DNA from: Plantactinospora endophytica
GTDB lineage: Bacteria > Actinomycetota > Actinomycetes > Mycobacteriales > Micromonosporaceae
DNA length: 64,000 nt
Reading direction: 5' to 3'
NCBI RefSeq assembly: GCF_016862915.1
Contig: NZ_BONW01000001.1
Location: 496,001 to 560,000 of the forward strand
Shown here: piece by piece, positions 1 through 64,000 of the stretch
How positions within the stretch are numbered: position 1 is the first letter of the stretch
Layout: each line of letters opens with the position of its first letter
Notes under the pieces: model-generated
The model's database searches: none
What the model was told of the DNA's origin: nothing
The model's input: only the letters and a program-made list of their open reading frames with translations
Made by a program: the position numbers and the translations under genes

Positions 1-154
1 CGGCCAGCCGAGGTCGCGGGACCGGTCGCCGGGACCGGGCCGCGATGGTGGCCGTACCCGCGCCGGGGTCGGCGCGATCCGGCACGGCGGTTCCGGGGTG
101 CGCCGTACGACGGCACACGCCCCACAGCTGCTGGTGCAGTGCTCTCACAGGCAC
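1..154 (-). CDS. Possible 5' end of an unidentified gene (runs off left edge)
   Basis: A frame opens at a GTG (154-152) and stays open to the window edge, giving 51 residues starting MPVRALHQQLWG. A GAGGAGG ribosome site lies 5-6 nt upstream on the minus strand and most third codon positions are G or C. The fragment is rich in Ala, Arg and Pro and carries no motif I recognise. It would be transcribed divergently from the ligase gene to its right. It is too short to name; it could still be chance open frame in GC-rich DNA. Confidence 0.35.
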   Translation of the reverse strand, partial: MPVRALHQQLWGVCRRTAHPGTAVPDRADPGAGTATIAARSRRPVPRPRLA

Positions 155-506
155 GGCGGCCTCCTCGGGCTGAGGGGTGTCGACTCACGGCAAAAGGGGT
201 GAGCCGACCCGAGTGATGATAGGGCCAACGTCACCCATATGCGGCAAGTCCGTTACACAGAGCCAAAGTATTTCCGAAAGCCACCCGAACGGGGCGCACA
301 GTTTGTGCGTTGTCAGATGCCTGACAATGGGTAGGCGAGCGCTCTGAGCAGGGAGAACGTGGAGACACGCCAATGCGCGGCAGGCCTTGGGCGTGCCGCG
401 TGGGACGTGTTAGAAGCGGGGCACCGTCCGGGGTGGTCTATATCCGAAACCCCCTACGGTCTCGTGGACCGTACACCGGGTGGCAGGCGAAGTCGAGAGA
501 GGTTCC
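155..506. other. Intergenic promoter region
   Basis: About 350 bases without a convincing gene separate the left-edge ORF from the ligase. The stretch around 225-275 is clearly AT-richer than its surroundings, as expected for divergent promoters. A minus-strand TATCAT around 217-222 could be a -10 box for the left gene. An 18-base palindrome at 310-327 is listed separately. Confidence 0.5.
310..327. promoter_or_regulatory. Perfect 7-bp inverted repeat, putative operator
   Basis: TTGTCAGATGCCTGACAA has two perfect 7-base arms around a 4-base spacer. It sits about 180 bases upstream of the acyl-CoA ligase start. Size and symmetry fit a dimeric repressor of the GntR or TetR kind; which regulator binds is unknown. 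Confidence 0.45.
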
Positions 507-2351
507 ATGTCGAGAGATGCCGGCGCCGGGGGTCGGTCCGGAGCGGACGTACCGGTCGGTCCGGGATGGCCGGTTGTGCGACCGCTGGAAGGGCCGGCGG
601 CACAGGTGCGCGTCCGGCCCGGCACTGTGCCAGACTCAGCGACCGTGCAGGATGGACCGGACACCTCCACCGAACCGGCCGTGGTCACCCTGGCCGACCG
701 GGTACGCCTGGCCGCCACCACCCGGCCCGACGATCCCGCGCTGCTCTGGCCGGACGGCGTACTGAGCTGGGCCGAACTGGACGGTGCGGCGGACCGGGTC
801 GCCGCCGCGCTCCGCGCCCGGGTGCCCGAGCCGGCAGACGGCCGTCCGGCGCGGGTCGCGATCGCCCTGGCCAACTCGCCCGACTTCGCGGTCGCGCTCT
901 TCGGCACCCAGCGGGCCGGACTGGTCGCGGTGCCGGTGAACCCGGCGCTGACCGGCCCGGAACTGCGGCACATCCTGGCCGACTCGGCGGCCACCCTACT
1001 GGTCTGCACCGACCAGGTCCGGGCGGCCGTCGACACCGTCCGGGCGGAGCTGCCGGCACTGACCGAACTGCACACCAGCCTGTCGAGCCTCATCGGACCA
1101 GCGACGACAGCGGCAGCGGGCGCGGGTCCGGCAGGTGTGGTGGCCGGGGCCGGCGGCGAGCCGGTCGACCCGCCGATCCGGACGGACCCGGAGGCGGTGG
1201 CGGTGCTGCTCTACACCTCCGGCACCACCGGCGAGCCGAAGGGCGCGATGCTGTCGCACCGGGCGCTGCTCGCCAACCACGAGCAGATCGGCCGGATCGA
1301 ACCACCGGTGGTCGGGCCGGACGACCGGGTGCTGCTGGCCCTGCCGCTGTTCCACGCGTACGGGCTGAACGCGGGGCTGGGCGCGGTGGCGTACCACGGG
1401 GCGTGCGGGGTGCTCGTCGAGCGGTTCGACGCGGCGGCCGTACTGCAGGTGATCGCCCGGCACCAGGTGAGCGTGCTGGTCGGCGTACCGTCGATGTTCC
1501 TCGGTTGGACGATGCTGCCGGACGCACCGGCGGCGGCCGGGGTGCCGGCCGGCTCCGCGCTCCGCGCCGCGATGGCCTCGGTGCGGGTCGCCATCTGCGG
1601 CGCCGCCCCGCTCGCCGTCGGCGGCGCCACCCGGTTCGCCGAGGCGACCGGCCGGCAGATCCAGGTCGGATACGGCCTCACCGAGACCGCCCCGGTGCTG
1701 ACCACGACGCTGTCCGGGCCGGCGGCGAAACCGAACTCGATCGGCCGGCCGATCCCCGGCGTCGAACTGCGGCTCGTCGCCGCCGACGGCGAGGAGTTGT
1801 GGCGGGACGGCTCCGCCGTCGAGCCGGACGACGACGGGGACGACGCGGACGAGCCCGGCCTGGAGTTCTACTCGCCCGGCACCGACCCCGGCGAGATCGT
1901 GGTCCGGGGCGCCAACCTCTTCTCCGGGTACTGGCCGGACGGGCACGGCGGACCGGACCCGGACGGCTGGTGGCGGACCGGCGACGTCGCGTACGCCGAC
2001 GCCGAGGCCGACCTCTTCCTGGTGGACCGGCTCGGCGAACTGATCCTGGTAAACGGCTTCAACGTCTATCCGCAGGAGGTCGAGCGGGTCCTCGGCAGCC
2101 ACCCGGAGGTGGTCGAGTCGGTGGTGTTCGGGGTACCGCATCCGGTGGCCGGCGAGGCCGTCACCGCGTACGTCGTGCGGGCCCCGGAGGGCAGCGTCTC
2201 GGTCGAGGAGCTGGCCGCACACTGCGCCCGCAGCCTGGCCAGGTTCAAGTGCCCGAGCAGGATAGAGTTCGTCCGGTCCCTGCCGCTCTCCGCGATTGGC
2301 CGGGTACGCAGGTCGGTGATCAGGCAGAGGGGCGCGAGTGACGACGAGTGA
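507..2351 (+). CDS. AMP-dependent acyl-CoA synthetase/ligase family protein
   Basis: Member of the ANL superfamily, which adenylates a carboxylic acid and normally transfers it to CoA. About 614 residues. The AMP-binding loop YTSGTTGEPKG is at about 236-246, YGLTETAP near 388, WRTGD near 489 and VDRLGE near 506. The final motif, normally carrying the catalytic Lys as GK, reads IGRVRR here, with Arg near residue 599. ATG at 507 is chosen for the GAGAGAGG four bases upstream; a GTG at 480 is in frame but lacks a site. The first 55 or so residues lie before the conserved domain and are low complexity, so a later GTG near 627 is possible. The 3' end overlaps the glutaredoxin gene by 14 bases, implying one transcript. 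Confidence 0.85.
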   Translation: MSRDAGAGGRSGADVPVGPGWPVVRPLEGPAAQVRVRPGTVPDSATVQDGPDTSTEPAVVTLADRVRLAATTRPDDPALLWPDGVLSWAELDGAADRVAAALRARVPEPADGRPARVAIALANSPDFAVALFGTQRAGLVAVPVNPALTGPELRHILADSAATLLVCTDQVRAAVDTVRAELPALTELHTSLSSLIGPATTAAAGAGPAGVVAGAGGEPVDPPIRTDPEAVAVLLYTSGTTGEPKGAMLSHRALLANHEQIGRIEPPVVGPDDRVLLALPLFHAYGLNAGLGAVAYHGACGVLVERFDAAAVLQVIARHQVSVLVGVPSMFLGWTMLPDAPAAAGVPAGSALRAAMASVRVAICGAAPLAVGGATRFAEATGRQIQVGYGLTETAPVLTTTLSGPAAKPNSIGRPIPGVELRLVAADGEELWRDGSAVEPDDDGDDADEPGLEFYSPGTDPGEIVVRGANLFSGYWPDGHGGPDPDGWWRTGDVAYADAEADLFLVDRLGELILVNGFNVYPQEVERVLGSHPEVVESVVFGVPHPVAGEAVTAYVVRAPEGSVSVEELAAHCARSLARFKCPSRIEFVRSLPLSAIGRVRRSVIRQRGASDDE

Positions 2352-2595
2352 GCCCCGGTTGACGCTGATCACCCGGCCCGGCTGCCACCTCTGCGACGTC
2401 GCCAAGGAGGCCGTCGACCGGGTGGTGGCGGTGACCGGCGACCGGTGGACCGAGCGGGACGTCACCGGCGACCTCGAACTGGAGCGGGAGTACGGCGACC
2501 GGCTGCCGGTGGTGCTGCTCGACGGCCGCGAGCACGGCTACTGGCGGGTCGAGGAGGAGCGCCTGCTCCGCGACCTGACCGCCCCCCGCGACTGA
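2338..2595 (+). CDS. Glutaredoxin-like protein
   Basis: An 85-residue small thiol-redox protein. The N-terminal beta strand LTLITRP leads into a CHLC active site at about residues 16-19, and the fold ends with the VVLLDGRE strand and a short helix, matching glutaredoxin-like proteins of about 80-100 residues. It starts at GTG inside the end of the ligase gene in another frame, so translation is probably coupled. In other actinomycetes such a gene sits close to rex, as here (inference from memory). Its substrate is unknown. Confidence 0.82.
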   Translation: MTTSEPRLTLITRPGCHLCDVAKEAVDRVVAVTGDRWTERDVTGDLELEREYGDRLPVVLLDGREHGYWRVEEERLLRDLTAPRD

Positions 2596-2744
2596 CCGAG
2601 GTCCGCGACCGACCGCCCTTTCCGACTGCTTCAGGGCCGAGGCGACCACCCGTGGGCCGAGGCCGATCCCGTCGGCCGTGTGACGTCGGTGACTTCGCGC
2701 CGCAGCGGGCGGCCGGCGGCGTGAGCCGGGTCGGTGCCGCCGCG

Positions 2745-2750
2745 TATCGT
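2745..2750 (+). promoter_or_regulatory. -10 box TATCGT of a probable leaderless transcript
   Basis: TATCGT fits the actinobacterial TANNNT -10 consensus and ends six bases before the ATG of the HAD gene. No Shine-Dalgarno sequence is present, so the mRNA probably starts at or next to the start codon. Confidence 0.5.
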
Positions 2751-2756
2751 GCTCGG

Positions 2757-3398
2757 ATGCGTGAGCACCTCGTCTGGGACTGGAACGGCACCCTGCTGGA
2801 CGACCTGACCCTGGTCGTCGCCGCCACGAACGTCGCGTTGGCCGGTGCCGGCGGCCCGGCGGTGACCGCCGAGGAGCACCGTACGCAGTTCCGCCGGCCG
2901 ATCGCCGACTACTACGCCGAAGTGCTGGGCCGGGCAGTGGACGCCGAGGAGTTCGGCCGGCTGGACCAGTTGTTCCACGAGGCGTACCGGGTCGGGCTGG
3001 CCAGTTGCGAGCTGGCCGCCGACGCCACCATCGCGATCCGGTCCTGGACCGGTACCCAGTCGCTGCTGTCGATGTGGTTCCACGACGAGCTGGTGCCGGC
3101 CGTCGACCGGTACGGGCTGACCGCCCTGTTCCGCCGGGTCGACGGGCTGCGCGGCACCGTCGGCGGCGAGCGGAAGGCCGGCCACCTGGCCCGGCACCTG
3201 GCGGAGTCCGGCATCGACGGTACGTCTGCGGTGCTGATCGGCGACTCGATCGACGATGCCGAGGCGGCCGACTCGGTGGGTGCCCGGTGCGTCCTCTACA
3301 CCGGCGGGTTCACCGATTCGGCCCGGCTCCGCGCCGCCGGATGGCCGGTCGCCGACTCGCTCACCGAGGCTGTCGAACTCGCCGCCAAACTGGACTGA
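2757..3398 (+). CDS. HAD-family hydrolase
   Basis: A 213-residue haloacid-dehalogenase-fold protein, probably a phosphatase of small phosphorylated metabolites. Motif I is DWNGTLLDD at about residues 8-16; the second position of the usual DxD is Asn, seen in some HAD lineages. Motif IV appears as VLIGDSIDDAEAA near 160-172, giving the metal-binding aspartates. ATG 2757 is chosen because the frame upstream is low quality and a -10 box lies directly before it. Substrate cannot be predicted. Confidence 0.8.
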   Translation: MREHLVWDWNGTLLDDLTLVVAATNVALAGAGGPAVTAEEHRTQFRRPIADYYAEVLGRAVDAEEFGRLDQLFHEAYRVGLASCELAADATIAIRSWTGTQSLLSMWFHDELVPAVDRYGLTALFRRVDGLRGTVGGERKAGHLARHLAESGIDGTSAVLIGDSIDDAEAADSVGARCVLYTGGFTDSARLRAAGWPVADSLTEAVELAAKLD

Positions 3399-3474
3399 CG
3401 ATGCCGGGGTCGCAGGGCCGGCGACCGGGCCGGCCGTCGCTGCCGGCCGGCCGAGCGGGCGTGGCGGGGTCGGT

Positions 3475-4140
3475 TCAGCCGCGCAGGTAGGCGAGCACGG
3501 CCAGTACTCGGCGGTGCTGTTCCTCGTCCGGCGGCAGTTGCAGCTTGGTGAAGATGTTCCGGACGTGCTTCTCGACCGCACCGTCGCTGACCACCAGGGC
3601 CCGGGCGATGGCGGTGTTCGAGCGACCCTCGGCCATCAGCCCGAGCACCTCCCGCTCGCGCGGGGTCAGCTCCCGCAGCGGGTCGTCGCGGCGGCGCCGG
3701 ACCAGTAGCTGGCCGACCACCTCCGGGTCGAGCACGGTGCCGCCCCCGGCGACCCGGTTCAGGGCGTCGAGGAACTCGTCGATCGCCGCCACCCGGTCCT
3801 TGAGCAGGTAGCCGATGCCGCCACCGCCGACGCCACCGCTCGGCTTGACGGTGGCGAGCAGATCGTCGGCGTACGACACCTCGACGTACTGGGAGAGCAC
3901 CAGGATCGGGGTCCGGGGTACCCGCTGCCGGGCCTCCACCGCCGCCCGCAGCCCCTCGTCGGTGTGCGAGGGCGGCATCCGGACGTCCACGATCGAGACG
4001 TCGGGGCGGTGCGTGACGATGGCCTCGACCAGCGACGTGCCGTCACCGACCGCCGCCACCACCTCGTGGCCGTGCTCGGTCAGCAGGCGGACCAGACCCT
4101 CCCGGAGGAGCACCGCGTCATCGGCGATCACTACGCGCAT
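3475..4140 (-). CDS. NarL/FixJ-type response regulator
   Basis: A 221-residue two-component regulator. The receiver begins directly at the ATG (MRVVIADD), has the phospho-acceptor Asp in SIVDVRMP near residue 53, and is followed by a LuxR-type helix-turn-helix (LTPREREVLGLMAEG, then AIARALVVSDGAVEKHV) from about 155. It lies downstream of the histidine kinase on the same strand and is its likely partner. The reading frame stays open upstream to a GTG at 4311 that overlaps the kinase stop codon in GTGCTGA, with very GC-rich third positions, so a 57-residue N-terminal extension may exist. I keep the ATG because the receiver domain is complete from there. Confidence 0.85.
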   Translation of the reverse strand: MRVVIADDAVLLREGLVRLLTEHGHEVVAAVGDGTSLVEAIVTHRPDVSIVDVRMPPSHTDEGLRAAVEARQRVPRTPILVLSQYVEVSYADDLLATVKPSGGVGGGGIGYLLKDRVAAIDEFLDALNRVAGGGTVLDPEVVGQLLVRRRRDDPLRELTPREREVLGLMAEGRSNTAIARALVVSDGAVEKHVRNIFTKLQLPPDEEQHRRVLAVLAYLRG

Positions 4141-4304
4141 GACGTTGTCTACCACCTCCGGCCCGTACTGCGGGTGCTGGCGTCCCGCCGGCACCGGAGC
4201 CGGGGCCGCCGCGTCCGCGTCCAGGACGGCAAGCGGCTGCTCGTCCGACTGCTCGTCGAGGGCGACCGGCTTGGGGTCGATGTCGTACGGGATGCCGGGG
4301 ACGT

Positions 4305-5615
4305 TCAGCACGGCAGCTCGGCCCTGATCTCGGTCGGTCCGCCGGGCGGGCTGAGCACGGTGAGGGTGCCGTCGTTGGCGCGTACCCGGTCGGCGAGCCC
4401 GGCCAGGCCGTGCCCCTTGGAGAGGTGGGCGCCGCCCTCGCCGTCGTCGAGCACGACGATCCGCAGCGACCGGTCCTCCCGGGTCACCGTCAACCAGCAC
4501 TCGGTGGCCCGGCTGTGCTTGGCGACGTTGGTCAGCGCCTCGGCCACCACGAAGTACGCCGTCGACTCGATCGCCGGGTCGGGCCGGCCCTCCCGGGTGC
4601 CGAGCCGGGGGTCGACGGCGAGTTCGACCGGGATCAGCCCGCGACCGGCGAGTGCGGCCAGCGCGCTGGGCAGGCCCCGGTCGACCAGGATCGGCGGGGC
4701 GATGCCCCGGGACAGCGCACGCAGCTCGGCGAGGGTGTCCCGGGTCTGGGCCAGCGCCTCGTCCAGGGTGCGCCGGGCCGCCTCCGGGTCCGAGTCGAGC
4801 TGCTGCTGAGCCCGGCTGAGGTCCATCGCCAGCCGGACCAGCCGCTGCTGCGGCCCGTCGTGGATGTCCCGTTCCAGCTTGCGCAGTGCGGTGGCCTCCG
4901 CCGAGACCGCGGCCCGCTTCTGCTCCTCCAGCACGGTGATCCGGTTGCGCATCTCGGCCACCCCGGTCAGCAGCGCCCGGCCGAGCCCGGCCTGCATAAG
5001 GGCGCAGCCCCGGACCACCACCGGAAGGGTGATCAGGAAGAACACCCCGAGGGCGGTGTTCACACCGATCCGGGCGGCGGCCGTGTCGCTGAGTCCGAGC
5101 AGTTGGTGCAGACCCTCGTCGTCCGGGCTCTGCGGGATCGCCCAGTCGTACGCCCAGTAGAGGGAGCCGCCGAGCGCGCCGAGCCACCAGACCGCGGTGA
5201 TGATGAAGGTGCCGAGCGCCACCACCAGCCGTACCCAGCCGTGGGCGAGGTCGAGCCAGGACTGCGCGTCGGCGATCGGTACGAAGATCCGCCGCCAGGC
5301 GCTCGCCCCCGGGTCGGCGGTGCGGTAGTGGGGGCGTACCCGGGGCTGCCGGAGCACCGCCGGCATCCGCAGCCGTTCGATGTCGGCGAAGCCCCGGGCG
5401 GCGTAGAGGGTGCCGGCCAGGATCGGCAGTCCGGTCACCGTCACCGCGAGTCCGGCGCTGAGCGCGACCCCGGTGACGAGCACCACGAAGCTCGCCAGGG
5501 CGAGGGGGAGACCGAGGAACACGTACCCCGAGTCGATGGCGAGCTGGCGTAGCACGGTGCGGCCGGCGCCGGGTTCGGTGCCGGCGGCCACGCTGGTAGC
5601 GGTGGTCGTGGTCAT
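4305..5615 (-). CDS. Sensor histidine kinase (NarL-type partner)
   Basis: A 436-residue membrane sensor kinase. Several hydrophobic segments occupy about 27-75 and 125-205 and may form the sensing part. The HisKA_3 dimerisation box ERDIHDGPQQR places the phospho-His near residue 252. The ATPase domain shows VVAEALTNVAKHS near 350 and a glycine-rich KGHGLAGLADR lid. It would phosphorylate the response regulator just downstream. The start at 5615 is preceded on its strand by TAGCGT and a 7-base gap with no ribosome site, consistent with a leaderless mRNA. The signal sensed is unknown. Confidence 0.88.
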   Translation of the reverse strand: MTTTTATSVAAGTEPGAGRTVLRQLAIDSGYVFLGLPLALASFVVLVTGVALSAGLAVTVTGLPILAGTLYAARGFADIERLRMPAVLRQPRVRPHYRTADPGASAWRRIFVPIADAQSWLDLAHGWVRLVVALGTFIITAVWWLGALGGSLYWAYDWAIPQSPDDEGLHQLLGLSDTAAARIGVNTALGVFFLITLPVVVRGCALMQAGLGRALLTGVAEMRNRITVLEEQKRAAVSAEATALRKLERDIHDGPQQRLVRLAMDLSRAQQQLDSDPEAARRTLDEALAQTRDTLAELRALSRGIAPPILVDRGLPSALAALAGRGLIPVELAVDPRLGTREGRPDPAIESTAYFVVAEALTNVAKHSRATECWLTVTREDRSLRIVVLDDGEGGAHLSKGHGLAGLADRVRANDGTLTVLSPPGGPTEIRAELPC

Positions 5616-6034
5616 GTTCTCGACGCTAGGCATCGGCGTGGTGTGTCCCCATCCCATCGGCTGGCCTCTTCACGGTAGGGCTGGCCCCACCCGGGGGCGG
5701 AATCCGCGCCGTCGACAGCACCGGGTGGTGGCCTCCGCCGGCCCCGGCGGCGCCGTTCCGGTCGGGGATCCGGCGACCGGATAACCGACGGATATCCGGT
5801 GGACCCCAGGGGATTGTCGCCGAATGCGATGGTGGAGCTCAGGAAATCCGTGGCGCATCGTGATTGCTGGATCGGTCGAAAGGGCTGGCCGATCGGCCGG
5901 CGTAGAAGCGGCGAGTTGGTCAGATAAGTCGGACTTAGGTAATAATCGCCGTGACGGCTCCGGTTGGGTCGCGTAACTGATCTTGTTTGTGGAGGCCCAG
6001 GTGAGGCGTTATCGCGGTCTATCAAGATCGCGAT

Positions 6035-6052
6035 TTGTGCGTGTCTTCACAA
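6035..6052. promoter_or_regulatory. Rex operator (ROP)
   Basis: TTGTGCGTGTCTTCACAA matches the Rex operator pattern TTGTG-N8-CACAA exactly. It lies 105 bases upstream of the rex start and its left half coincides with the -35 element, so Rex bound here would block RNA polymerase. In Streptomyces coelicolor Rex represses its own rex-hem operon when NADH/NAD+ is low; the same autoregulation is inferred here. Confidence 0.85.
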
Positions 6053-6063
6053 GCGCCTACTCT
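6035..6063 (+). promoter_or_regulatory. rex-hem operon promoter
   Basis: TTGTGC (6035-6040) and TACTCT (6058-6063) are separated by 17 bases, giving a plausible housekeeping promoter. The -35 box is inside the Rex operator. Transcription would start near 6070, leaving an untranslated leader of about 85-100 bases. Confidence 0.65.
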
Positions 6064-6156
6064 GTTACTCCGACGAGCCCTGCTAGCACAGCCGGTCACA
6101 GCGGTCGCCAGCGGGTGCCCCGGAACGACCCGCCGGTCCGGCTGGTCGAGGATCGC

Positions 6157-7035
6157 ATGGCACGGAGTCGCATGAGTCAGCACCGCCCCGTAGGCACGCC
6201 CGGCCGCGTCGGCGCCGTGCCGGCGCTTCCGGATCTTCCTGAGGCGACGGTCGCCCGGCTCCCCGAATACCTACGTGCCCTGCACAATCTCGCCGAAACC
6301 GGCCACGACACGGTCTCCAGCGAGGAGTTGGCGACGGCGGCCGGGGTCAACTCGGCCAAGCTGCGCAAGGACCTCTCACAGCTCGGCTCGTACGGCACCC
6401 GGGGCGTGGGCTACGACGTCGCCCTGCTGATCGACCAGATCGAGTTCGTGCTCGGGCTCACCCAGTGTCGGGCGGTCGCCCTGGTCGGCGTGGGTAATCT
6501 CGGTCACGCCCTCGCCGGGTACGCGGGCTTCGCCGGTCGCGGCTTCCGGATCGCGGCGCTCTTCGACGCCGACCCGGCCCGGCTCGGTGAAGTGATCAAC
6601 GGGCTGGTGGTCCGGCACATCGACGAGTTTCCGCAGGTGGCCGCCGAGGAGAGCATCGCGATCGGGGTTATCGCCACCCCGGCCACCGCCGCGCAGGGCG
6701 TCGCCGACCAACTCGTCGCCGCCGGGGTGACCAGCATCCTCAACTTCGCGCCGTGCGTGCTCGTGGTGCCGGACGGCGTCGACGTCCGCAAGGTCGACCT
6801 CGCCATCGAGCTACAGATCCTCTCCTTCCACGAGCACCGCAAGGCGGCGCTGACCGGGCTGCCGGCCACCGCCGGGTCGGGACTCGCTCCGGCGGGCGCC
6901 GGACGGGCCACATCGAACGGCTCCTCCCCGGCGGGGCTGACCGCCCTGCCGGGCGGGCTCGCCGCCACCGGCACCACCGAGGCGGCGCCCACCGGAACGC
7001 TCCGGTCGACGAACGCGGAGGCTGTCGGCTCATGA
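6157..7035 (+). CDS. rex: Redox-sensing transcriptional repressor Rex
   Basis: A 292-residue NADH/NAD+ sensor of the Rex family. The winged-helix DNA-binding part covers about 20-95, with the hallmark KLRKDLSQLGSYGTRGVGYDV. The Rossmann domain follows with VGVGNLGHAL near 110-120 and the C-terminal swapping helix near KVDLAIELQ. A 60-residue Ala/Gly/Thr-rich tail extends beyond the usual length of about 220-250. ATG 6157 (GAGGA upstream) and ATG 6172 (GGAG upstream) are both possible; longer starts would enter the operator. The gene overlaps hemA by ATGA, so haem synthesis is co-transcribed with its redox regulator. Confidence 0.95.
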   Translation: MARSRMSQHRPVGTPGRVGAVPALPDLPEATVARLPEYLRALHNLAETGHDTVSSEELATAAGVNSAKLRKDLSQLGSYGTRGVGYDVALLIDQIEFVLGLTQCRAVALVGVGNLGHALAGYAGFAGRGFRIAALFDADPARLGEVINGLVVRHIDEFPQVAAEESIAIGVIATPATAAQGVADQLVAAGVTSILNFAPCVLVVPDGVDVRKVDLAIELQILSFHEHRKAALTGLPATAGSGLAPAGAGRATSNGSSPAGLTALPGGLAATGTTEAAPTGTLRSTNAEAVGS

Positions 7036-8501
7036 ATCTGCTCGTCGTCGGTGCGTCCCACCGCACCGCGCCGGTCGCCATCCTGGAGCGGCTCGCCGTC
7101 TCCGGCACCGAGCTGCCGGAGATGCTCGCCCGGCTGCTCGCCCAGCCGTACGTCGGCGAGGCGGTCGTCGTCTCCACCTGCAACCGGGTCGAGGTCTACG
7201 CCGCCGTCACCGGTTTCCACGGCGGGCTGGGGGACATCTGCGCGGTGCTGGCCGGGCACGCCGGGGCCGCCCCGGCCGAGCTGGCCAACCACCTCTACGT
7301 GCACTACGACGGCGCGGCGGTCGAGCACGCCTTCCGGGTCGCCGCCGGGCTCGACTCGATGGTGGTCGGCGAGGCGCAGATCCTCGGCCAACTGCGGGAC
7401 GCCTACCACGCCGCCGGCGAGGCCGAGGCGCCCGGCCGGTTGCTGCACGAGCTGATGCAGCAGGCGCTGCGGGTGGGGAAGCGGGCACACGCCGAGACCG
7501 ACATCGACCGGGCCGGGCAGAGCGTGGTCAGCGCCGCGCTCGACCTGGCCGCCACGCACTTCGGCGGCAGCGTCGAGGGCCGCCCGGTGCTGGTGGTCGG
7601 GGCCGGCTCGATGGGCGCGCTGGCCGTGGCGACGCTGTCCCGGCTGGGCGCCGGCCCGGTGGGGATAAGCAATCGGGGCCACGACCGGGCGCTCCGGCTG
7701 GCCGAGGCGTACGGCGCGACGGCGGTGCCGATCGCCGAACTCCCCACCGCGCTATCCACAGTGGACATAGTAGTCGCCGCCACCGCGTCGATCGAGCCGG
7801 TACTCACCCGGGAGACGGTGGCCCGGGCGCTGGGGAACCGCGCGACGGACCGGCCCGATCCACTGGTGCTGCTCGACCTCGCGGTACCCCGGGACATCGA
7901 GCCGGCGATCGCCGAGCTGCCCGGCACGGTGGTGGTCGACATCGACGGACTGGCCGCCGCCCAGCCGATCGGACCGGCCGCCGCCGACACCGCCGCCGTC
8001 ACCCAGATCGTCGCCTCCGAGGTCGAGGCGTTCCTCACCTGGCTGCGCGGCGCGGACGTCGCGCCGACCGTGGCGGCACTGCGGGCCCGTGCCGACGAGG
8101 TGGTCAGCGCCGAGCTGCGCCGGCTCGGGCAGCGCCGGCCGGACCTGACCGACGACCAGCGTGCCGAGGTGAGCCACACGGTGCACCGGGTGGTGCAGCG
8201 GCTGCTGCACTCGCCGACGGTGCGGGTCCGGCAACTCGCCGCCGAACCCGGCGGAGACCAGTACGCCGCCCTGCTCCGGGAGCTCTTCGACCTGGAGGTA
8301 CCGGTCACCTCCCAGGCGGACACCGTTCCGGAACTGGCCGCCGCCGAGCTGGCCGGGGTGCCCGCCGGCAACCGGTTGACCGGTCTCGCCGGCCTGCCCG
8401 GCCTCGGTGACCTGCCGGCCATCGGCGGTCAGGCCGACCTCGGCACCGGCCCCGCCCTGCGCGCCCCGGTGCCCCGACAGCAGTCCGGAGGAGAACGATG
8501 A
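7032..8501 (+). CDS. hemA: Glutamyl-tRNA reductase
   Basis: A 489-residue enzyme that reduces glutamyl-tRNA(Glu) with NADPH to glutamate-1-semialdehyde, the first committed step of haem and cobalamin tetrapyrroles. The N-terminal GASHRTAPV and the catalytic Cys50 in STCNR are intact, followed by GLDSMVVGEAQILGQL and the NADPH-binding VVGAGSMG near 190. The start codon overlaps the rex stop in ATGA. A Gly/Ala/Leu-rich tail of about 50 residues follows the dimerisation domain. The stop overlaps the next small ORF, again in ATGA. Confidence 0.97.
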   Translation: MNLLVVGASHRTAPVAILERLAVSGTELPEMLARLLAQPYVGEAVVVSTCNRVEVYAAVTGFHGGLGDICAVLAGHAGAAPAELANHLYVHYDGAAVEHAFRVAAGLDSMVVGEAQILGQLRDAYHAAGEAEAPGRLLHELMQQALRVGKRAHAETDIDRAGQSVVSAALDLAATHFGGSVEGRPVLVVGAGSMGALAVATLSRLGAGPVGISNRGHDRALRLAEAYGATAVPIAELPTALSTVDIVVAATASIEPVLTRETVARALGNRATDRPDPLVLLDLAVPRDIEPAIAELPGTVVVDIDGLAAAQPIGPAAADTAAVTQIVASEVEAFLTWLRGADVAPTVAALRARADEVVSAELRRLGQRRPDLTDDQRAEVSHTVHRVVQRLLHSPTVRVRQLAAEPGGDQYAALLRELFDLEVPVTSQADTVPELAAAELAGVPAGNRLTGLAGLPGLGDLPAIGGQADLGTGPALRAPVPRQQSGGER

Positions 8502-8653
8502 CCCAGGTTCGGGCCGATGCCGGCCGGGCCGCCGGCGCGGCGCGGAGCGACCTCGCCGGGTGCACCGGGATGACGGCATGGAGCGGGACGACGGCGTGGA
8601 GCGAGATGACGGCGTGGAGCGGGGTGACGGCGTGGAGCGGGGTGACGGCATGA
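8498..8653 (+). CDS. Small ORF linking hemA and hemC (51 residues, hexapeptide repeats)
   Basis: Begins at ATG 8498 with GGAGGAG 5 nt upstream, overlapping the hemA stop in ATGA, and ends at TGA 8651-8653, overlapping the hemC ATG in ATGA. The product begins MTQVRADAGRAAGAARS and ends in repeats of the form (M/V/T)TAWS(G/E). The other three cistrons of this operon are joined by the same ATGA device, so this ORF turns the 148-base hemA-hemC gap into a continuous coupled chain. I know no homologue. It may act only as a translational coupler, or be a real peptide. The repeat half is also open in the hemC frame, which weakens the evidence from frame openness alone. Confidence 0.6.
   Translation: MTQVRADAGRAAGAARSDLAGCTGMTAWSGTTAWSEMTAWSGVTAWSGVTA
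8569..8652 (+). repeat. 18-bp tandem repeat running into the hemC start codon
   Basis: Four full 18-base units (8569-8586, 8587-8604, 8605-8622, 8623-8640) and a 12-base partial unit that ends exactly with the hemC ATG. The core is GGCGTGGAGCGGGGTGAC with one to three differences per copy. Each unit carries GGAGCG, so several weak ribosome sites are stacked before hemC. Confidence 0.9.
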
Positions 8654-9615
8654 CCGCGCTGCGGCTCGGCACCCGGGGCAGTGCGCTCGCCCTCGCCCAG
8701 TCCCGGGGCTTCGCCGACGCCCTGACGGCGGCCACCGGCCGCGAGGTCGAACTGGTCGAGATCGTCACCGCCGGCGACCGGTCGAGCGCGCCGGTGCACC
8801 GGTTGGGGGTCGGGGTCTTCGTCTCGGCGCTGCGCGACGCGCTGGCCGCCAACGAGATCGACTTCGCGGTCCACTCGTACAAGGACCTGCCCACGGCCGG
8901 GCAGGCGGGGCTGCACATCGCGGCCGTACCGCCCCGGGAGGACCCGCGCGACGCGCTGGTCGCCAAGGACGGCCGTACGCTGGCCGAACTGCCGCCCGGC
9001 GCCACGGTCGGCACCGGTGCGCTGCGCCGGATCGCCCAGTTGCACGCGCTCGGACTCCAGCTCACGGTGGTACCGATCCGCGGCAACGTGGACACCCGCG
9101 TCAGGCGGGTGCACGGCCCGGAGGCGGATCTCGACGCGGTGGTGCTGGCCCGGGCCGGGCTGGTCCGACTGGGTCGGGCCGAGGAGATCACCGAAACCAT
9201 CGACCCGATGCTGATGCTGCCGGCACCCGCCCAGGGTGCGCTGGCGGTGGAGTGCCGGATCGACGACGCGGAACTGGTCGAGCTGCTCGGCGTACTCGAT
9301 CATGCACCGACCCGGGCCGCGGTCACCGCGGAACGGGCGTTCCTGGCCACCCTGGAGGCCGGGTGCAGTGCCCCGGTCGCCGGATACGCCGAACTCGCCG
9401 AGGGCGACGACGGCGATGAGATCTATCTGCGCGGGGCGGTGATCAGCCCGGACGGCACCCGTGACATCCGGCTGTCCCGCACCGGTACGCCCGCCGAGGC
9501 GACGGAGATCGGTAAGGCGCTCGCCGCCGAACTCCTCGACCTCGGCGCCGACTCGATCCTCGGCACGCCTACGGAATCCGGCGCGAGGACCCAGCATCTT
9601 GGAGCTACAGAATGA
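8650..9615 (+). CDS. hemC: Porphobilinogen deaminase (hydroxymethylbilane synthase)
   Basis: A 321-residue enzyme that joins four porphobilinogens into hydroxymethylbilane. The start LRLGTRGSALALAQ, the FAVHSYKDLPT loop and IRGNVDTRVRR are all present, and Cys239 in EAGCSAPV is the dipyrromethane cofactor attachment site. ATG 8650 is chosen since it fits the family start and is coupled to the preceding small ORF; an upstream ATG at 8578 in frame would add a repetitive MERDDG-type extension. It overlaps hemD by ATGA. Confidence 0.95.
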   Translation: MTALRLGTRGSALALAQSRGFADALTAATGREVELVEIVTAGDRSSAPVHRLGVGVFVSALRDALAANEIDFAVHSYKDLPTAGQAGLHIAAVPPREDPRDALVAKDGRTLAELPPGATVGTGALRRIAQLHALGLQLTVVPIRGNVDTRVRRVHGPEADLDAVVLARAGLVRLGRAEEITETIDPMLMLPAPAQGALAVECRIDDAELVELLGVLDHAPTRAAVTAERAFLATLEAGCSAPVAGYAELAEGDDGDEIYLRGAVISPDGTRDIRLSRTGTPAEATEIGKALAAELLDLGADSILGTPTESGARTQHLGATE

Positions 9616-11192
9616 TCGGCACCCGTAAGCCCGCAGGCCGCATCGCGTTCGTCGGGGCCGGACCCGGCGACCCGGGTCTGCTGACCCGCCGGGCGCACGA
9701 CGCGCTGGTCGACGCCGACCAGGTGGTATACGACCGCAGCGTTCCCGAGGCCCTGCTCACGGTCGTCAAGGCCGAGGCCAAGGAGGACGCGCAGTTCACC
9801 CCGGCCGAGGGGGCGCCGGGCGACGTGGCCAAGGTGCTGCTCTCGGCGGCCCGGTCCGGGCTGTCCGCCGTACACCTGGTCGCCGGTGACCCGTTCGGGC
9901 ACGACTCGGTGGTCAAGGAGGTGCAGGCGGTGGCGCGTACCGCCGTGCACTTCGAGGTGGTGCCGGGGGTCGGCCAGGCCGAGGGGGTGGCCACCTACGC
10001 CGGGGTACCGCTGTCCGGGGTACGCACCGCCGCCGACGTCGACGACGTCACCGCGATGGACTTCGAGGCACTGGCGGCGGCGGTCAGCCGTGGCTCGCTG
10101 GCGCTGGCCGTGGACGCCGGTGACCTGGCCGCGATCCGGGACGGGCTGCTCGCGGTCGGGGTGGACGGCTCGACCGCGGTCGCGGTGACCGGGGACGGCA
10201 CCGGCGAGACGCAGTACACCACCACCTCGACGGTGGACAGCTTCGTCGCCGCCGCACTCGGCTTCACCGGCCGGGTGGTGCTCACCCTCGGTGCCGGTGT
10301 GCCGCACCGGGACAAGCTGAGCTGGTGGGAGAACCGCCCGCTGTACGGCTGGAAGGTGCTCGTCCCGCGCACCAAGGAGCAGGCTGGGGTGATGAGTGCC
10401 CGGCTGCGGGAATACGGTGCCATCCCGTGCGAGGTGCCGACCATCGCGGTCGAGCCGCCGCGTACCCCGGCCCAGATGGAGCGGGCGGTCAAGGGCCTGG
10501 TCGACGGCAGGTACGCCTGGGTGATCTTCACTTCGGTGAACGCGGTCCGGGCGGTCTGGGAGAAGTTCGGCGAGCACGGGCTGGACGCCCGGCACTTCGG
10601 CGGCGTCAAGATCGCCTGCATCGGCGAGGCCACCGCCGACGCCGTACGCGCATTCGGCATCCAACCGGAGCTGATCCCGTCCGGGGAGCAGTCCTCGGAG
10701 GGCCTGCTCGCCGAGTTCTCGCCGCACGACGAGATCCTCGACCCGGTCGGCCGGGTACTGCTGCCCCGCGCCGACATCGCCACCGAGACGCTGGCGGCCG
10801 GACTGACCGAGCGCGGCTGGGAGGTCGACGACGTCACCGCGTACCGGACGGTGCGGGCGGCGCCGCCGCCGGCCGAGATCCGCGACGCGATCAAGTCGGG
10901 CGGCTTCGACGCGGTCCTCTTCACCTCCTCCTCGACCGTGCGCAACCTGGTCGGCATCGCCGGCAAGCCGCACGCCCGGACGGTGGTCGCGGTGATCGGC
11001 CCGAAGACGGCGGAGACGGCCACCGAGTTCGGCCTGCGGGTGGACGCCCAGCCGGCGCACGCCTCGGTGCCGGACCTGGTGGAGGCGCTCGCGTCGTACG
11101 CGGTGGAGTTGCGGGAGAAGCTGGCCGCGATGCCGGCGAAGCAGCGCCGGGGCTCGAAGGTACAGGGCCCGACGGCGCTGCGGTTCCGGTGA
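9612..11192 (+). CDS. hemD: Uroporphyrinogen-III synthase fused to a SUMT-like methyltransferase domain
   Basis: A 526-residue fusion. The N-terminal half resembles uroporphyrinogen-III C-methyltransferase (VGAGPGDPGLLT at about 13-24, later VVPGVGQAEG), but the usual glycine-rich GDPFVFGRGGEE is reduced to AGDPFGHDSVV, so methyltransferase activity is doubtful. The C-terminal half from about 250 is a uroporphyrinogen-III synthase (VLVPRTKEQ, then IFTSVNAV, then LFTSSSTVRN), cyclising hydroxymethylbilane. Similar fusions are usual in actinomycetes. It starts inside the hemC stop (ATGA) and ends the tightly coupled part of the operon. Confidence 0.9.
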   Translation: MIGTRKPAGRIAFVGAGPGDPGLLTRRAHDALVDADQVVYDRSVPEALLTVVKAEAKEDAQFTPAEGAPGDVAKVLLSAARSGLSAVHLVAGDPFGHDSVVKEVQAVARTAVHFEVVPGVGQAEGVATYAGVPLSGVRTAADVDDVTAMDFEALAAAVSRGSLALAVDAGDLAAIRDGLLAVGVDGSTAVAVTGDGTGETQYTTTSTVDSFVAAALGFTGRVVLTLGAGVPHRDKLSWWENRPLYGWKVLVPRTKEQAGVMSARLREYGAIPCEVPTIAVEPPRTPAQMERAVKGLVDGRYAWVIFTSVNAVRAVWEKFGEHGLDARHFGGVKIACIGEATADAVRAFGIQPELIPSGEQSSEGLLAEFSPHDEILDPVGRVLLPRADIATETLAAGLTERGWEVDDVTAYRTVRAAPPPAEIRDAIKSGGFDAVLFTSSSTVRNLVGIAGKPHARTVVAVIGPKTAETATEFGLRVDAQPAHASVPDLVEALASYAVELREKLAAMPAKQRRGSKVQGPTALRFR

Positions 11193-11199
11193 CGTTCCG

Positions 11200-11239
11200 G
11201 TGAATCGCTGTCGGATTCACGTAGCACCAAAAAGTGGTG
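11200..11239 (+). terminator. Two small hairpins after hemD
   Basis: GTGAATC (11200-11206) pairs perfectly with GATTCAC (11214-11220) over a 7-base loop, and CACCA (11225-11229) with TGGTG (11235-11239) over AAAAG. There is no T tract, so this is a partial terminator or processing site between hemD and hemB. Confidence 0.45.
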
Positions 11240-11362
11240 AAGCCCGCTCGAACCTGAGGCACCATCGGTCCTAGAGCCGTCGACGGCACGGGGTCGTCGG
11301 CGGTTCCGGCGGCCCGGCAGACGTCGGGCCGCGTGCCGGCCGGTCGGCCGTGAGGAGTCGTC

Positions 11363-12346
11363 ATGTCGTACCCAGAGATCCGTCCGCGCCGGCTGCGGCG
11401 GTCCCCGGCGATCCGCCGACTGGTCGAGGAGACCCGGGTCGCCCCGGCGGAGCTGGTGCTGCCGATGTTTGTCAAGGAGGGGTTGGCCGAGCCGAGGCCG
11501 ATCGCCTCGATGCCGGGCGTGGTGCAGCACTCCCGGGAGTCGCTGCGCAAGGCGGCGGCCGAGGCGGTGCACGCCGGCATCGGCGGGATCATGCTGTTCG
11601 GGGTACCGGTCCGCAAGGACGAAACCGGCTCCGGCGGCACCGACCCGGACGGCATCCTGAACGTCGCGATCCGGGACGTGATCTCCGAGGTCGGCGACGC
11701 CACGGTGGTGATGAGCGACCTCTGCCTGGACGAGTTCACCTCGCACGGGCACTGCGGGCTGCTCGCCCCGGACGGCACCGTCGACAACGACGCCACGCTG
11801 GCCGCGTACGCCGAGATGGGGGTGGCGCAGGCCGAGGCCGGGGCACACGTGGTCGGGCCGTCCGGGATGATGGACGGCCAGGTCGGGGTGATCCGCAAGG
11901 CCCTGGACGCCGCCGGGCACGCCGACACGAGCATCCTGGCGTACGCGGTGAAGTACGCCTCCTCGTTCTACGGCCCGTTCCGGGACGCCGTCGAGTCCTC
12001 GTTGGAGGGCGACCGGCGCAGCTACCAGCAGGACCCGGCCAACCTGCGCGAGTCGCTCCGGGAGGTACGCCTCGACGTCGCCGAGGGCGCCGACATGGTG
12101 ATGGTCAAGCCCGCCCTGCCGTACCTCGACGTGCTCTCGGCCGTCCGGGCCGAGGTGGACGTACCGGTCGCCGCCTACCAGATCTCCGGCGAGTACGCGA
12201 TGGTCGAGGCGGCGGCGGCGAACGGCTGGATCGACCGGGACCGGGCCGTTCTGGAGACGCTGACCTCGATCCGCCGGGCCGGCGCCCAGATCATCCTCAC
12301 CTACTGGGCCGTCGAGGCGGCCCGGATGCTCCGCGACCGCTACTGA
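11363..12346 (+). CDS. hemB: Delta-aminolevulinic acid dehydratase (porphobilinogen synthase)
   Basis: A 327-residue enzyme condensing two 5-aminolevulinates to porphobilinogen. The Schiff-base lysine motif [10 protein letters not shown] and the second lysine region [10 protein letters not shown] are present, as is [11 protein letters not shown]. The metal loop reads [14 protein letters not shown]: relative to the zinc form, the middle Cys is Asp, a mixed metal site. The start has TGAGGAG five bases upstream. It follows hemD by 170 bases and may have its own promoter. Confidence 0.96.
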
Positions 12347-12379
12347 GCCGCCCGCGCCGTCCGCTCTCCGAGTTCTGGC

Positions 12380-13402
12380 TCAGTTGCCGGCGTCCAGCCG
12401 GTGCACCAGCTCGGCCACGTCGACGCCGTACTCGTACCACTCCCGGTCGGCCTGGAACCCCAGGTCGGCGTTGACCGCCCGCATCGCCTCGTTGGTCCGG
12501 GCGTTCCAGGTCTGCACCTCGGAGAGCTTCGGCTCCGCCGAACGCAACTCGAAGAGCATCCGCGCCTTCATCGCCCGGTCGATGCCGAAGCCCTGGTGCT
12601 CCTGGCCGACGATGGTGTCGTACTGGTCGGCCCGGGTCGGGTGCTGGGCCGGCACGACGACCTCGGTGAGGCCGGCCACCACCCCGGTCTTCTCCTCGAT
12701 CGCGAGCACGATGTAGGGCTTCATGCCCCGCCGGTGCAGGCAGTTCAGGCTGTCCCGGAGGCGCTGCGGATCGTACGAACTCGGGCGCAGATCCAGGTCA
12801 CCGTCGTCAATGTCGCGCATCTCCGCCTTGGCCATCGCGTACGCCTCGATCAGGTCGTCCGGCGGCCCGCCGGGGCAGAACTCCAGGCGGTAGCCGGTGC
12901 CGATTCCCTGGGCCATGTCGCCGAGTACGCCCCAGTCGACCGTGCCGAGCCGCAGTACGCTGCGGTTCTCCTCGTACTCCCGGGCGAAGCCGAGGGCCTC
13001 GTAGAAACCGACCGCAGGCGTCTCGCCGATGACCTCGACGCCCATCGAGCGGAAGCCCTCCTGGTACGTCCGCCGGGCCGCCGTGGCGATCAGCTTGCGG
13101 CCGAGCCCGCGACGCCGGGCGGTCGGGTGCACCAGCACCTCGAGCACGCCGATGTCACCGAGCAGGAGCACATGGGTGTGCCCGAGGATGCGTCCCGGCT
13201 GCCCGTCGGCCGAGGGCTCGTCCTGGATGACCCAGGAGATCCGGCGTTCGCCGGGCATCACCTCGCAGAGGTACTCCCGGAGCAGGCCGTTCTCCCACAG
13301 AGGGTCCTCCGGAAGATCGGCCGCGAAAACCGCGTTGATCGCGTCGAGGAACGACTCGATCTCGGCGGCCGGGGCGGTCCGGGGATCCCACTCGCGCACC
13401 AT
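12380..13402 (-). CDS. Tandem GNAT acetyltransferase-fold protein
   Basis: About 340 residues with two GNAT domains. The first carries the acetyl-CoA loop VHPTARRRGLGRKLI near 92-106 and the GFYEALGFA end. The second, from about 190, retains QGFGIDRAMKARML and the final NADLGF pattern but is less canonical, as in other double-GNAT proteins where one half is degenerate. The acceptor substrate is unknown. A GTG three bases upstream of the chosen ATG is equally possible. It converges on hemB. Confidence 0.8.
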   Translation of the reverse strand: MVREWDPRTAPAAEIESFLDAINAVFAADLPEDPLWENGLLREYLCEVMPGERRISWVIQDEPSADGQPGRILGHTHVLLLGDIGVLEVLVHPTARRRGLGRKLIATAARRTYQEGFRSMGVEVIGETPAVGFYEALGFAREYEENRSVLRLGTVDWGVLGDMAQGIGTGYRLEFCPGGPPDDLIEAYAMAKAEMRDIDDGDLDLRPSSYDPQRLRDSLNCLHRRGMKPYIVLAIEEKTGVVAGLTEVVVPAQHPTRADQYDTIVGQEHQGFGIDRAMKARMLFELRSAEPKLSEVQTWNARTNEAMRAVNADLGFQADREWYEYGVDVAELVHRLDAGN

Positions 13403-13474
13403 CACCCGTCTAGCTTGCCGTCAACCGCAGCCTGGCGAAAGTGCCCAGTTCTTCAATGTGTCGAGGACATTACG

Positions 13475-15070
13475 CTAAGTCCTGCTGTCCGTGCCGTACT
13501 TGTTCGCCGCGTCGAACACCGCTTGGGCATATGGCCGCACGTCATTGTAGGAAAGGATGGCGCTCCACCAGTCCGAGGCGACCGACAGGTTGCGGCCTCC
13601 CTTGCACAGATAGTTACCGGCCGCCAGGGCCGCGTCGTCGATGCTGTGCGGGTTCTCGACCCCGTCGCCGTCGGCGTCCGCGCCGATCTCCTCCCAGGTG
13701 GTCGGGATGAACTGCATCGGGCCGACCGCGCGGTCGTAGGTGGCGTCCCGGTCGAGCCGGCCGTCCTCGGTGTCCATGATCCGCATCCGGCCGCCGTTGC
13801 CGTCCAGCGGCAGGCCGATGATCTCCGGAGCGGCGACCCCGTTCACGCCCAGCACCGCACCGTTCGCCCGCCCGTGTCCGGACTCGACCTGACCGATCGC
13901 GGCCAGCGTGGTCCAGCGGAGCTGGCAGCCGGGCGTCGTCTGGGTGACCCGCAGTTCGGCGTAGCCGTACGCCTGCATCGCCGTGGTGGAGATCCCGACC
14001 TTCGGACCGATCTGCCCCGCCCAGCCGGCGAGTACGTCGGAGGGGCGTCCGCCGGTCGCGTTCCAGGGCGGCGCCGGCACACTCGGCGTACCGAACGACG
14101 GCGGGCTCGGCAGCCCGGAGGGCAGTCCGCCGGGACCGACGGTGAAACCGGGAGCGGTCGGCTCGGGCGTCGGGACGCCGGTGGTGGCGTCCGCTCCCAC
14201 CGGCTGGGCCTGGCGCGCGGTGGCCGGGATCAGGAACGCGCCTGCGGCGCCGGTCGCCGCGACCAGGGCGAACAGCAGCAGCGCCGGCAGGGTGAGCCGG
14301 CCGCTCGGCCGCCGGGACCAGGCCCGGACCGCACCGGGTGAGGGCCAGCGGGCCACCGCGTGCGCGAACCGGACCCGGATCCGCCGGTTCCGCCCGGCCG
14401 GCTCGGTCGGCGCCACGTCGAGGTCGATGACGGTCTCGCCGGGCTTGGCCGCCGGCTTGCCGGTCGCCGCGGCGAGCGTCGCCGTGCTCCCCGCCCCGAC
14501 CGCCGAACCTGCCCCGACTGTCGCGCCTGCTCCGACCGTCGAGCCTGCTCCGGTTGCGCCGTTGCTCGCGCCCGCGTCGGGTTCGGTGGCCGACTGCGCC
14601 GCGACCTTGGGCGTCGGCTCCGTCTCGGGCGCGGTGTCCGGGTCCGACCCAGCCTTGGCGGCCAGGTCCGTCCCGGGCTTGGCCGCCGGGTCCGCCTTCG
14701 GCACGTCGGCCGGGTCCGCCTCGGGCTCGGTGTCCGGGGCCGCCTCGGCCTTGGTGTCCTGGTCGGCCTGGGACGCGTCGGTCGGGTCCGGGCCGGGCCC
14801 GGTGGTCGACGCGGGGTCGGGGGTGGTCAGCGGGTCCGGCTCGGCGCCGGGTGCGGGCGGGGCGGCCTCGGTGACCGGCTCCGGTACGTCGCGCCGAACC
14901 GACTCGGTGCCGGTACGCGGGCGTGGCACGGTGACCGGTGGTGGATCGAGGTCCGGATCGGGGGCGGCACCCGAACTGGCCAGCGGTCCGTCGAAGACGG
15001 GTGCCGCGGGTCGCAGTGGTCGAGTCGTAGAAGTCTCCTCGCGCTCCGCCACCCGTCGAGTATTACCCAT
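13475..15070 (-). CDS. Membrane-anchored lytic transglycosylase-like protein
   Basis: A 531-residue protein. Residues 1-235 are a low-complexity, Pro/Ala/Asp-rich cytoplasmic part with GAGSTVGAG-type repeats. A single membrane helix is near 260-285 (LTLPALLLFALVAATGAAGA), followed by a Pro-rich linker and an SLT-fold domain from about 350. The catalytic Glu lies in AAIGQVESGHG near 395; GPMQFIPTTWEEIGADADGD is typical of actinobacterial transglycosylases that cleave peptidoglycan. The long acidic N-terminus is unusual and may bind cytoplasmic partners. It is divergent from the FmdB gene with only 38 bases between. Confidence 0.82.
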   Translation of the reverse strand: MGNTRRVAEREETSTTRPLRPAAPVFDGPLASSGAAPDPDLDPPPVTVPRPRTGTESVRRDVPEPVTEAAPPAPGAEPDPLTTPDPASTTGPGPDPTDASQADQDTKAEAAPDTEPEADPADVPKADPAAKPGTDLAAKAGSDPDTAPETEPTPKVAAQSATEPDAGASNGATGAGSTVGAGATVGAGSAVGAGSTATLAAATGKPAAKPGETVIDLDVAPTEPAGRNRRIRVRFAHAVARWPSPGAVRAWSRRPSGRLTLPALLLFALVAATGAAGAFLIPATARQAQPVGADATTGVPTPEPTAPGFTVGPGGLPSGLPSPPSFGTPSVPAPPWNATGGRPSDVLAGWAGQIGPKVGISTTAMQAYGYAELRVTQTTPGCQLRWTTLAAIGQVESGHGRANGAVLGVNGVAAPEIIGLPLDGNGGRMRIMDTEDGRLDRDATYDRAVGPMQFIPTTWEEIGADADGDGVENPHSIDDAALAAGNYLCKGGRNLSVASDWWSAILSYNDVRPYAQAVFDAANKYGTDSRT

Positions 15071-15108
15071 CGACCGTCGAACGTCAGGTCTGGCCGTACG
15101 CTGTGCCT

Positions 15109-15330
15109 ATGCCCCGGTACGAGTTTCGTTGCCGCGCCTGCGGCGACACCTTCGAGATGAACCGGCCGATGGCCGAGGCCACGGCGCCGGCGTCCTGCCC
15201 CCAGGGGCACGCCGACACGGTCAAGCTACTGTCGACGGTCGCCTTCACCGGTCGCGGCGCGGGTGGTTCCGCCCCGGCACCGGCCGCCCCGAGCGGTGGC
15301 GGCTGCTGCGGCGGAGGCTGCGGCTGCTGA
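15109..15330 (+). CDS. FmdB-family zinc-ribbon protein
   Basis: A 73-residue protein starting MPRYEFRCRACGDTFE, the FmdB zinc ribbon: two Cys near residues 8 and 11, then CPQGH supplying the remaining ligands. The tail is Gly/Ala/Pro-rich and ends in a cysteine-rich GGGCCGGGCGC, which could bind metal. TACGCT at 15097-15102 lies six bases before the ATG without a ribosome site, suggesting a leaderless mRNA. Function in the family is not firmly known. Confidence 0.85.
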   Translation: MPRYEFRCRACGDTFEMNRPMAEATAPASCPQGHADTVKLLSTVAFTGRGAGGSAPAPAAPSGGGCCGGGCGC

Positions 15331-15528
15331 GGCCGTGATCCGGCGGTCCGGAGCCGGCCCCCTCCCGCTCCGGACAGTGAGGACAGTTCGCGACCGTGAT
15401 GTCGGTTTCGTGGCACAGTCCCCGGTTAGCACCTTGGTACGGGGTCGCGCCGTCCGTTTCTACGATGGGCCAACCCGTAAATATGCGGCAGCATGAACGC
15501 GACTTCCAGGGGGCGGGAGGTTCCAGGC
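15331..15528. other. Short intergenic region with a possible -10 box
   Basis: TACGAT at 15462-15467 is a plausible -10 element for the cyclase/ATPase gene. A 12-codon upstream extension from ATG 15493 is in frame but poorly supported by ribosome-site spacing. Nothing else is apparent. Confidence 0.35.
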
Positions 15529-18363
15529 ATGTCGGCACGGATCCACCTGCCGAGCGGGTTGGTGACATTCATGTTCACCGACATCGAGGGCTCCACGCGA
15601 CTCGCCCAGATGCTCGGTTCGGGTTACCGCCCGGTACTCAGCGAGCACCGGCGCCTGCTGCGGGCGACGCTGGCAGCCAGTGACGGGACCGAACTCTTCA
15701 CCGAGGGTGACTCGTTCTTCGTCGCGTTCGCCGACGCCTCGGCCGCGCTGGACGCCTCGCTGGCCGCCCAGCGGGCACTGAACAACCACGAGTGGCCGAC
15801 GCCGGAGGCCACCCCGAAGGTCCGGATGGGACTGCACACCGGACACGCCGAACCGCGCGACGGCGAGTACGCCAGCGCCGAGGTGCACCGGGCCGCCCGG
15901 ATCGCCGCCGCCGCGCACGGCGGTCAGGTGCTCTGCTCCGGCGCGACGGCCAGGCACGCCGCACCCCTGCCGGCGGGCGCCTCCCTGCTCGACCTCGGCC
16001 TGCACCGGCTGCGCGGCTTCGACGACCGGGAGCGGCTCTTCCAACTCGTCGCACCCGGGCTGGAACGCCAGTTCCCCCGGCCCCGTACCGCCGACGCGAT
16101 CCCGCACAACCTGCCGACCCAGGTCACCTCGTTCGTCGGCCGACAGGCCGAGCGCGACGAGTTGGACCAGCTCATCGACGCCCACCGGCTGGTGACCGTG
16201 GTGGGTGCCGGTGGGGCCGGCAAGACCCGGTTGGCGGTCGAACTGGCCGGTGGGCTGGTCGAGTCGTACCCGGACGGGGTCTGGTTCGTCGACATCGCCA
16301 CCGTGACCGATCCCGGGCTGGTCGCCTTCGCGGTCGCCGCGGTCCTCGGGCTGCGGCCGGAGCCGGGCCGGCCGATGCTGGAGACGCTTGTCGAGTTCGC
16401 CGCGCCCCGGCGGATGCTGGTCGTGCTGGACACCTGCGACGCCCAGCCGGCCGCCTGCGCCGAGGTGATCTCGCGGCTGCTCGCCGGCGGCAGCGGCGTA
16501 CGGGTGCTGGCCACCAGCCGGGAGTCGCTCGGGCTGCCCGGCGAGGTGATCTGGCGGATTCCGCCGCTCTCCGTCGACCCGGCCCCGGGCGGCGGCCCCA
16601 GCGAGGCGGTGACGCTGCTGCTCGACCGTACGGCGGCGGCCCGGGGCGGGCGCCGGTCCGGGCCGGCCGAGTCGGCCGACCTGCAACGGGTGGTCACCCG
16701 GCTGGACGGACTGCCGCTGGCGATCGAACTCGCCGCGGCCCGGCTGCGGGTGCTCTCCGCCAGCCAGCTCGCCGAACGGCTGGACGACGTGCTCGGTGCG
16801 CTGGACGCGGGCCGGGACGACGTCGAGCCGGCCCCGGCGGTGAGCCGGAGCTGGGTCGCCAACCAGCAGGACACCGTGGACCTGGCGGCGGCGGCCCGGG
16901 GGGTGGCACCGCCGGCCGGGGTACGCGCGGTGCAGCGCTCGGCGACCCAGCGGCACGTCACCATGCAGGCCACGGTCACCTGGTCCTACCGCACCCTCGG
17001 CCCCCGGGCGGCCCGGCTGCTGCGCTGGCTGGCGGTCTTCTCCGGCCCCGTCGACCTGGCCACCGTCGAGTGGCTGCTCAACGACGACCCACTCGATCCG
17101 CTGTCGGTACTTGTCGACAAGTCGATGATCCAGGCCGAGCCGAACGTCTCCGGCAGCACCTACCGGATGCTCGACCCGATCCGGGCGTACGCGGCACGTC
17201 GGCTGGTCGACGCGGGGGAGGAGCAGACCGCCCGGGACCGGCACGTGGCCTGGTCGCTGCACGCGTTGCAGCGGGCGTACCTCGGCCCGGACGACCGGCC
17301 GGTCACCCTCTCGCTCTACGCCCTCGACCCGCTCGCCGACGAGTTGCGGGCCGGGCTGCGCTGGACGGTCACCGGCGGCAGCGCGCGGCAGGGGCTGCAA
17401 CTGGCCAGCGGGCTTGACGAGTGGTGGCGGGAGCGGGGGCTGGCCCGGGAGGGGCGGCTGTGGCTGTTCCGGCTCTACGGCCGGATCGCCGAGACCGGGG
17501 AGCAGATCCCGGAGGCGGAGCTGGCGGCGGCGTACCACATGCATTCGCAACATGCCGGCGCGGACGGCGAGTTCGCCGAGGAGCTGCGCTTCTCGCAGCG
17601 GGCCGAGTCGGCCGCCCGGCAGGCCGGCGACGCGGGCCTGCTGATCCGGGTACTCGGCGGCCGGGCGGCGCCGCTGATCGACATGGGACAGTTCGGCGAG
17701 GCGGAACGGGTCTGCCGGGAGGTGATCGCCGAGGCCGAGGCGGAGGGCGTGACCGGTGACGCGCTGCTCGCCGTCTACAGCCTGGCCGAGCTGCTGTGGC
17801 GGCGGGGAGCCCTGGACGAGGCGGCGGAACTGCTCGGCGGAGCCCGACCGGTGGAGGCGGGCCGACCGACCGAGCGCGGCAAGCGTTCCGTCGACATGCT
17901 GCTCGGGATGGTGGCGCTGGCCCGGGGTGACCTGGTCGCCGCGCACGACCACCTGGTGGTGGCGCTGCGGTCCCGGATGAGCTACGGCTATCTGGCCAGG
18001 GCCTGCGACACGGTGAACGCGATCGCGGTGCGCTGTGCCGGTGGCGGTGACCCGCGCTCGGCGGCTCGGCTCTTCGGCGCGGCCCAGCTCACCCGCTCGG
18101 CGATGCGCTGCACGCCGGGCACCTTCGGGGCGTACTGGCTTCAGGAGCAGACGGCGCTGCGGAACCTGATGGGCGACGACGCCTTCGACACCGCGTACGC
18201 GGCCGGTGCCGACCTGACCCTGGAGGAGGCGGCGGCGGTGGCCCTGGAGGTGGACCATCCTGACCTGGCCGCCGGTTCGATCAGGTTCTCCGCCGTGGAG
18301 CCCCCGGCCCAGCGTCCGCGCCCTCGGGAGAGCGTCGACACCCCCCGCGAGGCGGACCGCTGA
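15529..18363 (+). CDS. Class III nucleotidyl cyclase-like / NB-ARC ATPase regulator
   Basis: About 944 residues. The N-terminus is a cyclase homology domain: VTFMFTDIEGST supplies the first metal Asp and GDSFFVAF the second, but the position of the transition-state Asn is His in EVHRAARI, so activity is doubtful. An NB-ARC ATPase follows with Walker A VGAGGAGKT at about 225-233, Walker B LVVLDTCD and the LATSRESL sensor. The C-terminal half is helical and repeat-like (TPR-type). No LuxR DNA-binding domain is present, although related proteins often have one. The start at 15529 is preceded by GGGAGG; ATG 15493 is the alternative. Probably a signal-dependent ATPase switch. Confidence 0.82.
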   Translation: MSARIHLPSGLVTFMFTDIEGSTRLAQMLGSGYRPVLSEHRRLLRATLAASDGTELFTEGDSFFVAFADASAALDASLAAQRALNNHEWPTPEATPKVRMGLHTGHAEPRDGEYASAEVHRAARIAAAAHGGQVLCSGATARHAAPLPAGASLLDLGLHRLRGFDDRERLFQLVAPGLERQFPRPRTADAIPHNLPTQVTSFVGRQAERDELDQLIDAHRLVTVVGAGGAGKTRLAVELAGGLVESYPDGVWFVDIATVTDPGLVAFAVAAVLGLRPEPGRPMLETLVEFAAPRRMLVVLDTCDAQPAACAEVISRLLAGGSGVRVLATSRESLGLPGEVIWRIPPLSVDPAPGGGPSEAVTLLLDRTAAARGGRRSGPAESADLQRVVTRLDGLPLAIELAAARLRVLSASQLAERLDDVLGALDAGRDDVEPAPAVSRSWVANQQDTVDLAAAARGVAPPAGVRAVQRSATQRHVTMQATVTWSYRTLGPRAARLLRWLAVFSGPVDLATVEWLLNDDPLDPLSVLVDKSMIQAEPNVSGSTYRMLDPIRAYAARRLVDAGEEQTARDRHVAWSLHALQRAYLGPDDRPVTLSLYALDPLADELRAGLRWTVTGGSARQGLQLASGLDEWWRERGLAREGRLWLFRLYGRIAETGEQIPEAELAAAYHMHSQHAGADGEFAEELRFSQRAESAARQAGDAGLLIRVLGGRAAPLIDMGQFGEAERVCREVIAEAEAEGVTGDALLAVYSLAELLWRRGALDEAAELLGGARPVEAGRPTERGKRSVDMLLGMVALARGDLVAAHDHLVVALRSRMSYGYLARACDTVNAIAVRCAGGGDPRSAARLFGAAQLTRSAMRCTPGTFGAYWLQEQTALRNLMGDDAFDTAYAAGADLTLEEAAAVALEVDHPDLAAGSIRFSAVEPPAQRPRPRESVDTPREADR

Positions 18364-18405
18364 CGGCGAGCGAGCAGGTCGGGGTGGCGGCGGTGTCGTG
18401 AACGG

Positions 18406-18443
18406 CGATGCTCCCGTACCCCGGGCGGGGTGCGGGAGCATCG
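18406..18443. terminator. Strong hairpin terminator between convergent genes
   Basis: CGATGCTCCCG (18406-18416) pairs with CGGGAGCATCG (18433-18443), extended by a T-G wobble and ACCCC/GGGGT over a GGGC loop, 17 pairs in all. It sits between the ATPase gene and the convergent DUF397 gene and probably stops transcription from both sides. Confidence 0.8.
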
Positions 18444-18457
18444 GGGTGGTGCGGCGG

Positions 18458-18646
18458 TCAGCGGCCCTTGGCGAGGTTGACGAAGCTGCGCCACGACTCG
18501 GGGCGGAACACCAGGATCGGGCCGGTCGGGTCCTTGCTGTCCCGTACGCCGACCACCCCCGGCAGGTTGTCCGCCACCTCGACGCAGGCACCACCGTTAC
18601 CACCGGACCGGGTTGACTTACGCCACTTCGCCCCAGTTACATCCAT
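18458..18646 (-). CDS. DUF397 domain protein
   Basis: A 62-residue protein with the DUF397 signature: AKWRKSTRSGGNGGACVEV at the N-terminus, VRDSKDPTGPIL in the middle and a WRSFV end. Its start overlaps the end of the upstream XRE regulator by 10 bases. Such XRE/DUF397 pairs are abundant in actinomycetes and often behave as regulator plus small partner (BldB-like role in some cases); what this pair controls is unknown. Confidence 0.9.
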   Translation of the reverse strand: MDVTGAKWRKSTRSGGNGGACVEVADNLPGVVGVRDSKDPTGPILVFRPESWRSFVNLAKGR

Positions 18647-19434
18647 ATCTTAGACACTTCCTTGATCAGTTCGAGCGACTGTTTGACGGGAAGAGCGTCG
18701 TTTCGCACGACTTCCCACATCCGAACGAGTTTAGCAATTTCGCCCGCCTGGTCCACTATCTGCGCTTTGAGCTGATTGTCCGCATATCCCACTCGGCTGT
18801 CGTCGGGCATCTCGGCGACGATGAACTGGCCGGCGAGCCCGAGGTAGATCCCGGTGGCGGCCGGGACGACCTGCACCTGGACGTGGTCCAGCTCGGCGAG
18901 GGTGATGATCTGCTCCAGTTGTTCGCGCATCAGACCCGGGTGGTCGGGCACCGGCCGGCGTAGCACCGCCTCGTCGACCACCGCGATGAGCTGCGGCGGG
19001 GCCTCCCGGCTGAGGATCGCCTGCCGGGCCAGCCGCGAGGCGACGTGCCGGTCGATCTCCTCGGCGGTGAACCGGCCGCCGGCCAGGGTAGCCCGCGCGT
19101 ACGCCTCGGTCTGCAACAGCCCGGGTACGTAGGCCGGCTCGAACCAGCGGAGCAGTACCGCCTCCCGTTCGATCTCGATCCAGTCCCGCAGCCAGATCGG
19201 CGCACTGTCGAAACCGGCCAGCTTCGCCAGCAGCCGGGTGTACGCGCCGCCGGTCTGGAACGCCCGGTCGACGGCGGCCACGTAGTCGGCGGTCGGCGGC
19301 CGGTGTCGGGTCTCCACCGAACTGACGTGCGTCGGGGAGAACTTGACCGCCCGGGCCCACTCCTCCTGGGTCATGGCCCGGGAGGTTCGTGCCTCGATCA
19401 GTTCCTCGACCAGGAGGTCCACGGCAGCACCCAT
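18637..19434 (-). CDS. XRE-family regulator with DUF5753 domain
   Basis: A 265-residue protein. The Cro/C1-type helix-turn-helix is near 10-65 (MTQEEWARAVKFSPTHVSSVE), and the rest is a DUF5753 ligand/partner domain (EPAYVPGLLQTEAYARA, later GQFIVAEMPD). ATG 19434 has GGAGG seven bases upstream; longer frames lack support. It is co-transcribed with the DUF397 gene. A plus-strand hypothetical gene is divergent from it. Confidence 0.9.
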   Translation of the reverse strand: MGAAVDLLVEELIEARTSRAMTQEEWARAVKFSPTHVSSVETRHRPPTADYVAAVDRAFQTGGAYTRLLAKLAGFDSAPIWLRDWIEIEREAVLLRWFEPAYVPGLLQTEAYARATLAGGRFTAEEIDRHVASRLARQAILSREAPPQLIAVVDEAVLRRPVPDHPGLMREQLEQIITLAELDHVQVQVVPAATGIYLGLAGQFIVAEMPDDSRVGYADNQLKAQIVDQAGEIAKLVRMWEVVRNDALPVKQSLELIKEVSKIWM

Positions 19435-19608
19435 CACGCATCCTCCACTCGAAATGTGCCGGAATCTACGCGGCCCACTCACGACTACGCGTACCCCGCC
19501 GCTGAACTGCGCAAACAGGCCGTATCGACGTCTACAGTAGTTATCTCTACACCAGACTGTCACCGACGGGGCCGCTCCGGGATCGTTTTGGGGGAGAGCG
19601 GCACCCGT

Positions 19609-19650
19609 GCGGGGACCGCTCGGAGCCGGCACCGCACGAGCGGTCCCCGC
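19609..19650 (+). promoter_or_regulatory. Perfect 14-bp hairpin in the leader of the small CRCG gene
   Basis: GCGGGGACCGCTCG (19609-19622) pairs perfectly with CGAGCGGTCCCCGC (19637-19650) over a 14-base loop. It ends about 20 bases before the GGAGGGGG ribosome site of the next gene. It could act as an attenuator, an mRNA stabiliser or a terminator for transcription entering from the left. Confidence 0.6.
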
Positions 19651-19680
19651 CTCCAGACCTGAGGCGGAGGGGGTCGCGCC

Positions 19681-20136
19681 ATGAGCTGGTTACGACGTAC
19701 ACCCGGAGGACATCGGCGGGACTGGCGCCGACTCTGGCGGTACTGCCGCTGCGGCAACCGGTGGCGATGTCCCGACCGGACGGTGGCGGTACCGCCGGCC
19801 GATCCACCGGTCCTGTCGGCACGGTCGTCGGGGCCGGCCGACGAGCCGGCGCCGCCGGCCCGGGTCCGTCCGACGAACCAGCGATCGAGCTGGGACCGGC
19901 CACCTGGTGGTCGCGCGGGCCGGCCGACGGCCGAGCCGGCCGGTGGGGACCAGGACGCCGGTCGGCCGCGCCGGCCGGTGAACGAGGCCCCGGGCCACCC
20001 GGCCCGGCCGGCCGCCGCCGCCGGCGTGGACGGCACCCTCGGCCCGGCCGCCGGGGCGGGGCAACGCGACGGCGTGCCTCGGGCGACCCCGTCGAACCGG
20101 CCGCGCCGAGGACCGTCGGCCCGCCGCTCGATCTGA
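19681..20136 (+). CDS. Hypothetical protein with CRCG/CPD cysteine motif
   Basis: A 151-residue protein. The first 37 residues are distinctive: MSWLRRTPGGHRRDWRRLWR followed by a Cys-x-Cys-Gly and a Trp-x-Cys-Pro-Asp, which may form a small metal site. The rest is Pro/Ala/Gly/Arg-rich and probably disordered. GGCGGAGGGGG precedes the ATG at good spacing. It is divergent from the XRE/DUF397 pair and may belong to the same regulatory unit. No function known. Confidence 0.6.
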   Translation: MSWLRRTPGGHRRDWRRLWRYCRCGNRWRCPDRTVAVPPADPPVLSARSSGPADEPAPPARVRPTNQRSSWDRPPGGRAGRPTAEPAGGDQDAGRPRRPVNEAPGHPARPAAAAGVDGTLGPAAGAGQRDGVPRATPSNRPRRGPSARRSI

Positions 20137-20141
20137 GCCTG

Positions 20142-20220
20142 CCGGTCCCGGCCCGGCCGGCAACCCGGGCCGGGACCGGCGTCGGGACCGGCGCCGACGG
20201 CAATCGGCGCCGGTCCCGAC
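20142..20220. terminator. Two tandem perfect hairpins between convergent genes
   Basis: First: CCGGTCCCGGCCC (20142-20154) with GGGCCGGGACCGG (20167-20179). Second: GTCGGGACCGGCGCCG (20181-20196) with CGGCGCCGGTCCCGAC (20205-20220) over an 8-base loop. Both are perfect and share a CGGTCCCG core, so alternative pairings between them are possible. No T tract. Likely a two-way terminator. Confidence 0.75.
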
Positions 20221-20250
20221 CGGATCAGAGTGCGATACCGGGGCGTGGCG

Positions 20251-20802
20251 TCAGCGGGCTGCCGCCGCGGCGGCAGCCGCCCGACGCTCGCCGTCGGCCT
20301 TCAGCTTGGCCGCCTTGTCCAGCTCGGCCTGGGTGATGACCGGCGCGCCGAACACGCGTACGGCCTGGTAGTAGGTCCAGGCCAGGCTGTAGCAGGCCGG
20401 GCGGACGAACGCGTTGTACGTGGCGCAGACCCGCTGCAGGTCCGCGTAGAACGCGTCGTCCAGACGTGCCTTGTTCGGGTCGAACTGGCCGACCTCCTTG
20501 TAGTTGCGGTAACCGAAGTCGTGCCGGTAGCAGGACAGCTCGAAGCTGAACCCGAGCGGGTTGTCCGGGCTGGACGAGCAGTAGTCGGTGCCCCAGTTGA
20601 AGGCGTATTCGGCCCAGGCGCCCTGGTTCTGGCGCGCCGAGTTCCACGAGTTGTAGCTGCTGACGCTGGTCTGGGTGAAGTTCGACAGGGCGGCGAGCTT
20701 CTGGGCGGGGGTTACCGCGGCCGAGGCGGGCGCGGCGAAGCCGAGCAGCGCCGCTACGGCGAACGTGCTGGCGGTCAGCATGGTGAGCAGACGACGGGAC
20801 AA
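20251..20802 (-). CDS. Secreted prokaryotic phospholipase A2
   Basis: A 183-residue exported protein of the small bacterial phospholipase A2 family, hydrolysing the sn-2 ester of phospholipids with calcium. A Sec signal peptide ends near APASAA (about 28). The catalytic region has FNWGTDYCSSSPDN, then SCYRHDFGYRNY with the His-Asp dyad, and further cysteines near 125-137 for disulfides. The start codon is TTG at 20802, supported by GGAGG seven bases upstream. The C-terminus carries a Lys/Glu/Ala-rich helix not needed for catalysis. Confidence 0.9.
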   Translation of the reverse strand: MSRRLLTMLTASTFAVAALLGFAAPASAAVTPAQKLAALSNFTQTSVSSYNSWNSARQNQGAWAEYAFNWGTDYCSSSPDNPLGFSFELSCYRHDFGYRNYKEVGQFDPNKARLDDAFYADLQRVCATYNAFVRPACYSLAWTYYQAVRVFGAPVITQAELDKAAKLKADGERRAAAAAAAAR

Positions 20803-21017
20803 GGACTACCTCCGGAATCGAGGGCTTCCCTCGTGGGGAAGACCCGGGGTGGGACGGAGCTGTCACCGGTCGATGACCGGATGGCGACAGCCACGGGGGA
20901 TAGTCTCGTGCCGATCTCTATCGGACCTTTATTCTCGTTGACCGATGCCGGAACAACCGGGTGCTCCGGGGTGCCGTACCCCGGAGCACCCGTGGTGTCG
21001 GTGCCGGTCGGTCCCGA

Positions 21018-22700
21018 TCAGCGCAGGACGAACCACGGCGGGCTGGGCTGGCTCTCGTTGGCCAGCCGGTCCAGCGCGGTCACGTAGTAGCTGTACCGCC
21101 GGCCGGGCTCGGCGGTGCCGTCCAGCCAGGACTGCACCGGACCGTCCGTGGCCCGGACGGTGCCGACCAGGTTGCCGGCGTCGGCGAACCCGCAGGAGCC
21201 CGGCAGGTCGATCCCGTCGAACCGGTAGATCGCGTACGAGGCCGCCCGGCCGAACGGCCCGAGCCCGTCGACCGGCTGCCGCCAGCGCAGCCGTACGCCG
21301 TCGGACTGCCGGGACGCGCCGGTCAGCACCGGGAACATCAGCGGCTTGGCGCTCAGCTGGGACATCGTCGGGATCAGGGCCGGACGCGAGTAGTGCTCGG
21401 CCGCGTAGACGTCGGTGGCGCCGAGCCGGTTGGCCCGGACCTGCACCGCGCTGAAGTGGATGTTGCCGGCCACCTGCGGATGGTCCCGGTTGAAGGTGAG
21501 GTGCTTCGACATCTCGGCCGGGTCCTGCCAGGGCGCCGGCTGCGCCGGATCGGCGATCTTGTAGTCCGCCTGTCCGATGTAGAGCTGTACCCGGGTGCCG
21601 GCGACCACCTCGGACCACCAGGGCACCAGCTTGGCGTAGTCGGCCACGGCGAAGCCGATGTTCCAGTACACCTGCGGCACGATGTAGTCGATCCACTCCT
21701 CCTTCACCCACTTGCGGGTGTCGGCGAAGTTGGCGTCGTACGACTGGGTGCCGTTGGTCTCCGAGCCGAGCGGGTCGGCCGCCTTGTTACGCCAGATGCC
21801 GAACGGGCTGACGCCGAACTTCACCCACGGCTTGGTCGCCTTGATCCGTTGACCCATCTCCTGCACCAGCAGGTCGATGTTGTGCCGCCGCCAGTCCGCC
21901 TTGCTGGCGAAGCCGGCGCCGTACTCCTCGAAGGTCGCCTGGTCGGCGAAGTCCTGCCCGGCGGCCGGGTAGGGGTAGAAGTAGTCGTCGAAGTGCACGC
22001 CGTCGATGTCGTACCGCTTGACCGCGTCCAGCATGGCGGTCTGGACGAACTGGCGTACCTCGGGAATGCCCGGGTTGTAGTAGAGCCGGGAGCCGGCCGC
22101 GTTGAGCGGGTAGGCGACGGCCCAGTCCGGGTTCTCCCGGACCGGGTGGCCCGGGGCCAGCTTGCCGACGTCGGCGCCGGCACCGTCCGGCATGGAGATC
22201 CGGTACGGGTTGAACCAGGCGTGGAACTCCAGGTTCCGCTTGTGCGACTCGGCGACCAGGTACGCCAGCGGGTCCCAGCCGGGATCCTGGCCGCGCACCC
22301 CGGTCAGGTACTCCGACCAGGGCTCGTGCGGCGACGGCCAGAACGCGTCGGCGGTCGGCCGGACCTGCACGACGACCGCGTTGTGGTGAAGCCGCTGGGC
22401 CAGGTCGAGCCAGCCGGTGTACTCCGCCTTCTGCGCGGCGATCCGGTCCGGCGCGGTGTACGACGCCTTGGTCGGCCAGTCGATGTTGACCACGCTCGCG
22501 ATCCACATCGCCCGGAACTGGCGCTTCGGGGTGGCGGGATCGGTCGGGCAGTCGGCACCGCCGCTGCCGAGGTTCACAGCGGCGGTGGCGGGTGTGGCGT
22601 CCGCGGGTGTGCCGGGTGTGGCGTTCGCGGGTGTGGCGGCGACGAGCGAACCGAGCAGCGCTACGGCCAGCCCGGCGGCTGCGAGCCGATATGGCTTCAT
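21018..22700 (-). CDS. Secreted glycosyl-hydrolase-like protein (GHL10/DUF187 type)
   Basis: A 560-residue exported TIM-barrel protein. It has a signal peptide (about 1-27), a short Thr/Ala/Pro repeat, then a glycosidase-like barrel: RAMWIASVVNIDWP near 60, VVQVRPTADAFW, HAWFNPYR, YDIDGVHFDDYFYPYP with acidic candidates, and IVPQVYWNIGF. The last 90 residues look like a fibronectin type III module. Substrate is probably a cell-surface or environmental polysaccharide, but this is inference. ATG 22700 has GGAAGGG nine bases upstream. A TATAAA at 22766-22771 (minus strand) may be its -10 box. Confidence 0.85.
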   Translation of the reverse strand: MKPYRLAAAGLAVALLGSLVAATPANATPGTPADATPATAAVNLGSGGADCPTDPATPKRQFRAMWIASVVNIDWPTKASYTAPDRIAAQKAEYTGWLDLAQRLHHNAVVVQVRPTADAFWPSPHEPWSEYLTGVRGQDPGWDPLAYLVAESHKRNLEFHAWFNPYRISMPDGAGADVGKLAPGHPVRENPDWAVAYPLNAAGSRLYYNPGIPEVRQFVQTAMLDAVKRYDIDGVHFDDYFYPYPAAGQDFADQATFEEYGAGFASKADWRRHNIDLLVQEMGQRIKATKPWVKFGVSPFGIWRNKAADPLGSETNGTQSYDANFADTRKWVKEEWIDYIVPQVYWNIGFAVADYAKLVPWWSEVVAGTRVQLYIGQADYKIADPAQPAPWQDPAEMSKHLTFNRDHPQVAGNIHFSAVQVRANRLGATDVYAAEHYSRPALIPTMSQLSAKPLMFPVLTGASRQSDGVRLRWRQPVDGLGPFGRAASYAIYRFDGIDLPGSCGFADAGNLVGTVRATDGPVQSWLDGTAEPGRRYSYYVTALDRLANESQPSPPWFVLR

Positions 22701-22885
22701 GCGGTGCGTCCCTTCCTTGGGCTCCCCGGGGGCGGGGAGGGGCACGGCGGCCGGGCTGTCGGCGTTTTATACCGACACACCAATGCCGCTGGAAGGAAAT
22801 TTTCACACCGGGGCAGAGGACGCAAGCCTTCGATCGACCATGGACCATCCCCCGTACGGTCGCGGCCGGTCGGACCGTACCGTCC

Positions 22886-23128
22886 TCAGTCGCACTCTCC
22901 CAGCGCGGCGACCCTGACCAGCGCCTCGATCCGGCCCTGTGCCGAGCCGTGCCGGTCGAGCCGCTCGCCGACGATCCAGACCCACTCGTCCTGGTAATAG
23001 TGTGAGATGTCGTGCCGGACCTGCTCGACCCGGAGCCGGAGCGGGTGGCCGCCGTACCGCCAGTCCTCTTTGCGTAGCTGGAGTACCGTCCCGACAGTCA
23101 GGTCGGGAACTGCGGGCAGCGTGGTCAC
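22886..23128 (-). CDS. Conserved small hypothetical protein
   Basis: An 80-residue protein starting at GTG 23128 with GGAGG five bases upstream. Sequence features include TVGTVLQLRKEDWRYGG, a basic-aromatic stretch and DEWVWIVGERLDRHG, resembling small beta-barrel proteins, but I do not recognise a family. It is upstream of, and in the same direction as, the secreted glycosidase. Confidence 0.6.
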   Translation of the reverse strand: MTTLPAVPDLTVGTVLQLRKEDWRYGGHPLRLRVEQVRHDISHYYQDEWVWIVGERLDRHGSAQGRIEALVRVAALGECD

Positions 23129-23385
23129 GGCACCTCCAGGCGGCGTGGGAGATGTACGGGCGCGGGGGGTTCGGTGGGCGAATGACCGCATCTGACGTCA
23201 CAGCGTGCTAATTCGGTGGTACCCAGCGCAATGTCTCTCACCAAAATTTCAGCTCGACGCACGGCCGGACGCCGGAGCACAACCCGGGTTGTCGGCCCCG
23301 ATCCGGGCGGCCGGCCGGTCCGGTGCGATGATCCGGGCTATGTTGTGGGCGTGCGGGCGGGGGCGGCGATGAGGCGGGGTGGGCA

Positions 23386-24414
23386 GTGATCCACTTTCCC
23401 GCCATCCGCAGGGGGCCACTGCGGGCGTTGGGCCAGCGACTGTTCGCCGCGGTCGGCCTCGTGCTGCTCATCGTCGCCGTGGTCTACCTCGACCGCGACG
23501 GCTACCGTGACGTCAACGAGGACGGGATCACCCTCCTCGACTCCTTCTACTACGCGGTGGTCACCCTCTCCACCACCGGTTACGGCGACATCACGCCGAT
23601 CTCCCACTCGGCCCGCCTGATCAACGTACTGGTGATCACGCCGGCCCGGGTGCTGTTCCTGATCATCCTGGTCGGCACCACCCTGGAAGTCCTGACCGAG
23701 CAGTACCGCACCAACCTCCGCTTGACGCGGTGGAGGAGGAAAGTGAAGGACCACGTCATCATCTGCGGCTACGGCACCAAGGGCCGCAGCGCGATCTCCG
23801 CACTGCTCGAAACAGGCTTCGACAAGCAGCGGATCCTCGTCGTCGAGCGAAATCCGGCGGCCGTCCGGCAGGCAACCTCGGCCGGGCTCGTGGTGATCGA
23901 GGGCAACGCCACCCGGTCGTCCACGCTGAACGAGGCACACGTACGGCACGCGAAGTCCGTGATCATCGCGACCGACAGCGACGAGGTCTCCGTACTGGTC
24001 ACGCTGACCGTACGGCAGCTCACCGCCGGCCAGGTCCGGATCATCGCCGCCGCCCGGGAGGCCGAGAACGCCCCGCTGCTGCGGCAGAGCGGGGCGCACC
24101 ACGTCATCGTCTCGTCGGCGACCGCCGGCCGGCTGCTCGGCGTCTCCACCTCGGCCCCGCCGCTGATCGACGTCGTCGAGGACCTGCTCACCCCCGGCCA
24201 GGGCATGGCGCTGGCGATGCGCTCGGCTACCCGGGACGAGGTCGGCGTGTCGCCACGCCAACTGGAGGCGCTGGTCATCGCCCTGGTCCGCCGGGGCAAG
24301 GTGGTCTCGCTCTCCGACCAGGCCGCCACCGCCATCGAGACCGGCGACATGCTGGTCTACGTCCGCGACGACCGGTCCGGCAGCGGCAACACCACCGCCG
24401 ACCAGTCCCGCTGA
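23386..24414 (+). CDS. Two-TM potassium channel with RCK domain
   Basis: A 342-residue protein. Two membrane helices (about 17-33 and 80-105) flank a pore loop with the selectivity filter TLSTTGYGD. A cytoplasmic RCK (TrkA-N) domain follows with VIICGYGTKGRSAISALLE near 121-139 and a nucleotide-type Rossmann fold, ending in a TrkA-C-like region. It probably conducts K+ under control of a bound ligand. The start is GTG 23386; a TATGTT at 23339-23344 may be the -10 box. Confidence 0.9.
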   Translation: MIHFPAIRRGPLRALGQRLFAAVGLVLLIVAVVYLDRDGYRDVNEDGITLLDSFYYAVVTLSTTGYGDITPISHSARLINVLVITPARVLFLIILVGTTLEVLTEQYRTNLRLTRWRRKVKDHVIICGYGTKGRSAISALLETGFDKQRILVVERNPAAVRQATSAGLVVIEGNATRSSTLNEAHVRHAKSVIIATDSDEVSVLVTLTVRQLTAGQVRIIAAAREAENAPLLRQSGAHHVIVSSATAGRLLGVSTSAPPLIDVVEDLLTPGQGMALAMRSATRDEVGVSPRQLEALVIALVRRGKVVSLSDQAATAIETGDMLVYVRDDRSGSGNTTADQSR

Positions 24415-24510
24415 CGCCGCCCGGCCCCGCTGCTGCCGCCTGGTCCGGTTGACGCCGCCTGGCTCGGCTGAGGTCGAGCCGTTCCGCTATCGGCGTCGGT
24501 TGGGACGACG

Positions 24511-24548
24511 CAGGCCCGCCGACCGGTGCCTACCGGTCAACGGGCCTG
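24511..24548. terminator. Hairpin terminator between the channel and korB
   Basis: CAGGCCCG (24511-24518) pairs with CGGGCCTG (24541-24548), and inside it GACCGGT (24521-24527) with ACCGGTC (24532-24538) over a 4-base loop, with a small 2x2 internal loop. It lies between convergent genes. Confidence 0.7.
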
Positions 24549-24563
24549 TGCGTGTCGGACGAG

Positions 24564-25598
24564 CTAGAGGATCGTCCAGGTGTCGCCGCTGCTCAGCAGG
24601 CCGGCGAGCTGCTCCTCCGGGGTACCGGTGCTCTTCGCCCGAGCCGTCGCACCCTGTTCCTGCACGACGCTGTCGTAGGAGGGGCGCCGCACGTCCCGGA
24701 AGATCCCGATCGGCGTGTTGCGCAGGTCGAAGCCGGGCAGCCGGGACAGCGCGAACGCGTACGCCGGCTCGGTCACCGTGGCGTCGTGCACCACGATCTC
24801 GTCCGCCGGTACCGACGCGGTCTCCCGGACCTCCAGCCCGAACCCGCCCGGCGGATGTACGACGCAGAACTGCCCGTCGGCGCCGAACGTGATCGGCCGG
24901 CCGTGCTCCAACCGGATCAGGTAGTCGTCCCGGGTGGCCGGCTCCTTCAACTCGTCGAAGGCGCCGTCGTTGAAGATGTTGCAGTTCTGGTAGATCTCCA
25001 CGAACGCCGAACCCTCGTGCTCGGCGGCGGCCCGCAGCACCGACTGGAGGTGCTTGCGGTCCGAGTCGATGGTCCGGCCCACGAAGGTCGCCTCGGCGCC
25101 CAGCGCCAGCGAGAGCGGGTTGAACGGCGCGTCCGCCGAGCCGACCGGGGTCGACTTGGTGACCTTGCCGACCTCTGAGGTGGGCGAGTACTGGCCCTTG
25201 GTCAGCCCGTAGATCCGGTTGTTGAAGAGCAGGATCTTGAGGTTGACGTTCCGGCGCAGCGCGTGGATCAGATGGTTGCCGCCGATCGACAGCGCGTCGC
25301 CGTCACCGGTGACCACCCAGACCGACAGGTCCGGCCGGGACACCGACAGCCCGGTGGCGATCGCCGGGGCGCGGCCGTGGATCGAGTGCATGCCGTACGT
25401 GTTCATGTAGTACGGGAAGCGCGACGAGCAGCCGATCCCGGAGACGAAGACGATCCGCTCCCGAGGGATCTGCAACTCGGGCATGAACGACTGGACGGCG
25501 GCGAGGATCGCGTAGTCACCGCAGCCGGGACACCAGCGCACCTCCTGGTCGGACTTGAAGTCCTTGGTGGTGAGCTTGAGGGCGACGGGCTCAGGCAT
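24564..25598 (-). CDS. korB: 2-oxoglutarate (2-oxoacid):ferredoxin oxidoreductase, beta subunit
   Basis: A 344-residue TPP-binding subunit that, with the KorA subunit, oxidatively decarboxylates a 2-oxoacid to acyl-CoA while reducing ferredoxin. WCPGCGDYAIL near 22-32 supplies iron-sulfur and TPP contacts; GDGDALSIGGNH near 97-108 binds the pyrophosphate and NNRIYGLTKGQYSPTS is typical of KorB. The start overlaps the korA stop by 8 bases. The substrate is probably 2-oxoglutarate by analogy with Mycobacterium and Streptomyces KorAB. Confidence 0.93.
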   Translation of the reverse strand: MPEPVALKLTTKDFKSDQEVRWCPGCGDYAILAAVQSFMPELQIPRERIVFVSGIGCSSRFPYYMNTYGMHSIHGRAPAIATGLSVSRPDLSVWVVTGDGDALSIGGNHLIHALRRNVNLKILLFNNRIYGLTKGQYSPTSEVGKVTKSTPVGSADAPFNPLSLALGAEATFVGRTIDSDRKHLQSVLRAAAEHEGSAFVEIYQNCNIFNDGAFDELKEPATRDDYLIRLEHGRPITFGADGQFCVVHPPGGFGLEVRETASVPADEIVVHDATVTEPAYAFALSRLPGFDLRNTPIGIFRDVRRPSYDSVVQEQGATARAKSTGTPEEQLAGLLSSGDTWTIL

Positions 25599-27438
25599 TC
25601 TTCACGACCTCTTCCAGCATGGTCTCCAGCTCGGTGGCGGTGAACGGCAGCCCCCGGACCTGGTTGTAGGGGATCGCGTCGACCAGGTAGCGGGCCCGGA
25701 TCACGTGGGCGAGCTGGCCGAGGTTCATCTCCGGGATCACCACCCGCTCGTAGCGGCCCAGTACCTCGCCGAGGTTGCCCGGCAGCGGAGCCAGGTGCCG
25801 CAGGTGCGCCTGGGCCACCGGCAGGCCGCGCTGGCGCAGCCCACGGCAGGCCGCGCCGATCGGCCCGTACGTCGAGCCCCAGCCGAGCACCAGCACCCGG
25901 GCGTCCGAGTCGGGATCCTCCACCTCGACGTCCGGCACCTCGATCGCCTCGATTCGGGCCGCCCGGGTACGCACCATGAAGTCGTGGTTCGCCGGGTCGT
26001 ACGAGATGTCGCCGGTCTTGTCGGCCTTCTCCAGACCGCCGATCCGGTGCTCCAGCCCCGGCGTGCCCGGGATGGCCCACGGCCGGGCCAGCGTCGCCGG
26101 GTCGCGCAGGTAGGGAAGGAAGGTCTTGCCGTCCTCGCCGTTCGGCGTGGTGGCGAACTCCACCCGCAGGTCCGGCAGCGAGTCGACGTCCGGCAGCAGC
26201 CACGGCTCGGAGCCGTTCGCCACGTAGTTGTCCGACAGCAGGATCACCGGGGTGCGGTGGGTCAGCGCGATCCGGGCCGCCTCCAGCGCCGCGAAGAAGC
26301 AGTCCGACGGCGAACGCGGGGCGATCACCGCGACCGGTGCCTCGCCGTGCCGGCCGAAGAGCGCCATGTTCAGGTCGGCCTGCTCGGTCTTGGTCGGCAT
26401 GCCGGTGGACGGACCGGCCCGCTGCACGTCGACGATGACCAGCGGCAGCTCCAGGGCCACCGCCAGCGAGATCGTCTCGCCCTTCAGCGCCACACCGGGG
26501 CCGGAGGTGGTGGTGACACCGAGCGCGCCGCCGTACGACGCGCCGAGCGCCGCCCCGATCGCCGCGATCTCGTCCTCGGCCTGCATCGTGGTGACACCGA
26601 ACCGCTTGTGCTTGCTCAGCTCGTGCAGGATGTCCGAGGCCGGGGTGATCGGGTACGCCCCCAGGAAGACCGGCAGCCCGGACCGCACACCGGCGGCGAC
26701 CAGGCCGAGCGAGAGCGCCGCGTTGCCGGTGATGTTCCGGTATGTTCCCGGGTTCATCTTGGCCGGCTTGACCTCGTAGCGGACCGCGAAGTCCTCGGTC
26801 GTCTCGCCGAAGTTCCAGCCGGCCTTGAAGGCGGCGGTGTTCGCCGCGACCAGCTCCGGCCGGGCCGCGAACTTGCGCTCCAGGAACCGGATCGTCGACT
26901 CGTAGGGCCGGGAGTACATCCAGGAGAGCAGGCCAAGCGCGAACATGTTCTTGGCCCGCTCGGCGTCCTTCTTCGAGACGTCGTGCTCGGCCAGCGCGCC
27001 GACGGTCATCGAGGTCAGCGCCACCGGGTGCAGCACGTAGCCGTCCAGCGAGCCGTCGTCGAGCGGACTGGCCTGGTAGCCCACCTTGGCCAGGTTGCGC
27101 CTGGTGAACTCGTCGGTGTTGACGATGATGTCCGCGCCGCGCGGCAGGTCGGCCAGGTTGGCCTTCAGCGCGGCCGGGTTCATCGCGACCAGGACGTTGG
27201 GGGCGTCGCCCGGGGTCAGGATGTCGTAGTCCGCGAAGTGCACCTGGAAGCTCGACACTCCGGGCAGGGTGCCGGCGGGGGCGCGGATCTCCGCGGGGAA
27301 GTTGGGCAACGTCGAGATGTCGTTGCCCAGTTGAGCGGTTTCCGAGGTGAATCGGTCGCCGGTGAGCTGCATGCCGTCGCCGGAGTCCCCGGCGAACCGG
27401 ATGACCACCCGATCCAGTTGTTGGACCTGCTTGCTCAC
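25591..27438 (-). CDS. korA: 2-oxoglutarate (2-oxoacid):ferredoxin oxidoreductase, fused gamma-alpha subunit
   Basis: A 615-residue fused subunit. The gamma domain (about 1-190) begins VVIRFAGDSGDGMQLTG; the alpha pyrimidine-binding domain starts near 215 with GAYPITPASDILHELS and TTTSGPGVALKGE, and the C-terminal domain II has VLGWGSTYGP. It forms the oxygen-tolerant two-subunit KGOR known from actinobacteria. The GTG start overlaps the stop of a 24-residue upstream ORF in GTGA. The ferredoxin partner is not in the window. Confidence 0.93.
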   Translation of the reverse strand: MSKQVQQLDRVVIRFAGDSGDGMQLTGDRFTSETAQLGNDISTLPNFPAEIRAPAGTLPGVSSFQVHFADYDILTPGDAPNVLVAMNPAALKANLADLPRGADIIVNTDEFTRRNLAKVGYQASPLDDGSLDGYVLHPVALTSMTVGALAEHDVSKKDAERAKNMFALGLLSWMYSRPYESTIRFLERKFAARPELVAANTAAFKAGWNFGETTEDFAVRYEVKPAKMNPGTYRNITGNAALSLGLVAAGVRSGLPVFLGAYPITPASDILHELSKHKRFGVTTMQAEDEIAAIGAALGASYGGALGVTTTSGPGVALKGETISLAVALELPLVIVDVQRAGPSTGMPTKTEQADLNMALFGRHGEAPVAVIAPRSPSDCFFAALEAARIALTHRTPVILLSDNYVANGSEPWLLPDVDSLPDLRVEFATTPNGEDGKTFLPYLRDPATLARPWAIPGTPGLEHRIGGLEKADKTGDISYDPANHDFMVRTRAARIEAIEVPDVEVEDPDSDARVLVLGWGSTYGPIGAACRGLRQRGLPVAQAHLRHLAPLPGNLGEVLGRYERVVIPEMNLGQLAHVIRARYLVDAIPYNQVRGLPFTATELETMLEEVVKNA

Positions 27439-27509
27439 TGCTGCACCTCGCTTCGCTCGGCCCGGTCGGACGGGCTGAGCTCAGGGGTGACCTCGCCTTG
27501 CTCGGCCAC
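27435..27509 (-). CDS. Putative 24-residue leader ORF coupled to korA
   Basis: GTG 27509 is preceded by AAGGAGG at 4-5 bases and opens a 24-codon frame beginning MAEQGEVTPELSPSDRAER and ending in TGA that overlaps the korA GTG as GTGA. Third positions are nearly all G or C. The SD for this ORF is far stronger than the GAGGTG in front of korA, so korA translation probably depends on ribosomes finishing it. The peptide itself has no recognisable function. Confidence 0.5.
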   Translation of the reverse strand: MAEQGEVTPELSPSDRAERSEVQQ

Positions 27510-27756
27510 ATGTCCTCCTTGAGCGCCGGTGGCGGGTTGGCGGTGGTGAGGCCCGGCCCGCTCCAGTCCTTCATTGCAGAGCCTACGTCGATGGTTAGGT
27601 GATCCTTGCCCAAGGTCCGTCACATGGGACGCTGTAATGGCAGTATTAGCCTGCTTTCGTCCCACCCCGAAAGCAGAGTCGTTATCCAGATCACCGAACT
27701 TCGGGCGGCGAATTCTGCGGGGCGGAAACCCGACACCGGACGGTAGGCTGCCGCAC
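27510..27756. other. Divergent promoter region between korA and nuoA
   Basis: Roughly 250 bases with no convincing gene. AT-richer blocks occur around 27575-27720. TAAT (27635-27638) and ATTA (27645-27648) form a small inverted repeat. The nuoA -10 box TAGGCT is at 27744-27749, seven bases before its ATG, with no ribosome site, suggesting a leaderless nuoA mRNA. Confidence 0.5.
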
Positions 27757-28137
27757 ATGACCGGATACCTGGGGTCGTACGCGACGCTGGGGTTGCTGCT
27801 GCTCGCCAGCGTACTGGTCTTCGTCGGGGCGTTCGCCGCCAACCGGGTGCTCCGGCCGGCGAGTCCCGCGGAGCCGCCCGGCAAACGGGCCAGTTACGAG
27901 TGCGGGCTCGACCCGGTCGGCAGCGACTGGGCGCAGATGCAGATCCGCTACTACGTCTACGCCTACCTCTACGTCCTTTTCGCGGTCGAGGCGGTCTTCC
28001 TCTTCCCCTGGGCGGTGGTCTTCGACAAGCCCGGGTTCGGTCTCGTCACGGTGGTCGAGATGGCGATCTTCGTCGCCGTACTCGCCCTGGGCATCCTCTA
28101 CGCCTGGCGGAAGAACATCCTCCGCTGGACCCAGTGA
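27757..28137 (+). CDS. nuoA: NADH-quinone oxidoreductase subunit A
   Basis: A 126-residue membrane subunit of complex I with three hydrophobic helices (about 6-28, 67-90, 95-117). The conserved loop KRASYECGLDPVGSDWAQMQIRYY is intact in the usual place between helices 1 and 2, containing the functionally important Cys. No other nuo gene follows; the next gene is folP2 on the opposite strand. So this is either a solitary second copy or a remnant of a second nuo cluster. Confidence 0.92.
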   Translation: MTGYLGSYATLGLLLLASVLVFVGAFAANRVLRPASPAEPPGKRASYECGLDPVGSDWAQMQIRYYVYAYLYVLFAVEAVFLFPWAVVFDKPGFGLVTVVEMAIFVAVLALGILYAWRKNILRWTQ

Positions 28138-28241
28138 GGCTGGACGGGCAGCGGCCGGCGATCCGGCGGGGGCCGGCGGGTAGCGACCGGCGATGAGGTG
28201 GGGACGGGCGGGTTGCCGCGCGGGGTTTGGGAGCGGACGGC

Positions 28242-29111
28242 TCAGGCGAGTCCGCGCCGGGACACCGCTGGCGGGCGGTCGCCCCGGATCGAGGCGACCA
28301 TGTCCAGCAGCCGCCGGGTCGGGCGTACCTGGTGGGCCCGGAACACCCGGGCGCCCAGCCAGGCCGAGACCGCGGTGGCCGCGAGGGTGCCTTCCAGCCG
28401 CTGGTCCACCGGCAGGTCGAGGGTCTCCCCGACGAAGTCCTTGTTGGACAGGGCCACCAAAACCGGCCAGCCGGTGGCGGTCAGCTCGCCGAGCCGGCGG
28501 GTGATCTCCAGCGAGTGCCGGGTGTTCTTGCCGAAGTCGTGCGCCGGGTCGATCAGGATGCCGTCCCGGCGTACCCCGAGCCGGACCGCCCGGTCGGCGA
28601 GCCCGGTGACCGTCTCCACCACGTCGGCCAGCAGGTCCGGGAAGGCGGCCCGGTGTGGCCGGGTACGCGGCGTCAGCCCGCCCGCGTGCGAGCAGACCAG
28701 TCCGGCCCCGGTGGCGGCGGCCACCTCGGCGAGCGCCGGATCAGCACCCGACCAGGTGTCGTTGAGCAGGTCCGCCCCGGCCGCGACCGCCTCGACGGCC
28801 ACCTCGGCCCGCCAGGTGTCGATCGAGATCACCACGTCCGGGAACTCGGCCCGGACCGCCGCGATGGTGCCGACGGTACGGCGGATCTCCTCGGTCACGT
28901 CCACCTCGTCGCCGGGACCGGCCTTCACCCCGCCGATGTCGATGATCTCCGCGCCCTCGGTCACCGCCCGCTCCACGGCCCGCAGCGCACTGTCGGCCGC
29001 GAAGGTCAGCCCCCGGTCGAAGAACGAGTCCGGAGTACGGTTCACGATCGCCATTACGGCCAGGTGGCCGGGCGCGAAGCTGCGCCGCCCCAGTCGAAGC
29101 GCGTCCGCCAT
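28242..29111 (-). CDS. folP2: Dihydropteroate synthase homologue (FolP2 type)
   Basis: A 289-residue TIM-barrel of the pterin-binding family. The first motif reads MAIVNRTPDSFFDRG rather than MGIVNVTPDSFSDGG, and the next is DIGGVKAGPG in place of the usual DIGGESTRPG; these are features of mycobacterial FolP2 (Rv1207), which lacks dihydropteroate synthase activity. IDPAHDFGKNTRHSLEITR is retained. ATG 29111 follows a GGAGGAGGAG stretch. Its true reaction is unknown. It converges on nuoA. Confidence 0.88.
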   Translation of the reverse strand: MADALRLGRRSFAPGHLAVMAIVNRTPDSFFDRGLTFAADSALRAVERAVTEGAEIIDIGGVKAGPGDEVDVTEEIRRTVGTIAAVRAEFPDVVISIDTWRAEVAVEAVAAGADLLNDTWSGADPALAEVAAATGAGLVCSHAGGLTPRTRPHRAAFPDLLADVVETVTGLADRAVRLGVRRDGILIDPAHDFGKNTRHSLEITRRLGELTATGWPVLVALSNKDFVGETLDLPVDQRLEGTLAATAVSAWLGARVFRAHQVRPTRRLLDMVASIRGDRPPAVSRRGLA

Positions 29112-29460
29112 CCACTCCTCCTCCACGGGCTCCGCCCCGGCACGGTCCCCGCGCTGATCACGCTAGTCGGCGGCGGTCCCGCGTACCCAGTGCGGGCGAC
29201 CGCCCCGACCCGGCGTGCCGACCCGACCCGACCCGCCGCCGCCCGCTCGTGATGATCATCTACGTACGCCCCGGGCCGGCGTCACCACGCATCCGTCCGC
29301 AGGACCCGGCGCGGGCACCCCACCGGCCGCTGCCGGTACGCCGGTGGCCGGGCCGGAAGTGGGTCGGTGCGGCGTTCCGGCGGGCAGGCTTTCACGTCTG
29401 TCGAAGAATGACCGGGGTGGCGGGGTCGCCCGGCCCGGCTCGTCATGCCACCATCGGCGG
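29112..29460. other. Intergenic region without a supported gene
   Basis: About 350 bases between the divergent folP2 and DivIVA-like genes. Short frames exist, but none has a good start with ribosome site and coding-like codon use. In mycobacteria gpgS lies between folP2 and the next gene; it is not here. Confidence 0.5.
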
Positions 29461-30609
29461 ATGGGTCAGGTTCTGCTCCTCTTGGTCGTGGCGCTGACCG
29501 TCGCGGCGGTGGTCTTCGGGGTGACGGTGCTGGTGACCGGCTCCGATCCGGGGCTGGGCGCCGCCGAGCCGGACGGTCGGGCGGTGCCGCTGCCCGGCAA
29601 CCGGCCGCTGCTGGAGACCGACGTCGGTCAGGTCCGGTTCGACATGGCCCTGCGGGGCTACCGGATGGCCCAGGTCGACCAGGCGCTGCGCCGGACCGCG
29701 TACGACATCGGTTACAAGGACGAACTGATCGGGGTGCTCCAGGCGGAGGTCACCGCGTTGCGGGAGGGCCGGGTCGGCGACGCCGACGTGCTCCGGCGGG
29801 CCCGCGAGGCGTCCCTCGTACCGGCCGGGTCGGCCGGTACCGCCTCGGACACCACGGCTGAGCGCTCCCTCGCGCCCACGGTGGCCGCCGGGGCGACGAC
29901 CGGCGGGCTCGGCGTCCACTCGTCTCCGGTGCCGTCGGTCTCCGGTGCCGCGAGCGGGTCCGGCGAGCGGTCCGGTCCGACCGCACCCGCGCCGCTCGAA
30001 TTCCAGCGCGCCGAGTTCGGGCCCGACAGCTCCGATCGGCCCGAGCCCGCCCCGGCCGAGCACGGCACGGCGTCGACGGGCGCCCGGGCGGACGGTGCCG
30101 ACCGGGCGGACGACGCCGACCGGGCCGGCGATGCCGGGCGGGCGGGCGAGCGGGCGGACGATATCGACCCGGGGGCGCCGACCCGTCCGCTCCGGGTTGG
30201 TGGGTCCGTGATCGAGACCGAGGACGGTGACCTGGCCGAGCCCACCGCGCCGCTCCGGCCGGCCGCGACCGCCGACGCCGCGCCGGGGAACGCGGACGAG
30301 GGCGACGACGAGGAGCCGACCCGGCGGACCCGACCCGTGCCGGCGGGCGCACTGGCAGAGCCGGGCGAGCCGGTGGCGGAGACCCCGACCGCGCGGGTAC
30401 GGCGGCCGGCGGACGTGGATGCGGCTGCGGCTGTCGGGTCCGACGAACCGACTGACGAGACCCCGACCGCGCGAGTCGGACGGCCGGCGCAGGCGGATGC
30501 CTCCGCCGAGTCCGGCGAGCCGGCCGACGGGACCTCGAACGGGCCGGCCCGGCGGCCGACGCAGGCGGGCGGGCCGAGCGGACCGGCGGAGCAGCCGGAG
30601 CGGGCGTGA
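29461..30609 (+). CDS. Membrane-anchored DivIVA-domain-like protein
   Basis: A 382-residue protein. One N-terminal membrane helix (about 4-24) is followed by a short DivIVA-like segment near 55-85 (FDMALRGYRMAQVDQALRR), the type that recognises membrane or polar partners. The remaining 280 residues are Asp/Ala/Pro/Thr-rich, probably disordered, with recurring ETPTAR(V)-like tracts. Homologues lie between folP2/gpgS and tag in other actinomycetes (from memory). The stop overlaps the next GTG in GTGA, so the following SRPBCC protein is co-translated. Confidence 0.8.
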   Translation: MGQVLLLLVVALTVAAVVFGVTVLVTGSDPGLGAAEPDGRAVPLPGNRPLLETDVGQVRFDMALRGYRMAQVDQALRRTAYDIGYKDELIGVLQAEVTALREGRVGDADVLRRAREASLVPAGSAGTASDTTAERSLAPTVAAGATTGGLGVHSSPVPSVSGAASGSGERSGPTAPAPLEFQRAEFGPDSSDRPEPAPAEHGTASTGARADGADRADDADRAGDAGRAGERADDIDPGAPTRPLRVGGSVIETEDGDLAEPTAPLRPAATADAAPGNADEGDDEEPTRRTRPVPAGALAEPGEPVAETPTARVRRPADVDAAAAVGSDEPTDETPTARVGRPAQADASAESGEPADGTSNGPARRPTQAGGPSGPAEQPERA

Positions 30610-31199
30610 GCGCGGCGGAACCGGGCGGTGCGGATCCGGGCGGTGCGGATCCGGGCGGTGCGGATCCGGGCGGTGCGGATCCGGGCGGTGCGGATCCGGA
30701 CGGTGCGGATCCGGACGGTACCGAGGGACTCCGCGCGGCGGCCGAGCCCGGCGCCGGGGAGGTCACCGCGACCGTCATCGTCGCCGCTCCGGCCGCCCGG
30801 GTGTTCAGCGCACTGACCGCCTGGGAGCGGCAGGGCGACTGGATTCCGTTCACCCGGGTCCGGCTGGTCGAGGGCGACGGCGGCGAGGGCAGCCTGGTCG
30901 AGGCGGTCACCACGGTCGGGCCGGCGGTGCTCCGCGACGAGATGCGGGTGGTCCGGCTGGACCCGCCGTACGAGGTGCGGGTGGTGCACTGCGGGCGGCT
31001 GCTGCGCGGCCCAGGAGTGCTGCGCTGCACCCAGATGGACCGGGACCGGACCCAGGTGGTCTGGCACGAGTGGTTCCACCTGCCCGGGGGCTCGGCCGGC
31101 CGGGTCGCCTGGCCGGTGCTCTGGCCCGGGTCCAAGTTCGGCCTCAGCCAGGCACTGAAGCGCTTCGCCCGGCTGGTGGAACGCGGCCAACTCCCCTGA
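30606..31199 (+). CDS. SRPBCC (polyketide cyclase-like) family protein with GGADP repeats
   Basis: A 197-residue protein. Residues 5-40 are a GADPG pentapeptide repeat encoded by a 15-base tandem repeat. From about 50 a START/SRPBCC fold follows: VIVAAPAARVFSALTAWERQGDWIPFT, then VRLDPPYEVRVVHC and a C-terminal long helix LSQALKRFARLVERGQ. Ligand unknown. Starts at GTG inside the previous stop codon. Confidence 0.8.
   Translation: MSAAEPGGADPGGADPGGADPGGADPGGADPDGADPDGTEGLRAAAEPGAGEVTATVIVAAPAARVFSALTAWERQGDWIPFTRVRLVEGDGGEGSLVEAVTTVGPAVLRDEMRVVRLDPPYEVRVVHCGRLLRGPGVLRCTQMDRDRTQVVWHEWFHLPGGSAGRVAWPVLWPGSKFGLSQALKRFARLVERGQLP
30621..30719 (+). repeat. 15-bp in-frame tandem repeat
   Basis: Six units of 15 bases (CCGGGCGGTGCGGAT, the sixth with GAC for GGC) plus a 9-base partial unit, encoding the GADPG repeat of the SRPBCC protein. 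Its multiple of three keeps the frame when copy number changes. Confidence 0.95.
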
Positions 31200-31261
31200 C
31201 ACATCCGGTGGTGGCCCTGGTCACCGGCAGGATGTCGGGCGGTTGGCCTACCGTTGGTGCC

Positions 31262-31852
31262 GTGACTGATCTGGTGACCGGCGTCGACGGCCTGGCCCGC
31301 TGCGGCTGGGGGGCGAGCACCCCGGACTATGCCGTCTACCACGACGAGGAGTGGGGTCGGCCGCTGCACGGCGACGACGCGCTCTACGAGCGGCTCACCC
31401 TGGAGGCGTTCCAGTCCGGGCTCTCCTGGCTGACGATCCTGCGCAAGCGACCGGCGTTCCGGCTCGCCTTCGACGGGTTCCACCTGGAGACCGTCGCCGG
31501 GTACGGCGATGCCGAGGTGGCCCGGCTGATGGCCGACGCCGGGATCGTAAGGAACCGTGCCAAGATCGACGCTGCGATCGCCAACGCGCGGGCCGCGCTC
31601 GACCTGCCGGACGGGCTCGCAACACTGCTCTGGTCGTTCGCCCCGGCGGCCCGGGTGACCCGACCAGGCTCCTTCGCCGAGGTACCCGCGATCACGACCG
31701 AGTCGACGGCGATGGCCAAGGCGCTTCGCAAGCGCGGCTTCAAGTTCGTCGGCCCCACCACGGCGTACGCGCTGATGCAGGCCACCGGCATGGTCGACGA
31801 TCATCTCGACGGTTGCCACGTGAAGCCGCCGGCTGCCGCCGTGATGGGATAA
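31262..31852 (+). CDS. tag: 3-methyladenine DNA glycosylase I
   Basis: A 196-residue base-excision repair enzyme that removes 3-methyladenine. RCGWGASTPDYAVYHDEEWG at about 13-32 contains the zinc Cys and the base-recognition Glu; SGLSWLTILRKRPAFR is the helix-hairpin-helix side, and HLDGCHVKP near the end supplies the last zinc ligands. TACCGT at 31249-31254 is seven bases before the GTG start, so the mRNA is probably leaderless. Confidence 0.95.
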   Translation: MTDLVTGVDGLARCGWGASTPDYAVYHDEEWGRPLHGDDALYERLTLEAFQSGLSWLTILRKRPAFRLAFDGFHLETVAGYGDAEVARLMADAGIVRNRAKIDAAIANARAALDLPDGLATLLWSFAPAARVTRPGSFAEVPAITTESTAMAKALRKRGFKFVGPTTAYALMQATGMVDDHLDGCHVKPPAAAVMG

Positions 31853-31856
31853 CGGC

Positions 31857-32465
31857 ATGAGCGCAGTGGGTGCAGTCGGTCCGGCCAGGACGTGGGCAGT
31901 CGTCATCCCTGGCGAGCGGTACGAGGCCGAGCGGCTCTTCCACCACGACACCCTGGAACTGACCGGCCTCGGCGGCGGGCTCCGGCCCGGCCCCGGCGAC
32001 CCCGTCCTGGTGGTGCGCGACGAGCAGCCGCCGCTGGTGGTGGCGCTTGGTCGGGTGCTCGGTGCCGACGGCGTCGAGGAGCGGGATCCGGACGATCCGC
32101 AGGCCGAGCAGGACGAGGCCGGTGCGCTCGCGGTGACGTACACCCGGCAGGTCTTCGACGCGCCGGTGCCGGCCGACCGGCTCGCCCTCGACGGACCGGT
32201 CACCCGGGTCGATCCGGCGGTCTACCAGGAGCTGGCCGGCCGGGTCGGTCCGACGCCGGAGCGCCGAAACTACCTGGTCAGCCTGGACCTGCCGATCGAG
32301 GCAGGGTCACCGGCCGAGGCGGTCCGGCTGTTCTGGGCGTACGTCCAGGAGCTGGGTCCGCGCGAGCTGCCCGCGTTCGTGGCGCCGTCCGACGACGAGC
32401 TGGCGATGCAGGCGTTCGTGCTCGGGGTCGAGGCCAACCAGGATCCGGAGGAGGACGACGACTGA
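31857..32465 (+). CDS. Conserved hypothetical protein
   Basis: A 202-residue protein starting four bases after tag. The first 90 residues (TWAVVIPGERYEAERLFHHD, then GDPVLVVRDEQPPLVVALGR) resemble a PUA/EVE-type beta barrel, which in other proteins binds modified bases, but the similarity is weak. The second half is helical and acidic. The tight spacing suggests co-transcription with tag. Confidence 0.65.
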   Translation: MSAVGAVGPARTWAVVIPGERYEAERLFHHDTLELTGLGGGLRPGPGDPVLVVRDEQPPLVVALGRVLGADGVEERDPDDPQAEQDEAGALAVTYTRQVFDAPVPADRLALDGPVTRVDPAVYQELAGRVGPTPERRNYLVSLDLPIEAGSPAEAVRLFWAYVQELGPRELPAFVAPSDDELAMQAFVLGVEANQDPEEDDD

Positions 32466-32582
32466 GCCTGCCCACCCCGGCCGCACGACCGGCCTTCCGG
32501 CGGCGCGCACGATCGCGACGGAGTGCGGACCCGTCCGTCGGCGTGCGTGGCCCGGCGGCACGCACAGCCTGCCCGGGTTCCG

Positions 32583-33833
32583 TCAGGTCAGCACGGCGTC
32601 GAGTCGGCCGCGCCAGCCGGCCAGCACCTGCTCCGGATCGGTGTCGAGTACCCGTTCCAGCAGGCTGGCGTAGACGTCCCGGAAGTCGGTGGTGAACCGC
32701 AGGTCGCCGTCGTCGAGCCGGGTCAGGTCGGGCGGCTCGCCGTGCAGGCCGCCGCGTACGCCGGCACCGAGCAGGAAGACGTCCGAGGCGGTGCCGTGGT
32801 CGGTGCCGTCCGAGGCGTTGGCCCGGACCCGCCGGCCGAACTCGGAGTAGACCGCCACCACCACCTTGCGGCCGGCCTCGGTGCCGGCCATCCGGTCGAC
32901 GAAGGCGGTCAGCGCCTTGTCCAACTGGCCGAGCAGGATCGCCTGGAGCTGCTTCTCGTCGGCGTGCGTGTCGAAGCCGCCCAGCGAGACGGAGAAGACC
33001 CGGCTGGACACCCCGGCCTCGACGCACTCGGCGACCAGGTCCAGTTGGGCGGCGAGCGCACTGCGGGCTCCGCCGGTGGCGGTCGCCGCCGGACGTTCGT
33101 CGGTACCGCCGTCGTCGGCCTCGTCGGCCGCTGCCGCGTCGCGTACCTCGGTGATCATGGCGTCGACGGCACGCAGGTCGGCGAAGCAGGCAGCGGCGCG
33201 GGCCTGTCCGGCCGGCTCGCCGGGTTCCGCCACCGCGAGTTTCGCCAGCGTCTGGTCGCCGACCGGACGGCGGGCCTTCCGCTCGGTGACCGGTACGGCG
33301 GCACCCGCGCTGCGCGCTCCGGCCAGTAGCGGTGGCAGGGTCGGCTCGAAGGAGACCGCGAGCCGGGGATCGCCGCCGACCCCGTCCAGCCAGCGGCCCA
33401 GCCAGCCGGTCTGCTCGGGGCGGTCGGGGCGGGCGGTCTGCCAGATGTCCATCGAGCGGAAGTGACTGCGGTCGGGTGTCGGATATCCGACACCGCGTAC
33501 GATGGCCAGCCTGCCGTCGCCGAAGAGTCGGTGCAGCCCGCCCAGTGCCGGGTTCAGCCCGACCCGGTCGTCCAGCCGCTTCACCTCGTCGGCCGAGTAC
33601 GCCAGCTCGGGGCGGGCGTCCTGGTAGGCCGGATCGGCGTACGGGACGACGGTGTTCAGGCCGTCGTTGCCGCCGTACAGGGTGACCAGGACCAGGGTAC
33701 GGGCCTGCGGGTCCCGGTCACCGGCCGTGTCGAACAGGTCGGACAGGCCGTACGCGGTGGCGCCGGCCGCGAGCGCACCCGCCCCGGCCACCCCGCTGGC
33801 CAGCAGGAACCTGCGTCGGGTGAGGATGTCCAT
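32583..33833 (-). CDS. Tat-exported DUF1501 protein
   Basis: A 416-residue protein of the DUF1501 family (sulfatase/alkaline-phosphatase-like fold). A twin-arginine signal LTRRRFLLASGVAGAGALAAG covers about 4-24. The DUF1501 hallmarks follow: LYGGNDGLNTVVPY, RSHFRSMDIWQTA, GGFDTHADE and a DHGTASDVFLLG motif near 325. It forms a pair with the DUF1800 gene upstream on the same strand. AAGGAG lies eight bases before the ATG. Substrate unknown. Confidence 0.88.
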   Translation of the reverse strand: MDILTRRRFLLASGVAGAGALAAGATAYGLSDLFDTAGDRDPQARTLVLVTLYGGNDGLNTVVPYADPAYQDARPELAYSADEVKRLDDRVGLNPALGGLHRLFGDGRLAIVRGVGYPTPDRSHFRSMDIWQTARPDRPEQTGWLGRWLDGVGGDPRLAVSFEPTLPPLLAGARSAGAAVPVTERKARRPVGDQTLAKLAVAEPGEPAGQARAAACFADLRAVDAMITEVRDAAAADEADDGGTDERPAATATGGARSALAAQLDLVAECVEAGVSSRVFSVSLGGFDTHADEKQLQAILLGQLDKALTAFVDRMAGTEAGRKVVVAVYSEFGRRVRANASDGTDHGTASDVFLLGAGVRGGLHGEPPDLTRLDDGDLRFTTDFRDVYASLLERVLDTDPEQVLAGWRGRLDAVLT

Positions 33834-34005
33834 CCGCTCGTCTCCTTCTCGTTGCGCAGACGGTGTGCTCGTCCGTCAGCAGCCGGCGCGCACTCGTCGC
33901 ACGGTGTACTCGTCTATCCATCAGCTCGGCTAGCAGCTCGTCCATCAGCCAGCAGCTCGTCCGTCGGCCAGCAGCTCGTCCGTCGGGAGACGGTGCGGTA
34001 CTCGT
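33834..34005 (-). repeat. Degenerate repeats between DUF1800 and DUF1501 genes
   Basis: The 172-base gap holds three copies of a 19-base unit (33931-33949, 33950-33968, 33969-33987; core CAGCAGCTCGTCCGTCGGC). Short echoes of the DUF1800 3' end (GAATACACCGTCTGC on the minus strand) recur as GAGTACACCGT and GAGCACACCGTCTGC. This looks like past duplication of the gene end. Confidence 0.75.
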
Positions 34006-35310
34006 TCAGCAGACGGTGTATTCCGGGCTGACCAGCCCGGCGACCAGCAGCCGGCGCGGGTCGTCGGCCAGCGGGGTCAGCGCGGCCCGGGTGCGTGGCG
34101 TCCACCGGTCGACCACCAGCAGCCGGGCCAGCGCCGCCGGCCGGTCGTCCCGGGGCGCGGCGGCGAGCCGCCGGGTCAGCTCCGCCGGTGCCGCGTTGGC
34201 CAGCAGCGCGGCCAGCCGCATCCGGGACTGCAACGACGACGTGGTCAACCAGGCCGGGCCGGCCGGCCAGCCGCCCACGCTCGGTGGTCGCAACGGCACC
34301 TGGTCCATCCCGGCCAGCCGGTTGACCAGCTCCCTGCGCTGCTGGTCGGGGAGCTTCCCGGGCCGGATGCCGAGCTGCCGCATCGCACCGACCGCCCACT
34401 CCACCGGCTGCTTCACCAGCCCGCCCCGGGTCTGCGCGAACGACGGTGCGGTGAGGACCGCCCGGAGTACCTCTATGGTGCCGCCGTTCGCGCCGGACAG
34501 CGGCTCCGGCGGCGGTACGTCGGTGCCGGCGAACCGGGCCCAGAGCCGGGCCGCGACGAAGGCGGCGGATTCTGGCCGGGCGGCCAGCAGTCGGGCGTAC
34601 GAGTCGGCGTCGAACGCCTCGGTCCGGCCCAGGATCGTCTTCTCGGCCGGGTCGTGCCGGCGCCGGACGAACCGGGCCTTTCCGGTACGCCGGTCGACCT
34701 GCCAGCCGGTCAACGCCCGCGCCCCGGCCTTCACGTGCGCCTCGGTGTAGTGGCCGATGCCGAGCGTGAACAGCTCCATCAGCTCCCGGGCCAGGTTCTC
34801 GTTCGGGGCGGTACGGCTGTTCTTCTGCCCGTCGAGCCACAGGATCAGGGCCGGATCACGGACCATCGCCCGGACCAGCTCCTCGAACGGCCCCCGGCCG
34901 TACCTGCGGAAGGTGTCGAGCTGTCCGAGCATGAGCTGGGCCGACCTGACCTTGCGTACGCTGGTCGCCCAGTGCCCGTGCCAGAAGAACACCAACTTCT
35001 CGGTGAGCTGGTGCTCGGCGGCGACCATCCGGTCGAGCCACCAGTCGACCAGCCCACGCGCCTGTTCCGCCCGCTGCTTCTGGGCCTGCTGTCGTTGCTC
35101 CCGGCTGGAGTCCTTGCCGATCCCGGCGTACGGGTCGGCGCCGAGGTCCGGTGCCGGGGTGGCCGCCGCGCCCGGGTCGGCGCCGACCGGGGCGAGTAAC
35201 CGGTCCAGTGTGCCGGCCAGCCCGGCACGTTCGGCCGCGTCCACCTCGGCGGCGGTCGGCCCGAAGGTGGCGCGGCGCAACAGGTGCACGACTGCGTCCC
35301 GATCGACCAT
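34006..35310 (-). CDS. DUF1800 family protein
   Basis: A 434-residue protein of the DUF1800 family, almost always found beside DUF1501. It starts VHLLRRATFGPTAAEVDAAE, has EKLVFFWHGHWATS near 104-117, the NENLARELMELFTLGIGHYTE signature near 171-190 and PPSVGGWPAGPAWLTTSSL near the end. No signal peptide is seen, so it may be cytoplasmic or exported with its partner. Function unknown. Confidence 0.88.
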   Translation of the reverse strand: MVDRDAVVHLLRRATFGPTAAEVDAAERAGLAGTLDRLLAPVGADPGAAATPAPDLGADPYAGIGKDSSREQRQQAQKQRAEQARGLVDWWLDRMVAAEHQLTEKLVFFWHGHWATSVRKVRSAQLMLGQLDTFRRYGRGPFEELVRAMVRDPALILWLDGQKNSRTAPNENLARELMELFTLGIGHYTEAHVKAGARALTGWQVDRRTGKARFVRRRHDPAEKTILGRTEAFDADSYARLLAARPESAAFVAARLWARFAGTDVPPPEPLSGANGGTIEVLRAVLTAPSFAQTRGGLVKQPVEWAVGAMRQLGIRPGKLPDQQRRELVNRLAGMDQVPLRPPSVGGWPAGPAWLTTSSLQSRMRLAALLANAAPAELTRRLAAAPRDDRPAALARLLVVDRWTPRTRAALTPLADDPRRLLVAGLVSPEYTVC

Positions 35311-35407
35311 GCGGCCGACCCTAGGCGGGCAATGTACGAGCCCGGTAAGGCCGGGAATCGAGAACGGTCTGCGCCACCGGCGCCCGAGCCGACGACGTGC
35401 GGCCCCA

Positions 35408-35501
35408 ACTCGCCGCCGACACCCTGGGTGGACTGGTCACCGGCTCGCCACCGACGCTCTGAGTGGACTGGTCACCAGCTCGCCACCGACGCCCTGAGTG
35501 G
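35408..35501. repeat. 35-bp tandem repeat between DUF1800 and enoyl-CoA hydratase genes
   Basis: Two 35-base units (35424-35458 and 35459-35493) differ at only a few positions, with a 16-base partial copy before and an 8-base partial copy after. The surrounding 35311-35510 stretch has no supported gene. Confidence 0.9.
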
Positions 35502-35510
35502 GCCCGGTGG

Positions 35511-36299
35511 TCAGCGGCCGTCGAACGTCGGGCGGCGCTTCTCCACGAAGGCGGCGGTGGCGGCCCGGTGGTCGGCGGTGGCGCCGCAGATGGCCTGCGC
35601 CTGCGCCTCGGCGGCCAGCGCCTCCGACAGGGTGCCCGCGTCGCCGACCGAGAGCTGCCGCTTGATCGCCCCGTACGCCACCGTCGGTCCGGCGGCCAGC
35701 CTGGCGGCCAGTTCCTGCGCGGTCTCCAGTACCAGTTCGTCGTCGACCAGCCGGTTCAGCAGCCCGAGCCGGTACGCCTCGTCCGCCGGTACCGGCTCGG
35801 CCAGCATCAGCAGCTCGACCGCCTTCGCGTGGCCGACGAGCCGGGGCAGCGACCAGGAGGCGCCGGTGTCGCCGGCCAGGCCGACCTTGGCGAAGGCCAG
35901 CAGGAAGCTGGTGCCGGGTCCGCCGATCCGGAAATCGGCGAGGAAGGCCAGCGAGGCTCCGGCGCCGGCCGCCATGCCGCGTACCGCCGCGATCACCGGC
36001 TTGGGCAGGCTGGCCAGCCGGGAGGCGATCGGGTTGTAGTGGGTCCGTACCGTGCCGAGCGGGTCGGTGCTGCCACCGGCCAGCGTTTCGGCGTGCTCCC
36101 GCAGGTCCTGGCCGGCGCAGAAGGCCGAGCCGGCGCCGGCCAGCACCACCGCCCGGCAGGAGCGGTCGTGCTCCAGGTCGGCCAGCGTGTCCCGCAGCGC
36201 CTCCTTCAGGGGTACGTCGAGCGCGTTCATCGCCGCCGGCCGGTTCAGGGTCAGCGTGACCACGGAGTCGGAGCGGTCGATGAGCAGCGGCGCGGTCAC
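35511..36299 (-). CDS. Enoyl-CoA hydratase/isomerase family protein
   Basis: A 262-residue crotonase-fold enzyme. The oxyanion-hole segments are GSAFCAGQDLRE near 57-68 and RGMAAGAGASLAFLADF near 104-120; the Glu used by classical hydratases is not at its usual place (AKVGLAGDTGASW), and the pattern is close to PaaG-type 1,2-epoxyphenylacetyl-CoA isomerases. It starts at GTG inside the stop of the PaaX-type regulator (GTGA), so both are co-expressed. A role in aromatic or fatty-acid catabolism is inferred. Confidence 0.85.
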   Translation of the reverse strand: MTAPLLIDRSDSVVTLTLNRPAAMNALDVPLKEALRDTLADLEHDRSCRAVVLAGAGSAFCAGQDLREHAETLAGGSTDPLGTVRTHYNPIASRLASLPKPVIAAVRGMAAGAGASLAFLADFRIGGPGTSFLLAFAKVGLAGDTGASWSLPRLVGHAKAVELLMLAEPVPADEAYRLGLLNRLVDDELVLETAQELAARLAAGPTVAYGAIKRQLSVGDAGTLSEALAAEAQAQAICGATADHRAATAAFVEKRRPTFDGR

Positions 36300-37120
36300 G
36301 AGTGTGGACCCTTCTGTCGGGCGATCCGGTGGGAACCGTCGAGGCACTGCTCGACGAAGCGGTCGGCGGCCGGGCGGAGCCGGGCGGCGTGCCGGTCGAA
36401 GAACGCCGCGGCGCTGGTCCCGGGCCACCGTTCGGGCAGCAGCGCGGGAGGCAGTTGCGGGTCCCGGAAGAGGAAGGTACGCCATGCGTGCACGAGCCGG
36501 AACCGGGCGGCGTACGCGTCCTCGTCGCAGCTTCGTACGGTCACCGAGGCGAGCAGGGGCCGCTGCGCCGAGACGAACTCCTGGTACGCGTTGGCGATCT
36601 CGTCGAGGTCCCAGGCCCGCCGGACCACCCCCATCGCGCCGGGGGTGCCGGAGGTGTGTGCGGCGGTGAACCGTTCGTAGCGCACGCCGGCCTCGGTGAG
36701 CAGGCCGTCCACGTCCTCCCCGGGCCGGGTGGCGACCCAGTTCTGCTCGTCGAGCATGCCGTAGCCGAGATAGCTCAGGTTGGCGGCGAGGCGCTGGCGA
36801 TCTCGCCGGTTCGTGCCCGCTTCGAGCACGATCATGTCGAATCGACCGTCCCACCCGATCTTGCCGGTGCGGTAGATCCGGGCAGCCGCCTCGTCGAGTC
36901 GTCGGGCCGCTCTCGGGGTGAGCAGATAACCCGGTCCGGCGGCCAGCCGGAGCGGGTGCAGCCAACCCTGCCGGACCATCCGGGAGACCGCGGTACGGAC
37001 CGCGGGTGCCGCGATGCCCAGCGGGGATAGTAGTTTGACCAGCGCGGACACTGGTGCGCGTCCACCCCGGGAGCGGAGGTAGTCGCCATACAGGTCGAAG
37101 AGTGCCGACCGTGCCTGCAT
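36296..37120 (-). CDS. PaaX-family transcriptional repressor
   Basis: A 274-residue regulator of the PaaX family. The N-terminal winged helix starts QARSALFDLYGDYLRSRGG and includes AVRTAVSRMVRQGWL; the central and C-terminal PaaX domains follow. Members repress phenylacetate-type catabolic genes and respond to an acyl-CoA. The adjacent PaaG-like hydratase suggests a similar regulon. ATG 37120 matches the family start; a GTG at 37138 is in frame. Confidence 0.88.
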   Translation of the reverse strand: MQARSALFDLYGDYLRSRGGRAPVSALVKLLSPLGIAAPAVRTAVSRMVRQGWLHPLRLAAGPGYLLTPRAARRLDEAAARIYRTGKIGWDGRFDMIVLEAGTNRRDRQRLAANLSYLGYGMLDEQNWVATRPGEDVDGLLTEAGVRYERFTAAHTSGTPGAMGVVRRAWDLDEIANAYQEFVSAQRPLLASVTVRSCDEDAYAARFRLVHAWRTFLFRDPQLPPALLPERWPGTSAAAFFDRHAARLRPAADRFVEQCLDGSHRIARQKGPHS

Positions 37121-37307
37121 GACCGCACATTGTGACACCCCTTCTCAAGATATGCTAGGTGCTGTTACATCAACGCTGGTTCGGTTTGGGTCCGGCGGTG
37201 TTCATCAGGGAAAATCGTTGGTCGGCACCGCGGCCTTGGGCGGTGATGCTGACCAAATGGATGTGGGGTAACCCACCGACCCTGATGAAGGTCTGAGGGG
37301 AGACAAC

Positions 37308-37475
37308 ATGGCGGCGATGAAGCCGCGGACGGGCGACGGTCCGCTGGAAGTCACCAAGGAGGGCCGGGGCATCGTCATGCGGGTTCCGCTGGAGGGTGGT
37401 GGCCGGCTCGTCGTCGAGATGACTCCCGACGAGGCCAACGCGCTCGGTGACGCGCTGAAGGCCGCCGCCGGCTAA
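37308..37475 (+). CDS. DUF3117 small protein
   Basis: A 55-residue protein, MAAMKPRTGDGPLEVTKEGR, then VPLEGGGRLVVEM and a final helix DEANALGDALKAAAG, the DUF3117 family (mycobacterial Rv1211). GGGGAG precedes the ATG. It is short but highly conserved in actinobacteria, usually near tag and glycogen genes. Function unknown. A strong hairpin terminator follows. Confidence 0.93.
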   Translation: MAAMKPRTGDGPLEVTKEGRGIVMRVPLEGGGRLVVEMTPDEANALGDALKAAAG

Positions 37476-37524
37476 GTGAACGCCGACTCCTCCGGGCGGC
37501 ACGTCTCGTCCGGCGGGGTTTCTC

Positions 37525-37562
37525 ACCCTGGGCCACCGGCGGTGCTGCCGGTGGCCCAGGGT
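37525..37562 (+). terminator. Perfect 16-bp hairpin terminator after DUF3117
   Basis: ACCCTGGGCCACCGGC (37525-37540) pairs perfectly with GCCGGTGGCCCAGGGT (37547-37562) over a 6-base loop, 50 bases after the DUF3117 stop. No long T tract follows. Confidence 0.8.
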
Positions 37563-37625
37563 CGTTCTGTCCGGCGGGGTAGCGTCCACCCCGTTCCCCA
37601 CAAGATCCTCTGGAGGTAGGTCGGC

Positions 37626-39170
37626 GTGCTGTCGATCCGTCTGGTAGTCGACCCCACCGGTTTCGACACCCTGGCCCTGCCGGTCGCCCCCGTCGAGGCG
37701 CCCGACCGGCCCACCGACGGACCGGGGCGGGCCGAGCCGGCTCCGGGCGCCAGCCCCGCCTCCGGTGACACGGCCGAGCCGACCGGTCGACTCCTGCCGA
37801 CCTACCCGGGACTGCCGGCCGGGCTGGCCAACGAGGCGACCGCGCTGCTGCCCTACCTCGACCAGCCCGGGAGCGCGGGCGCGGTGCACCGGTCGATCCG
37901 GCCGCAGAGCACCCCCACCCGGCTGCTGCTGGCCGGCGTGGGTGCCGGCGACGAGGCCGGCTGGCGGTCCGCCGGGGCGGCGGTGGTCCGGGCGGGCACC
38001 CGTGAGAGTTCGATCACTATAGCGATCCCGCTCGATGCCGATCCGGGCGTCGTGCGCGGCGTCGCCGAGGGGGTGTGGCTGGCGTCGTACCGGTACCGGA
38101 TGCCCGGTGCGAACGGCGCCGAGCCGCCCGCGCTCGCCGAGGTGCTGCTCGCGGTCGCGGATCCGGAGCCCTACCGGGCGGCCCTGGACACCGCCCGGGC
38201 GGTCGCCGAGGCGACCCGGTTCGCCCGGGACCTGACCAACACCCCCTCCTCGCTGAAGACCCCGGCCTGGTTCGCCGACCGGGTGGTCGAGGCCGCCGCC
38301 GGACGGCCCGGGCTGACCGTCGAGGTCCGGGAGCCGGACCGGCTCGCCGCCGAGGGATTCGGCGGCATCCTCGCCGTCGGCGGGGGATCGGCCCAGGGAC
38401 CCCGGCTGGTCGAGCTGAGCTGGCGGCCGGAGGGCGCGGACCGGCACGTCGTACTGGTCGGCAAGGGGATCACCTTCGACACCGGTGGCATCTCGATCAA
38501 GCCCCGGGACGGCATGAAGCTGATGCGCAAGGACATGGGCGGTGCCGCGGCCGTGGTCGCCGCCGTACTCGGTGCCGCCGCGCTCGACCTCCCGGTCCGG
38601 GTCACCGCGCTGGCCCCGCTCGCCGAGAACATGCCCAGCGGCTCGGCGTACCGGCCGGGCGACGTGGTGCGGCACTACAACGGGCTGACCAGCGAGAGCA
38701 CCAACACCGACGCCGAGGGACGGCTGGTACTCGCCGACGCCCTCGGGTACGCGGTGCGGCACCTCGCGCCGGACCTGCTGGTCGACCTGGCCACGCTGAC
38801 CGGGGCGAACGCGGTCGCGCTCGGCAAGCGGACGGCGGCCCTCTACAGCGACACCGACGAGCTGGCCGAGGCGGTACTGGCGGCGGCCGGTGCGGCCGGC
38901 GAGCGGGCCTGGCGGATGCCGCTGCCGACCGACTACGCCGAATACCTCGGCAGCGACATCGCCGACCTCTACAGCGCCCCGACCCAGGGCGCCGGATCGG
39001 TGCTCGCCGCGCTCTACCTGCGCGAGTTCACCGGTGACCTGCGGGACCGCTGGGTGCACGTCGACATGTCGGCGCCGTCCTGGGCCGACGGCAACGACGG
39101 CGAACTCGTCAAGGGCGCCACCGGCTGGGGCGTACGCACCCTGCTGCGCTGGCTGGCCACCCAGCCGTAG
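37626..39170 (+). CDS. pepA: Leucyl aminopeptidase (M17 family)
   Basis: A 514-residue cytosolic M17 metallopeptidase that removes N-terminal residues from peptides. The metal and catalytic motifs are intact: VGKGITFDTGGISIKP near 279-294 with the Lys, Asp and Gly-rich loop, KDMGGAAAV, and NTDAEGRLVLADAL near 359-372 with the catalytic Arg. The first 180 residues are the regulatory domain. GTG 37626 is preceded by GGAGG. It is separated from DUF3117 by a terminator, so it has its own promoter. Confidence 0.93.
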   Translation: MLSIRLVVDPTGFDTLALPVAPVEAPDRPTDGPGRAEPAPGASPASGDTAEPTGRLLPTYPGLPAGLANEATALLPYLDQPGSAGAVHRSIRPQSTPTRLLLAGVGAGDEAGWRSAGAAVVRAGTRESSITIAIPLDADPGVVRGVAEGVWLASYRYRMPGANGAEPPALAEVLLAVADPEPYRAALDTARAVAEATRFARDLTNTPSSLKTPAWFADRVVEAAAGRPGLTVEVREPDRLAAEGFGGILAVGGGSAQGPRLVELSWRPEGADRHVVLVGKGITFDTGGISIKPRDGMKLMRKDMGGAAAVVAAVLGAAALDLPVRVTALAPLAENMPSGSAYRPGDVVRHYNGLTSESTNTDAEGRLVLADALGYAVRHLAPDLLVDLATLTGANAVALGKRTAALYSDTDELAEAVLAAAGAAGERAWRMPLPTDYAEYLGSDIADLYSAPTQGAGSVLAALYLREFTGDLRDRWVHVDMSAPSWADGNDGELVKGATGWGVRTLLRWLATQP

Positions 39171-39212
39171 CCGGCGTCCGGCCAGGTGCCCCGTCGCCTC
39201 CTGCCGGCAGCT

Positions 39213-39290
39213 CTCCGCCCCGGTGGCGACGGAACCGACTCCGCCCCGCTGGCGACGGGACAGGCTCCGCCCGGGTGGCGACGGGACCGA
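39213..39290. repeat. 26-bp tandem repeat after pepA
   Basis: Three units of 26 bases (39213-39238, 39239-39264, 39265-39290), each starting CTCCGCCC and containing TGGCGACGG, lie between the convergent pepA and O-methyltransferase genes. Confidence 0.9.
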
Positions 39291-39341
39291 CGACAGCCCC
39301 TCGCCACCCGGTGCGGAACCGAGGGCAGGCCGGTGGACGGG

Positions 39342-39995
39342 TCAGCGCTTGACCGCGACGAGCAGGCCCTCGCCGGTCGGCAGCAGTGCCGGGGTCCACT
39401 CCTCCGACTCCCGTACCGCCTTGACCACCTCCCGGACCGTCACCGTCTCCACGTCCCGGGCCGCCGGGTCGCCGATCCGGCCGGCGGCCAGCGTGCCGTG
39501 CAGCGCGAGTACCCCGCCGGGGCGGAGCAGCCGCAGCGCCGCCTCGACACAGGCGCTGTACTCCGCGACGTCCGAGTCGACGAAGATCAGGTCGTAGACG
39601 CCGTCGGCGAGCCGGGGCAGCACGTCCAGGGCCCGGCCGGTGATGATCCGGGTACGCCCGGAGGCGAAGCCCGCCTCCTGGAAGATCCGCCGGGCGATCC
39701 GCTGGTGCTCGGTCTCCACGTCGATCGTGGTCAGGATGCCGTCGGCGCGCATCCCCCGGAGCAGCCAGAGCCCGCTGACTCCGGTGCCGGTGCCGATCTC
39801 CACGACGGCCCGGGCACTGCCGGCGGCGGCCAACAGCCGGAGCGTGGCACCGGTACCCGGCGTCACGGCGTCGAGGCCGACCTCCCTGGCCAGGCTACGG
39901 GCGGTACGCAGGACCAGGTCCTCGGCGACGTACGCTTCGGCGAACTGGAGGGCTTGGGCGGTCGTCGTACTGACTGACCGGGCGACCGTGGCGAT
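39342..39995 (-). CDS. O-methyltransferase (class I SAM-dependent), apparent ATC start
   Basis: A 217-residue SAM-dependent methyltransferase of the small O-methyltransferase family (mycobacterial Rv1220c type). Motif I is VVEIGTGTGVSGLWLLRGM near 75-93; YDLIFVDSD near 138 is motif post-I/II. The N-terminal helix STTTAQALQFAEAYVAED fits the family start. No ATG, GTG or TTG exists in frame near it; a GGAGG site seven bases upstream points to ATC at 39995-39993. The next in-frame GTG is about 43 codons further in and would remove a conserved helix. Downstream context (htrA, tatB) matches Rv1220c. Confidence 0.78.
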   Translation of the reverse strand: MATVARSVSTTTAQALQFAEAYVAEDLVLRTARSLAREVGLDAVTPGTGATLRLLAAAGSARAVVEIGTGTGVSGLWLLRGMRADGILTTIDVETEHQRIARRIFQEAGFASGRTRIITGRALDVLPRLADGVYDLIFVDSDVAEYSACVEAALRLLRPGGVLALHGTLAAGRIGDPAARDVETVTVREVVKAVRESEEWTPALLPTGEGLLVAVKR

Positions 39996-40407
39996 GGCGG
40001 CACCTCCGGGCGGCGAGGGAACTCGGCTGTGGATGGAACTCGGTCGGCGGTGCGGGGCGCTGGTGCGGGCGGGTGTGGGATTTCCGGCTAACTGAGCTTG
40101 CGGACGGCGGGTACGCGTTGCGACGGTGGATCGGGCGGCGGTGATTCGAGCGGCGGTGCTGCGGGCGACAGTGGAGCCGGCGGCGGTGTGACGGCGGACC
40201 GGGCGGGGTTGCGGGTATGAGCCTAAGGGTGGTGGTACGTGATCGACAGGCGCGTACCTCGGACGGCGACCATGCCTCGGACCAACCGCTGACGGGTATT
40301 CGGCCATCCGTGCGATCCTGGACACGGAACCCGGACGCCGCGACCGGAACCGGTCGCCCGTGCCCGCGCGGCGCCCGGCTTCAGGGACGGACTGGGAGGC
40401 AGCGAAC
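39996..40407. other. Intergenic region between O-methyltransferase and htrA-like gene
   Basis: About 410 bases. It contains the 15-base tandem repeat at 40120-40194 and presumably divergent promoters, but no gene. In mycobacteria and streptomycetes an ECF sigma factor and its anti-sigma factor lie here; no trace is visible. Confidence 0.55.
40120..40194. repeat. 15-bp imperfect tandem repeat
   Basis: Five 15-base units from 40120 to 40194, core GCGGCGGTG plus six variable bases, in the promoter side of both flanking genes. Confidence 0.85.
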
Positions 40408-41736
40408 GTGACGGACGGCTGGAACTGGCGCCAGCCCGATGGGACCGCGACGCCGGGGAATCCCCCGCCGTCGACGCCCCCGACAGTCGGCGCTCCGGCG
40501 GCGTCCGGGTCGGCCGCCGACCCGGGATCGTCCCCGTGGTGGTCCGACGCGCTGCACGACCCCTGGCGGAACCCGGCGACTCCGGTGGCCGTGGTAGTGC
40601 AGGCGTCGCCGGTCGCGGGCGTGGGCGCCGCGCCGGAGCCGGTCTCCGACCCGGACGCGCCCGGGCGCCGCGGACTGACCCCGGTCTTCCTGGTCTCGCT
40701 GATCACCGCGCTGCTGGCCGGCGCGCTGGGAGGCTCGCTCGGCTACGCCTTCGCGGTGCGCGGCGGTGCCGGCGGTACGACCGCGCTCGGCTCGACCGCC
40801 GGGGAACCGCCGGCCACCGCCCGGCGTCCACCCGACTCGCTGGCCGGGGTCGCCGAGCGGCTGCTGCCGAGCGTCGTCACGGTACGGGTCAGCGGCAACG
40901 GCGGGATCGGTCTCGGCTCCGGGTTCGTGGTGACCCAGGACGGCTACGTGATCACCAACGACCACGTGGTCGGAGTCGGCGCCGACACCGCGACGGTGGT
41001 CTTCAACGACGGGTCCACCGCGCCGGCCGAGGTGGTCGGAAAGGACCCCGAGGCGGACATCGCCGTGATTAAGGTGTCCCGGACCGGCCTCAAGCCGGTG
41101 GAGTTCGGCGACTCCGACACGGTGGCGGTCGGCGACCCGGTGCTCGCCTTCGGTACCCCGCTGTCGCTGGCCAACACCGTCACCGCCGGCATCGTCAGCG
41201 CGCTGGACCGGACGTTCCGGCAGGGCGAGGCGGGCGGGCAGGTGCGCTACTACGCCGCGATCCAGACCGACGCCGCCGTGAACCGGGGGAACTCCGGTGG
41301 ACCGCTGGTCGACGGCGGTGGGCGGGTGATCGGGGTGAACTCGGTGATCCAAACGCCGGCCGCCGACGAGGAGACCGCCGGCAACGTCGGGCTGGCCTTC
41401 GCGATTCCGATCAACCAGGCGAAGCGCCTGGCCCAGGAGATCATCGACACCGGCAAGGCACGGCGGACGGTGATCGGCGCGACGGTCGGCGGGACCCGTT
41501 CCGGCGGGTCGGGCGGGGTGCGGATCTCGGCCGTCGAGCCGTCGGGTCCGGCCGCCGCGGCCGGCTTGCAGGCCGGTGACGTGGTGCTTCGGCTGGACGG
41601 CCGGGCGCTGGAGGACCCGAGCGACCTGATCGCGCTGGTCCGCAAGTACGCGCCCGGCTCGGTGGTGAACGTCGAGTACCGGCGCGGGTCGGAACGGCAG
41701 GCCGCCTCGGTGACCCTGGCCGCCGACGCGAAGTGA
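40408..41736 (+). CDS. HtrA/DegP-like membrane serine protease
   Basis: A 442-residue S1C protease. A 90-residue cytoplasmic Pro-rich part precedes one membrane helix (about 93-116). The trypsin-like domain has the catalytic triad His186 (TNDHVV), Asp217 (DIAVIKV) and Ser296 (GNSGGPL), then a PDZ domain from about 355 (VEPSGPAAAAGLQAGDVVLRLDG). It probably degrades misfolded envelope proteins. GTG 40408 has GGGAGG eight bases upstream. Neighbouring tatB completes the conserved htrA-tatB order. Confidence 0.93.
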   Translation: MTDGWNWRQPDGTATPGNPPPSTPPTVGAPAASGSAADPGSSPWWSDALHDPWRNPATPVAVVVQASPVAGVGAAPEPVSDPDAPGRRGLTPVFLVSLITALLAGALGGSLGYAFAVRGGAGGTTALGSTAGEPPATARRPPDSLAGVAERLLPSVVTVRVSGNGGIGLGSGFVVTQDGYVITNDHVVGVGADTATVVFNDGSTAPAEVVGKDPEADIAVIKVSRTGLKPVEFGDSDTVAVGDPVLAFGTPLSLANTVTAGIVSALDRTFRQGEAGGQVRYYAAIQTDAAVNRGNSGGPLVDGGGRVIGVNSVIQTPAADEETAGNVGLAFAIPINQAKRLAQEIIDTGKARRTVIGATVGGTRSGGSGGVRISAVEPSGPAAAAGLQAGDVVLRLDGRALEDPSDLIALVRKYAPGSVVNVEYRRGSERQAASVTLAADAK

Positions 41737-41831
41737 CGTCGGTCGTGGGCGGGAAGTAGCTGGCGGCTCCCCCTCCCACCGGCCACCACGGCGTGCGTAC
41801 TCTTGCCGGGGACGGGGATGAGGAGGCCGCC

Positions 41832-42275
41832 GTGTTCGAGAACCTGAACTGGTGGGAGATCGGTGCGCTGCTGCTGGTGGCCCTGCTGATCTTCGGTGAC
41901 CGGCTGCCGAACGTGATCAGCGACGGCCTCCGGATGCTGCGCAACCTGCGGAACATGGCCCGCAACGCGACCGGCGACCTGAGCCGGGAGTTGGGCACCG
42001 ACATCCAGCTCGAGGACCTGCACCCGAAGGCGTTCATCCGCAAGCACCTGCTCAGCGAGGAAGACGAGCAGGCGATCCGCAAGCCGCTGGAGGGGACGTT
42101 CGAGAAGATCCGCTCCGACCTGACCGACGTACGCCGTGAGGTGGACGACGTCGCGGCGGCGGCGGATCTCCGTTCGTCGGGTACCTCCACGGCCGGCAAC
42201 ACCGGTTCGGCCCCGGCCAGCGGCAGCGAGGTGACGCCGGCCCAGCGCCGGGTCTTCGACGTCGACGCGACCTGA
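41832..42275 (+). CDS. tatB: Sec-independent translocase TatB-like protein
   Basis: A 147-residue TatA/B family protein. The short N-terminal membrane helix NWWEIGALLLVALLIFGD is followed by the amphipathic helix LPNVISDGLRMLRNLRN and a charged tail. Length and the extended acidic C-terminus fit TatB better than TatA. AGGAGG precedes GTG 41832 by five bases. It may help export the DUF1501 protein in this window. It converges on mrp. Confidence 0.9.
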   Translation: MFENLNWWEIGALLLVALLIFGDRLPNVISDGLRMLRNLRNMARNATGDLSRELGTDIQLEDLHPKAFIRKHLLSEEDEQAIRKPLEGTFEKIRSDLTDVRREVDDVAAAADLRSSGTSTAGNTGSAPASGSEVTPAQRRVFDVDAT

Positions 42276-42337
42276 CCCTCACGGACCGCCCGCACGCCGC
42301 CGCACTTCCGACCCGGCGGCCGGAGCGGCGTAGTCCG

Positions 42338-43540
42338 TCAGCGGCCGGAAGGGCGCAGCCCCAGCGGCTTGCCGAGCAGGGACTCCCGGCGGACCGCGAG
42401 CCGGTCGGCGACCGCGTTCAGCGCCTTGGCGGCGGGCGCCTCCGGCGCGGCGAGTACGACCGGATCACCGGCGTCGCCGGCCTCGCGTACCCGGGTATCC
42501 AGCGGTACCTGACCCAGCAGCGGCACCTGCGCGCCGATCACCCTGGTCAGCGACTCGGCGACCATCGCGCCGCCGCCCGAGCCGAAGACCTCCATCCGGG
42601 AGCCGTCCGGCAGGTCCAGCCACGACATGTTCTCGACGACCCCGACCAGCCGCTGGTGCGTCTGCAGGGCGATCCCGCCGGCCCGCTCGGCCACCTCGGC
42701 GGCGGCGGTCTGCGGCGTGGTCACCACCAGGATCTCCGCGTTCGGCAGCAGTTGGGCCAGCGAGATGGCCACGTCGCCGGTGCCCGGCGGCAGGTCCAGC
42801 AGCAGGACGTCCAGGTCGCCCCAGTACACGTCGGCGAGGAACTGCTGCAACGCGCGGTGCAGCATCGGCCCCCGCCACACCACCGCCGCGTTGCCGTCGG
42901 TGAACATGCCGATCGAGATCACCTTCACCCCGTGCGCCTGGGGCGGCATGATCATGTCTTCCACCCGGGTCGGCCGGCCGTCGACGCCGAGCATCCGGGG
43001 TACGGAATGGCCGTAGATGTCCGCGTCGACGACGCCCACCGAGAGGCCCTTGGCGGCGAGTGCGGCGGCCAGGTTGACCGTGACGCTCGACTTGCCGACG
43101 CCGCCCTTGCCGCTGGCCACGGCGTAGACCCGGGTCCGGGAGCCGGGCTGGGCGAACGGGATCACCGGCTCCTGGCTCGCCCCGCCGCCACGCAGCCGGG
43201 CCTGGAGCGCCTGCCGCTGCTCCGGACTCATCACCCCGAAGTCGATCGTGACACCGGTCACCCCGGGCACCGCCGAGACCGCAGCCGTGATGTCGGTCCG
43301 CAGCTTGTCCCGCAACGGGCAGCCGGCAACCGTGAGCAGCAGCTCCACCCGTACCGTGCCGTCCTCGGCGAGTACGGCGGAGCGCACCATGCCGAGTTCG
43401 GTGATCGGCCGGCGGATCTCCGGGTCGTCGACGGTGGCGAGCGCGGCGTGCACCGCCTCCTCGACGGCGTTCGTGGGCCCGACGGCGGAGTCGGTGCCGG
43501 AGGCGGCGGCCTCCTGGCCGGGAACGGCGGGAGCAGACAT
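42338..43540 (-). CDS. mrp: Mrp/NBP35-family iron-sulfur carrier ATPase
   Basis: A 400-residue P-loop ATPase that binds and transfers Fe-S clusters. An N-terminal MIP18 (DUF59) domain covers about 20-110; the ATPase has the deviant Walker A AVASGKGGVGKSSVTVNLA near 140-158, VDADIYGHSVPRMLG, LLLDLPPGTGD and VVTTPQ. TAGCAT at 43548-43553 (minus strand) ends seven bases before ATG 43540 and there is no ribosome site, so the transcript is probably leaderless; upstream in-frame starts are rejected. Note that the typical CxxC pair is not obvious (ENMSWLDLPDG where others have CPxC). Confidence 0.9.
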   Translation of the reverse strand: MSAPAVPGQEAAASGTDSAVGPTNAVEEAVHAALATVDDPEIRRPITELGMVRSAVLAEDGTVRVELLLTVAGCPLRDKLRTDITAAVSAVPGVTGVTIDFGVMSPEQRQALQARLRGGGASQEPVIPFAQPGSRTRVYAVASGKGGVGKSSVTVNLAAALAAKGLSVGVVDADIYGHSVPRMLGVDGRPTRVEDMIMPPQAHGVKVISIGMFTDGNAAVVWRGPMLHRALQQFLADVYWGDLDVLLLDLPPGTGDVAISLAQLLPNAEILVVTTPQTAAAEVAERAGGIALQTHQRLVGVVENMSWLDLPDGSRMEVFGSGGGAMVAESLTRVIGAQVPLLGQVPLDTRVREAGDAGDPVVLAAPEAPAAKALNAVADRLAVRRESLLGKPLGLRPSGR

Positions 43541-43926
43541 GTTCGCCATGCTACGTCGCCGGGCGGCCCGACCGACCGGCCGCACCTGGACAGACGGGTA
43601 CGAAGAGTAACCGGCACGATTCAGCACGGCGTGGGCGGCAAGTCGGGCGTTCAGCCATGGGTGGGGAAATTGGCGATTTGGCGGTAGACGCCGTACCCGC
43701 CGGGGTGCGACGATCGTTGAAGCTCGCCGCGCGCCTAGCCCCTTGAGGCGCGCGGCGCTTTTTCGGGCCGCTGCCGGCAACCCTTCCGCCTGTCGGATCG
43801 CCTTCCACCCGTCGGATCGCCACTCCGCTTGGCGCCGCTGTCCGGACAGGTCACCTCGACGCCGCCGACGCGCCCCCGACCGATGTCACCGGCGCGTCCC
43901 GGACCGGCGCCGCCGACGTACTCCGG
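43541..43926. other. Intergenic region with a possible small RNA
   Basis: About 385 bases upstream of mrp. It holds an intrinsic terminator on the plus strand (43725-43763) without an assigned plus-strand gene. A 29-codon frame from ATG 43654 ends within the terminator loop but lacks a ribosome site. A short non-coding RNA is possible. Confidence 0.4.
43725..43763 (+). terminator. Intrinsic terminator with T tract, no assigned gene
   Basis: CGCCGCGCGCCT (43725-43736) pairs perfectly with AGGCGCGCGGCG (43746-43757) over a 9-base loop and is followed by CTTTTT. This is the clearest Rho-independent terminator in the window and faces plus-strand transcription. Confidence 0.85.
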
Positions 43927-44439
43927 TCAGCGCCGCCGGACCCGGTGCAGCCGGAACGGCCGGCGGGTCTTGCGGACCGCCGTGGTCTCGCGCGGCGGAG
44001 CGGCGAGCGAGTCGTCCGGCAGGGACTCTCCGGCGGCCAGCGGCGCGCCGGCGGGTGCCAGTCGGCTGAGCGCGCAGCCGGCCGTCCAGCGTTCGGCCAG
44101 CTCCGCCGGACTGCCGGAGGCGTTCAGCCGCTTGGCGGCCACCTGCGGGGCGACCGTCGCCCACTGCTCGCTGTCCGGCGCGATCCGGGTCACCTCGGCC
44201 GGCCAGGTGACGATCCGTCCGCCGTGGTCGCCGCGCAGGGTCACCGTCGCCGTGCCGGCCTCCGCCAGCCCCGGCGCGGACTGCTCGCCGGGACCGCTCA
44301 CGACGTAGAGGCCGCCGTCCAGCGGCACGCACCAGAGCGCGACCGGGGGACGGTCGCCGACCGCGACCCACGCCACGGCGGCCTTCTTCACCGCCTCCGC
44401 CACCAGCGGCGGGACCGGGACCTCCTGCTCGTCCGTCAC
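43927..44439 (-). CDS. PNPOx-like (pyridoxamine oxidase fold) hypothetical protein
   Basis: A 170-residue protein with a split-barrel flavin-type pattern: VAWVAVGDRPPVALWCVPLDGGLYVVSG, then TATVTLRGDHGGRIVTWPAEVTRI. The last 60 residues are basic and Pro/Ala-rich. The start is taken as GTG 44439 because it overlaps the stop of the upstream HAD gene in GTGA; ATG 44448 is the alternative. Cofactor binding cannot be confirmed. Confidence 0.6.
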   Translation of the reverse strand: MTDEQEVPVPPLVAEAVKKAAVAWVAVGDRPPVALWCVPLDGGLYVVSGPGEQSAPGLAEAGTATVTLRGDHGGRIVTWPAEVTRIAPDSEQWATVAPQVAAKRLNASGSPAELAERWTAGCALSRLAPAGAPLAAGESLPDDSLAAPPRETTAVRKTRRPFRLHRVRRR

Positions 44440-45344
44440 ACCCCGCATCCTGCCCCACCCGGGACCGGCACGAAACCCGCCGGCGCCGACCCGGGCCGGC
44501 CCGTCCCGGGTACGTCGAGCAGCCCGGGTACCTCGGCCAGCGAGGTGAGGGCCGGACCGGTCCAGCCGTCGTCACGGTTGAACACGAGGTGGCCGTCGAG
44601 GTCGGCGCCGGCCAGCCGGACCGCCGTCATCCCGGTCCGGGCGGCGCCGGTGAGCTCCTGGCTGCCGCCGTCGCCCACGTAGAGGCAGTCCGCGGGGGCG
44701 ACGCCGAGCCGGTGACAGGCGGCCAGGTACATCGCCGGATCGGGTTTGCAGCGGCCCTCCTGCACCGAGAGGACCCGTACGTCGAGCAGCGGCGCGACCG
44801 GTAGTTGCGGCAGGAACTCGGGCAGTTCGTGGGTGCAGTCGCTGACCAGCGCGGTCCGGGCGCCGCGGCGCCGTACGGCGTGCAGCACCGTTACCGCCTC
44901 GGGGCGGAGTCGGGTGTCGGCGCGTACCGCCTCGATCCGGGCGGCGACGGCGGCCCGCAGGTCGGCGGGGGAGGGTCGGACGCCGGTCTGCTCGCAGATC
45001 CAGCGCATGGTGGCGGTGGCGTCGCCGAGTGCTCCGGTGGCGCGCAGGTAGAACGACCTGTCGAGCACCTCCACCAGGGCCTCCACCGGGCAGCCGAGCA
45101 GTGCGGCGACCGTCGCGTGCCGCCTGCCCCGCCGGGTGGCCCGGGTGAGCGTGCCGAAGAAGTCGAAGAGCACCGCCTGGTACGCGGGTGGTCGTCCCCG
45201 GTCCCGGCCCGGCCGGTCGGATCCGCTGTCGAGGTCGGGGGCCGGGCGGACGTCCGGGTGCGTGTCGACCTCGGCGGGGTGCGGCGGTCGGGGGTCGGGG
45301 GCGGTACGTAGGTCGGTCGGGGAGGGGAACCGGTATGTGGGCAT
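44436..45344 (-). CDS. HAD-superfamily hydrolase-like protein
   Basis: A 302-residue protein. After about 55 low-complexity residues the HAD core begins with LFDFFGTLTRATRRG; the second Asp of the DxD motif is Phe, so phosphatase chemistry may be altered or absent. Motif II is LVSDCTHELP, motif III VQEGRCKPDP and motif IV YVGDGGSQELTGA. ATG 45344 has GGAGG 10 bases upstream; the Pro-rich N-terminus could mean a later start. Co-translated with the PNPOx-like gene downstream. Confidence 0.78.
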   Translation of the reverse strand: MPTYRFPSPTDLRTAPDPRPPHPAEVDTHPDVRPAPDLDSGSDRPGRDRGRPPAYQAVLFDFFGTLTRATRRGRRHATVAALLGCPVEALVEVLDRSFYLRATGALGDATATMRWICEQTGVRPSPADLRAAVAARIEAVRADTRLRPEAVTVLHAVRRRGARTALVSDCTHELPEFLPQLPVAPLLDVRVLSVQEGRCKPDPAMYLAACHRLGVAPADCLYVGDGGSQELTGAARTGMTAVRLAGADLDGHLVFNRDDGWTGPALTSLAEVPGLLDVPGTGRPGSAPAGFVPVPGGAGCGV

Positions 45345-45458
45345 GGGGGAGCAGCCTCCAGAACCGGATGAAGCACCGGATGAAGCCTGGTGCGATCGGA
45401 CGATCGTAACGACTTGTCGACCAGATGGTGGCCCGCAGTGACATGTGAGGATTTTTCC

Positions 45459-46538
45459 GTGCCAGCCGTACCGCCGCCCCGTACCCCGATCGACCCGTTG
45501 ACCGTCGGCGCGGTCGTGATCGCCATCACCGCGGTGTCGTCGTCGGCCCCGCTGATCGCGTTCGCCGCCGCACCCGCGCTGGCCATCGCCTTCTGGCGCA
45601 ACTTCCTCGCGCTCGGCGTCCTCGGACCGGTCGCGCTGCTCCGGCGCCGGGCCGAGTTCCGGGCACTGACCCGGGGCGCCGGCCGCCGGGACGCCGGCTA
45701 CTGCGTACTGGCCGGTCTCGCCCTCGCCGTGCACTTCGCCACCTGGATGCCGAGCGCACAGTTGACCTCGGTGGCCGCCGCCACCGCGCTGGTGGTCACC
45801 CAGCCGGTCTGGCAGGGGCTGATCGCGCTCGCCCAGGGGCGCCGGCTGTCCCCGCTCGCCTGGGTCGGCATCGGACTGGCGGTGGTCGGCGCGATCTGGG
45901 CGGTCGGTGCCGACTTCGGGGTCTCCGGCCGTGCCGTCGCCGGTGACCTGCTCGCGGTCGCCGGTGGCATGGCGGCGGCCGTCTACACCGCGCTCGGCGA
46001 GCGGGCCCGCAGCACGATCAGCACCGTCGGCTACACCACCATCTGCTACGCGGTCTGCGCGGCGGCGCTGCTGCTGGTCTGCCTCGTCGGAGGCGTACGG
46101 CTCGGCGGGTACGACGCCGCGACCTGGCTCGCCGTCCTCGGGCTGGTGGTGGGGGCACAACTGCTCGGCCACTCGATGTTCAACTACGCGCTGCGCCGGA
46201 TCTCGGCCACCACGATCAGTGTGCTCTTCCTGCTCGAAGCGCCCGGTGCCGCGCTGCTCGCCTGGGCCTGGCTGGGCCAGGTGCCCCGGACGGCCGCCCT
46301 GCCCGGCCTGGCCCTGCTGCTCGCCGGAGTCGCCGTGGTACTGCACGGCGAGGCGCGGGCCGCCCGCCGGGTCGGCGCGGCAGCCGATCCGGAGCCGCTA
46401 CCCGCCCCACCGGAGGCGGGTCCACTGCCGGGAACCGGTGCACCCCGGTACGCCGATCCGGAGACCGGTGCACCCGGGTACTCCGACCCGGTGCGGGACG
46501 CCGGGCCGGGCCTCGGAGGTCCGCAACGAAACGGTTGA
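45459..46538 (+). CDS. EamA-family transporter (DMT superfamily)
   Basis: A 359-residue membrane protein with ten predicted helices in two EamA repeats, the second containing GHSMFNYALRRISATTISVLF, typical of drug/metabolite exporters. The C-terminal 50 residues are a hydrophilic Pro/Gly tail with two similar APxYxDPE/SDP segments. GTG 45459 is chosen for GAGG eight bases upstream. The substrate is unknown. Confidence 0.85.
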   Translation: MPAVPPPRTPIDPLTVGAVVIAITAVSSSAPLIAFAAAPALAIAFWRNFLALGVLGPVALLRRRAEFRALTRGAGRRDAGYCVLAGLALAVHFATWMPSAQLTSVAAATALVVTQPVWQGLIALAQGRRLSPLAWVGIGLAVVGAIWAVGADFGVSGRAVAGDLLAVAGGMAAAVYTALGERARSTISTVGYTTICYAVCAAALLLVCLVGGVRLGGYDAATWLAVLGLVVGAQLLGHSMFNYALRRISATTISVLFLLEAPGAALLAWAWLGQVPRTAALPGLALLLAGVAVVLHGEARAARRVGAAADPEPLPAPPEAGPLPGTGAPRYADPETGAPGYSDPVRDAGPGLGGPQRNG

Positions 46539-46541
46539 GTC

Positions 46542-47045
46542 GTGCGCCATAGCAGTGTGGTGGTGCAGACGTCGGCTCCTGCGGAACCGACCTTCGACGC
46601 GGTGTACGCCGCACAGTACGACCCGCTGGTCCGGCTGGCGTACGTGACCACCGGCAGCCGGCCGGCCGCCGAGGACCTGGTGCAGGAGGTCTTCGTCGAG
46701 TGGCTGCGCCGCCGCGACGACGTCCGGGAGCCGGTGCCGTACCTGCGCCGGGCGGTCGTCTCCCGGAGCACCTCGTGGCTGCGCCGACGGATCCTCGAAC
46801 GCCGGTACGGCGACACCGAGGCACCGCCGCCGGAGCAGTCGGCACCACCGGACGGCACCACCACCGCCGTACGGGCGGCGCTGGCCCGGCTCAAGCCACG
46901 GCAGCGCTCGGTGGTCTTCCTCCGCTACTACCTCGACCTTCCGGTCGACGAGATCGCCTCGGCGCTGGGCTGCCGGCCGGGGACCGTGAAGTCGCTGCTG
47001 CACCGCTCGCTCGCCGTCCTCCAGGAGCACCTCGATGACGACTGA
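46542..47045 (+). CDS. SigE-family ECF RNA polymerase sigma factor
   Basis: A 167-residue sigma-70 factor of the actinobacterial SigE (ECF) family. Region 2 is DPLVRLAYVTTGSRPAAEDLVQEVFVEWLRR and region 4 LKPRQRSVVFLRYYLDLPVDEIASALGCRPGTVKSLLHR. It starts four bases after the EamA stop and overlaps the next gene by 11 bases. The next gene is a membrane protein with an N-terminal cytoplasmic tail, a plausible regulator of this factor. Confidence 0.92.
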   Translation: MRHSSVVVQTSAPAEPTFDAVYAAQYDPLVRLAYVTTGSRPAAEDLVQEVFVEWLRRRDDVREPVPYLRRAVVSRSTSWLRRRILERRYGDTEAPPPEQSAPPDGTTTAVRAALARLKPRQRSVVFLRYYLDLPVDEIASALGCRPGTVKSLLHRSLAVLQEHLDDD

Positions 47046-48456
47046 CCTGGACCGCCGGATCATCGCCGGATTGCGGGGCGTGGCCGACGAACCGCTGGTG
47101 GTGCCGCCGCCGGCCGAGCGGTTACGCGCCCGCGCGGCCCGCTCGGGTACCCGCGTTCCGGCCGCCTGGCGACGCCCGGTGCTCGCCGCCGTGGCCGTAC
47201 TCGTGCTGCTCGCCGGGGTCGCGCTGGCCCCGGCTCTCCGGCCGGGTGGCGGCTCGGCGCCGGCCGGGCTGCCCGACGCGCCGACACTGCCGGCGCGGTT
47301 CGCCGGGATGTCGCTGCTGACCGCGCCGGTGTCGAAGGATCCGCCCGGTCCGGCGGTGGCCCTCTACCGGCAGGGCACGCTCGGCACCCGGGTCGGCACC
47401 AGCCAGGTGCTGGTACTCGGTGTCGACGGGCGGACGTACCGCCGGCTGGACCTGGCCGAGCGGCGCGGCGCGGAGGAGGCGGACGGGGAGTGGAGTGCCG
47501 CGTCTGCCCTGCTCAGCCCGGACGGCAGCCAGGTGGTGGTCGCCGACGACCATCGGGTGAGCGGCCGGGTCGAGATCGTCGACCTGCGGACCGGCCGGGT
47601 ACGGGAGATAGCGTTCGACCCGCCCGCCATACTGTCGCCGCTGGCCTGGGCGCCGGACGGGTCCCGGGTGGTCTTCCGGCTGGAGCGGGGCCCCTTCGAC
47701 AGCCGCTGGCAGGGCTACCGGCTGGCCGTACTCGACGTGCCGGCTGGCCGGCTCGGTGCGCTGGGCGAGTACACGTCGCCGGATTCGATGCTCGGGGCGG
47801 CGGTGTCGCCGGACGGCACCCTGCTGGCCGTGTCGTCCACGTCCGGGTCACCCACGTCCGGCCGCATCGACCTGCTGGACTTCACCGGCGCGGTGCGCCG
47901 GACCCTGGCCCTGCCGGAGGGCTACCACCTGACCGGCGTCAACGCCTGGTCGCCGGACGGCCGGCTGCTGGTGGTGCAGCACCTCGGCGCCGTGAGCGGC
48001 GGCTTCGCCTTCGTCGACCCGACCGGCGGGTCGGCCCCGGTGCCCGCGCCGCTGCCCGGGCTGCCGCACCCGGCCGAGCTGCTCGGTTGGTCCTCGCCGG
48101 ACACCCTGCTGGTCGGCATGCTGGACGGGGACTACGAGATCCGCCGGACCCCGGTGGACGGCAGTGCCGCCCGGACCGTCGCCACGATCTCGGACGGGCC
48201 GGGTGGACCGGCCCGGGTCAACCAGCTTCGACTCGCCGACGGCCTGCTGGCGGACCTGCGGGTGGTCGACGACCCCGGAGGTCCGGAGCGTGGGCCGCAG
48301 CCCTGGTGGTGGCGGGTCCTGGTCACCGTGGCCGTCGCGCTGCTCGGCTGGCTGGTCTTCCGGACGGTACGGCGACGGTCCGCGCGACGCCGCCGCCCAT
48401 CCGGGTCGCGGCCTGGCCCGTCCGGGGCGCCAAATCCTGACGTCGGCCAGCCCTGA
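47035..48456 (+). CDS. Membrane beta-propeller (TolB/WD40-like) protein, candidate sigma regulator
   Basis: A 473-residue protein. A 45-residue cytoplasmic N-terminus and one membrane helix (about 46-66) precede an extracytoplasmic beta-propeller with repeated blade motifs (LSPDGSQVVVADD, WAPDGSRVVFR, VSPDGTLLAVSS, WSPDGRLLVVQ), then a second helix near 425-442. It overlaps the sigma gene, and its topology resembles anti-sigma factors with sensor domains; the role is inferred. The stop codon lies inside a 16-base tandem repeat. Confidence 0.78.
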   Translation: MTTDLDRRIIAGLRGVADEPLVVPPPAERLRARAARSGTRVPAAWRRPVLAAVAVLVLLAGVALAPALRPGGGSAPAGLPDAPTLPARFAGMSLLTAPVSKDPPGPAVALYRQGTLGTRVGTSQVLVLGVDGRTYRRLDLAERRGAEEADGEWSAASALLSPDGSQVVVADDHRVSGRVEIVDLRTGRVREIAFDPPAILSPLAWAPDGSRVVFRLERGPFDSRWQGYRLAVLDVPAGRLGALGEYTSPDSMLGAAVSPDGTLLAVSSTSGSPTSGRIDLLDFTGAVRRTLALPEGYHLTGVNAWSPDGRLLVVQHLGAVSGGFAFVDPTGGSAPVPAPLPGLPHPAELLGWSSPDTLLVGMLDGDYEIRRTPVDGSAARTVATISDGPGGPARVNQLRLADGLLADLRVVDDPGGPERGPQPWWWRVLVTVAVALLGWLVFRTVRRRSARRRRPSGSRPGPSGAPNPDVGQP

Positions 48457-48500
48457 CGTCGGCCAGCCCTGACGTCGGCCAGCCGTGGCGTCGGCCAGCC
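48437..48500. repeat. 16-bp tandem repeat across the propeller gene stop codon
   Basis: Four units: CTGACGTCGGCCAGCC three times identically (48437-48484) and GTGGCGTCGGCCAGCC (48485-48500). The gene's TGA (48454-48456) is in the second unit. Because 16 is not a multiple of three, losing or gaining a unit would change the C-terminus. Confidence 0.95.
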
Positions 48501-48518
48501 CCGGCGTGCGGCCCGGGA

Positions 48519-48974
48519 TCAGCCGGTGTTCGCCGTGGTGGCGAAGAGCACGCCCATGAAGCCCAGGTAGGCGAGGAAGAGCAGCAGGCCGAGGGCGGCC
48601 ATCCCGAGCGAGACCCAGCCGAGTACGAGACCGGCGGTGGCGAAGCCGCTGCCCTCCTCACCACTTGCCTGGATCTCGGTACGCGCCTTCTTCGCCAGGT
48701 AGACCGCGACGCCGCCGAGCAGTTGGCAGCTGAACAGGGCGACGATCCCGGTGACCATGGACGCGATCGCCATACCGTTCGTCGGCCGGCGCACCACGTA
48801 GGGGTAGCCGGAGTAGCCGGGGTGGCCCGGCGTCCAGCCCGGCTGCGGCGCCTCGCCGGCCGGCCCCGGGTACTGCTGCCCCGGGTACTGCTGCCCCGGG
48901 TCGACGACCGGCTGGGCGACGACACCGGCGTCGCTGGTGGGTTCGGACGGGTTGCCGGCGGTGCCTGGGTTCAC
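48519..48974 (-). CDS. DUF4190 membrane protein (1)
   Basis: A 151-residue protein. A Pro/Gly/Gln/Tyr-rich N-terminal half (QQYPGQQYPGPAG) is followed by the DUF4190 two-helix membrane domain: NGMAIASMVTGIVALFSCQL near 66-85 and FATAGLVLGWVSLGMAALGL near 109-128. GTG start with GGAG upstream. First of three DUF4190 genes within 3 kb, two adjacent. Function unknown. Confidence 0.88.
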   Translation of the reverse strand: MNPGTAGNPSEPTSDAGVVAQPVVDPGQQYPGQQYPGPAGEAPQPGWTPGHPGYSGYPYVVRRPTNGMAIASMVTGIVALFSCQLLGGVAVYLAKKARTEIQASGEEGSGFATAGLVLGWVSLGMAALGLLLFLAYLGFMGVLFATTANTG

Positions 48975-48997
48975 GGCGTCTCCTACTGGTCGGGTGC

Positions 48998-49579
48998 TCA
49001 GTAGCCGGTGTCGTACGACGACGTCGGTTGGTTGGCCAACCAGACGAAGAAGATCACGATGCCGATGGTGGCGAGCACCGCGATGCCGGTGGAGATCCAG
49101 CCGACGATGATGCCGGCCTTGGCGAATCCCGCGCCGTTCTCGCCGCTTTCGCGGATCTGCTTGCTGGCGACGTGCCCCATGATCGCCCCGACCGCGCCGA
49201 GGTAGCCGCCGAGGCCGTACCCGCAGAGGCCGAGCGCACCCACGATGGCGACGACCATCGCGGCGATCGACAACCCGTTGGTCGACGGGCCCGGGGCGGC
49301 GACCGGGTAGCCGGTTGCCGGGTAACCGGCCGGGTAGCCCGGCGCCACCACCGGCTGGCCGCTGATCGGGTCGGTGCCGGCCGGGTAGGACTGGGTGGGG
49401 TAGCCCTGGTCGGCCGGGTATCCCGGCTGGTAGGGCTGGGCGGGAGCGGCGGTCTGCTGCACCGTCGGGTCCTGGTACATCGGCTGGTAGCCCGGATCCT
49501 GGTATCCCCCGGGCTGCGCCGGTGGTTGCGCCTGCCAGGACGGATCGCTGGAGTAGCCGCTCTGCTGGGGGTCGGTCAT
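48998..49579 (-). CDS. DUF4190 membrane protein (2)
   Basis: A 193-residue protein. Residues 1-100 are Tyr/Pro/Gln/Gly-rich with [12 protein letters not shown]-like repeats; then [20 protein letters not shown] and [20 protein letters not shown] form the two membrane helices. It lies 23 bases upstream of the first DUF4190 gene in the same orientation and is most likely a paralogue produced by duplication. Confidence 0.88.
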
Positions 49580-49946
49580 TCGAGGTCTCTCACTTCGTCC
49601 GTTCGGGATGCGTCGCCAGGGTAGTCGCCGTCCGCCAGATCGGTGTCCCCATATCCGGCCCGCCGCCTCGGCCGCGACCCTCATACCGCGCCTGAGTACC
49701 TCAGGCAGCGCGGCCGGTCGGCCGGGCCACGGCGCTGCGGCGTTGCCCGTATCGCCTGGACCGGGCAGGATCGCGGGCATGGTATTCGACGCGCGCGCCG
49801 GGGACAGATCCGGTAATCGGCCTCGTCGGGACGCCACGCGCCCCGCGCTGGCCCGCCGGCCCCGTAACGGCTCGCAGGGCACCGTCTCGCAGAGCATCGA
49901 CCCGGACCGCAGCGGAGCGCCGGGCGGTGACGTCGAGCCGGTGACA

Positions 49947-50702
49947 ATGCGCCTGGACGGCCGGGTCGCGCTGGTCACCGGTGCCGGCAGTCCGGACGGG
50001 ATCGGGTACGCCACCGCGCGGCGGCTCTGCGCCCTCGGTGCCCGGGTGGCGATCGTCTCGACCACCCGACGCATCCACGACCGGGCGACCGAGTTGGGCG
50101 CGACCGGATTCGTCGCCGACCTCACCGACGAGGCCGAGGTTGGCGCGCTGGCGGACGCCATCGTCGAGCAGCTCGGCGAGGTGGAGGTGCTGGTCAACAA
50201 CGCCGGGCTGGCGAGCCGGGCGAGTCCTGAGGTGCTCCGGCCGGTCGGCCAGTTGAGCTACGACGAGTGGCACCGGGAGATCGAACGCAACCTGAGCACC
50301 GCGTTCCTGTGCAGCCGGGCGTTCAGCGGCGGCATGGCCGAACGGGGTTGGGGCCGGATCGTCAACCTCGCCGCCACCGCCGGCCCGGTCAACGCCCTGC
50401 CCACCGAGGCGGCGTACGCGGCGGCGAAGGCGGGTGTGGTCGGGCTGACCCGGGCGCTGGCGATGGAGATGATCGCCGACGGGGTGACCGTCAACGCGGT
50501 GGCGCCGGGCACCATCTACACGGCCGCGTCCACCATGGCCGAGCTGAAGCAGGGGCTCGGCACCCCGGTCGGCCGGCCCGGCACCCCGGACGAGGTCGCC
50601 GCCGCGATCGCCTTCCTGTGCTCGCCGGCCGCCTCGTACATCACCGGTCAGATGCTGGTGGTCGATGGCGGCAACAGCGTGCGGGAGGCGGAGTACCGGT
50701 AG
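49947..50702 (+). CDS. Short-chain dehydrogenase/reductase
   Basis: A 251-residue Rossmann-fold oxidoreductase. The NAD(P) motif [14 protein letters not shown] (a slightly lengthened TGxxxGIG), NNAG near 88 and the catalytic YAAAK near 155 are present. The catalytic Ser region reads VNLAATAG, so the Ser is replaced by Ala or Thr. The end [11 protein letters not shown] is typical of FabG-like enzymes. Start is uncertain: ATG 49947 or GTG 49941; no strong ribosome site. Confidence 0.85.
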
Positions 50703-50807
50703 CCCCGGACGCGCGTACCACCGACGGGTGGACGGTCGCGGTGGTGCTCCGACACCGCCGCGACCCCTCGCCCGCCCCGGTCGGCACCCGCCCCGCCCGA
50801 CCCGCGC

Positions 50808-51380
50808 TCAGTACGTGCCGCCGTCGCCCTCGGCGCCGGCCCAGCTCACCAGGGCCAGCCAGCCGCAGCAGCCGATCAGGTAGAGCGCGGTGAAGATGTA
50901 GCTGAGCACCAGTCCCCAGGTCGCCAACTGCCCGCCCTGCTCACCGGTACGCCGGATCTGTCGCCGGGCCAGGTGCCCGAGCACGATGCCGGCCGGCGCG
51001 AAGACGAAGGCGAAGACCAGCGACAGGATCGCCAGCACGTTGAATCCGGACTGCTGTCCGGGCTGACCGTAGTAACCGGGTTCGCCCTGGGAACCGGGCT
51101 GGCCCGGCTGTCCGTAGTAGCCGGGCTGGTCCTGGTAGCCGTACTGGCCGGGCTGCCCGTAGCCACTCTGGCCGTAGCCACTCTGGCCATAGCCACTCTG
51201 GCCGGGCTGGCCGTAGTAGTCGGGCTGTTCAGGCTGGCTTGGTTGGCCGGGCTGACCGCCGTGGTAGCCGGGCTGGTCGCCGTGGTAGCCGGGCTGGTCG
51301 GGCGGCCCGCCGGAGCCGGGCGGGGGCTGCGCCCGAGATCCTTCCGGATCCTGCGGCTCACCCGGCGCTGGGTAGCTCAT
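50808..51380 (-). CDS. DUF4190 membrane protein (3) with GYGQS repeats
   Basis: A 190-residue protein. The first 125 residues are Gly/Gln/Tyr/Pro-rich, with GYGQS pentapeptides (15-base DNA units around 51155-51205) resembling prion-like low-complexity sequence. Two membrane helices follow ([19 protein letters not shown] and [19 protein letters not shown]). GAGGAGGG precedes ATG 51380 by seven bases. It is not adjacent to the other two DUF4190 genes; the SDR lies between. Confidence 0.85.
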
Positions 51381-51474
51381 AGCGTCGCCCTCCTCATCCG
51401 GGAACGCTACCGGCCGACGCCGTTCCGCACGGCAAATGTCCCGATCACGCACCCTGCGGTGGAGGGCCGACCGC

Positions 51475-51882
51475 TCAGGCTTGGCGGGACAGGCCGGCGG
51501 CGGCGCGTTCGATCACGAGGCAGCGGTCCTCGACGTAGTCGATGCCGGCCTCCTCGGCGATCCGCCGGGCCTCGGCCGAGACGATGCCGAGCTGCAACCA
51601 GACCGCCGGGGCGCCGATCGCGACCGCCTCGCGGACCACCTGCACGGCGTCCTCGGCCGGCCGGAACACGTCGACCAGGTCGACCGGATGCGGGATCTCG
51701 GCCAGCGAGCGGTAGACGGGCTCCCCGAAGAGTTCTCCCGCCTTCGGGTTGACCGGGATGATCCGCCAGCCGTACCGCTGCATCAGCAACGGGACGCTGT
51801 GTGCCGGCTTGCCGGGGTCGCGGGACGCCCCGACCACCGCGATCACTCCGGCCTCGGCCAGGATCTGCTGAGCGCTACGCAC
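51475..51882 (-). CDS. CoA-binding protein (YccU-like)
   Basis: A 135-residue CoA-binding Rossmann domain, as in succinyl-CoA synthetase alpha-like stand-alone proteins: [19 protein letters not shown] near 13-31, [20 protein letters not shown] and [18 protein letters not shown] (51889-51894, minus strand) lies six bases before GTG 51882, so a leaderless mRNA is likely. The physiological role is not established. Confidence 0.88.
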
Positions 51883-51968
51883 CCCGCGACTGTAGCTCGC
51901 GTTCCGTGTGCTCGAATCTGCCGGAACTCGGGAGGCCGCAACGGCGGCACAGGGTGGTGGGGAGCCGG

Positions 51969-53504
51969 TCAGAGCAGGGTGAGCTGCTCGACGGCGGGCG
52001 CCGGGGCCGGCACCACCTGGCGGGTTTCGCCGGGCTCGGAGCGGTGCAGGCCGTGTCGCCGGGCCGCCATTCTGACCCGGGCCGTCAGCTCGCGCTGGTA
52101 TGCCTGGGGTAGGTAGGAGCCCCGGCCGAAGAGGGTGCGGTAGTGCGGTACGAGCTGCGGAAACTCCCTGGCCAGCCAGCCCGCGTACCACTCGCGGGCG
52201 CCGGGACGCAGGTGCAGCGGCAGTGGCGTGACACTCACCGCCCCGGCCTCGGCGATCGCGGCCACCGTGGCCTCGATCGACTCGTCGGTGTCGGTGAGGC
52301 CGGGCAGGATCGGCGCCATCAGTACCCCGACCGGAAAGCCGGCGTCGGTCAGCCGGCGTACGGCGTCGAGCCGGCGTCGCGGGCTGGGCGTACCGGACTC
52401 GACCGACCGCCACATCCGCTCGTCGACGAAGCCGATCGACATCGAGATGCCGACCCGGGTCACCGTGGCCGCCTCCTGGAGCAGCGGCAGGTCGCGCAGG
52501 ATCAGGGTGCCCTTGGTCAGGATGGAGAACGGGTTGGCGAAGTCACGCAGCGCCGCCAGGATCGACGGCATCAGTTGGTAGCGCCCCTCGGCCCGCTGGT
52601 AGCAGTCGACGTTGGTGCCCATCGCGATGTGCTCGCCCGACCACTTCGGTGCCGCCAGCTCGCGGCGGACCAGCTCGCCCGCGTTGACCTTGACGACCAC
52701 CTTGCTGTCGAAGTCACGGCCGGCGTCGAGGTCGAGATAGGTGTGCGTGCCCCGGGCGAAGCAGTTGTGGCTGACCACTCCGTTGGCGACGAAGTCGCCC
52801 GTGCCGGTGGTGATGTCGTAGAGCTGGAGTTCCCGGTCGAGTGGCTCGATCCGGCGGATCCGCAGCACCGCCCGGCCGCCGAGGACCGTCCCGTCGAGAC
52901 CACCGGCGGGCAGTTCGGCCGGACCGGGCGTGGCCCGGCCGGTGCCGACCAGACTGTCGGTGATCGCCAGATAGGGCCGGGGTGGCTCGCCCGGCAGCGC
53001 GCCGACGACGTGTTTCCAGCCGCGTGGGGTGAGGAAGCGGTGGTCGCCGCTGGCGGTCAGCTCGGTGCCGTCGGCCAGGGTGATCCGGTACGCGGGCTTC
53101 ACCGTCGACCAGTGCGCCAGCACCTCGGTCCGGACGTAACGCCGGTGGTTGCCCTGCGCGACCGTGCCGTAGATCTGGTCGCCGACCCGCAGCTCGGCCA
53201 GCGGCCGGGTGTGCCCGTCGGCGAGCAGGATCGCGGTGTCGCCGGCCAGGCAGTAGGCGCAGGCGTGGCTGCATCCGCGGTAGGGGTTGATCGTCCACTG
53301 GAACGGCACCCGGGAGGCGCCCGGCACCCGGTTGATGATCGACTTCGCGCGTACCTCGTAGAACGTCATGCCGGCGAAGCCGGGGGTGTCGAAGGTGCGG
53401 ACGGTCGCGCCGGGCAGCGCCAGCGGCAGGGGTGGAGCCGCTGGCGCTGCCCCCGGAGGGGTGCCGGTGTCGGGGGGAGCCGACAACAGGTTTTCCCAGC
53501 GCAT
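51969..53504 (-). CDS. Rv2578c-family radical SAM protein interrupted by an intein
   Basis: A 511-residue precursor. The host enzyme has the radical SAM CxxxCxxC motif Cys78, Cys82 and a third Cys; the intein (residues 85-247) begins exactly at the third Cys and the host resumes with Cys248 (CFARGTHTYLDLD). Splicing would leave a 348-residue enzyme with GCSHACAYC restored. Further host motifs are GTNVDCYQRAEG and ILTKGTLILRD. The family reduces SAM to a 5'-deoxyadenosyl radical; the substrate is unknown. ATG 53504 or 53513 are both possible starts. Confidence 0.9.
   Translation of the reverse strand: MRWENLLSAPPDTGTPPGAAPAAPPLPLALPGATVRTFDTPGFAGMTFYEVRAKSIINRVPGASRVPFQWTINPYRGCSHACAYCLAGDTAILLADGHTRPLAELRVGDQIYGTVAQGNHRRYVRTEVLAHWSTVKPAYRITLADGTELTASGDHRFLTPRGWKHVVGALPGEPPRPYLAITDSLVGTGRATPGPAELPAGGLDGTVLGGRAVLRIRRIEPLDRELQLYDITTGTGDFVANGVVSHNCFARGTHTYLDLDAGRDFDSKVVVKVNAGELVRRELAAPKWSGEHIAMGTNVDCYQRAEGRYQLMPSILAALRDFANPFSILTKGTLILRDLPLLQEAATVTRVGISMSIGFVDERMWRSVESGTPSPRRRLDAVRRLTDAGFPVGVLMAPILPGLTDTDESIEATVAAIAEAGAVSVTPLPLHLRPGAREWYAGWLAREFPQLVPHYRTLFGRGSYLPQAYQRELTARVRMAARRHGLHRSEPGETRQVVPAPAPAVEQLTLL
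52764..53252 (-). mobile_element. Mini-intein in the radical SAM gene
   Basis: A 163-residue in-frame insertion. Block A starts CLAGDTAILLADG (Cys1); block B has LTASGDHRFLT with the TxxH-type His; block F is LYDITTGTGDFVANG; block G ends VVSHN, with Asn as the last residue and Cys as the +1 residue. No homing endonuclease (LAGLIDADG) motifs fit between blocks B and F, where only about 60 residues remain. Nucleotides 53252-53250 encode Cys1 and 52766-52764 the Asn. Confidence 0.92.
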
Positions 53505-53614
53505 GGCCCTCATTCGAACATACGTACGAGACCGCGCGCAACCCGCCACGCCCGACGCCGACGGTTCGGCGACACCGGAGTACGGGAGTAGCGGAGTACC
53601 GGAAAGGTTTGTCG

Positions 53615-54643
53615 CTACCGATCGCCGGCCGGCGCGGCGCTGCTCTCCCGGCGGACCAGTTCGGCGGCGACGTGCTCGATCTGCGGCGTGTTCAGCGGCT
53701 CGGGAGGTTGCAGCGCCAGGGTCATCGCCCGGGCGCCCATGTCGGCCAGCGGCAGCCGGATCGTGGTGAGCGCGGGGGTCACGTCGCGGGCGATCGGCAT
53801 GTCGTCGAAGCCGATCACGCTGATCTGGCCGGGCACGTCGATGCCCCGGGAGCGCAGCAGCGAGAGTGCGCCGATCGCCATCGAGTCGTTCATCGCGGCG
53901 ATGGCGGTGAGTCCGGGCTGGGTGTCCAGCAGCGTGGCGGTGGCGCTGGCGCCGCCGGAGCGGTCGAAGTCGGCGTAGACGATCTGCCGGGGAGTGAGTT
54001 TCTGGCCGTGCTCCCGGGCGGCCCGGCGCAGCCCGGCGATCCGGTCGGTGGTGGTGGTGAGGTGTCGTGGCCCGGCCACCACGCCGATCCGGGTGTGCCC
54101 CAGGCCGTACAGTTCGGCGCCGACCAGGTGTCCGCCGGCCTCGTTGGCCGGGATCACCGCGTGCCCGGTGTGCTCGTGCCGGCCGATCACCGCCACGTGA
54201 CCGCCGGTGGACTGGTAGACCCGCAGCTTGGCGTCGAGGGTGTGGGTGAACTGCTCGTCGTGGTAGCCGGAGCCGGCCAGGATGATCGCGGCGGCCTGGT
54301 TGGCCCGGAGCAGTTCGACGTACTCCAGTTCCTTGTCCGGGTCGCGGTAGGTGTTGCAGATGATGACCAGCCGGCCGTGCTCGGTGGCGACGCGTTGCAG
54401 GCCCCGGGTGATCTCCGCGAAGTACGGGTCGGAGACGTCGTGCACGATCACCCCGACCGCGCTGCGGTGGTTGCGGGCGAGCTGCTGGGCGTGCGCGTTC
54501 GGGACGTACTGCAACTCCTCGACCGCCGCCAGCACCCGCTCGCGGAGCGCGTCCGTCACCGGCTTGGGGCTGCCGTTGATGATCCTGGACGCGGTGGCGG
54601 GTGACACGCCGGCCCGCCGCGCGACATCCGCCAGAGTGGCCAT
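53615..54643 (-). CDS. LacI-family transcriptional repressor
   Basis: A 342-residue regulator. The N-terminal helix-turn-helix and hinge are MATLADVARRAGVSPATASR, then LQYVPNAHAQQLA. The sugar-binding domain follows (VGVIVHDVSDPYFAEI, and AAMNDSMAIGAL, ISVIGFDDMPIA). It is divergent from the Gfo/Idh operon and the operator at 54811-54824 lies between; it probably represses that operon until a sugar is present. AAAGGA precedes ATG 54643. Confidence 0.93.
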   Translation of the reverse strand: MATLADVARRAGVSPATASRIINGSPKPVTDALRERVLAAVEELQYVPNAHAQQLARNHRSAVGVIVHDVSDPYFAEITRGLQRVATEHGRLVIICNTYRDPDKELEYVELLRANQAAAIILAGSGYHDEQFTHTLDAKLRVYQSTGGHVAVIGRHEHTGHAVIPANEAGGHLVGAELYGLGHTRIGVVAGPRHLTTTTDRIAGLRRAAREHGQKLTPRQIVYADFDRSGGASATATLLDTQPGLTAIAAMNDSMAIGALSLLRSRGIDVPGQISVIGFDDMPIARDVTPALTTIRLPLADMGARAMTLALQPPEPLNTPQIEHVAAELVRRESSAAPAGDR

Positions 54644-54775
54644 CGACCCGTCCTTTCACGGCCGCCGGGTGGCCGGTTGCAGGTGAGGATATCGCGGCGG
54701 GACTTCGGGCCATTCACGGCCGTCGCGGGCCGGGTGCCCGGGCGGCGGGAGATCACCTCTGGCGGTGGGAGGCTC

Positions 54776-54805
54776 TTGCCCGAATCGGAACGGAGTCGGT
54801 AGCGT
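54776..54805 (+). promoter_or_regulatory. Promoter of the Gfo/Idh sugar operon
   Basis: TTGCCC (54776-54781) and TAGCGT (54800-54805) with an 18-base spacer. Transcription would start just inside the LacI-type operator. Confidence 0.55.
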
Positions 54806-54810
54806 ACTCG

Positions 54811-54824
54811 GGAAAGCGCTTACC
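54811..54824. promoter_or_regulatory. LacI-family operator
   Basis: GGAAAGCGCTTACC is a near-perfect palindrome centred on the CG typical of LacI/GalR operators (one mismatched pair). It lies right after the -10 box and between the repressor and its likely target operon. Confidence 0.75.
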
Positions 54825-54942
54825 GACGTACGGCGTGCTCCACCGCGACCATCGCGCGCCAGGACGACCCCCACCGCACCACGTACCCCGCGCGCTCGAC
54901 GAGTGGCACCCGCGGATCAGCCAGCCTGAGGAGGCGACGTAC

Positions 54943-56121
54943 ATGGGACGCACCACGATCGGCATCGTGCTCAACGGTGTGACCGGCCGGATGGGCTACC
55001 GGCAGCACCTGGTCCGGTCACTGCTGGCCATCCGGGAACAGGGCGGGCTGCCGCTGCCCGACGGCCGCCGGCTCTGGCCCGAACCGATCCTGGTCGGCCG
55101 CAGCGAGGCGAAGCTCCAGGAGATCGCGCAGCGGCACGGGCTGACCGAGTGGACCACCGACCTGCCCGCCGCGCTGGCCCGCCCGGACGTGCAGATCTAC
55201 TTCGACTCGCAGGTCACCGCGCAGCGGGAGAAGGCGCTGAAGCTGGCCATCGAGGCAGGCAAGCACATCTACACCGAGAAGCCGACCGCCGAGGACCTCT
55301 CCGGGGCGATCGAGCTGGCCCGGCTCGCCGACGCGGCCGGCATCAAGCACGGCGTGGTGCAGGACAAACTCTTCCTGCCCGGCCTGCGCAAGCTCGACCG
55401 CCTCGTCAAGGGCGGCTTCTTCGGCCGGATCCTCTCGGTACGCGGCGAGTTCGGCTACTGGGTCTTCGAGGGCGACTGGCAGGCGGCGCAGCGGCCGTCC
55501 TGGAACTACCGGGCCGCCGACGGCGGTGGCATCACCGTCGACATGTTCCCGCACTGGCACTACGTGCTGGAGCAGATCTTCGGCCGGGTCGCGGCGGTGA
55601 CGGCGCACGTCACCACGCACATCCCCGAGCGCTGGGACGAGGCGGGCGAGCGCTACGACGCCACCGCCGACGACGCCGCGTACGGCATCTTCGAGATCGA
55701 GCGGCCGGGGCAGCCGGGCCGGATCGTGGCCCAGGTCAACTCCTCCTGGTCGGTCCGGGTCTACCGGGACGAGCTGGTCGAGTTCCAGGTCGACGGCACC
55801 GAGGGCAGCGCGGTCGCCGGGCTGCGCAACTGCCGGGTCCAGCACCGGGCGACCACCCCGAAGCCGGTGTGGAATCCGGACCTGCCGGCGACCGAGGACT
55901 TCCGGTCACAGTGGCAGGTGGTGCCGGACAACGAGGAGTTCGACAACGGGTTCAAGGCCCAGTGGGAGCTGTTCCTCCGGCACGTGGTGGTGGACGAGCC
56001 GTACGGCTGGGATCTGTGGGCGGGTGCGCGCGGCGTACAGCTCGCCGAGTTGGGGCTGGCCTCCGCCCGCGAGGGCCGGCGCATCGAGATCCCGGACCTC
56101 GACGGCGAGCAGACCAGGTGA
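54943..56121 (+). CDS. Gfo/Idh/MocA-family oxidoreductase
   Basis: A 392-residue NAD(P)-dependent dehydrogenase-like protein, probably acting on a sugar or inositol derivative. The N-terminal Rossmann part contains IGIVLNGVTGRMGYRQH, in place of the classic GxGxxG, and the family EKP motif (HIYTEKPTA) with its Lys is near residue 110. TGAGGAGG precedes the ATG by eight bases. The next gene overlaps in GTGA and encodes a sugar isomerase-like protein, so the two probably act in one catabolic route under LacI control. Confidence 0.88.
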   Translation: MGRTTIGIVLNGVTGRMGYRQHLVRSLLAIREQGGLPLPDGRRLWPEPILVGRSEAKLQEIAQRHGLTEWTTDLPAALARPDVQIYFDSQVTAQREKALKLAIEAGKHIYTEKPTAEDLSGAIELARLADAAGIKHGVVQDKLFLPGLRKLDRLVKGGFFGRILSVRGEFGYWVFEGDWQAAQRPSWNYRAADGGGITVDMFPHWHYVLEQIFGRVAAVTAHVTTHIPERWDEAGERYDATADDAAYGIFEIERPGQPGRIVAQVNSSWSVRVYRDELVEFQVDGTEGSAVAGLRNCRVQHRATTPKPVWNPDLPATEDFRSQWQVVPDNEEFDNGFKAQWELFLRHVVVDEPYGWDLWAGARGVQLAELGLASAREGRRIEIPDLDGEQTR

Positions 56122-56933
56122 GCGAGGTTCGGGCACGGTTCTCGTTCAACCAGGCCACCGCCAAGTACTGGCCGATTCCCGAGCTGGTCGCCGGCTGCCT
56201 GGCGGCCGGGGTGTCCCAGCTCGGGCTGTGGCGGGAGGAGACCCTTGAGCACGGTCTGGACAAGACCGCCACGCTGATGCGGGAGTCCGGGCTCGCGGTC
56301 ACCTCACTGTGCCGGGGCGGTTTCTTCCAGACCCCCGACTGGTACGACGAGAACCGCCGGGCGATCGACGAGGCCGCCACCCTCGGCGCGCCGGTGCTGG
56401 TGCTGGTCTCCGGCGGGTTGCCGGACGGCAGCCGGGACGTGGACGCGGCCCGGGCGCACGTCGGCGACGCCATCGGCGAGCTGGTGCCGCACGCCCGCGC
56501 CGCCGGGGTACGGCTGGCGATCGAGCCGCTGCACCCGATGTACTGCTCCGACCGCTGCGTGGTCTCCAGCCTCGGCCAGGCGCTGGACCTGGCCGCACCG
56601 CATCCCGTCGAGACGGTCGGGGTGGTGGTGGACACCTACCACATCTGGTGGGACGACCAGGTCTGGGCGCAGATCGCCAGGGCCGGCCGGGAGGAGCGGA
56701 TCGCCTGCTTCCAGGTCGCCGACTGGGCCACCCCGCTGCCCGAGGGGGTACTGCTCGGTCGGGCGCTGCCCGGGGACGGCTGCGTGGAACTGCGCCGGTT
56801 CCGGGAGGCGGTGGACGCCGCCGGCTACCGGGGGCCGATCGAGGTCGAGGTCTTCAACGCCGAGGTGTGGGCCCGGCCCGGGCCGGAGATCCTGGACCGC
56901 ACCCTGTCGGGTTACCTCGCCCACGTGGATTAG
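56118..56933 (+). CDS. Sugar phosphate isomerase/epimerase (AP-endonuclease-2-like TIM barrel)
   Basis: A 271-residue TIM-barrel of the xylose-isomerase-like/IolE-IolI family. Metal-binding candidates include LAIEPLHPMY, VVDTYHIWWD and IEVEVFNAE. It starts at GTG inside the previous stop (GTGA). It probably isomerises or epimerises the keto-sugar produced by the dehydrogenase; the exact substrate is unknown. Confidence 0.88.
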   Translation: MSEVRARFSFNQATAKYWPIPELVAGCLAAGVSQLGLWREETLEHGLDKTATLMRESGLAVTSLCRGGFFQTPDWYDENRRAIDEAATLGAPVLVLVSGGLPDGSRDVDAARAHVGDAIGELVPHARAAGVRLAIEPLHPMYCSDRCVVSSLGQALDLAAPHPVETVGVVVDTYHIWWDDQVWAQIARAGREERIACFQVADWATPLPEGVLLGRALPGDGCVELRRFREAVDAAGYRGPIEVEVFNAEVWARPGPEILDRTLSGYLAHVD

Positions 56934-56961
56934 CCGGCACCGTCGCACACGGGGGAGACTG

Positions 56962-57375
56962 GTGAACATGGACCAGCCCACCTTCGTGTACGACGGCGAC
57001 TGTGCCTTCTGCACCACCTGTGCCGAGTTCATCGGCCGGCGGATCCCGACCGGGGCCAGGGTGGTGCCCTGGCAGTTCGCCGACCTCGACGCGCTCGGGC
57101 TGACCGCCGCGCAGTGCGAGGAGGCGGTCTGGTGGGTCGGCACCGACGGCGTACGCGTCGCCGGCCCGGACGCGATCGCCCGGCTGCTCGGCGCGAGCCG
57201 CCCCGGTTGGCGGCTGCTCGGCGCCGGCCTGCGGCTGCCCCCGGTACGCCTGCTCGCCTGGCCAACGTACCGCTGGGTGGCCCGCAACCGGCACCGCCTG
57301 CCCGGTGGTACGGCCGCCTGCTCGCTGCCGCAGGCGACCCGGGACCGGCTCTACGGCACGACCGGCGACCGCTGA
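56962..57375 (+). CDS. DCC family thiol-disulfide oxidoreductase
   Basis: A 137-residue thioredoxin-like DUF393/DCC protein. The family motif is FVYDGDCAFCTTC at about 8-20, with the Asp-Gly-x-Cys-x-x-Cys redox centre. GGGGGAG precedes GTG 56962. Its 3' end overlaps the 3' end of the convergent HTTM gene by 25 bases. DCC proteins are often found beside HTTM proteins, and here too; they may form a disulfide or lipid-modifying unit (inference). Confidence 0.88.
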   Translation: MNMDQPTFVYDGDCAFCTTCAEFIGRRIPTGARVVPWQFADLDALGLTAAQCEEAVWWVGTDGVRVAGPDAIARLLGASRPGWRLLGAGLRLPPVRLLAWPTYRWVARNRHRLPGGTAACSLPQATRDRLYGTTGDR

Positions 57376-58388
57376 CCGGGCGGCCCGGCCGGCATCACTC
57401 CGGCGTCCGTCCGACTGTCCGGCCCGCCGGATCCGTCGCCCGGCCCGTGGCCCGGAAGTTCCGGCCCGCCGCCCTTCCCGGGCTGGCCGCCGGGTGCGCC
57501 CTCCGCTTCGCCGGGTGCACTCTCCGGCCCGCCGCGTCGGCCGGTCAGCCGGCGTAGCCGCTCGACCGGGCGGAGCCGCTCCAGCGCCAGGAAGCTGGTC
57601 ATCGCCACCAGGTGCGGGGCGAACGAGATGGTGATGGTGGCGACGGTGACCAGGTGGAACGAGTAGAAGAACGCCACCACGGCCTGCCGCCAGCGCGGTG
57701 ACACCACGAACACCACCGGGCTGAGCAGCTCGAACGCGATGATGCCGAACTGCGCCGCGATCAGCAGGTACGGCACCTGGGCGATCAGGTCGGCGAGTTC
57801 GGTGCCGCGCCGGATGATCGCCCGGGCCAGCACCGACCCGGTCATCCACTCCAGCCCGCCGAACCGCAGCTTGGCCCAGGCGGCCAGGAAGTAGGTGCAG
57901 ACCACGGCGATCTGGGTGACCCGCAGCGCCCAGCCGGCCGCCTCGCTCTCGGTCCGGTCGCCGTGCCGGGCCCGCCCGACGGTCGGCAGTACGGCCAGCG
58001 CGACCAGGAAGCCGAACCGGTCGTGGTCCACCTTCCCGTAGCTCATCGCGATGACCATCCACTCGAAATAGAGCAGGAATACGGTCCAGCCGAGCGCCCG
58101 GGGCGCCCGTCCGGTCGCGGCGGCGAGGGCGGCCAGCAGCAGCGCCCAGAAGAGCACGTTGACCAGCAGCGGCGTCGGGGTGGGCAGCGGCAGCAGCCGG
58201 CCGACGAAGAGTGGTTGGTACAGCTCGCCGGGGATGCTGGCCTTGTCGCGGATCCAGGGCGTGAAGAACAGCAGGTCCGCGGCGACGAAGAGGTAGACCA
58301 GGGTACGGAACGCAGCGACCCGCCCCAGCGGCACCGGCTCGGTCAGCCAGCCCGACACGGCGGCGCCGATCCGTCTCGACGTGCTCAC
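57351..58388 (-). CDS. HTTM (vitamin-K-dependent carboxylase-like) membrane protein
   Basis: A 345-residue polytopic membrane protein of the horizontally transferred transmembrane (HTTM) family. About seven hydrophobic segments lie between 25 and 265; PLGRVAAFRTLVYLFVAADLLFF and FAPHLVAMTSFLALERLRP are typical. The last 60 residues are a Gly/Pro-rich tail running into the DCC gene. The GTG start overlaps the stop of the upstream small gene in GTGA. Bacterial HTTM functions are mostly unknown. Confidence 0.83.
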   Translation of the reverse strand: MSTSRRIGAAVSGWLTEPVPLGRVAAFRTLVYLFVAADLLFFTPWIRDKASIPGELYQPLFVGRLLPLPTPTPLLVNVLFWALLLAALAAATGRAPRALGWTVFLLYFEWMVIAMSYGKVDHDRFGFLVALAVLPTVGRARHGDRTESEAAGWALRVTQIAVVCTYFLAAWAKLRFGGLEWMTGSVLARAIIRRGTELADLIAQVPYLLIAAQFGIIAFELLSPVVFVVSPRWRQAVVAFFYSFHLVTVATITISFAPHLVAMTSFLALERLRPVERLRRLTGRRGGPESAPGEAEGAPGGQPGKGGGPELPGHGPGDGSGGPDSRTDAGVMPAGPPGQRSPVVP

Positions 58389-58822
58389 GAGGACTGCCAC
58401 CGGACCACCGTCTCGTCGACGGCGTTGCCGGTCGGCCGGCCGTCCGTGATGCCGTACCAGCGGATCACGATGCGTACCTCGACGATCGGCGGTGCGTCGG
58501 GGTGCCGTTCGGCGTACGCGTCGGCGACCTGACGCAGCAGTGTCGGGTCGGCCTCGTACCGGCCCTGTTGGCCCTCGATCTCCGCTCGGCGGATGCCGGT
58601 GGCGTCCTCGCCGAGCCCGATCACCGCGCCGGTGGCGTCGACCCCCTCGACCCGGGTGTCCGGGGCGGGGTCGTCCGGCGGGTTGGAGCCGGCGTACATC
58701 CGGAAGGGACCGAACGGGAAGTGGTCGTCCTGGCCCCAGAGGGTGCCGGCGAGCAGCACCGCGCCGGCCAGCAGGGTGAGGCCCACCCGGAGAGTCCGGC
58801 TCCGCCTCGGCAACGCGTCCAT
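58385..58822 (-). CDS. Small membrane-anchored partner of the HTTM protein
   Basis: A 145-residue protein with one N-terminal membrane helix (VGLTLLAGAVLLAGTLW, about 13-29) and an extracytoplasmic part containing DDHFPFGPFRMYAGSNPPDD and VEVRIVIRWYGI. No family recognised. The GTGA overlap with the HTTM gene suggests one functional unit. TAAGGT at 58832-58837 (minus strand) is a possible -10 box nine bases before the ATG. Confidence 0.7.
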   Translation of the reverse strand: MDALPRRSRTLRVGLTLLAGAVLLAGTLWGQDDHFPFGPFRMYAGSNPPDDPAPDTRVEGVDATGAVIGLGEDATGIRRAEIEGQQGRYEADPTLLRQVADAYAERHPDAPPIVEVRIVIRWYGITDGRPTGNAVDETVVRWQSS

Positions 58823-58890
58823 CGGTTCGAGACCTTACGCGGTACCCGCAAGATCCGGGCACCGTCGGTGTGCGCCTCCGCCGACCGCGC

Positions 58891-58951
58891 GGACGACTCC
58901 GGCCGGACACCGGACGACTCCGGCCGGACACCGTCGCGGTGTCCGGCCGGA
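58891..58951. terminator. Hairpin terminator with 21-bp tandem duplication, after trxA
   Basis: TCCGGCCGGACACCG (58919-58933) pairs perfectly with CGGTGTCCGGCCGGA (58937-58951) over a 3-base loop. The left arm is part of a 21-base unit duplicated exactly in tandem (58891-58911 and 58912-58932), so two alternative left arms exist. It follows the trxA stop on the minus strand. Confidence 0.8.
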
Positions 58952-59004
58952 ACGCGGTCGGTTACCTGATTACCTGCCGGCGGTGGCTACCCCGGCTGTC
59001 GTCG

Positions 59005-59367
59005 TCAGTGGCTGTGCTCGGCGAGCTGCTTGCGTACGTCGTCCATGTCCAGCGCCTGCACCTGCTCGATCAGCGATTCGAGCGCCGACTCCGGCAGGGC
59101 GCCCGGCTGGGCGAAGACGATCACGCCGTCCCGGACCGCCATGATCGTGGGGATGGACCGGATGTCGAACTTCGCGGCGATCTCCTGCTGCGCCTCGGTG
59201 TCGACCTTGCCGAAGACGATCTCCTGGTGCTTCTCCGAGGACCGCTCGTAGACCGGCGCGAAGCGCTTACACGGACCGCACCAGTCCGCCCAGAAGTCCA
59301 CCAGCACGATGCCCGGCTGCTCGGTCACCTCGTCGAAGTTGGCTGTGGTCAGCTCAACGGTCGCCAT
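59005..59367 (-). CDS. trxA: Thioredoxin
   Basis: A 120-residue thioredoxin: FWADWCGPCKRFAPVYE near 25-41 with the WCGPC active site, and the cis-Pro in RSIPTIM near 76. It reduces disulfides in cytosolic proteins using electrons from thioredoxin reductase (not in this window). The ATG has GGAG upstream at good spacing. The C-terminal tail (DMDDVRKQLAEHSH) extends about ten residues beyond the shortest thioredoxins. Confidence 0.95.
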   Translation of the reverse strand: MATVELTTANFDEVTEQPGIVLVDFWADWCGPCKRFAPVYERSSEKHQEIVFGKVDTEAQQEIAAKFDIRSIPTIMAVRDGVIVFAQPGALPESALESLIEQVQALDMDDVRKQLAEHSH

Positions 59368-60039
59368 TGATCACTCCGATCACCGCAATTGGCCTTACGA
59401 CTGGGAAACCCAGCTGGCCTCCTCCGAATTCCCCGGCACGGCAGGTTGAAACGGTCATCGTGGGGCGCGTCACGTTACGGAGCGGTATCGACGCGGGTCC
59501 CTGATCGGCCGGATCCGGAAGTGAAACATTGATGACACACTCCGGTGACGGGTAGTTATGGGAGCGTTTCCAAGGCTTCTGCTGGCCAGTTCGGGTGTGA
59601 TCCGCGAAGTTGCCGGTTGGCAAGCGGAAACAGGTGACATAACGGATGTCCTGCTGCGTACGTCTGTTCACGTTGAGTAACATTACAAAAAGGTAACTGT
59701 GACCCCGATCTCGTGGCGGACTCTTTTGTCGACTGGGTCGGGTCGGGCAGAATCTTTCCCATCAGAGCGTGGGCGGCGGGTGCCGGGGAGGGCCCCGCCG
59801 CTCATTGCGTCCGGGGTCGGTTTCCCGCCCCGTCCGGCACGCCATCTTCAATTCACCGCTAACGCCACCGCGTCTCCGGCCGTGCGCGCCGGGTGGCTGC
59901 ACCCTCCGGCGCCTCACCTCGGGATTCAACTTCAGGGTCCGGCGACACATGCCGCCGACGGCGACACCCAGCACTACCGCTTTTCGGGCGGAACCGGGCC
60001 TTCCGCCTACTAGCGGCATATGCTGAGCCGGGAGGCGCC
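59368..60039. other. Large intergenic region between trxA and the next gene
   Basis: About 670 bases with no supported CDS. Around 59520-59700 the sequence is markedly AT-richer, with GTAAC direct repeats near 59676-59696. TTGTCG/AGAATC near 59728-59755 could be a plus-strand promoter. TATGCT around 60019-60024 may be the -10 box of the next gene. Frames crossing 59700-60013 have poor coding character. Confidence 0.5.
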
Positions 60040-60579
60040 ATGAGTCACACCGGATCTCCGGACTCGCCCGGTGCCACGCACCGCGCCCGCCGGGCCACCA
60101 CGACCGGCTACCCGCCCGACGACTGGCAACTACTCGTCCGGCTGCCCGGCCGGGTGATCGTCGCGGCCTCGTCGGCCGGGCCCGACAACCCGGTCCGGGC
60201 GGTCACCGAGGGACTGGCCGGCCTGGACGGCATCGCCGCCGGGCGGTCGTTCGACAGCGAGCTGGTCCGGGCGGTGGTCGCCGCCATCTACGCCGAGTCC
60301 GACGACGGGCAGTCGGCACCGGTCCGCACCGGAGATGTCGACGCTGGACTCACCGAACTCCTCCGGGCCTGCCGGACCGCCGTCGGGACGCTGACCAGAC
60401 ACGCCGATCCGGCCGACTCGGCCGCGTACCGGCAGTGGGTGCAGTCGGTCGCGGCCCGGGTCTGCCGGGCGGCCGGTTCCGACGGCCGGCCCCGGCCGTT
60501 CGGCGATCCGGTCGACCCGGACCAGCGCCGGGTGCTGGACCAGCTCGGCGAGGCGCTGGGCCTGCGCCCGGCCGGCTGA
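60040..60579 (+). CDS. Conserved hypothetical protein
   Basis: A 179-residue, mostly helical protein with no recognised domain: TTGYPPDDWQLLVRLPGRVIVAASSAG, then acidic and Ala-rich helices. It may be a small TerB/tellurite-like helical protein, but I cannot support that. GGGAGG precedes the ATG by about five bases. It lies 24 bases before the TrmH gene. Confidence 0.65.
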   Translation: MSHTGSPDSPGATHRARRATTTGYPPDDWQLLVRLPGRVIVAASSAGPDNPVRAVTEGLAGLDGIAAGRSFDSELVRAVVAAIYAESDDGQSAPVRTGDVDAGLTELLRACRTAVGTLTRHADPADSAAYRQWVQSVAARVCRAAGSDGRPRPFGDPVDPDQRRVLDQLGEALGLRPAG

Positions 60580-60603
60580 CCGGGGGCCGTACCCTCGGCA
60601 ACC

Positions 60604-61242
60604 GTGGAGAGTGCCGAGGTCGAGCTGGAGGTCGGCGTCGGGCCGTGGCCGGGCGAGCCGCCCACCGATCCCCGGTACGACCCGGAACTGCTCCGCGACG
60701 GCGACCGCCGCAACGTGGTCGACCGGTACCGCTACTGGCGGCGGGAGGCGATCGTCGCCGACCTGGACCTGCGCCGGCACGACTTCCATGTGGCGATCGA
60801 GAACTGGCAGCACGACCTCAACATCGGCACCGTGGTCCGGAACGCCAACGCCTTCCTCGCCGCCGAGGTGCACGTGGTGGGGCGGCGGCGGTGGAACCGG
60901 CGCGGCGCCATGGTGACCGACCGCTACCAGCACGTCCGGCACCACGAGACGATCGAGGCGTTCCTGGACTGGTCCGGGGCCGCCGACCTGCCGATGATCG
61001 GCATCGACAACCTGCCCGGGTCGCGACCGCTGGAGAGCGCCGTGTTGCCGCGCCGCTGCGTACTGCTGTTCGGGCAGGAGGGGCCGGGGCTGTCCGAGCC
61101 GGCCCGGTTGGCCTGCTCGGCGGTCTTCTCCATCGCCCAGTACGGCTCGACCCGCTCGATCAACGCCGGGGTGGCCAGCGGCATCGCCATGCACGCCTGG
61201 ATCCGGACGTACGGCATGACCCCACCCGCCACACCGGCCTGA
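60604..61242 (+). CDS. TrmH-family RNA 2'-O-methyltransferase
   Basis: A 212-residue SPOUT methyltransferase of tRNA or rRNA ribose. The knot motifs are intact: NIGTVVRNANAFLAAEVHVVG near 75-95, LLFGQEGPGLSEPAR near 155 and SIAQYGSTRSINAGVASGIAM near 178. The target nucleotide is unknown. TACCCT (60590-60595) lies eight bases before GTG 60604, suggesting a leaderless mRNA. Confidence 0.92.
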   Translation: MESAEVELEVGVGPWPGEPPTDPRYDPELLRDGDRRNVVDRYRYWRREAIVADLDLRRHDFHVAIENWQHDLNIGTVVRNANAFLAAEVHVVGRRRWNRRGAMVTDRYQHVRHHETIEAFLDWSGAADLPMIGIDNLPGSRPLESAVLPRRCVLLFGQEGPGLSEPARLACSAVFSIAQYGSTRSINAGVASGIAMHAWIRTYGMTPPATPA

Positions 61243-61390
61243 GCCCTCCGACTCCCCGCCGTCCCTCTGCGTCCCGACTGCCGGTTGGTTAGCGTCGGAC
61301 CGGGCAAAGGGTGCCCCTACCGTACGGAAACAGACCGAAAAGGCCGGTTCGCCTTGACTCGGAGGCACTGGTACGGGGACTGTAGTTGTC

Positions 61391-62119
61391 GTGGGTGTTG
61401 CGGTGAGCTGTCCACGTTGCGGCGGTCCGGTGCGCGCGCCGGACCTGATGCACACTGCCTGGCGATGTCCCGACTGCGGCCCGATCTCCCCGCTGCACGT
61501 GGCGGAGCACATCGGGCCGGAGATCGTGGCCAGCACCGTCGACCGGATCACGGTCGACCGGAACCCCGCCGACCAGGAGTCCGGCGTCCCCGGGTCGAGA
61601 GCCGGCTCCCCGATGCCGCTCTGGTGTCCGTGGCCGCTCCCGCAGGGCTGGACGATGACCGGCGTCGGTTGGGCCGGTGACGACCGCGGCGGCGTCCGGG
61701 CGACCGCGGTGGCCTGCACCGGGCCGGACCCGCTCGGTGGTGGCCCCGCCGACCTGGTACTCGTCGCCGAGGAGCCCGGCGTCGGCCTGGGCACCCGGCT
61801 CGCCGGCACCGCCGGGCCGGACCCGGGTCCGCAACTCGCCGAGGCGCTGACCGATCCCGGCCCGGGACACGCCGAGCGGATCGCGCACGCCAAGGTGCGT
61901 GCCGGTGGCCATCCGACTCCACTGTGGTCGGTCAGATCTCCGACAGACCGGAGCGCCTACGCCGGTGAAGCTCGGGGGATCTGGCTCTATGCGATAGCCT
62001 GGCCGGCGAGCGCGGGTTACCTCCTCGCGGAAGATGTCGAACTCCACGACCTCACCGAGTGGACACCGCCCGAGCTTGTGTACGGTGCTCCGTCCCCCTA
62101 CCTGCACGGGAGGGTCTGA
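61391..62119 (+). CDS. DUF6758 family protein
   Basis: A 242-residue protein. An N-terminal zinc ribbon (SCPRCGGPVRAPDLMH, then RCPDCG) leads into a large domain with TMTGVGWAGDDRGGVRATAV and a C-terminal YAIAWPASAGYLLAEDVELHDL. This matches DUF6758 as I remember it. GTG 61391 or GTG 61403 could be the start. Function unknown. Confidence 0.78.
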   Translation: MGVAVSCPRCGGPVRAPDLMHTAWRCPDCGPISPLHVAEHIGPEIVASTVDRITVDRNPADQESGVPGSRAGSPMPLWCPWPLPQGWTMTGVGWAGDDRGGVRATAVACTGPDPLGGGPADLVLVAEEPGVGLGTRLAGTAGPDPGPQLAEALTDPGPGHAERIAHAKVRAGGHPTPLWSVRSPTDRSAYAGEARGIWLYAIAWPASAGYLLAEDVELHDLTEWTPPELVYGAPSPYLHGRV

Positions 62120-62159
62120 TATGGCCAGCCAGGCTGGGACGAAGCGGGTACGCGGCTTA

Positions 62160-62188
62160 TTCACCGCAGGACAGCAGACTGATACTCT
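62160..62188 (+). promoter_or_regulatory. Promoter of the small membrane protein gene
   Basis: TTCACC (62160-62165) and TACTCT (62183-62188) with a 17-base spacer in locally AT-rich DNA, about 50 bases upstream of the 52-residue membrane protein. Confidence 0.55.
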
Positions 62189-62238
62189 GGGTTTTGCCGC
62201 GGTTAGCGCCCCGGCACCGCACGGAGGGATGGCCCGCC

Positions 62239-62397
62239 ATGGTTAAAAAGGTCCTCACCTGGGGCGGTCTCGCCTTCCTGGTCTTCTTCATCGCCTACCA
62301 GCCGTCCTCCGCCGCCGACGTCTTCAAGTCGCTGGGCGGCAGTCTGCTGGACGTTGCCCAGGGCTTCGGCGACTTCTTCACCGACCTCGTCGCTTAG
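62239..62397 (+). CDS. Small membrane protein (52 residues)
   Basis: A 52-residue protein MVKKVLTWGGLAFLVFFIAY and so on, with one N-terminal membrane helix and an amphipathic C-terminus (VFKSLGGSLLDVAQGFGDFF). GGAGGG lies ten bases upstream. It is six bases before the PH-domain gene and probably co-transcribed. I have no functional assignment. Confidence 0.8.
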   Translation: MVKKVLTWGGLAFLVFFIAYQPSSAADVFKSLGGSLLDVAQGFGDFFTDLVA

Positions 62398-62403
62398 CCG
62401 TCG

Positions 62404-63285
62404 ATGGGCAATCCGTCGGGTGAACCCCCTGAGCCCGAGGACGACGACGAACGTCGACGGCGCGAGCGGGACACCGAGCCGATCCCACGGGTCCGACCCG
62501 ACGACGGTCCGCAGTTCGGGACCGGGCCGGACTTCTCGGACGGTCCCTCCTATTCGGACGGACCCGCCTACTCCGACGACATCGGCTACGCCGGCAGCGA
62601 GCGCCGGGCCGGCACCCGTGGCTGGGTACGCGACCCGGACCAGGGCCCGGAGATCTCCGAGGAAGAGCTGGCCGGCCTCCGGGTCGACGCCTCGGGGATG
62701 CCGCTCGGCCCCCGCCGGGTGCTCCCGCTCGAAGACGAGCCGACCTCCCTGGTGGCCCGCTACCTCTTCCCGACCGAGCGCTACCGGGGCGAGTGGAAAC
62801 GGCACAAGATCTCTCTCGCCACCCCGCTGCTGATCGGCCTGCTCGCCACCTTCGTGCTCGGCTACCTCTCCGGCTTCCTCGCCGGGCAGGAGGTCGGCGC
62901 GCTGACCACCGTCGCGGTGCTGATCTGGCTCGGCATCATGGGCTGGGTGGCCTGGAAGGTGGCGGACTGGTATTTCGACCGGTTCATCCTGACCAACAAG
63001 CGGGTGATGGTGGTCAACGGCATCATCACCCGGCAGGTCGCGATGATGCCGCTGCTCCGGGTCACCGACATGAAATACGAGCAGTCGCCGCTGGGCCGGG
63101 CCCTCAACTACGGCACCTTCGTGCTGGAGTCGGCCGGCCAGGAGCAGGCGCTCCGCGAGGTCAAGTACCTGCCCAACCCGAACGAGCTCTACCTGCGGGT
63201 GGTCGAGGAGATGTACGAGCCGCAGGCGGTCGAGGCGCGGCTGGGCAAGGAGGCCGAGGAGGCCAAGGCCGACGACGGCGCCTGA
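62404..63285 (+). CDS. Bacterial PH-domain membrane protein
   Basis: A 293-residue protein. The first 120 residues are acidic and disordered with GPSYSDGPAYSDD-like repeats. Two membrane helices follow (LLIGLLATFVLGYLSGFLA and TVAVLIWLGIMGWVAWKVA), then a bPH2 domain: DRFILTNKRVMVVNGIITRQVAMMPLLRVTDM. The start lies six bases after the previous stop. Such proteins are common and uncharacterised in actinomycetes. Confidence 0.85.
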   Translation: MGNPSGEPPEPEDDDERRRRERDTEPIPRVRPDDGPQFGTGPDFSDGPSYSDGPAYSDDIGYAGSERRAGTRGWVRDPDQGPEISEEELAGLRVDASGMPLGPRRVLPLEDEPTSLVARYLFPTERYRGEWKRHKISLATPLLIGLLATFVLGYLSGFLAGQEVGALTTVAVLIWLGIMGWVAWKVADWYFDRFILTNKRVMVVNGIITRQVAMMPLLRVTDMKYEQSPLGRALNYGTFVLESAGQEQALREVKYLPNPNELYLRVVEEMYEPQAVEARLGKEAEEAKADDGA

Positions 63286-63587
63286 CGGACGGCGGGACCC
63301 CTCACCTCCGAGCCCGCTGGCGCCGGCGCTCGGCGGGCGCCGACCGGGTGCTCCGGACCCGTCGCACCGTTACCGAGGCGCGGCACGCGCACTCTGCCGG
63401 CCGGACCCGGTCGGCATGCCGTCCGGCGGCGACCGAGGTGTGATGCCGACGACGTCGAGGGCGGCACCGTTGCCGAAAACGGCAATTTCTCCCCCGAACA
63501 TCGAACTGAATCGCACCTTTCCGCCGTAGACCTGCGGGTCCCCGCTGTGGCAGCCTTTCGAATTGGCACCGGCGGGGGGAGGCGGAA
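63286..63587. other. Intergenic region before the last sigma gene
   Basis: About 300 bases, no supported gene. TTGCCG (63470-63475) pairs with CGGCAA (63480-63485) over AAAA and is followed by TTTCT, a short intrinsic-terminator-like hairpin for the PH-domain transcript. Confidence 0.5.
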
Positions 63588-64000
63588 GTGACGCCGAAGC
63601 ACTCGGTGGACGAGGAGTTCCGCGAGTTCGTCGCGGCCCGCTCGGCAGCCCTGCTGCGTACGGCGTACCTGCTGGCCGGGGACTGGGCGACCGCCGAGGA
63701 CCTGCTCCAGACCGCGCTGACCAAGACCTACCTGGCCTGGAAGCGGCTCGGCGAGATCGAGGCGGTCGAGCCGTACGCCCGGCGGGTGCTGATCAACACG
63801 GCGACCAGTTGGTGGCGGCGGCGCTGGCACGGCGAGCGCCCCACCGAGGTGCTGCCGGAGCGACCCGCCCCGGACCAGATCGAGGAGCAGCTCGAACGCG
63901 ACCGGCTGTGGCGACACGTCCGGACCCTGCCCGTCCGGCAGCGGGCCGTCCTGGTGCTGCGGTTCTACGAAGACCTCTCCGAAGCGCAGACGGCGGCGCT
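63588..64000 (+). CDS. SigE-family ECF sigma factor, 3' end outside the window
   Basis: The first 137 residues of a SigE-family sigma factor. Region 2 is FVAARSAALLRTAYLLAGDWATAEDLLQTALTKTYLAW and region 4 begins LPVRQRAVLVLRFYEDLSEAQ. GGGGGAGG precedes GTG 63588. The full protein of this family is usually about 170 residues, so only the last helix is missing. A partner anti-sigma gene probably follows. Confidence 0.93.
   Translation, partial: MTPKHSVDEEFREFVAARSAALLRTAYLLAGDWATAEDLLQTALTKTYLAWKRLGEIEAVEPYARRVLINTATSWWRRRWHGERPTEVLPERPAPDQIEEQLERDRLWRHVRTLPVRQRAVLVLRFYEDLSEAQTAA

Follow-up and report, generated by a model that had tools for sequence, protein, structure and literature searches.

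The 51-codon small open reading frame (smORF) located between hemA and hemC in Plantactinospora endophytica is probably the decayed copy of an insert similar to the mycobacterial interspersed repetitive units (MIRUs), with an amplified 3' end, which on sequence grounds would act as a ribosome relay and not as the gene of a micropeptide. MIRUs are said to go back to Supply et al. in 1997. An element of this type would have landed on an old ATGA junction of hemA and hemC in an ancestor of most Plantactinospora species, displacing hemC, and the old start and ribosome site of hemC would have become those of the smORF. The first codon of the element ORF, of about 26–27 codons, would overlap the upstream stop and its stop codon the downstream start; the ribosome would end hemA, start the smORF, end the latter on the start codon of hemC and start hemC, by a presumed translation of the smORF and a presumed termination and re-initiation at each ATGA. 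The insertion would in this way have left the translational coupling intact. In the lineage of P. endophytica the 3' end of the element, that is its ribosome site and start, would have been amplified to a frame-neutral array of about five 18-bp copies.

The window, that is the whole stretch of 64,000 nucleotides that was analysed, has the gene order rex-hemA-hemC-hemD, and on the basis of the ORF list and of translation the ATGA overlaps are placed at 7032 (rex/hemA), 8498 (hemA/smORF), 8650 (smORF/hemC) and 9612 (hemC/hemD). A preliminary description of this DNA had already reported the 51-codon ORF at 8498-8653 and the four ATGA overlaps, whose coordinates and frame are correct; the GGAGGAG site that it had assigned to the smORF is indeed present at 8487-8493, and the C-terminal (M/V/T)TAWS(G/E) repeats that it had read in the peptide correspond to an 18-bp tandem array (8566-8649, 4.7 copies, 90% matches). 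HemC proper opens MTALRLGTR at 8650 by translation and is 94% identical to the HemC of P. mayteni. The features of the locus are the following:

7032..8501, plus strand: hemA (glutamyl-tRNA reductase), from ORF and translation; its 3' end contains the ribosome site of the smORF
8487..8493, plus strand: GGAGGAG ribosome-binding site, duplex energy -9.5; a similar site stands directly before hemC in relatives
8498..8653, plus strand: 51-codon smORF, the putative relay; one ATGA joins its start to the hemA stop, another its own stop to the hemC start
8498..8578, plus strand: 27-codon part homologous to the leader of genome G004, by codon alignment and in-phase profile test
8563..8652, plus strand: about five 18-nt repeat units, by the tandem array and by comparison with the element end
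8639..8645, plus strand: GGGGTGA, present ribosome-binding site of hemC, by sequence and duplex energy
8650..9615, plus strand: hemC (porphobilinogen deaminase), by ORF, translation and orthologues

The usual arrangement of the two genes is a direct one. Because a direct hemA/hemC NTGA overlap, generally after a good ribosome site, occurs in 213 of 236 unique junctions, mostly of Micromonosporaceae and of their nearest relatives by HemC, the ATG and the GGAGGAG of the smORF would represent the old start of hemC. In this family sample 298 of 300 genomes gave a match, and the junctions derive from the matches listed and from 80 further loci; 263 loci were entered, with those of the element searches excluded, 259 had both genes (L011, L012, L013 and L298 missed one) and 236 were unique. 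Junctions were called by tblastn queries with hemA cut at ELFDL. Besides the direct junctions there are 11 relays and 12 rows read by eye, which comprise eight TGATG overlaps (L031, L311, L312, L313, L317, L318, L319, L322), longer hemA/hemC overlaps in L061 and L088, a direct junction with a frame fault in hemC (L326) and an artefact (L307, whose genome, G113, is direct in L148). The frame fault of L326 (G037) lies near the start of hemC and is perhaps a sequencing error. After this reading, no hemC both displaced and unlinked was found among the 236 unique junctions.

A wider sample of the class, in which 251 of 296 genomes matched, consisted of 60 places chosen to spread over genera and of the 30 best loci; of the 90 loci entered, 87 had both genes (L393, L416 and L428 did not). 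Direct junctions were 79, TGATG was read in L351 and 8-nt overlaps in L405 and L409 (by eye), and relays were absent from all 87; the remaining five, all of family f2 (L419, L422, L427, L431, L433), have no overlap, and therefore the hemA-hemC link is not universal. In the hemA-hemC spacer of L419 (genome G519 of family f2), where the genes do not overlap, a 16-nt tandem array (CGCTGAACTTCGATTC and variants) was seen by eye.

In the 11 relay junctions, counted as about seven lineages, hemC has moved away from the hemA stop, out of frame with it, and each junction carries one or two small ORFs with NTGA overlaps; these leaders, single or paired, range from 10 to 51 codons. Within Plantactinospora, compared through the genome of the window and six congeners, the leaders that end on the hemC start have 51 codons in the window, 22 in G002, 27 in G004 and 12 in G003, and G001 has two tandem leaders of 26 and then 16 codons, which form a two-step relay; codon alignment recognises homology with the 22-codon leader of L005/L014 and the 27-codon leader of L008. 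As for the conservation of the frame in relatives, on which the preliminary description had made its interpretation depend, the answer is mixed: the three species whose leaders are homologous keep the frame open, but G005 and G006 have no separate leader ORF, an intact hemC and a direct junction. In the tree built on hemA and hemC, G005 is placed outside, and G001 with G003 are apart from the window with G002, G004 and G006; the last three are grouped with the window in no fixed order. G006, in which the direct junction is accompanied by an element-like start of hemC, is grouped with G002 and G004 in spite of being direct, and therefore loss or recombination must be assumed. The simplest history would be one insertion after the split of G005, followed by decay in the clade of the window, by collapse in G006 and by amplification of the 3' end in the window; separate insertions may instead have occurred.

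Outside this genus, Planosporangium mesophilum has a 25-codon relay and its congener L033 a direct junction; in fact, L030 and L033 differ by the presence and absence of the element at the junction within one genus. The other relays have 28 codons in Actinorhabdospora, 16 in Micromonospora G174, 11 and then 26 in the two-step relay of Phytomonospora, 10 in G048, where by eye the ribosome site and start are tandemly duplicated, and 35 in Virgisporangium, whose reading is uncertain because another in-frame ATG exists.

As a lone observation the double overlap could be due to chance. Spacers of 152-154 nt drawn at random from genomic DNA and placed between ATGA and hemC form a relay in 33.5% of 4,000 trials; with 60,000 spacers of 30-155 nt drawn likewise, direct in-frame fusion occurs in 26% and relay in 33%, corresponding to a probability of 0.45 of a relay given that the junction is not direct. 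Since about 33% of random spacers form a relay, the argument rests on the comparative pattern. The relay found in 7/7 displaced lineages has a p of about 0.004 if relay is random given displacement, a value that weakens if the lineages share one event, and with the three or four lineages lacking a recognisable element p is about 0.09 or 0.04; the frame arithmetic over lineages is thus a modest support for the link.

The leaders of G001 and Planosporangium open with ATGAGCGAGCGCAGCGA, a dispersed motif, and the dispersed element has about 80 nt and encodes MSERSER... in an ORF that mostly has 26-27 codons. The 20-nt form of the motif has 10 exact copies in the genome of the window, and its reversed control has 0 copies in any of 12 genomes; when one mismatch is allowed, the genome of the window gives 18 matches versus 2 for the reversed control. 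The 25-nt form is found in 19 of 296 class genomes, which extends a MIRU-like element family over the family of the window and five other families of the class sample. Among the loci returned, an ORF of 10-40 codons is present in 29/35 element copies of the genus set and in 25/27 of the class set, with longer ORFs, not counted, in 6/35 and 2/27. These copies end in NTGA in 26/29 and 25/25 cases, respectively (51/54 overall), and the NTGA-ending copies that overlap an ORF of at least 100 codons are 22 in the genus set and 24 in the class set. The three copies with a different ending (L177, L203, L209) are apparently one locus in three Plantactinospora species, with a 12-codon element-like ORF that ends TAGTG by a 1-nt overlap. 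Tandem copies are 74 or 77 nt apart and, together with presence and absence in congeners, are suggestive of element mobility.

A sequence-only model of the element recognises at least 36 matches in the genome of the window and at least 11 to at least 70 in each of the six congeners (E 0.01 or less), counts that are lower bounds, with 150 candidates scored per genome. Matches occur in 5/17 order-mates, three of these five with one marginal match, and within the neighbouring family f2 a single marginal match (E 0.0097) comes from genus g45 (11 genomes). The gene next to hemC in the operon, hemA, is an element target as well: in Yinghuangia an element copy (L082:976-1056) and in Actinophytocola a degenerate one (L092:1104-1170) end on the hemA start.

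The final search of the junctions was carried out with a 16-sequence nhmmer model, filters off, on ten loci (42 kb), and its E-values are rough. The best matches are the copies of G001, Planosporangium, L082, G174 and L092; in particular, the spacer of G001 contains a full element (E 5.3e-20) and part of a second (E 2.9e-6), that of Planosporangium mesophilum a full element (E 2.7e-14) and that of Micromonospora G174 a shortened one (E 4.1e-6). The leader of G004, whose 27 codons are the commonest length of the element ORF, matches the model with 17.4 bits (E 2.6e-4), and the match ends on the leader's stop. A second match in L092 has 16.2 bits, and an opposite-strand match inside the hemC of L030, surely due to chance, has 15.0 bits, less than G004 and more than G002 and G006. 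In fact, the leader of G002 reaches 11.9 bits (E 0.013), again with an end on the leader's stop, and the hemC start of G006 reaches 11.3 bits (E 0.02) against model positions 1-22. The leader of the window has 5.0 bits (E 2.7) over 8593-8653, the sixth of eight matches in the window. An earlier nhmmer profile gave weak matches only (G004 E 0.68, window E 5.2), and the spacer of the window searched against its own genome found itself and short matches (59 bp at 80%, 28 bp at 93%) and no second good copy of the smORF.

The descent of the window copy from the element is therefore argued from its homology to the leaders of G004 and G002 and from its own 3' end. In the in-phase ungapped scoring, 2 of 28,424 coding fragments reach the score of G004 and 83 that of the window core; without the 3' end (positions 5-66) the numbers become 115 and 1,367, respectively. 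In a test of the 3' end, designed with the resemblance already in view, each of 9,405 NTGA sites was scored by its preceding 23 nt against 44 element ends: 6 sites reach the value of G004, 7 that of the window and 16 that of G002. The sites that reach the G004 and window values are L168, L030, L295 (the same as L030), L006, L092 and the tested leaders, and among 292 direct hemC starts 0 reach G004 or the window and 4 reach G002. By eye, the last 18-nt unit, GAGCGGGGTGACGGCATG, equals the 3' end of the consensus element at 17/18 positions. On these comparisons, which are weak for the letters of the window copy by themselves, the part at 8498..8578 is probably a MIRU-like unit in decay.

A spacer of other origin, due to tandem duplication or to an unrelated insertion and chained by chance, would also explain the locus without the element. 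The chaining of random spacers in 33% of trials, the E of 2.7 that the window leader taken alone has against the element and locus L329, where by eye the ribosome site and start seem to have been duplicated in tandem into a 10-codon relay, are in agreement with such an origin; it is nevertheless unlikely given the 27-codon length, the model matches of G004 and G002 that end exactly at the leader stops and the 3'-end ranking. The alternatives weighed here are not mutually exclusive.

It is rather unlikely that HemC starts upstream, in frame within the repeats, with an N-terminal (VERGDG)n extension and an incidental smORF frame. The frame of hemC is open upstream of 8650, with an ORF listed from 8407, the 18-nt units place ATG or GTG in this frame and some direct orthologues have longer HemC N-termini, with a gap up to 77 nt. 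The duplex energy is -12.6 kcal/mol upstream of the present hemC ATG and equally -12.6 at the GTG 18 nt upstream of it, values to be compared with -9.5 kcal/mol at the smORF start, with a median of -11.2 kcal/mol for 213 direct hemC starts and with a background of -3.4 kcal/mol at 600 positions inside hemC. Against the extension, the LRLGTR core is preceded by no more than 4 residues in 159/213 direct orthologues (gap not above 8 nt), the hemC frame of G004 has a stop that leaves 14 codons before the ATG, and the last 14 hemC-frame codons of G002 and G004 differ by 2 synonymous and 4 non-synonymous changes, few changes that give no sign of constraint. As regards the relay reading, hemC need not rely wholly on the smORF, because it has a strong ribosome site of its own (GGGGTGA, -12.6), by which, as predicted from duplex energy, it can recruit ribosomes independently as well.

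The same repeats could be read as variable-number translation entry modules, whose repeat number would tune the output of HemC or the length of its N-terminus; the element's ribosome site and start would then be present about five times in the array, every copy with an ATG or GTG in the hemC frame. This proposal is quite improbable; if it were true, the array would represent a MIRU-derived evolvable dial in haem synthesis.

The preliminary description had proposed a dedicated translational coupler that sets the HemC level by ribosome traffic. The coupling itself agrees with the comparison, since the link is kept in all 11 displaced junctions; "dedicated" and "sets HemC level" are unsupported, because the small ORFs vary in length, sequence and number and are missing from G005 and G006, and because the DNA apparently comes from a dispersed element. 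Selection of the smORF for setting or modulating the HemC level, through ribosome traffic or repeat number, could account for the retention of the link at every relay and for the multiplication of the ribosome-site-plus-start module in the window; leaders of 10 to 51 codons, single or paired, their absence in two congeners and the seeming derivation of the DNA from an insertion element make it very improbable.

The functional micropeptide, also suggested in that description, has in its favour an open frame and a good ribosome site and is rejected as extremely improbable, since pN exceeds pS in all three leader comparisons while hemC and the hemA tail are constrained. Among G004, G002 and the window the pN/pS values of the leader are 0.297/0.113, 0.122/0.059 and 0.218/0.141, on few sites (17-22 synonymous) and with four repeat units of the window left out; in the same comparisons hemC has pN 0.027-0.045 and pS 0.138-0.202, and the last 60 codons of hemA have pN 0.020-0.024 and pS 0.117-0.198. 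On these few sites purifying selection on the leader amino acids was not found in 3/3 pairs. Moreover, 24 of the 51 codons of the window smORF are repeat units without counterpart in the leaders of G004 and G002, the lengths of the three leaders differ by multiples of three (15 and 72 nt) and, element copies aside, leaders of different lineages have no evident common sequence; the leader peptide is probably without function.

Small leader ORFs coupled to a downstream gene, as the smORF would be, are present in the tap-repA1 and repY-repZ plasmid systems, whose leader cistrons are regulated by antisense RNA or by a pseudoknot. MIRUs, as presented in passages of PMC12548453, are short, repetitive and apparently mobile units that insert at start codons, and their internal ORF is coupled to the gene with a -4 nt spacing that likely limits the effect of insertion; class I MIRU is 77 nt (excerpt of PMC4128351), and some evidence indicates that MIRU copy number affects the transcription of the downstream gene (excerpt of PMC3635867). 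The dispersed element resembles what these excerpts describe in its ORF of mostly 26-27 codons, its -4 overlap and the tandem spacing of 74 or 77 nt; it shares the MIRU-type traits of a short unit repeated genome-wide, a same-orientation 4-nt overlap and insertion at start codons and, by analogy in these features, works like a MIRU. It differs in its occurrence in the family of the window and several others, the likeness being one of described architecture, and the window copy differs in being decayed with its own 3' end amplified. The way of inserting is probably that known from mycobacteria, here in another actinobacterial branch.

Passages of PMC12548453 also report that short ORFs may serve solely to deliver ribosomes and have a biotechnological use; the smORF is similar to these upstream ORFs in being short, in the overlap of its stop with the start that follows and in a product that is probably irrelevant, and differs in being located between two operon genes and in that it would itself be started by upstream coupling. 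In titles and abstract openings no published account of such an element outside mycobacteria and none of a hemA/hemC small ORF was found, which does not prove that there is none. Mechanisms of this kind are known; what is new is the host group, the two-step relays, the amplification of the ribosome site and the repeated targeting of one junction.

The junction is a natural experiment on translational coupling, because close relatives have its direct, one-step and two-step versions, which makes the cost of the link and its benefit measurable. The locus also suggests a decay route for such an element, in which the peptide drifts and the two overlaps persist. ORFs of this kind may be missed by gene finders or merged with genes. 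Another element-like small ORF, degenerate, VAEQGEVTPELSPSDRAERSEVQQ*, is located on the minus strand of the window at 27509-27435 and ends GTGA; the best match of the element model in the window (27437-27468, E 0.0056) falls within it.
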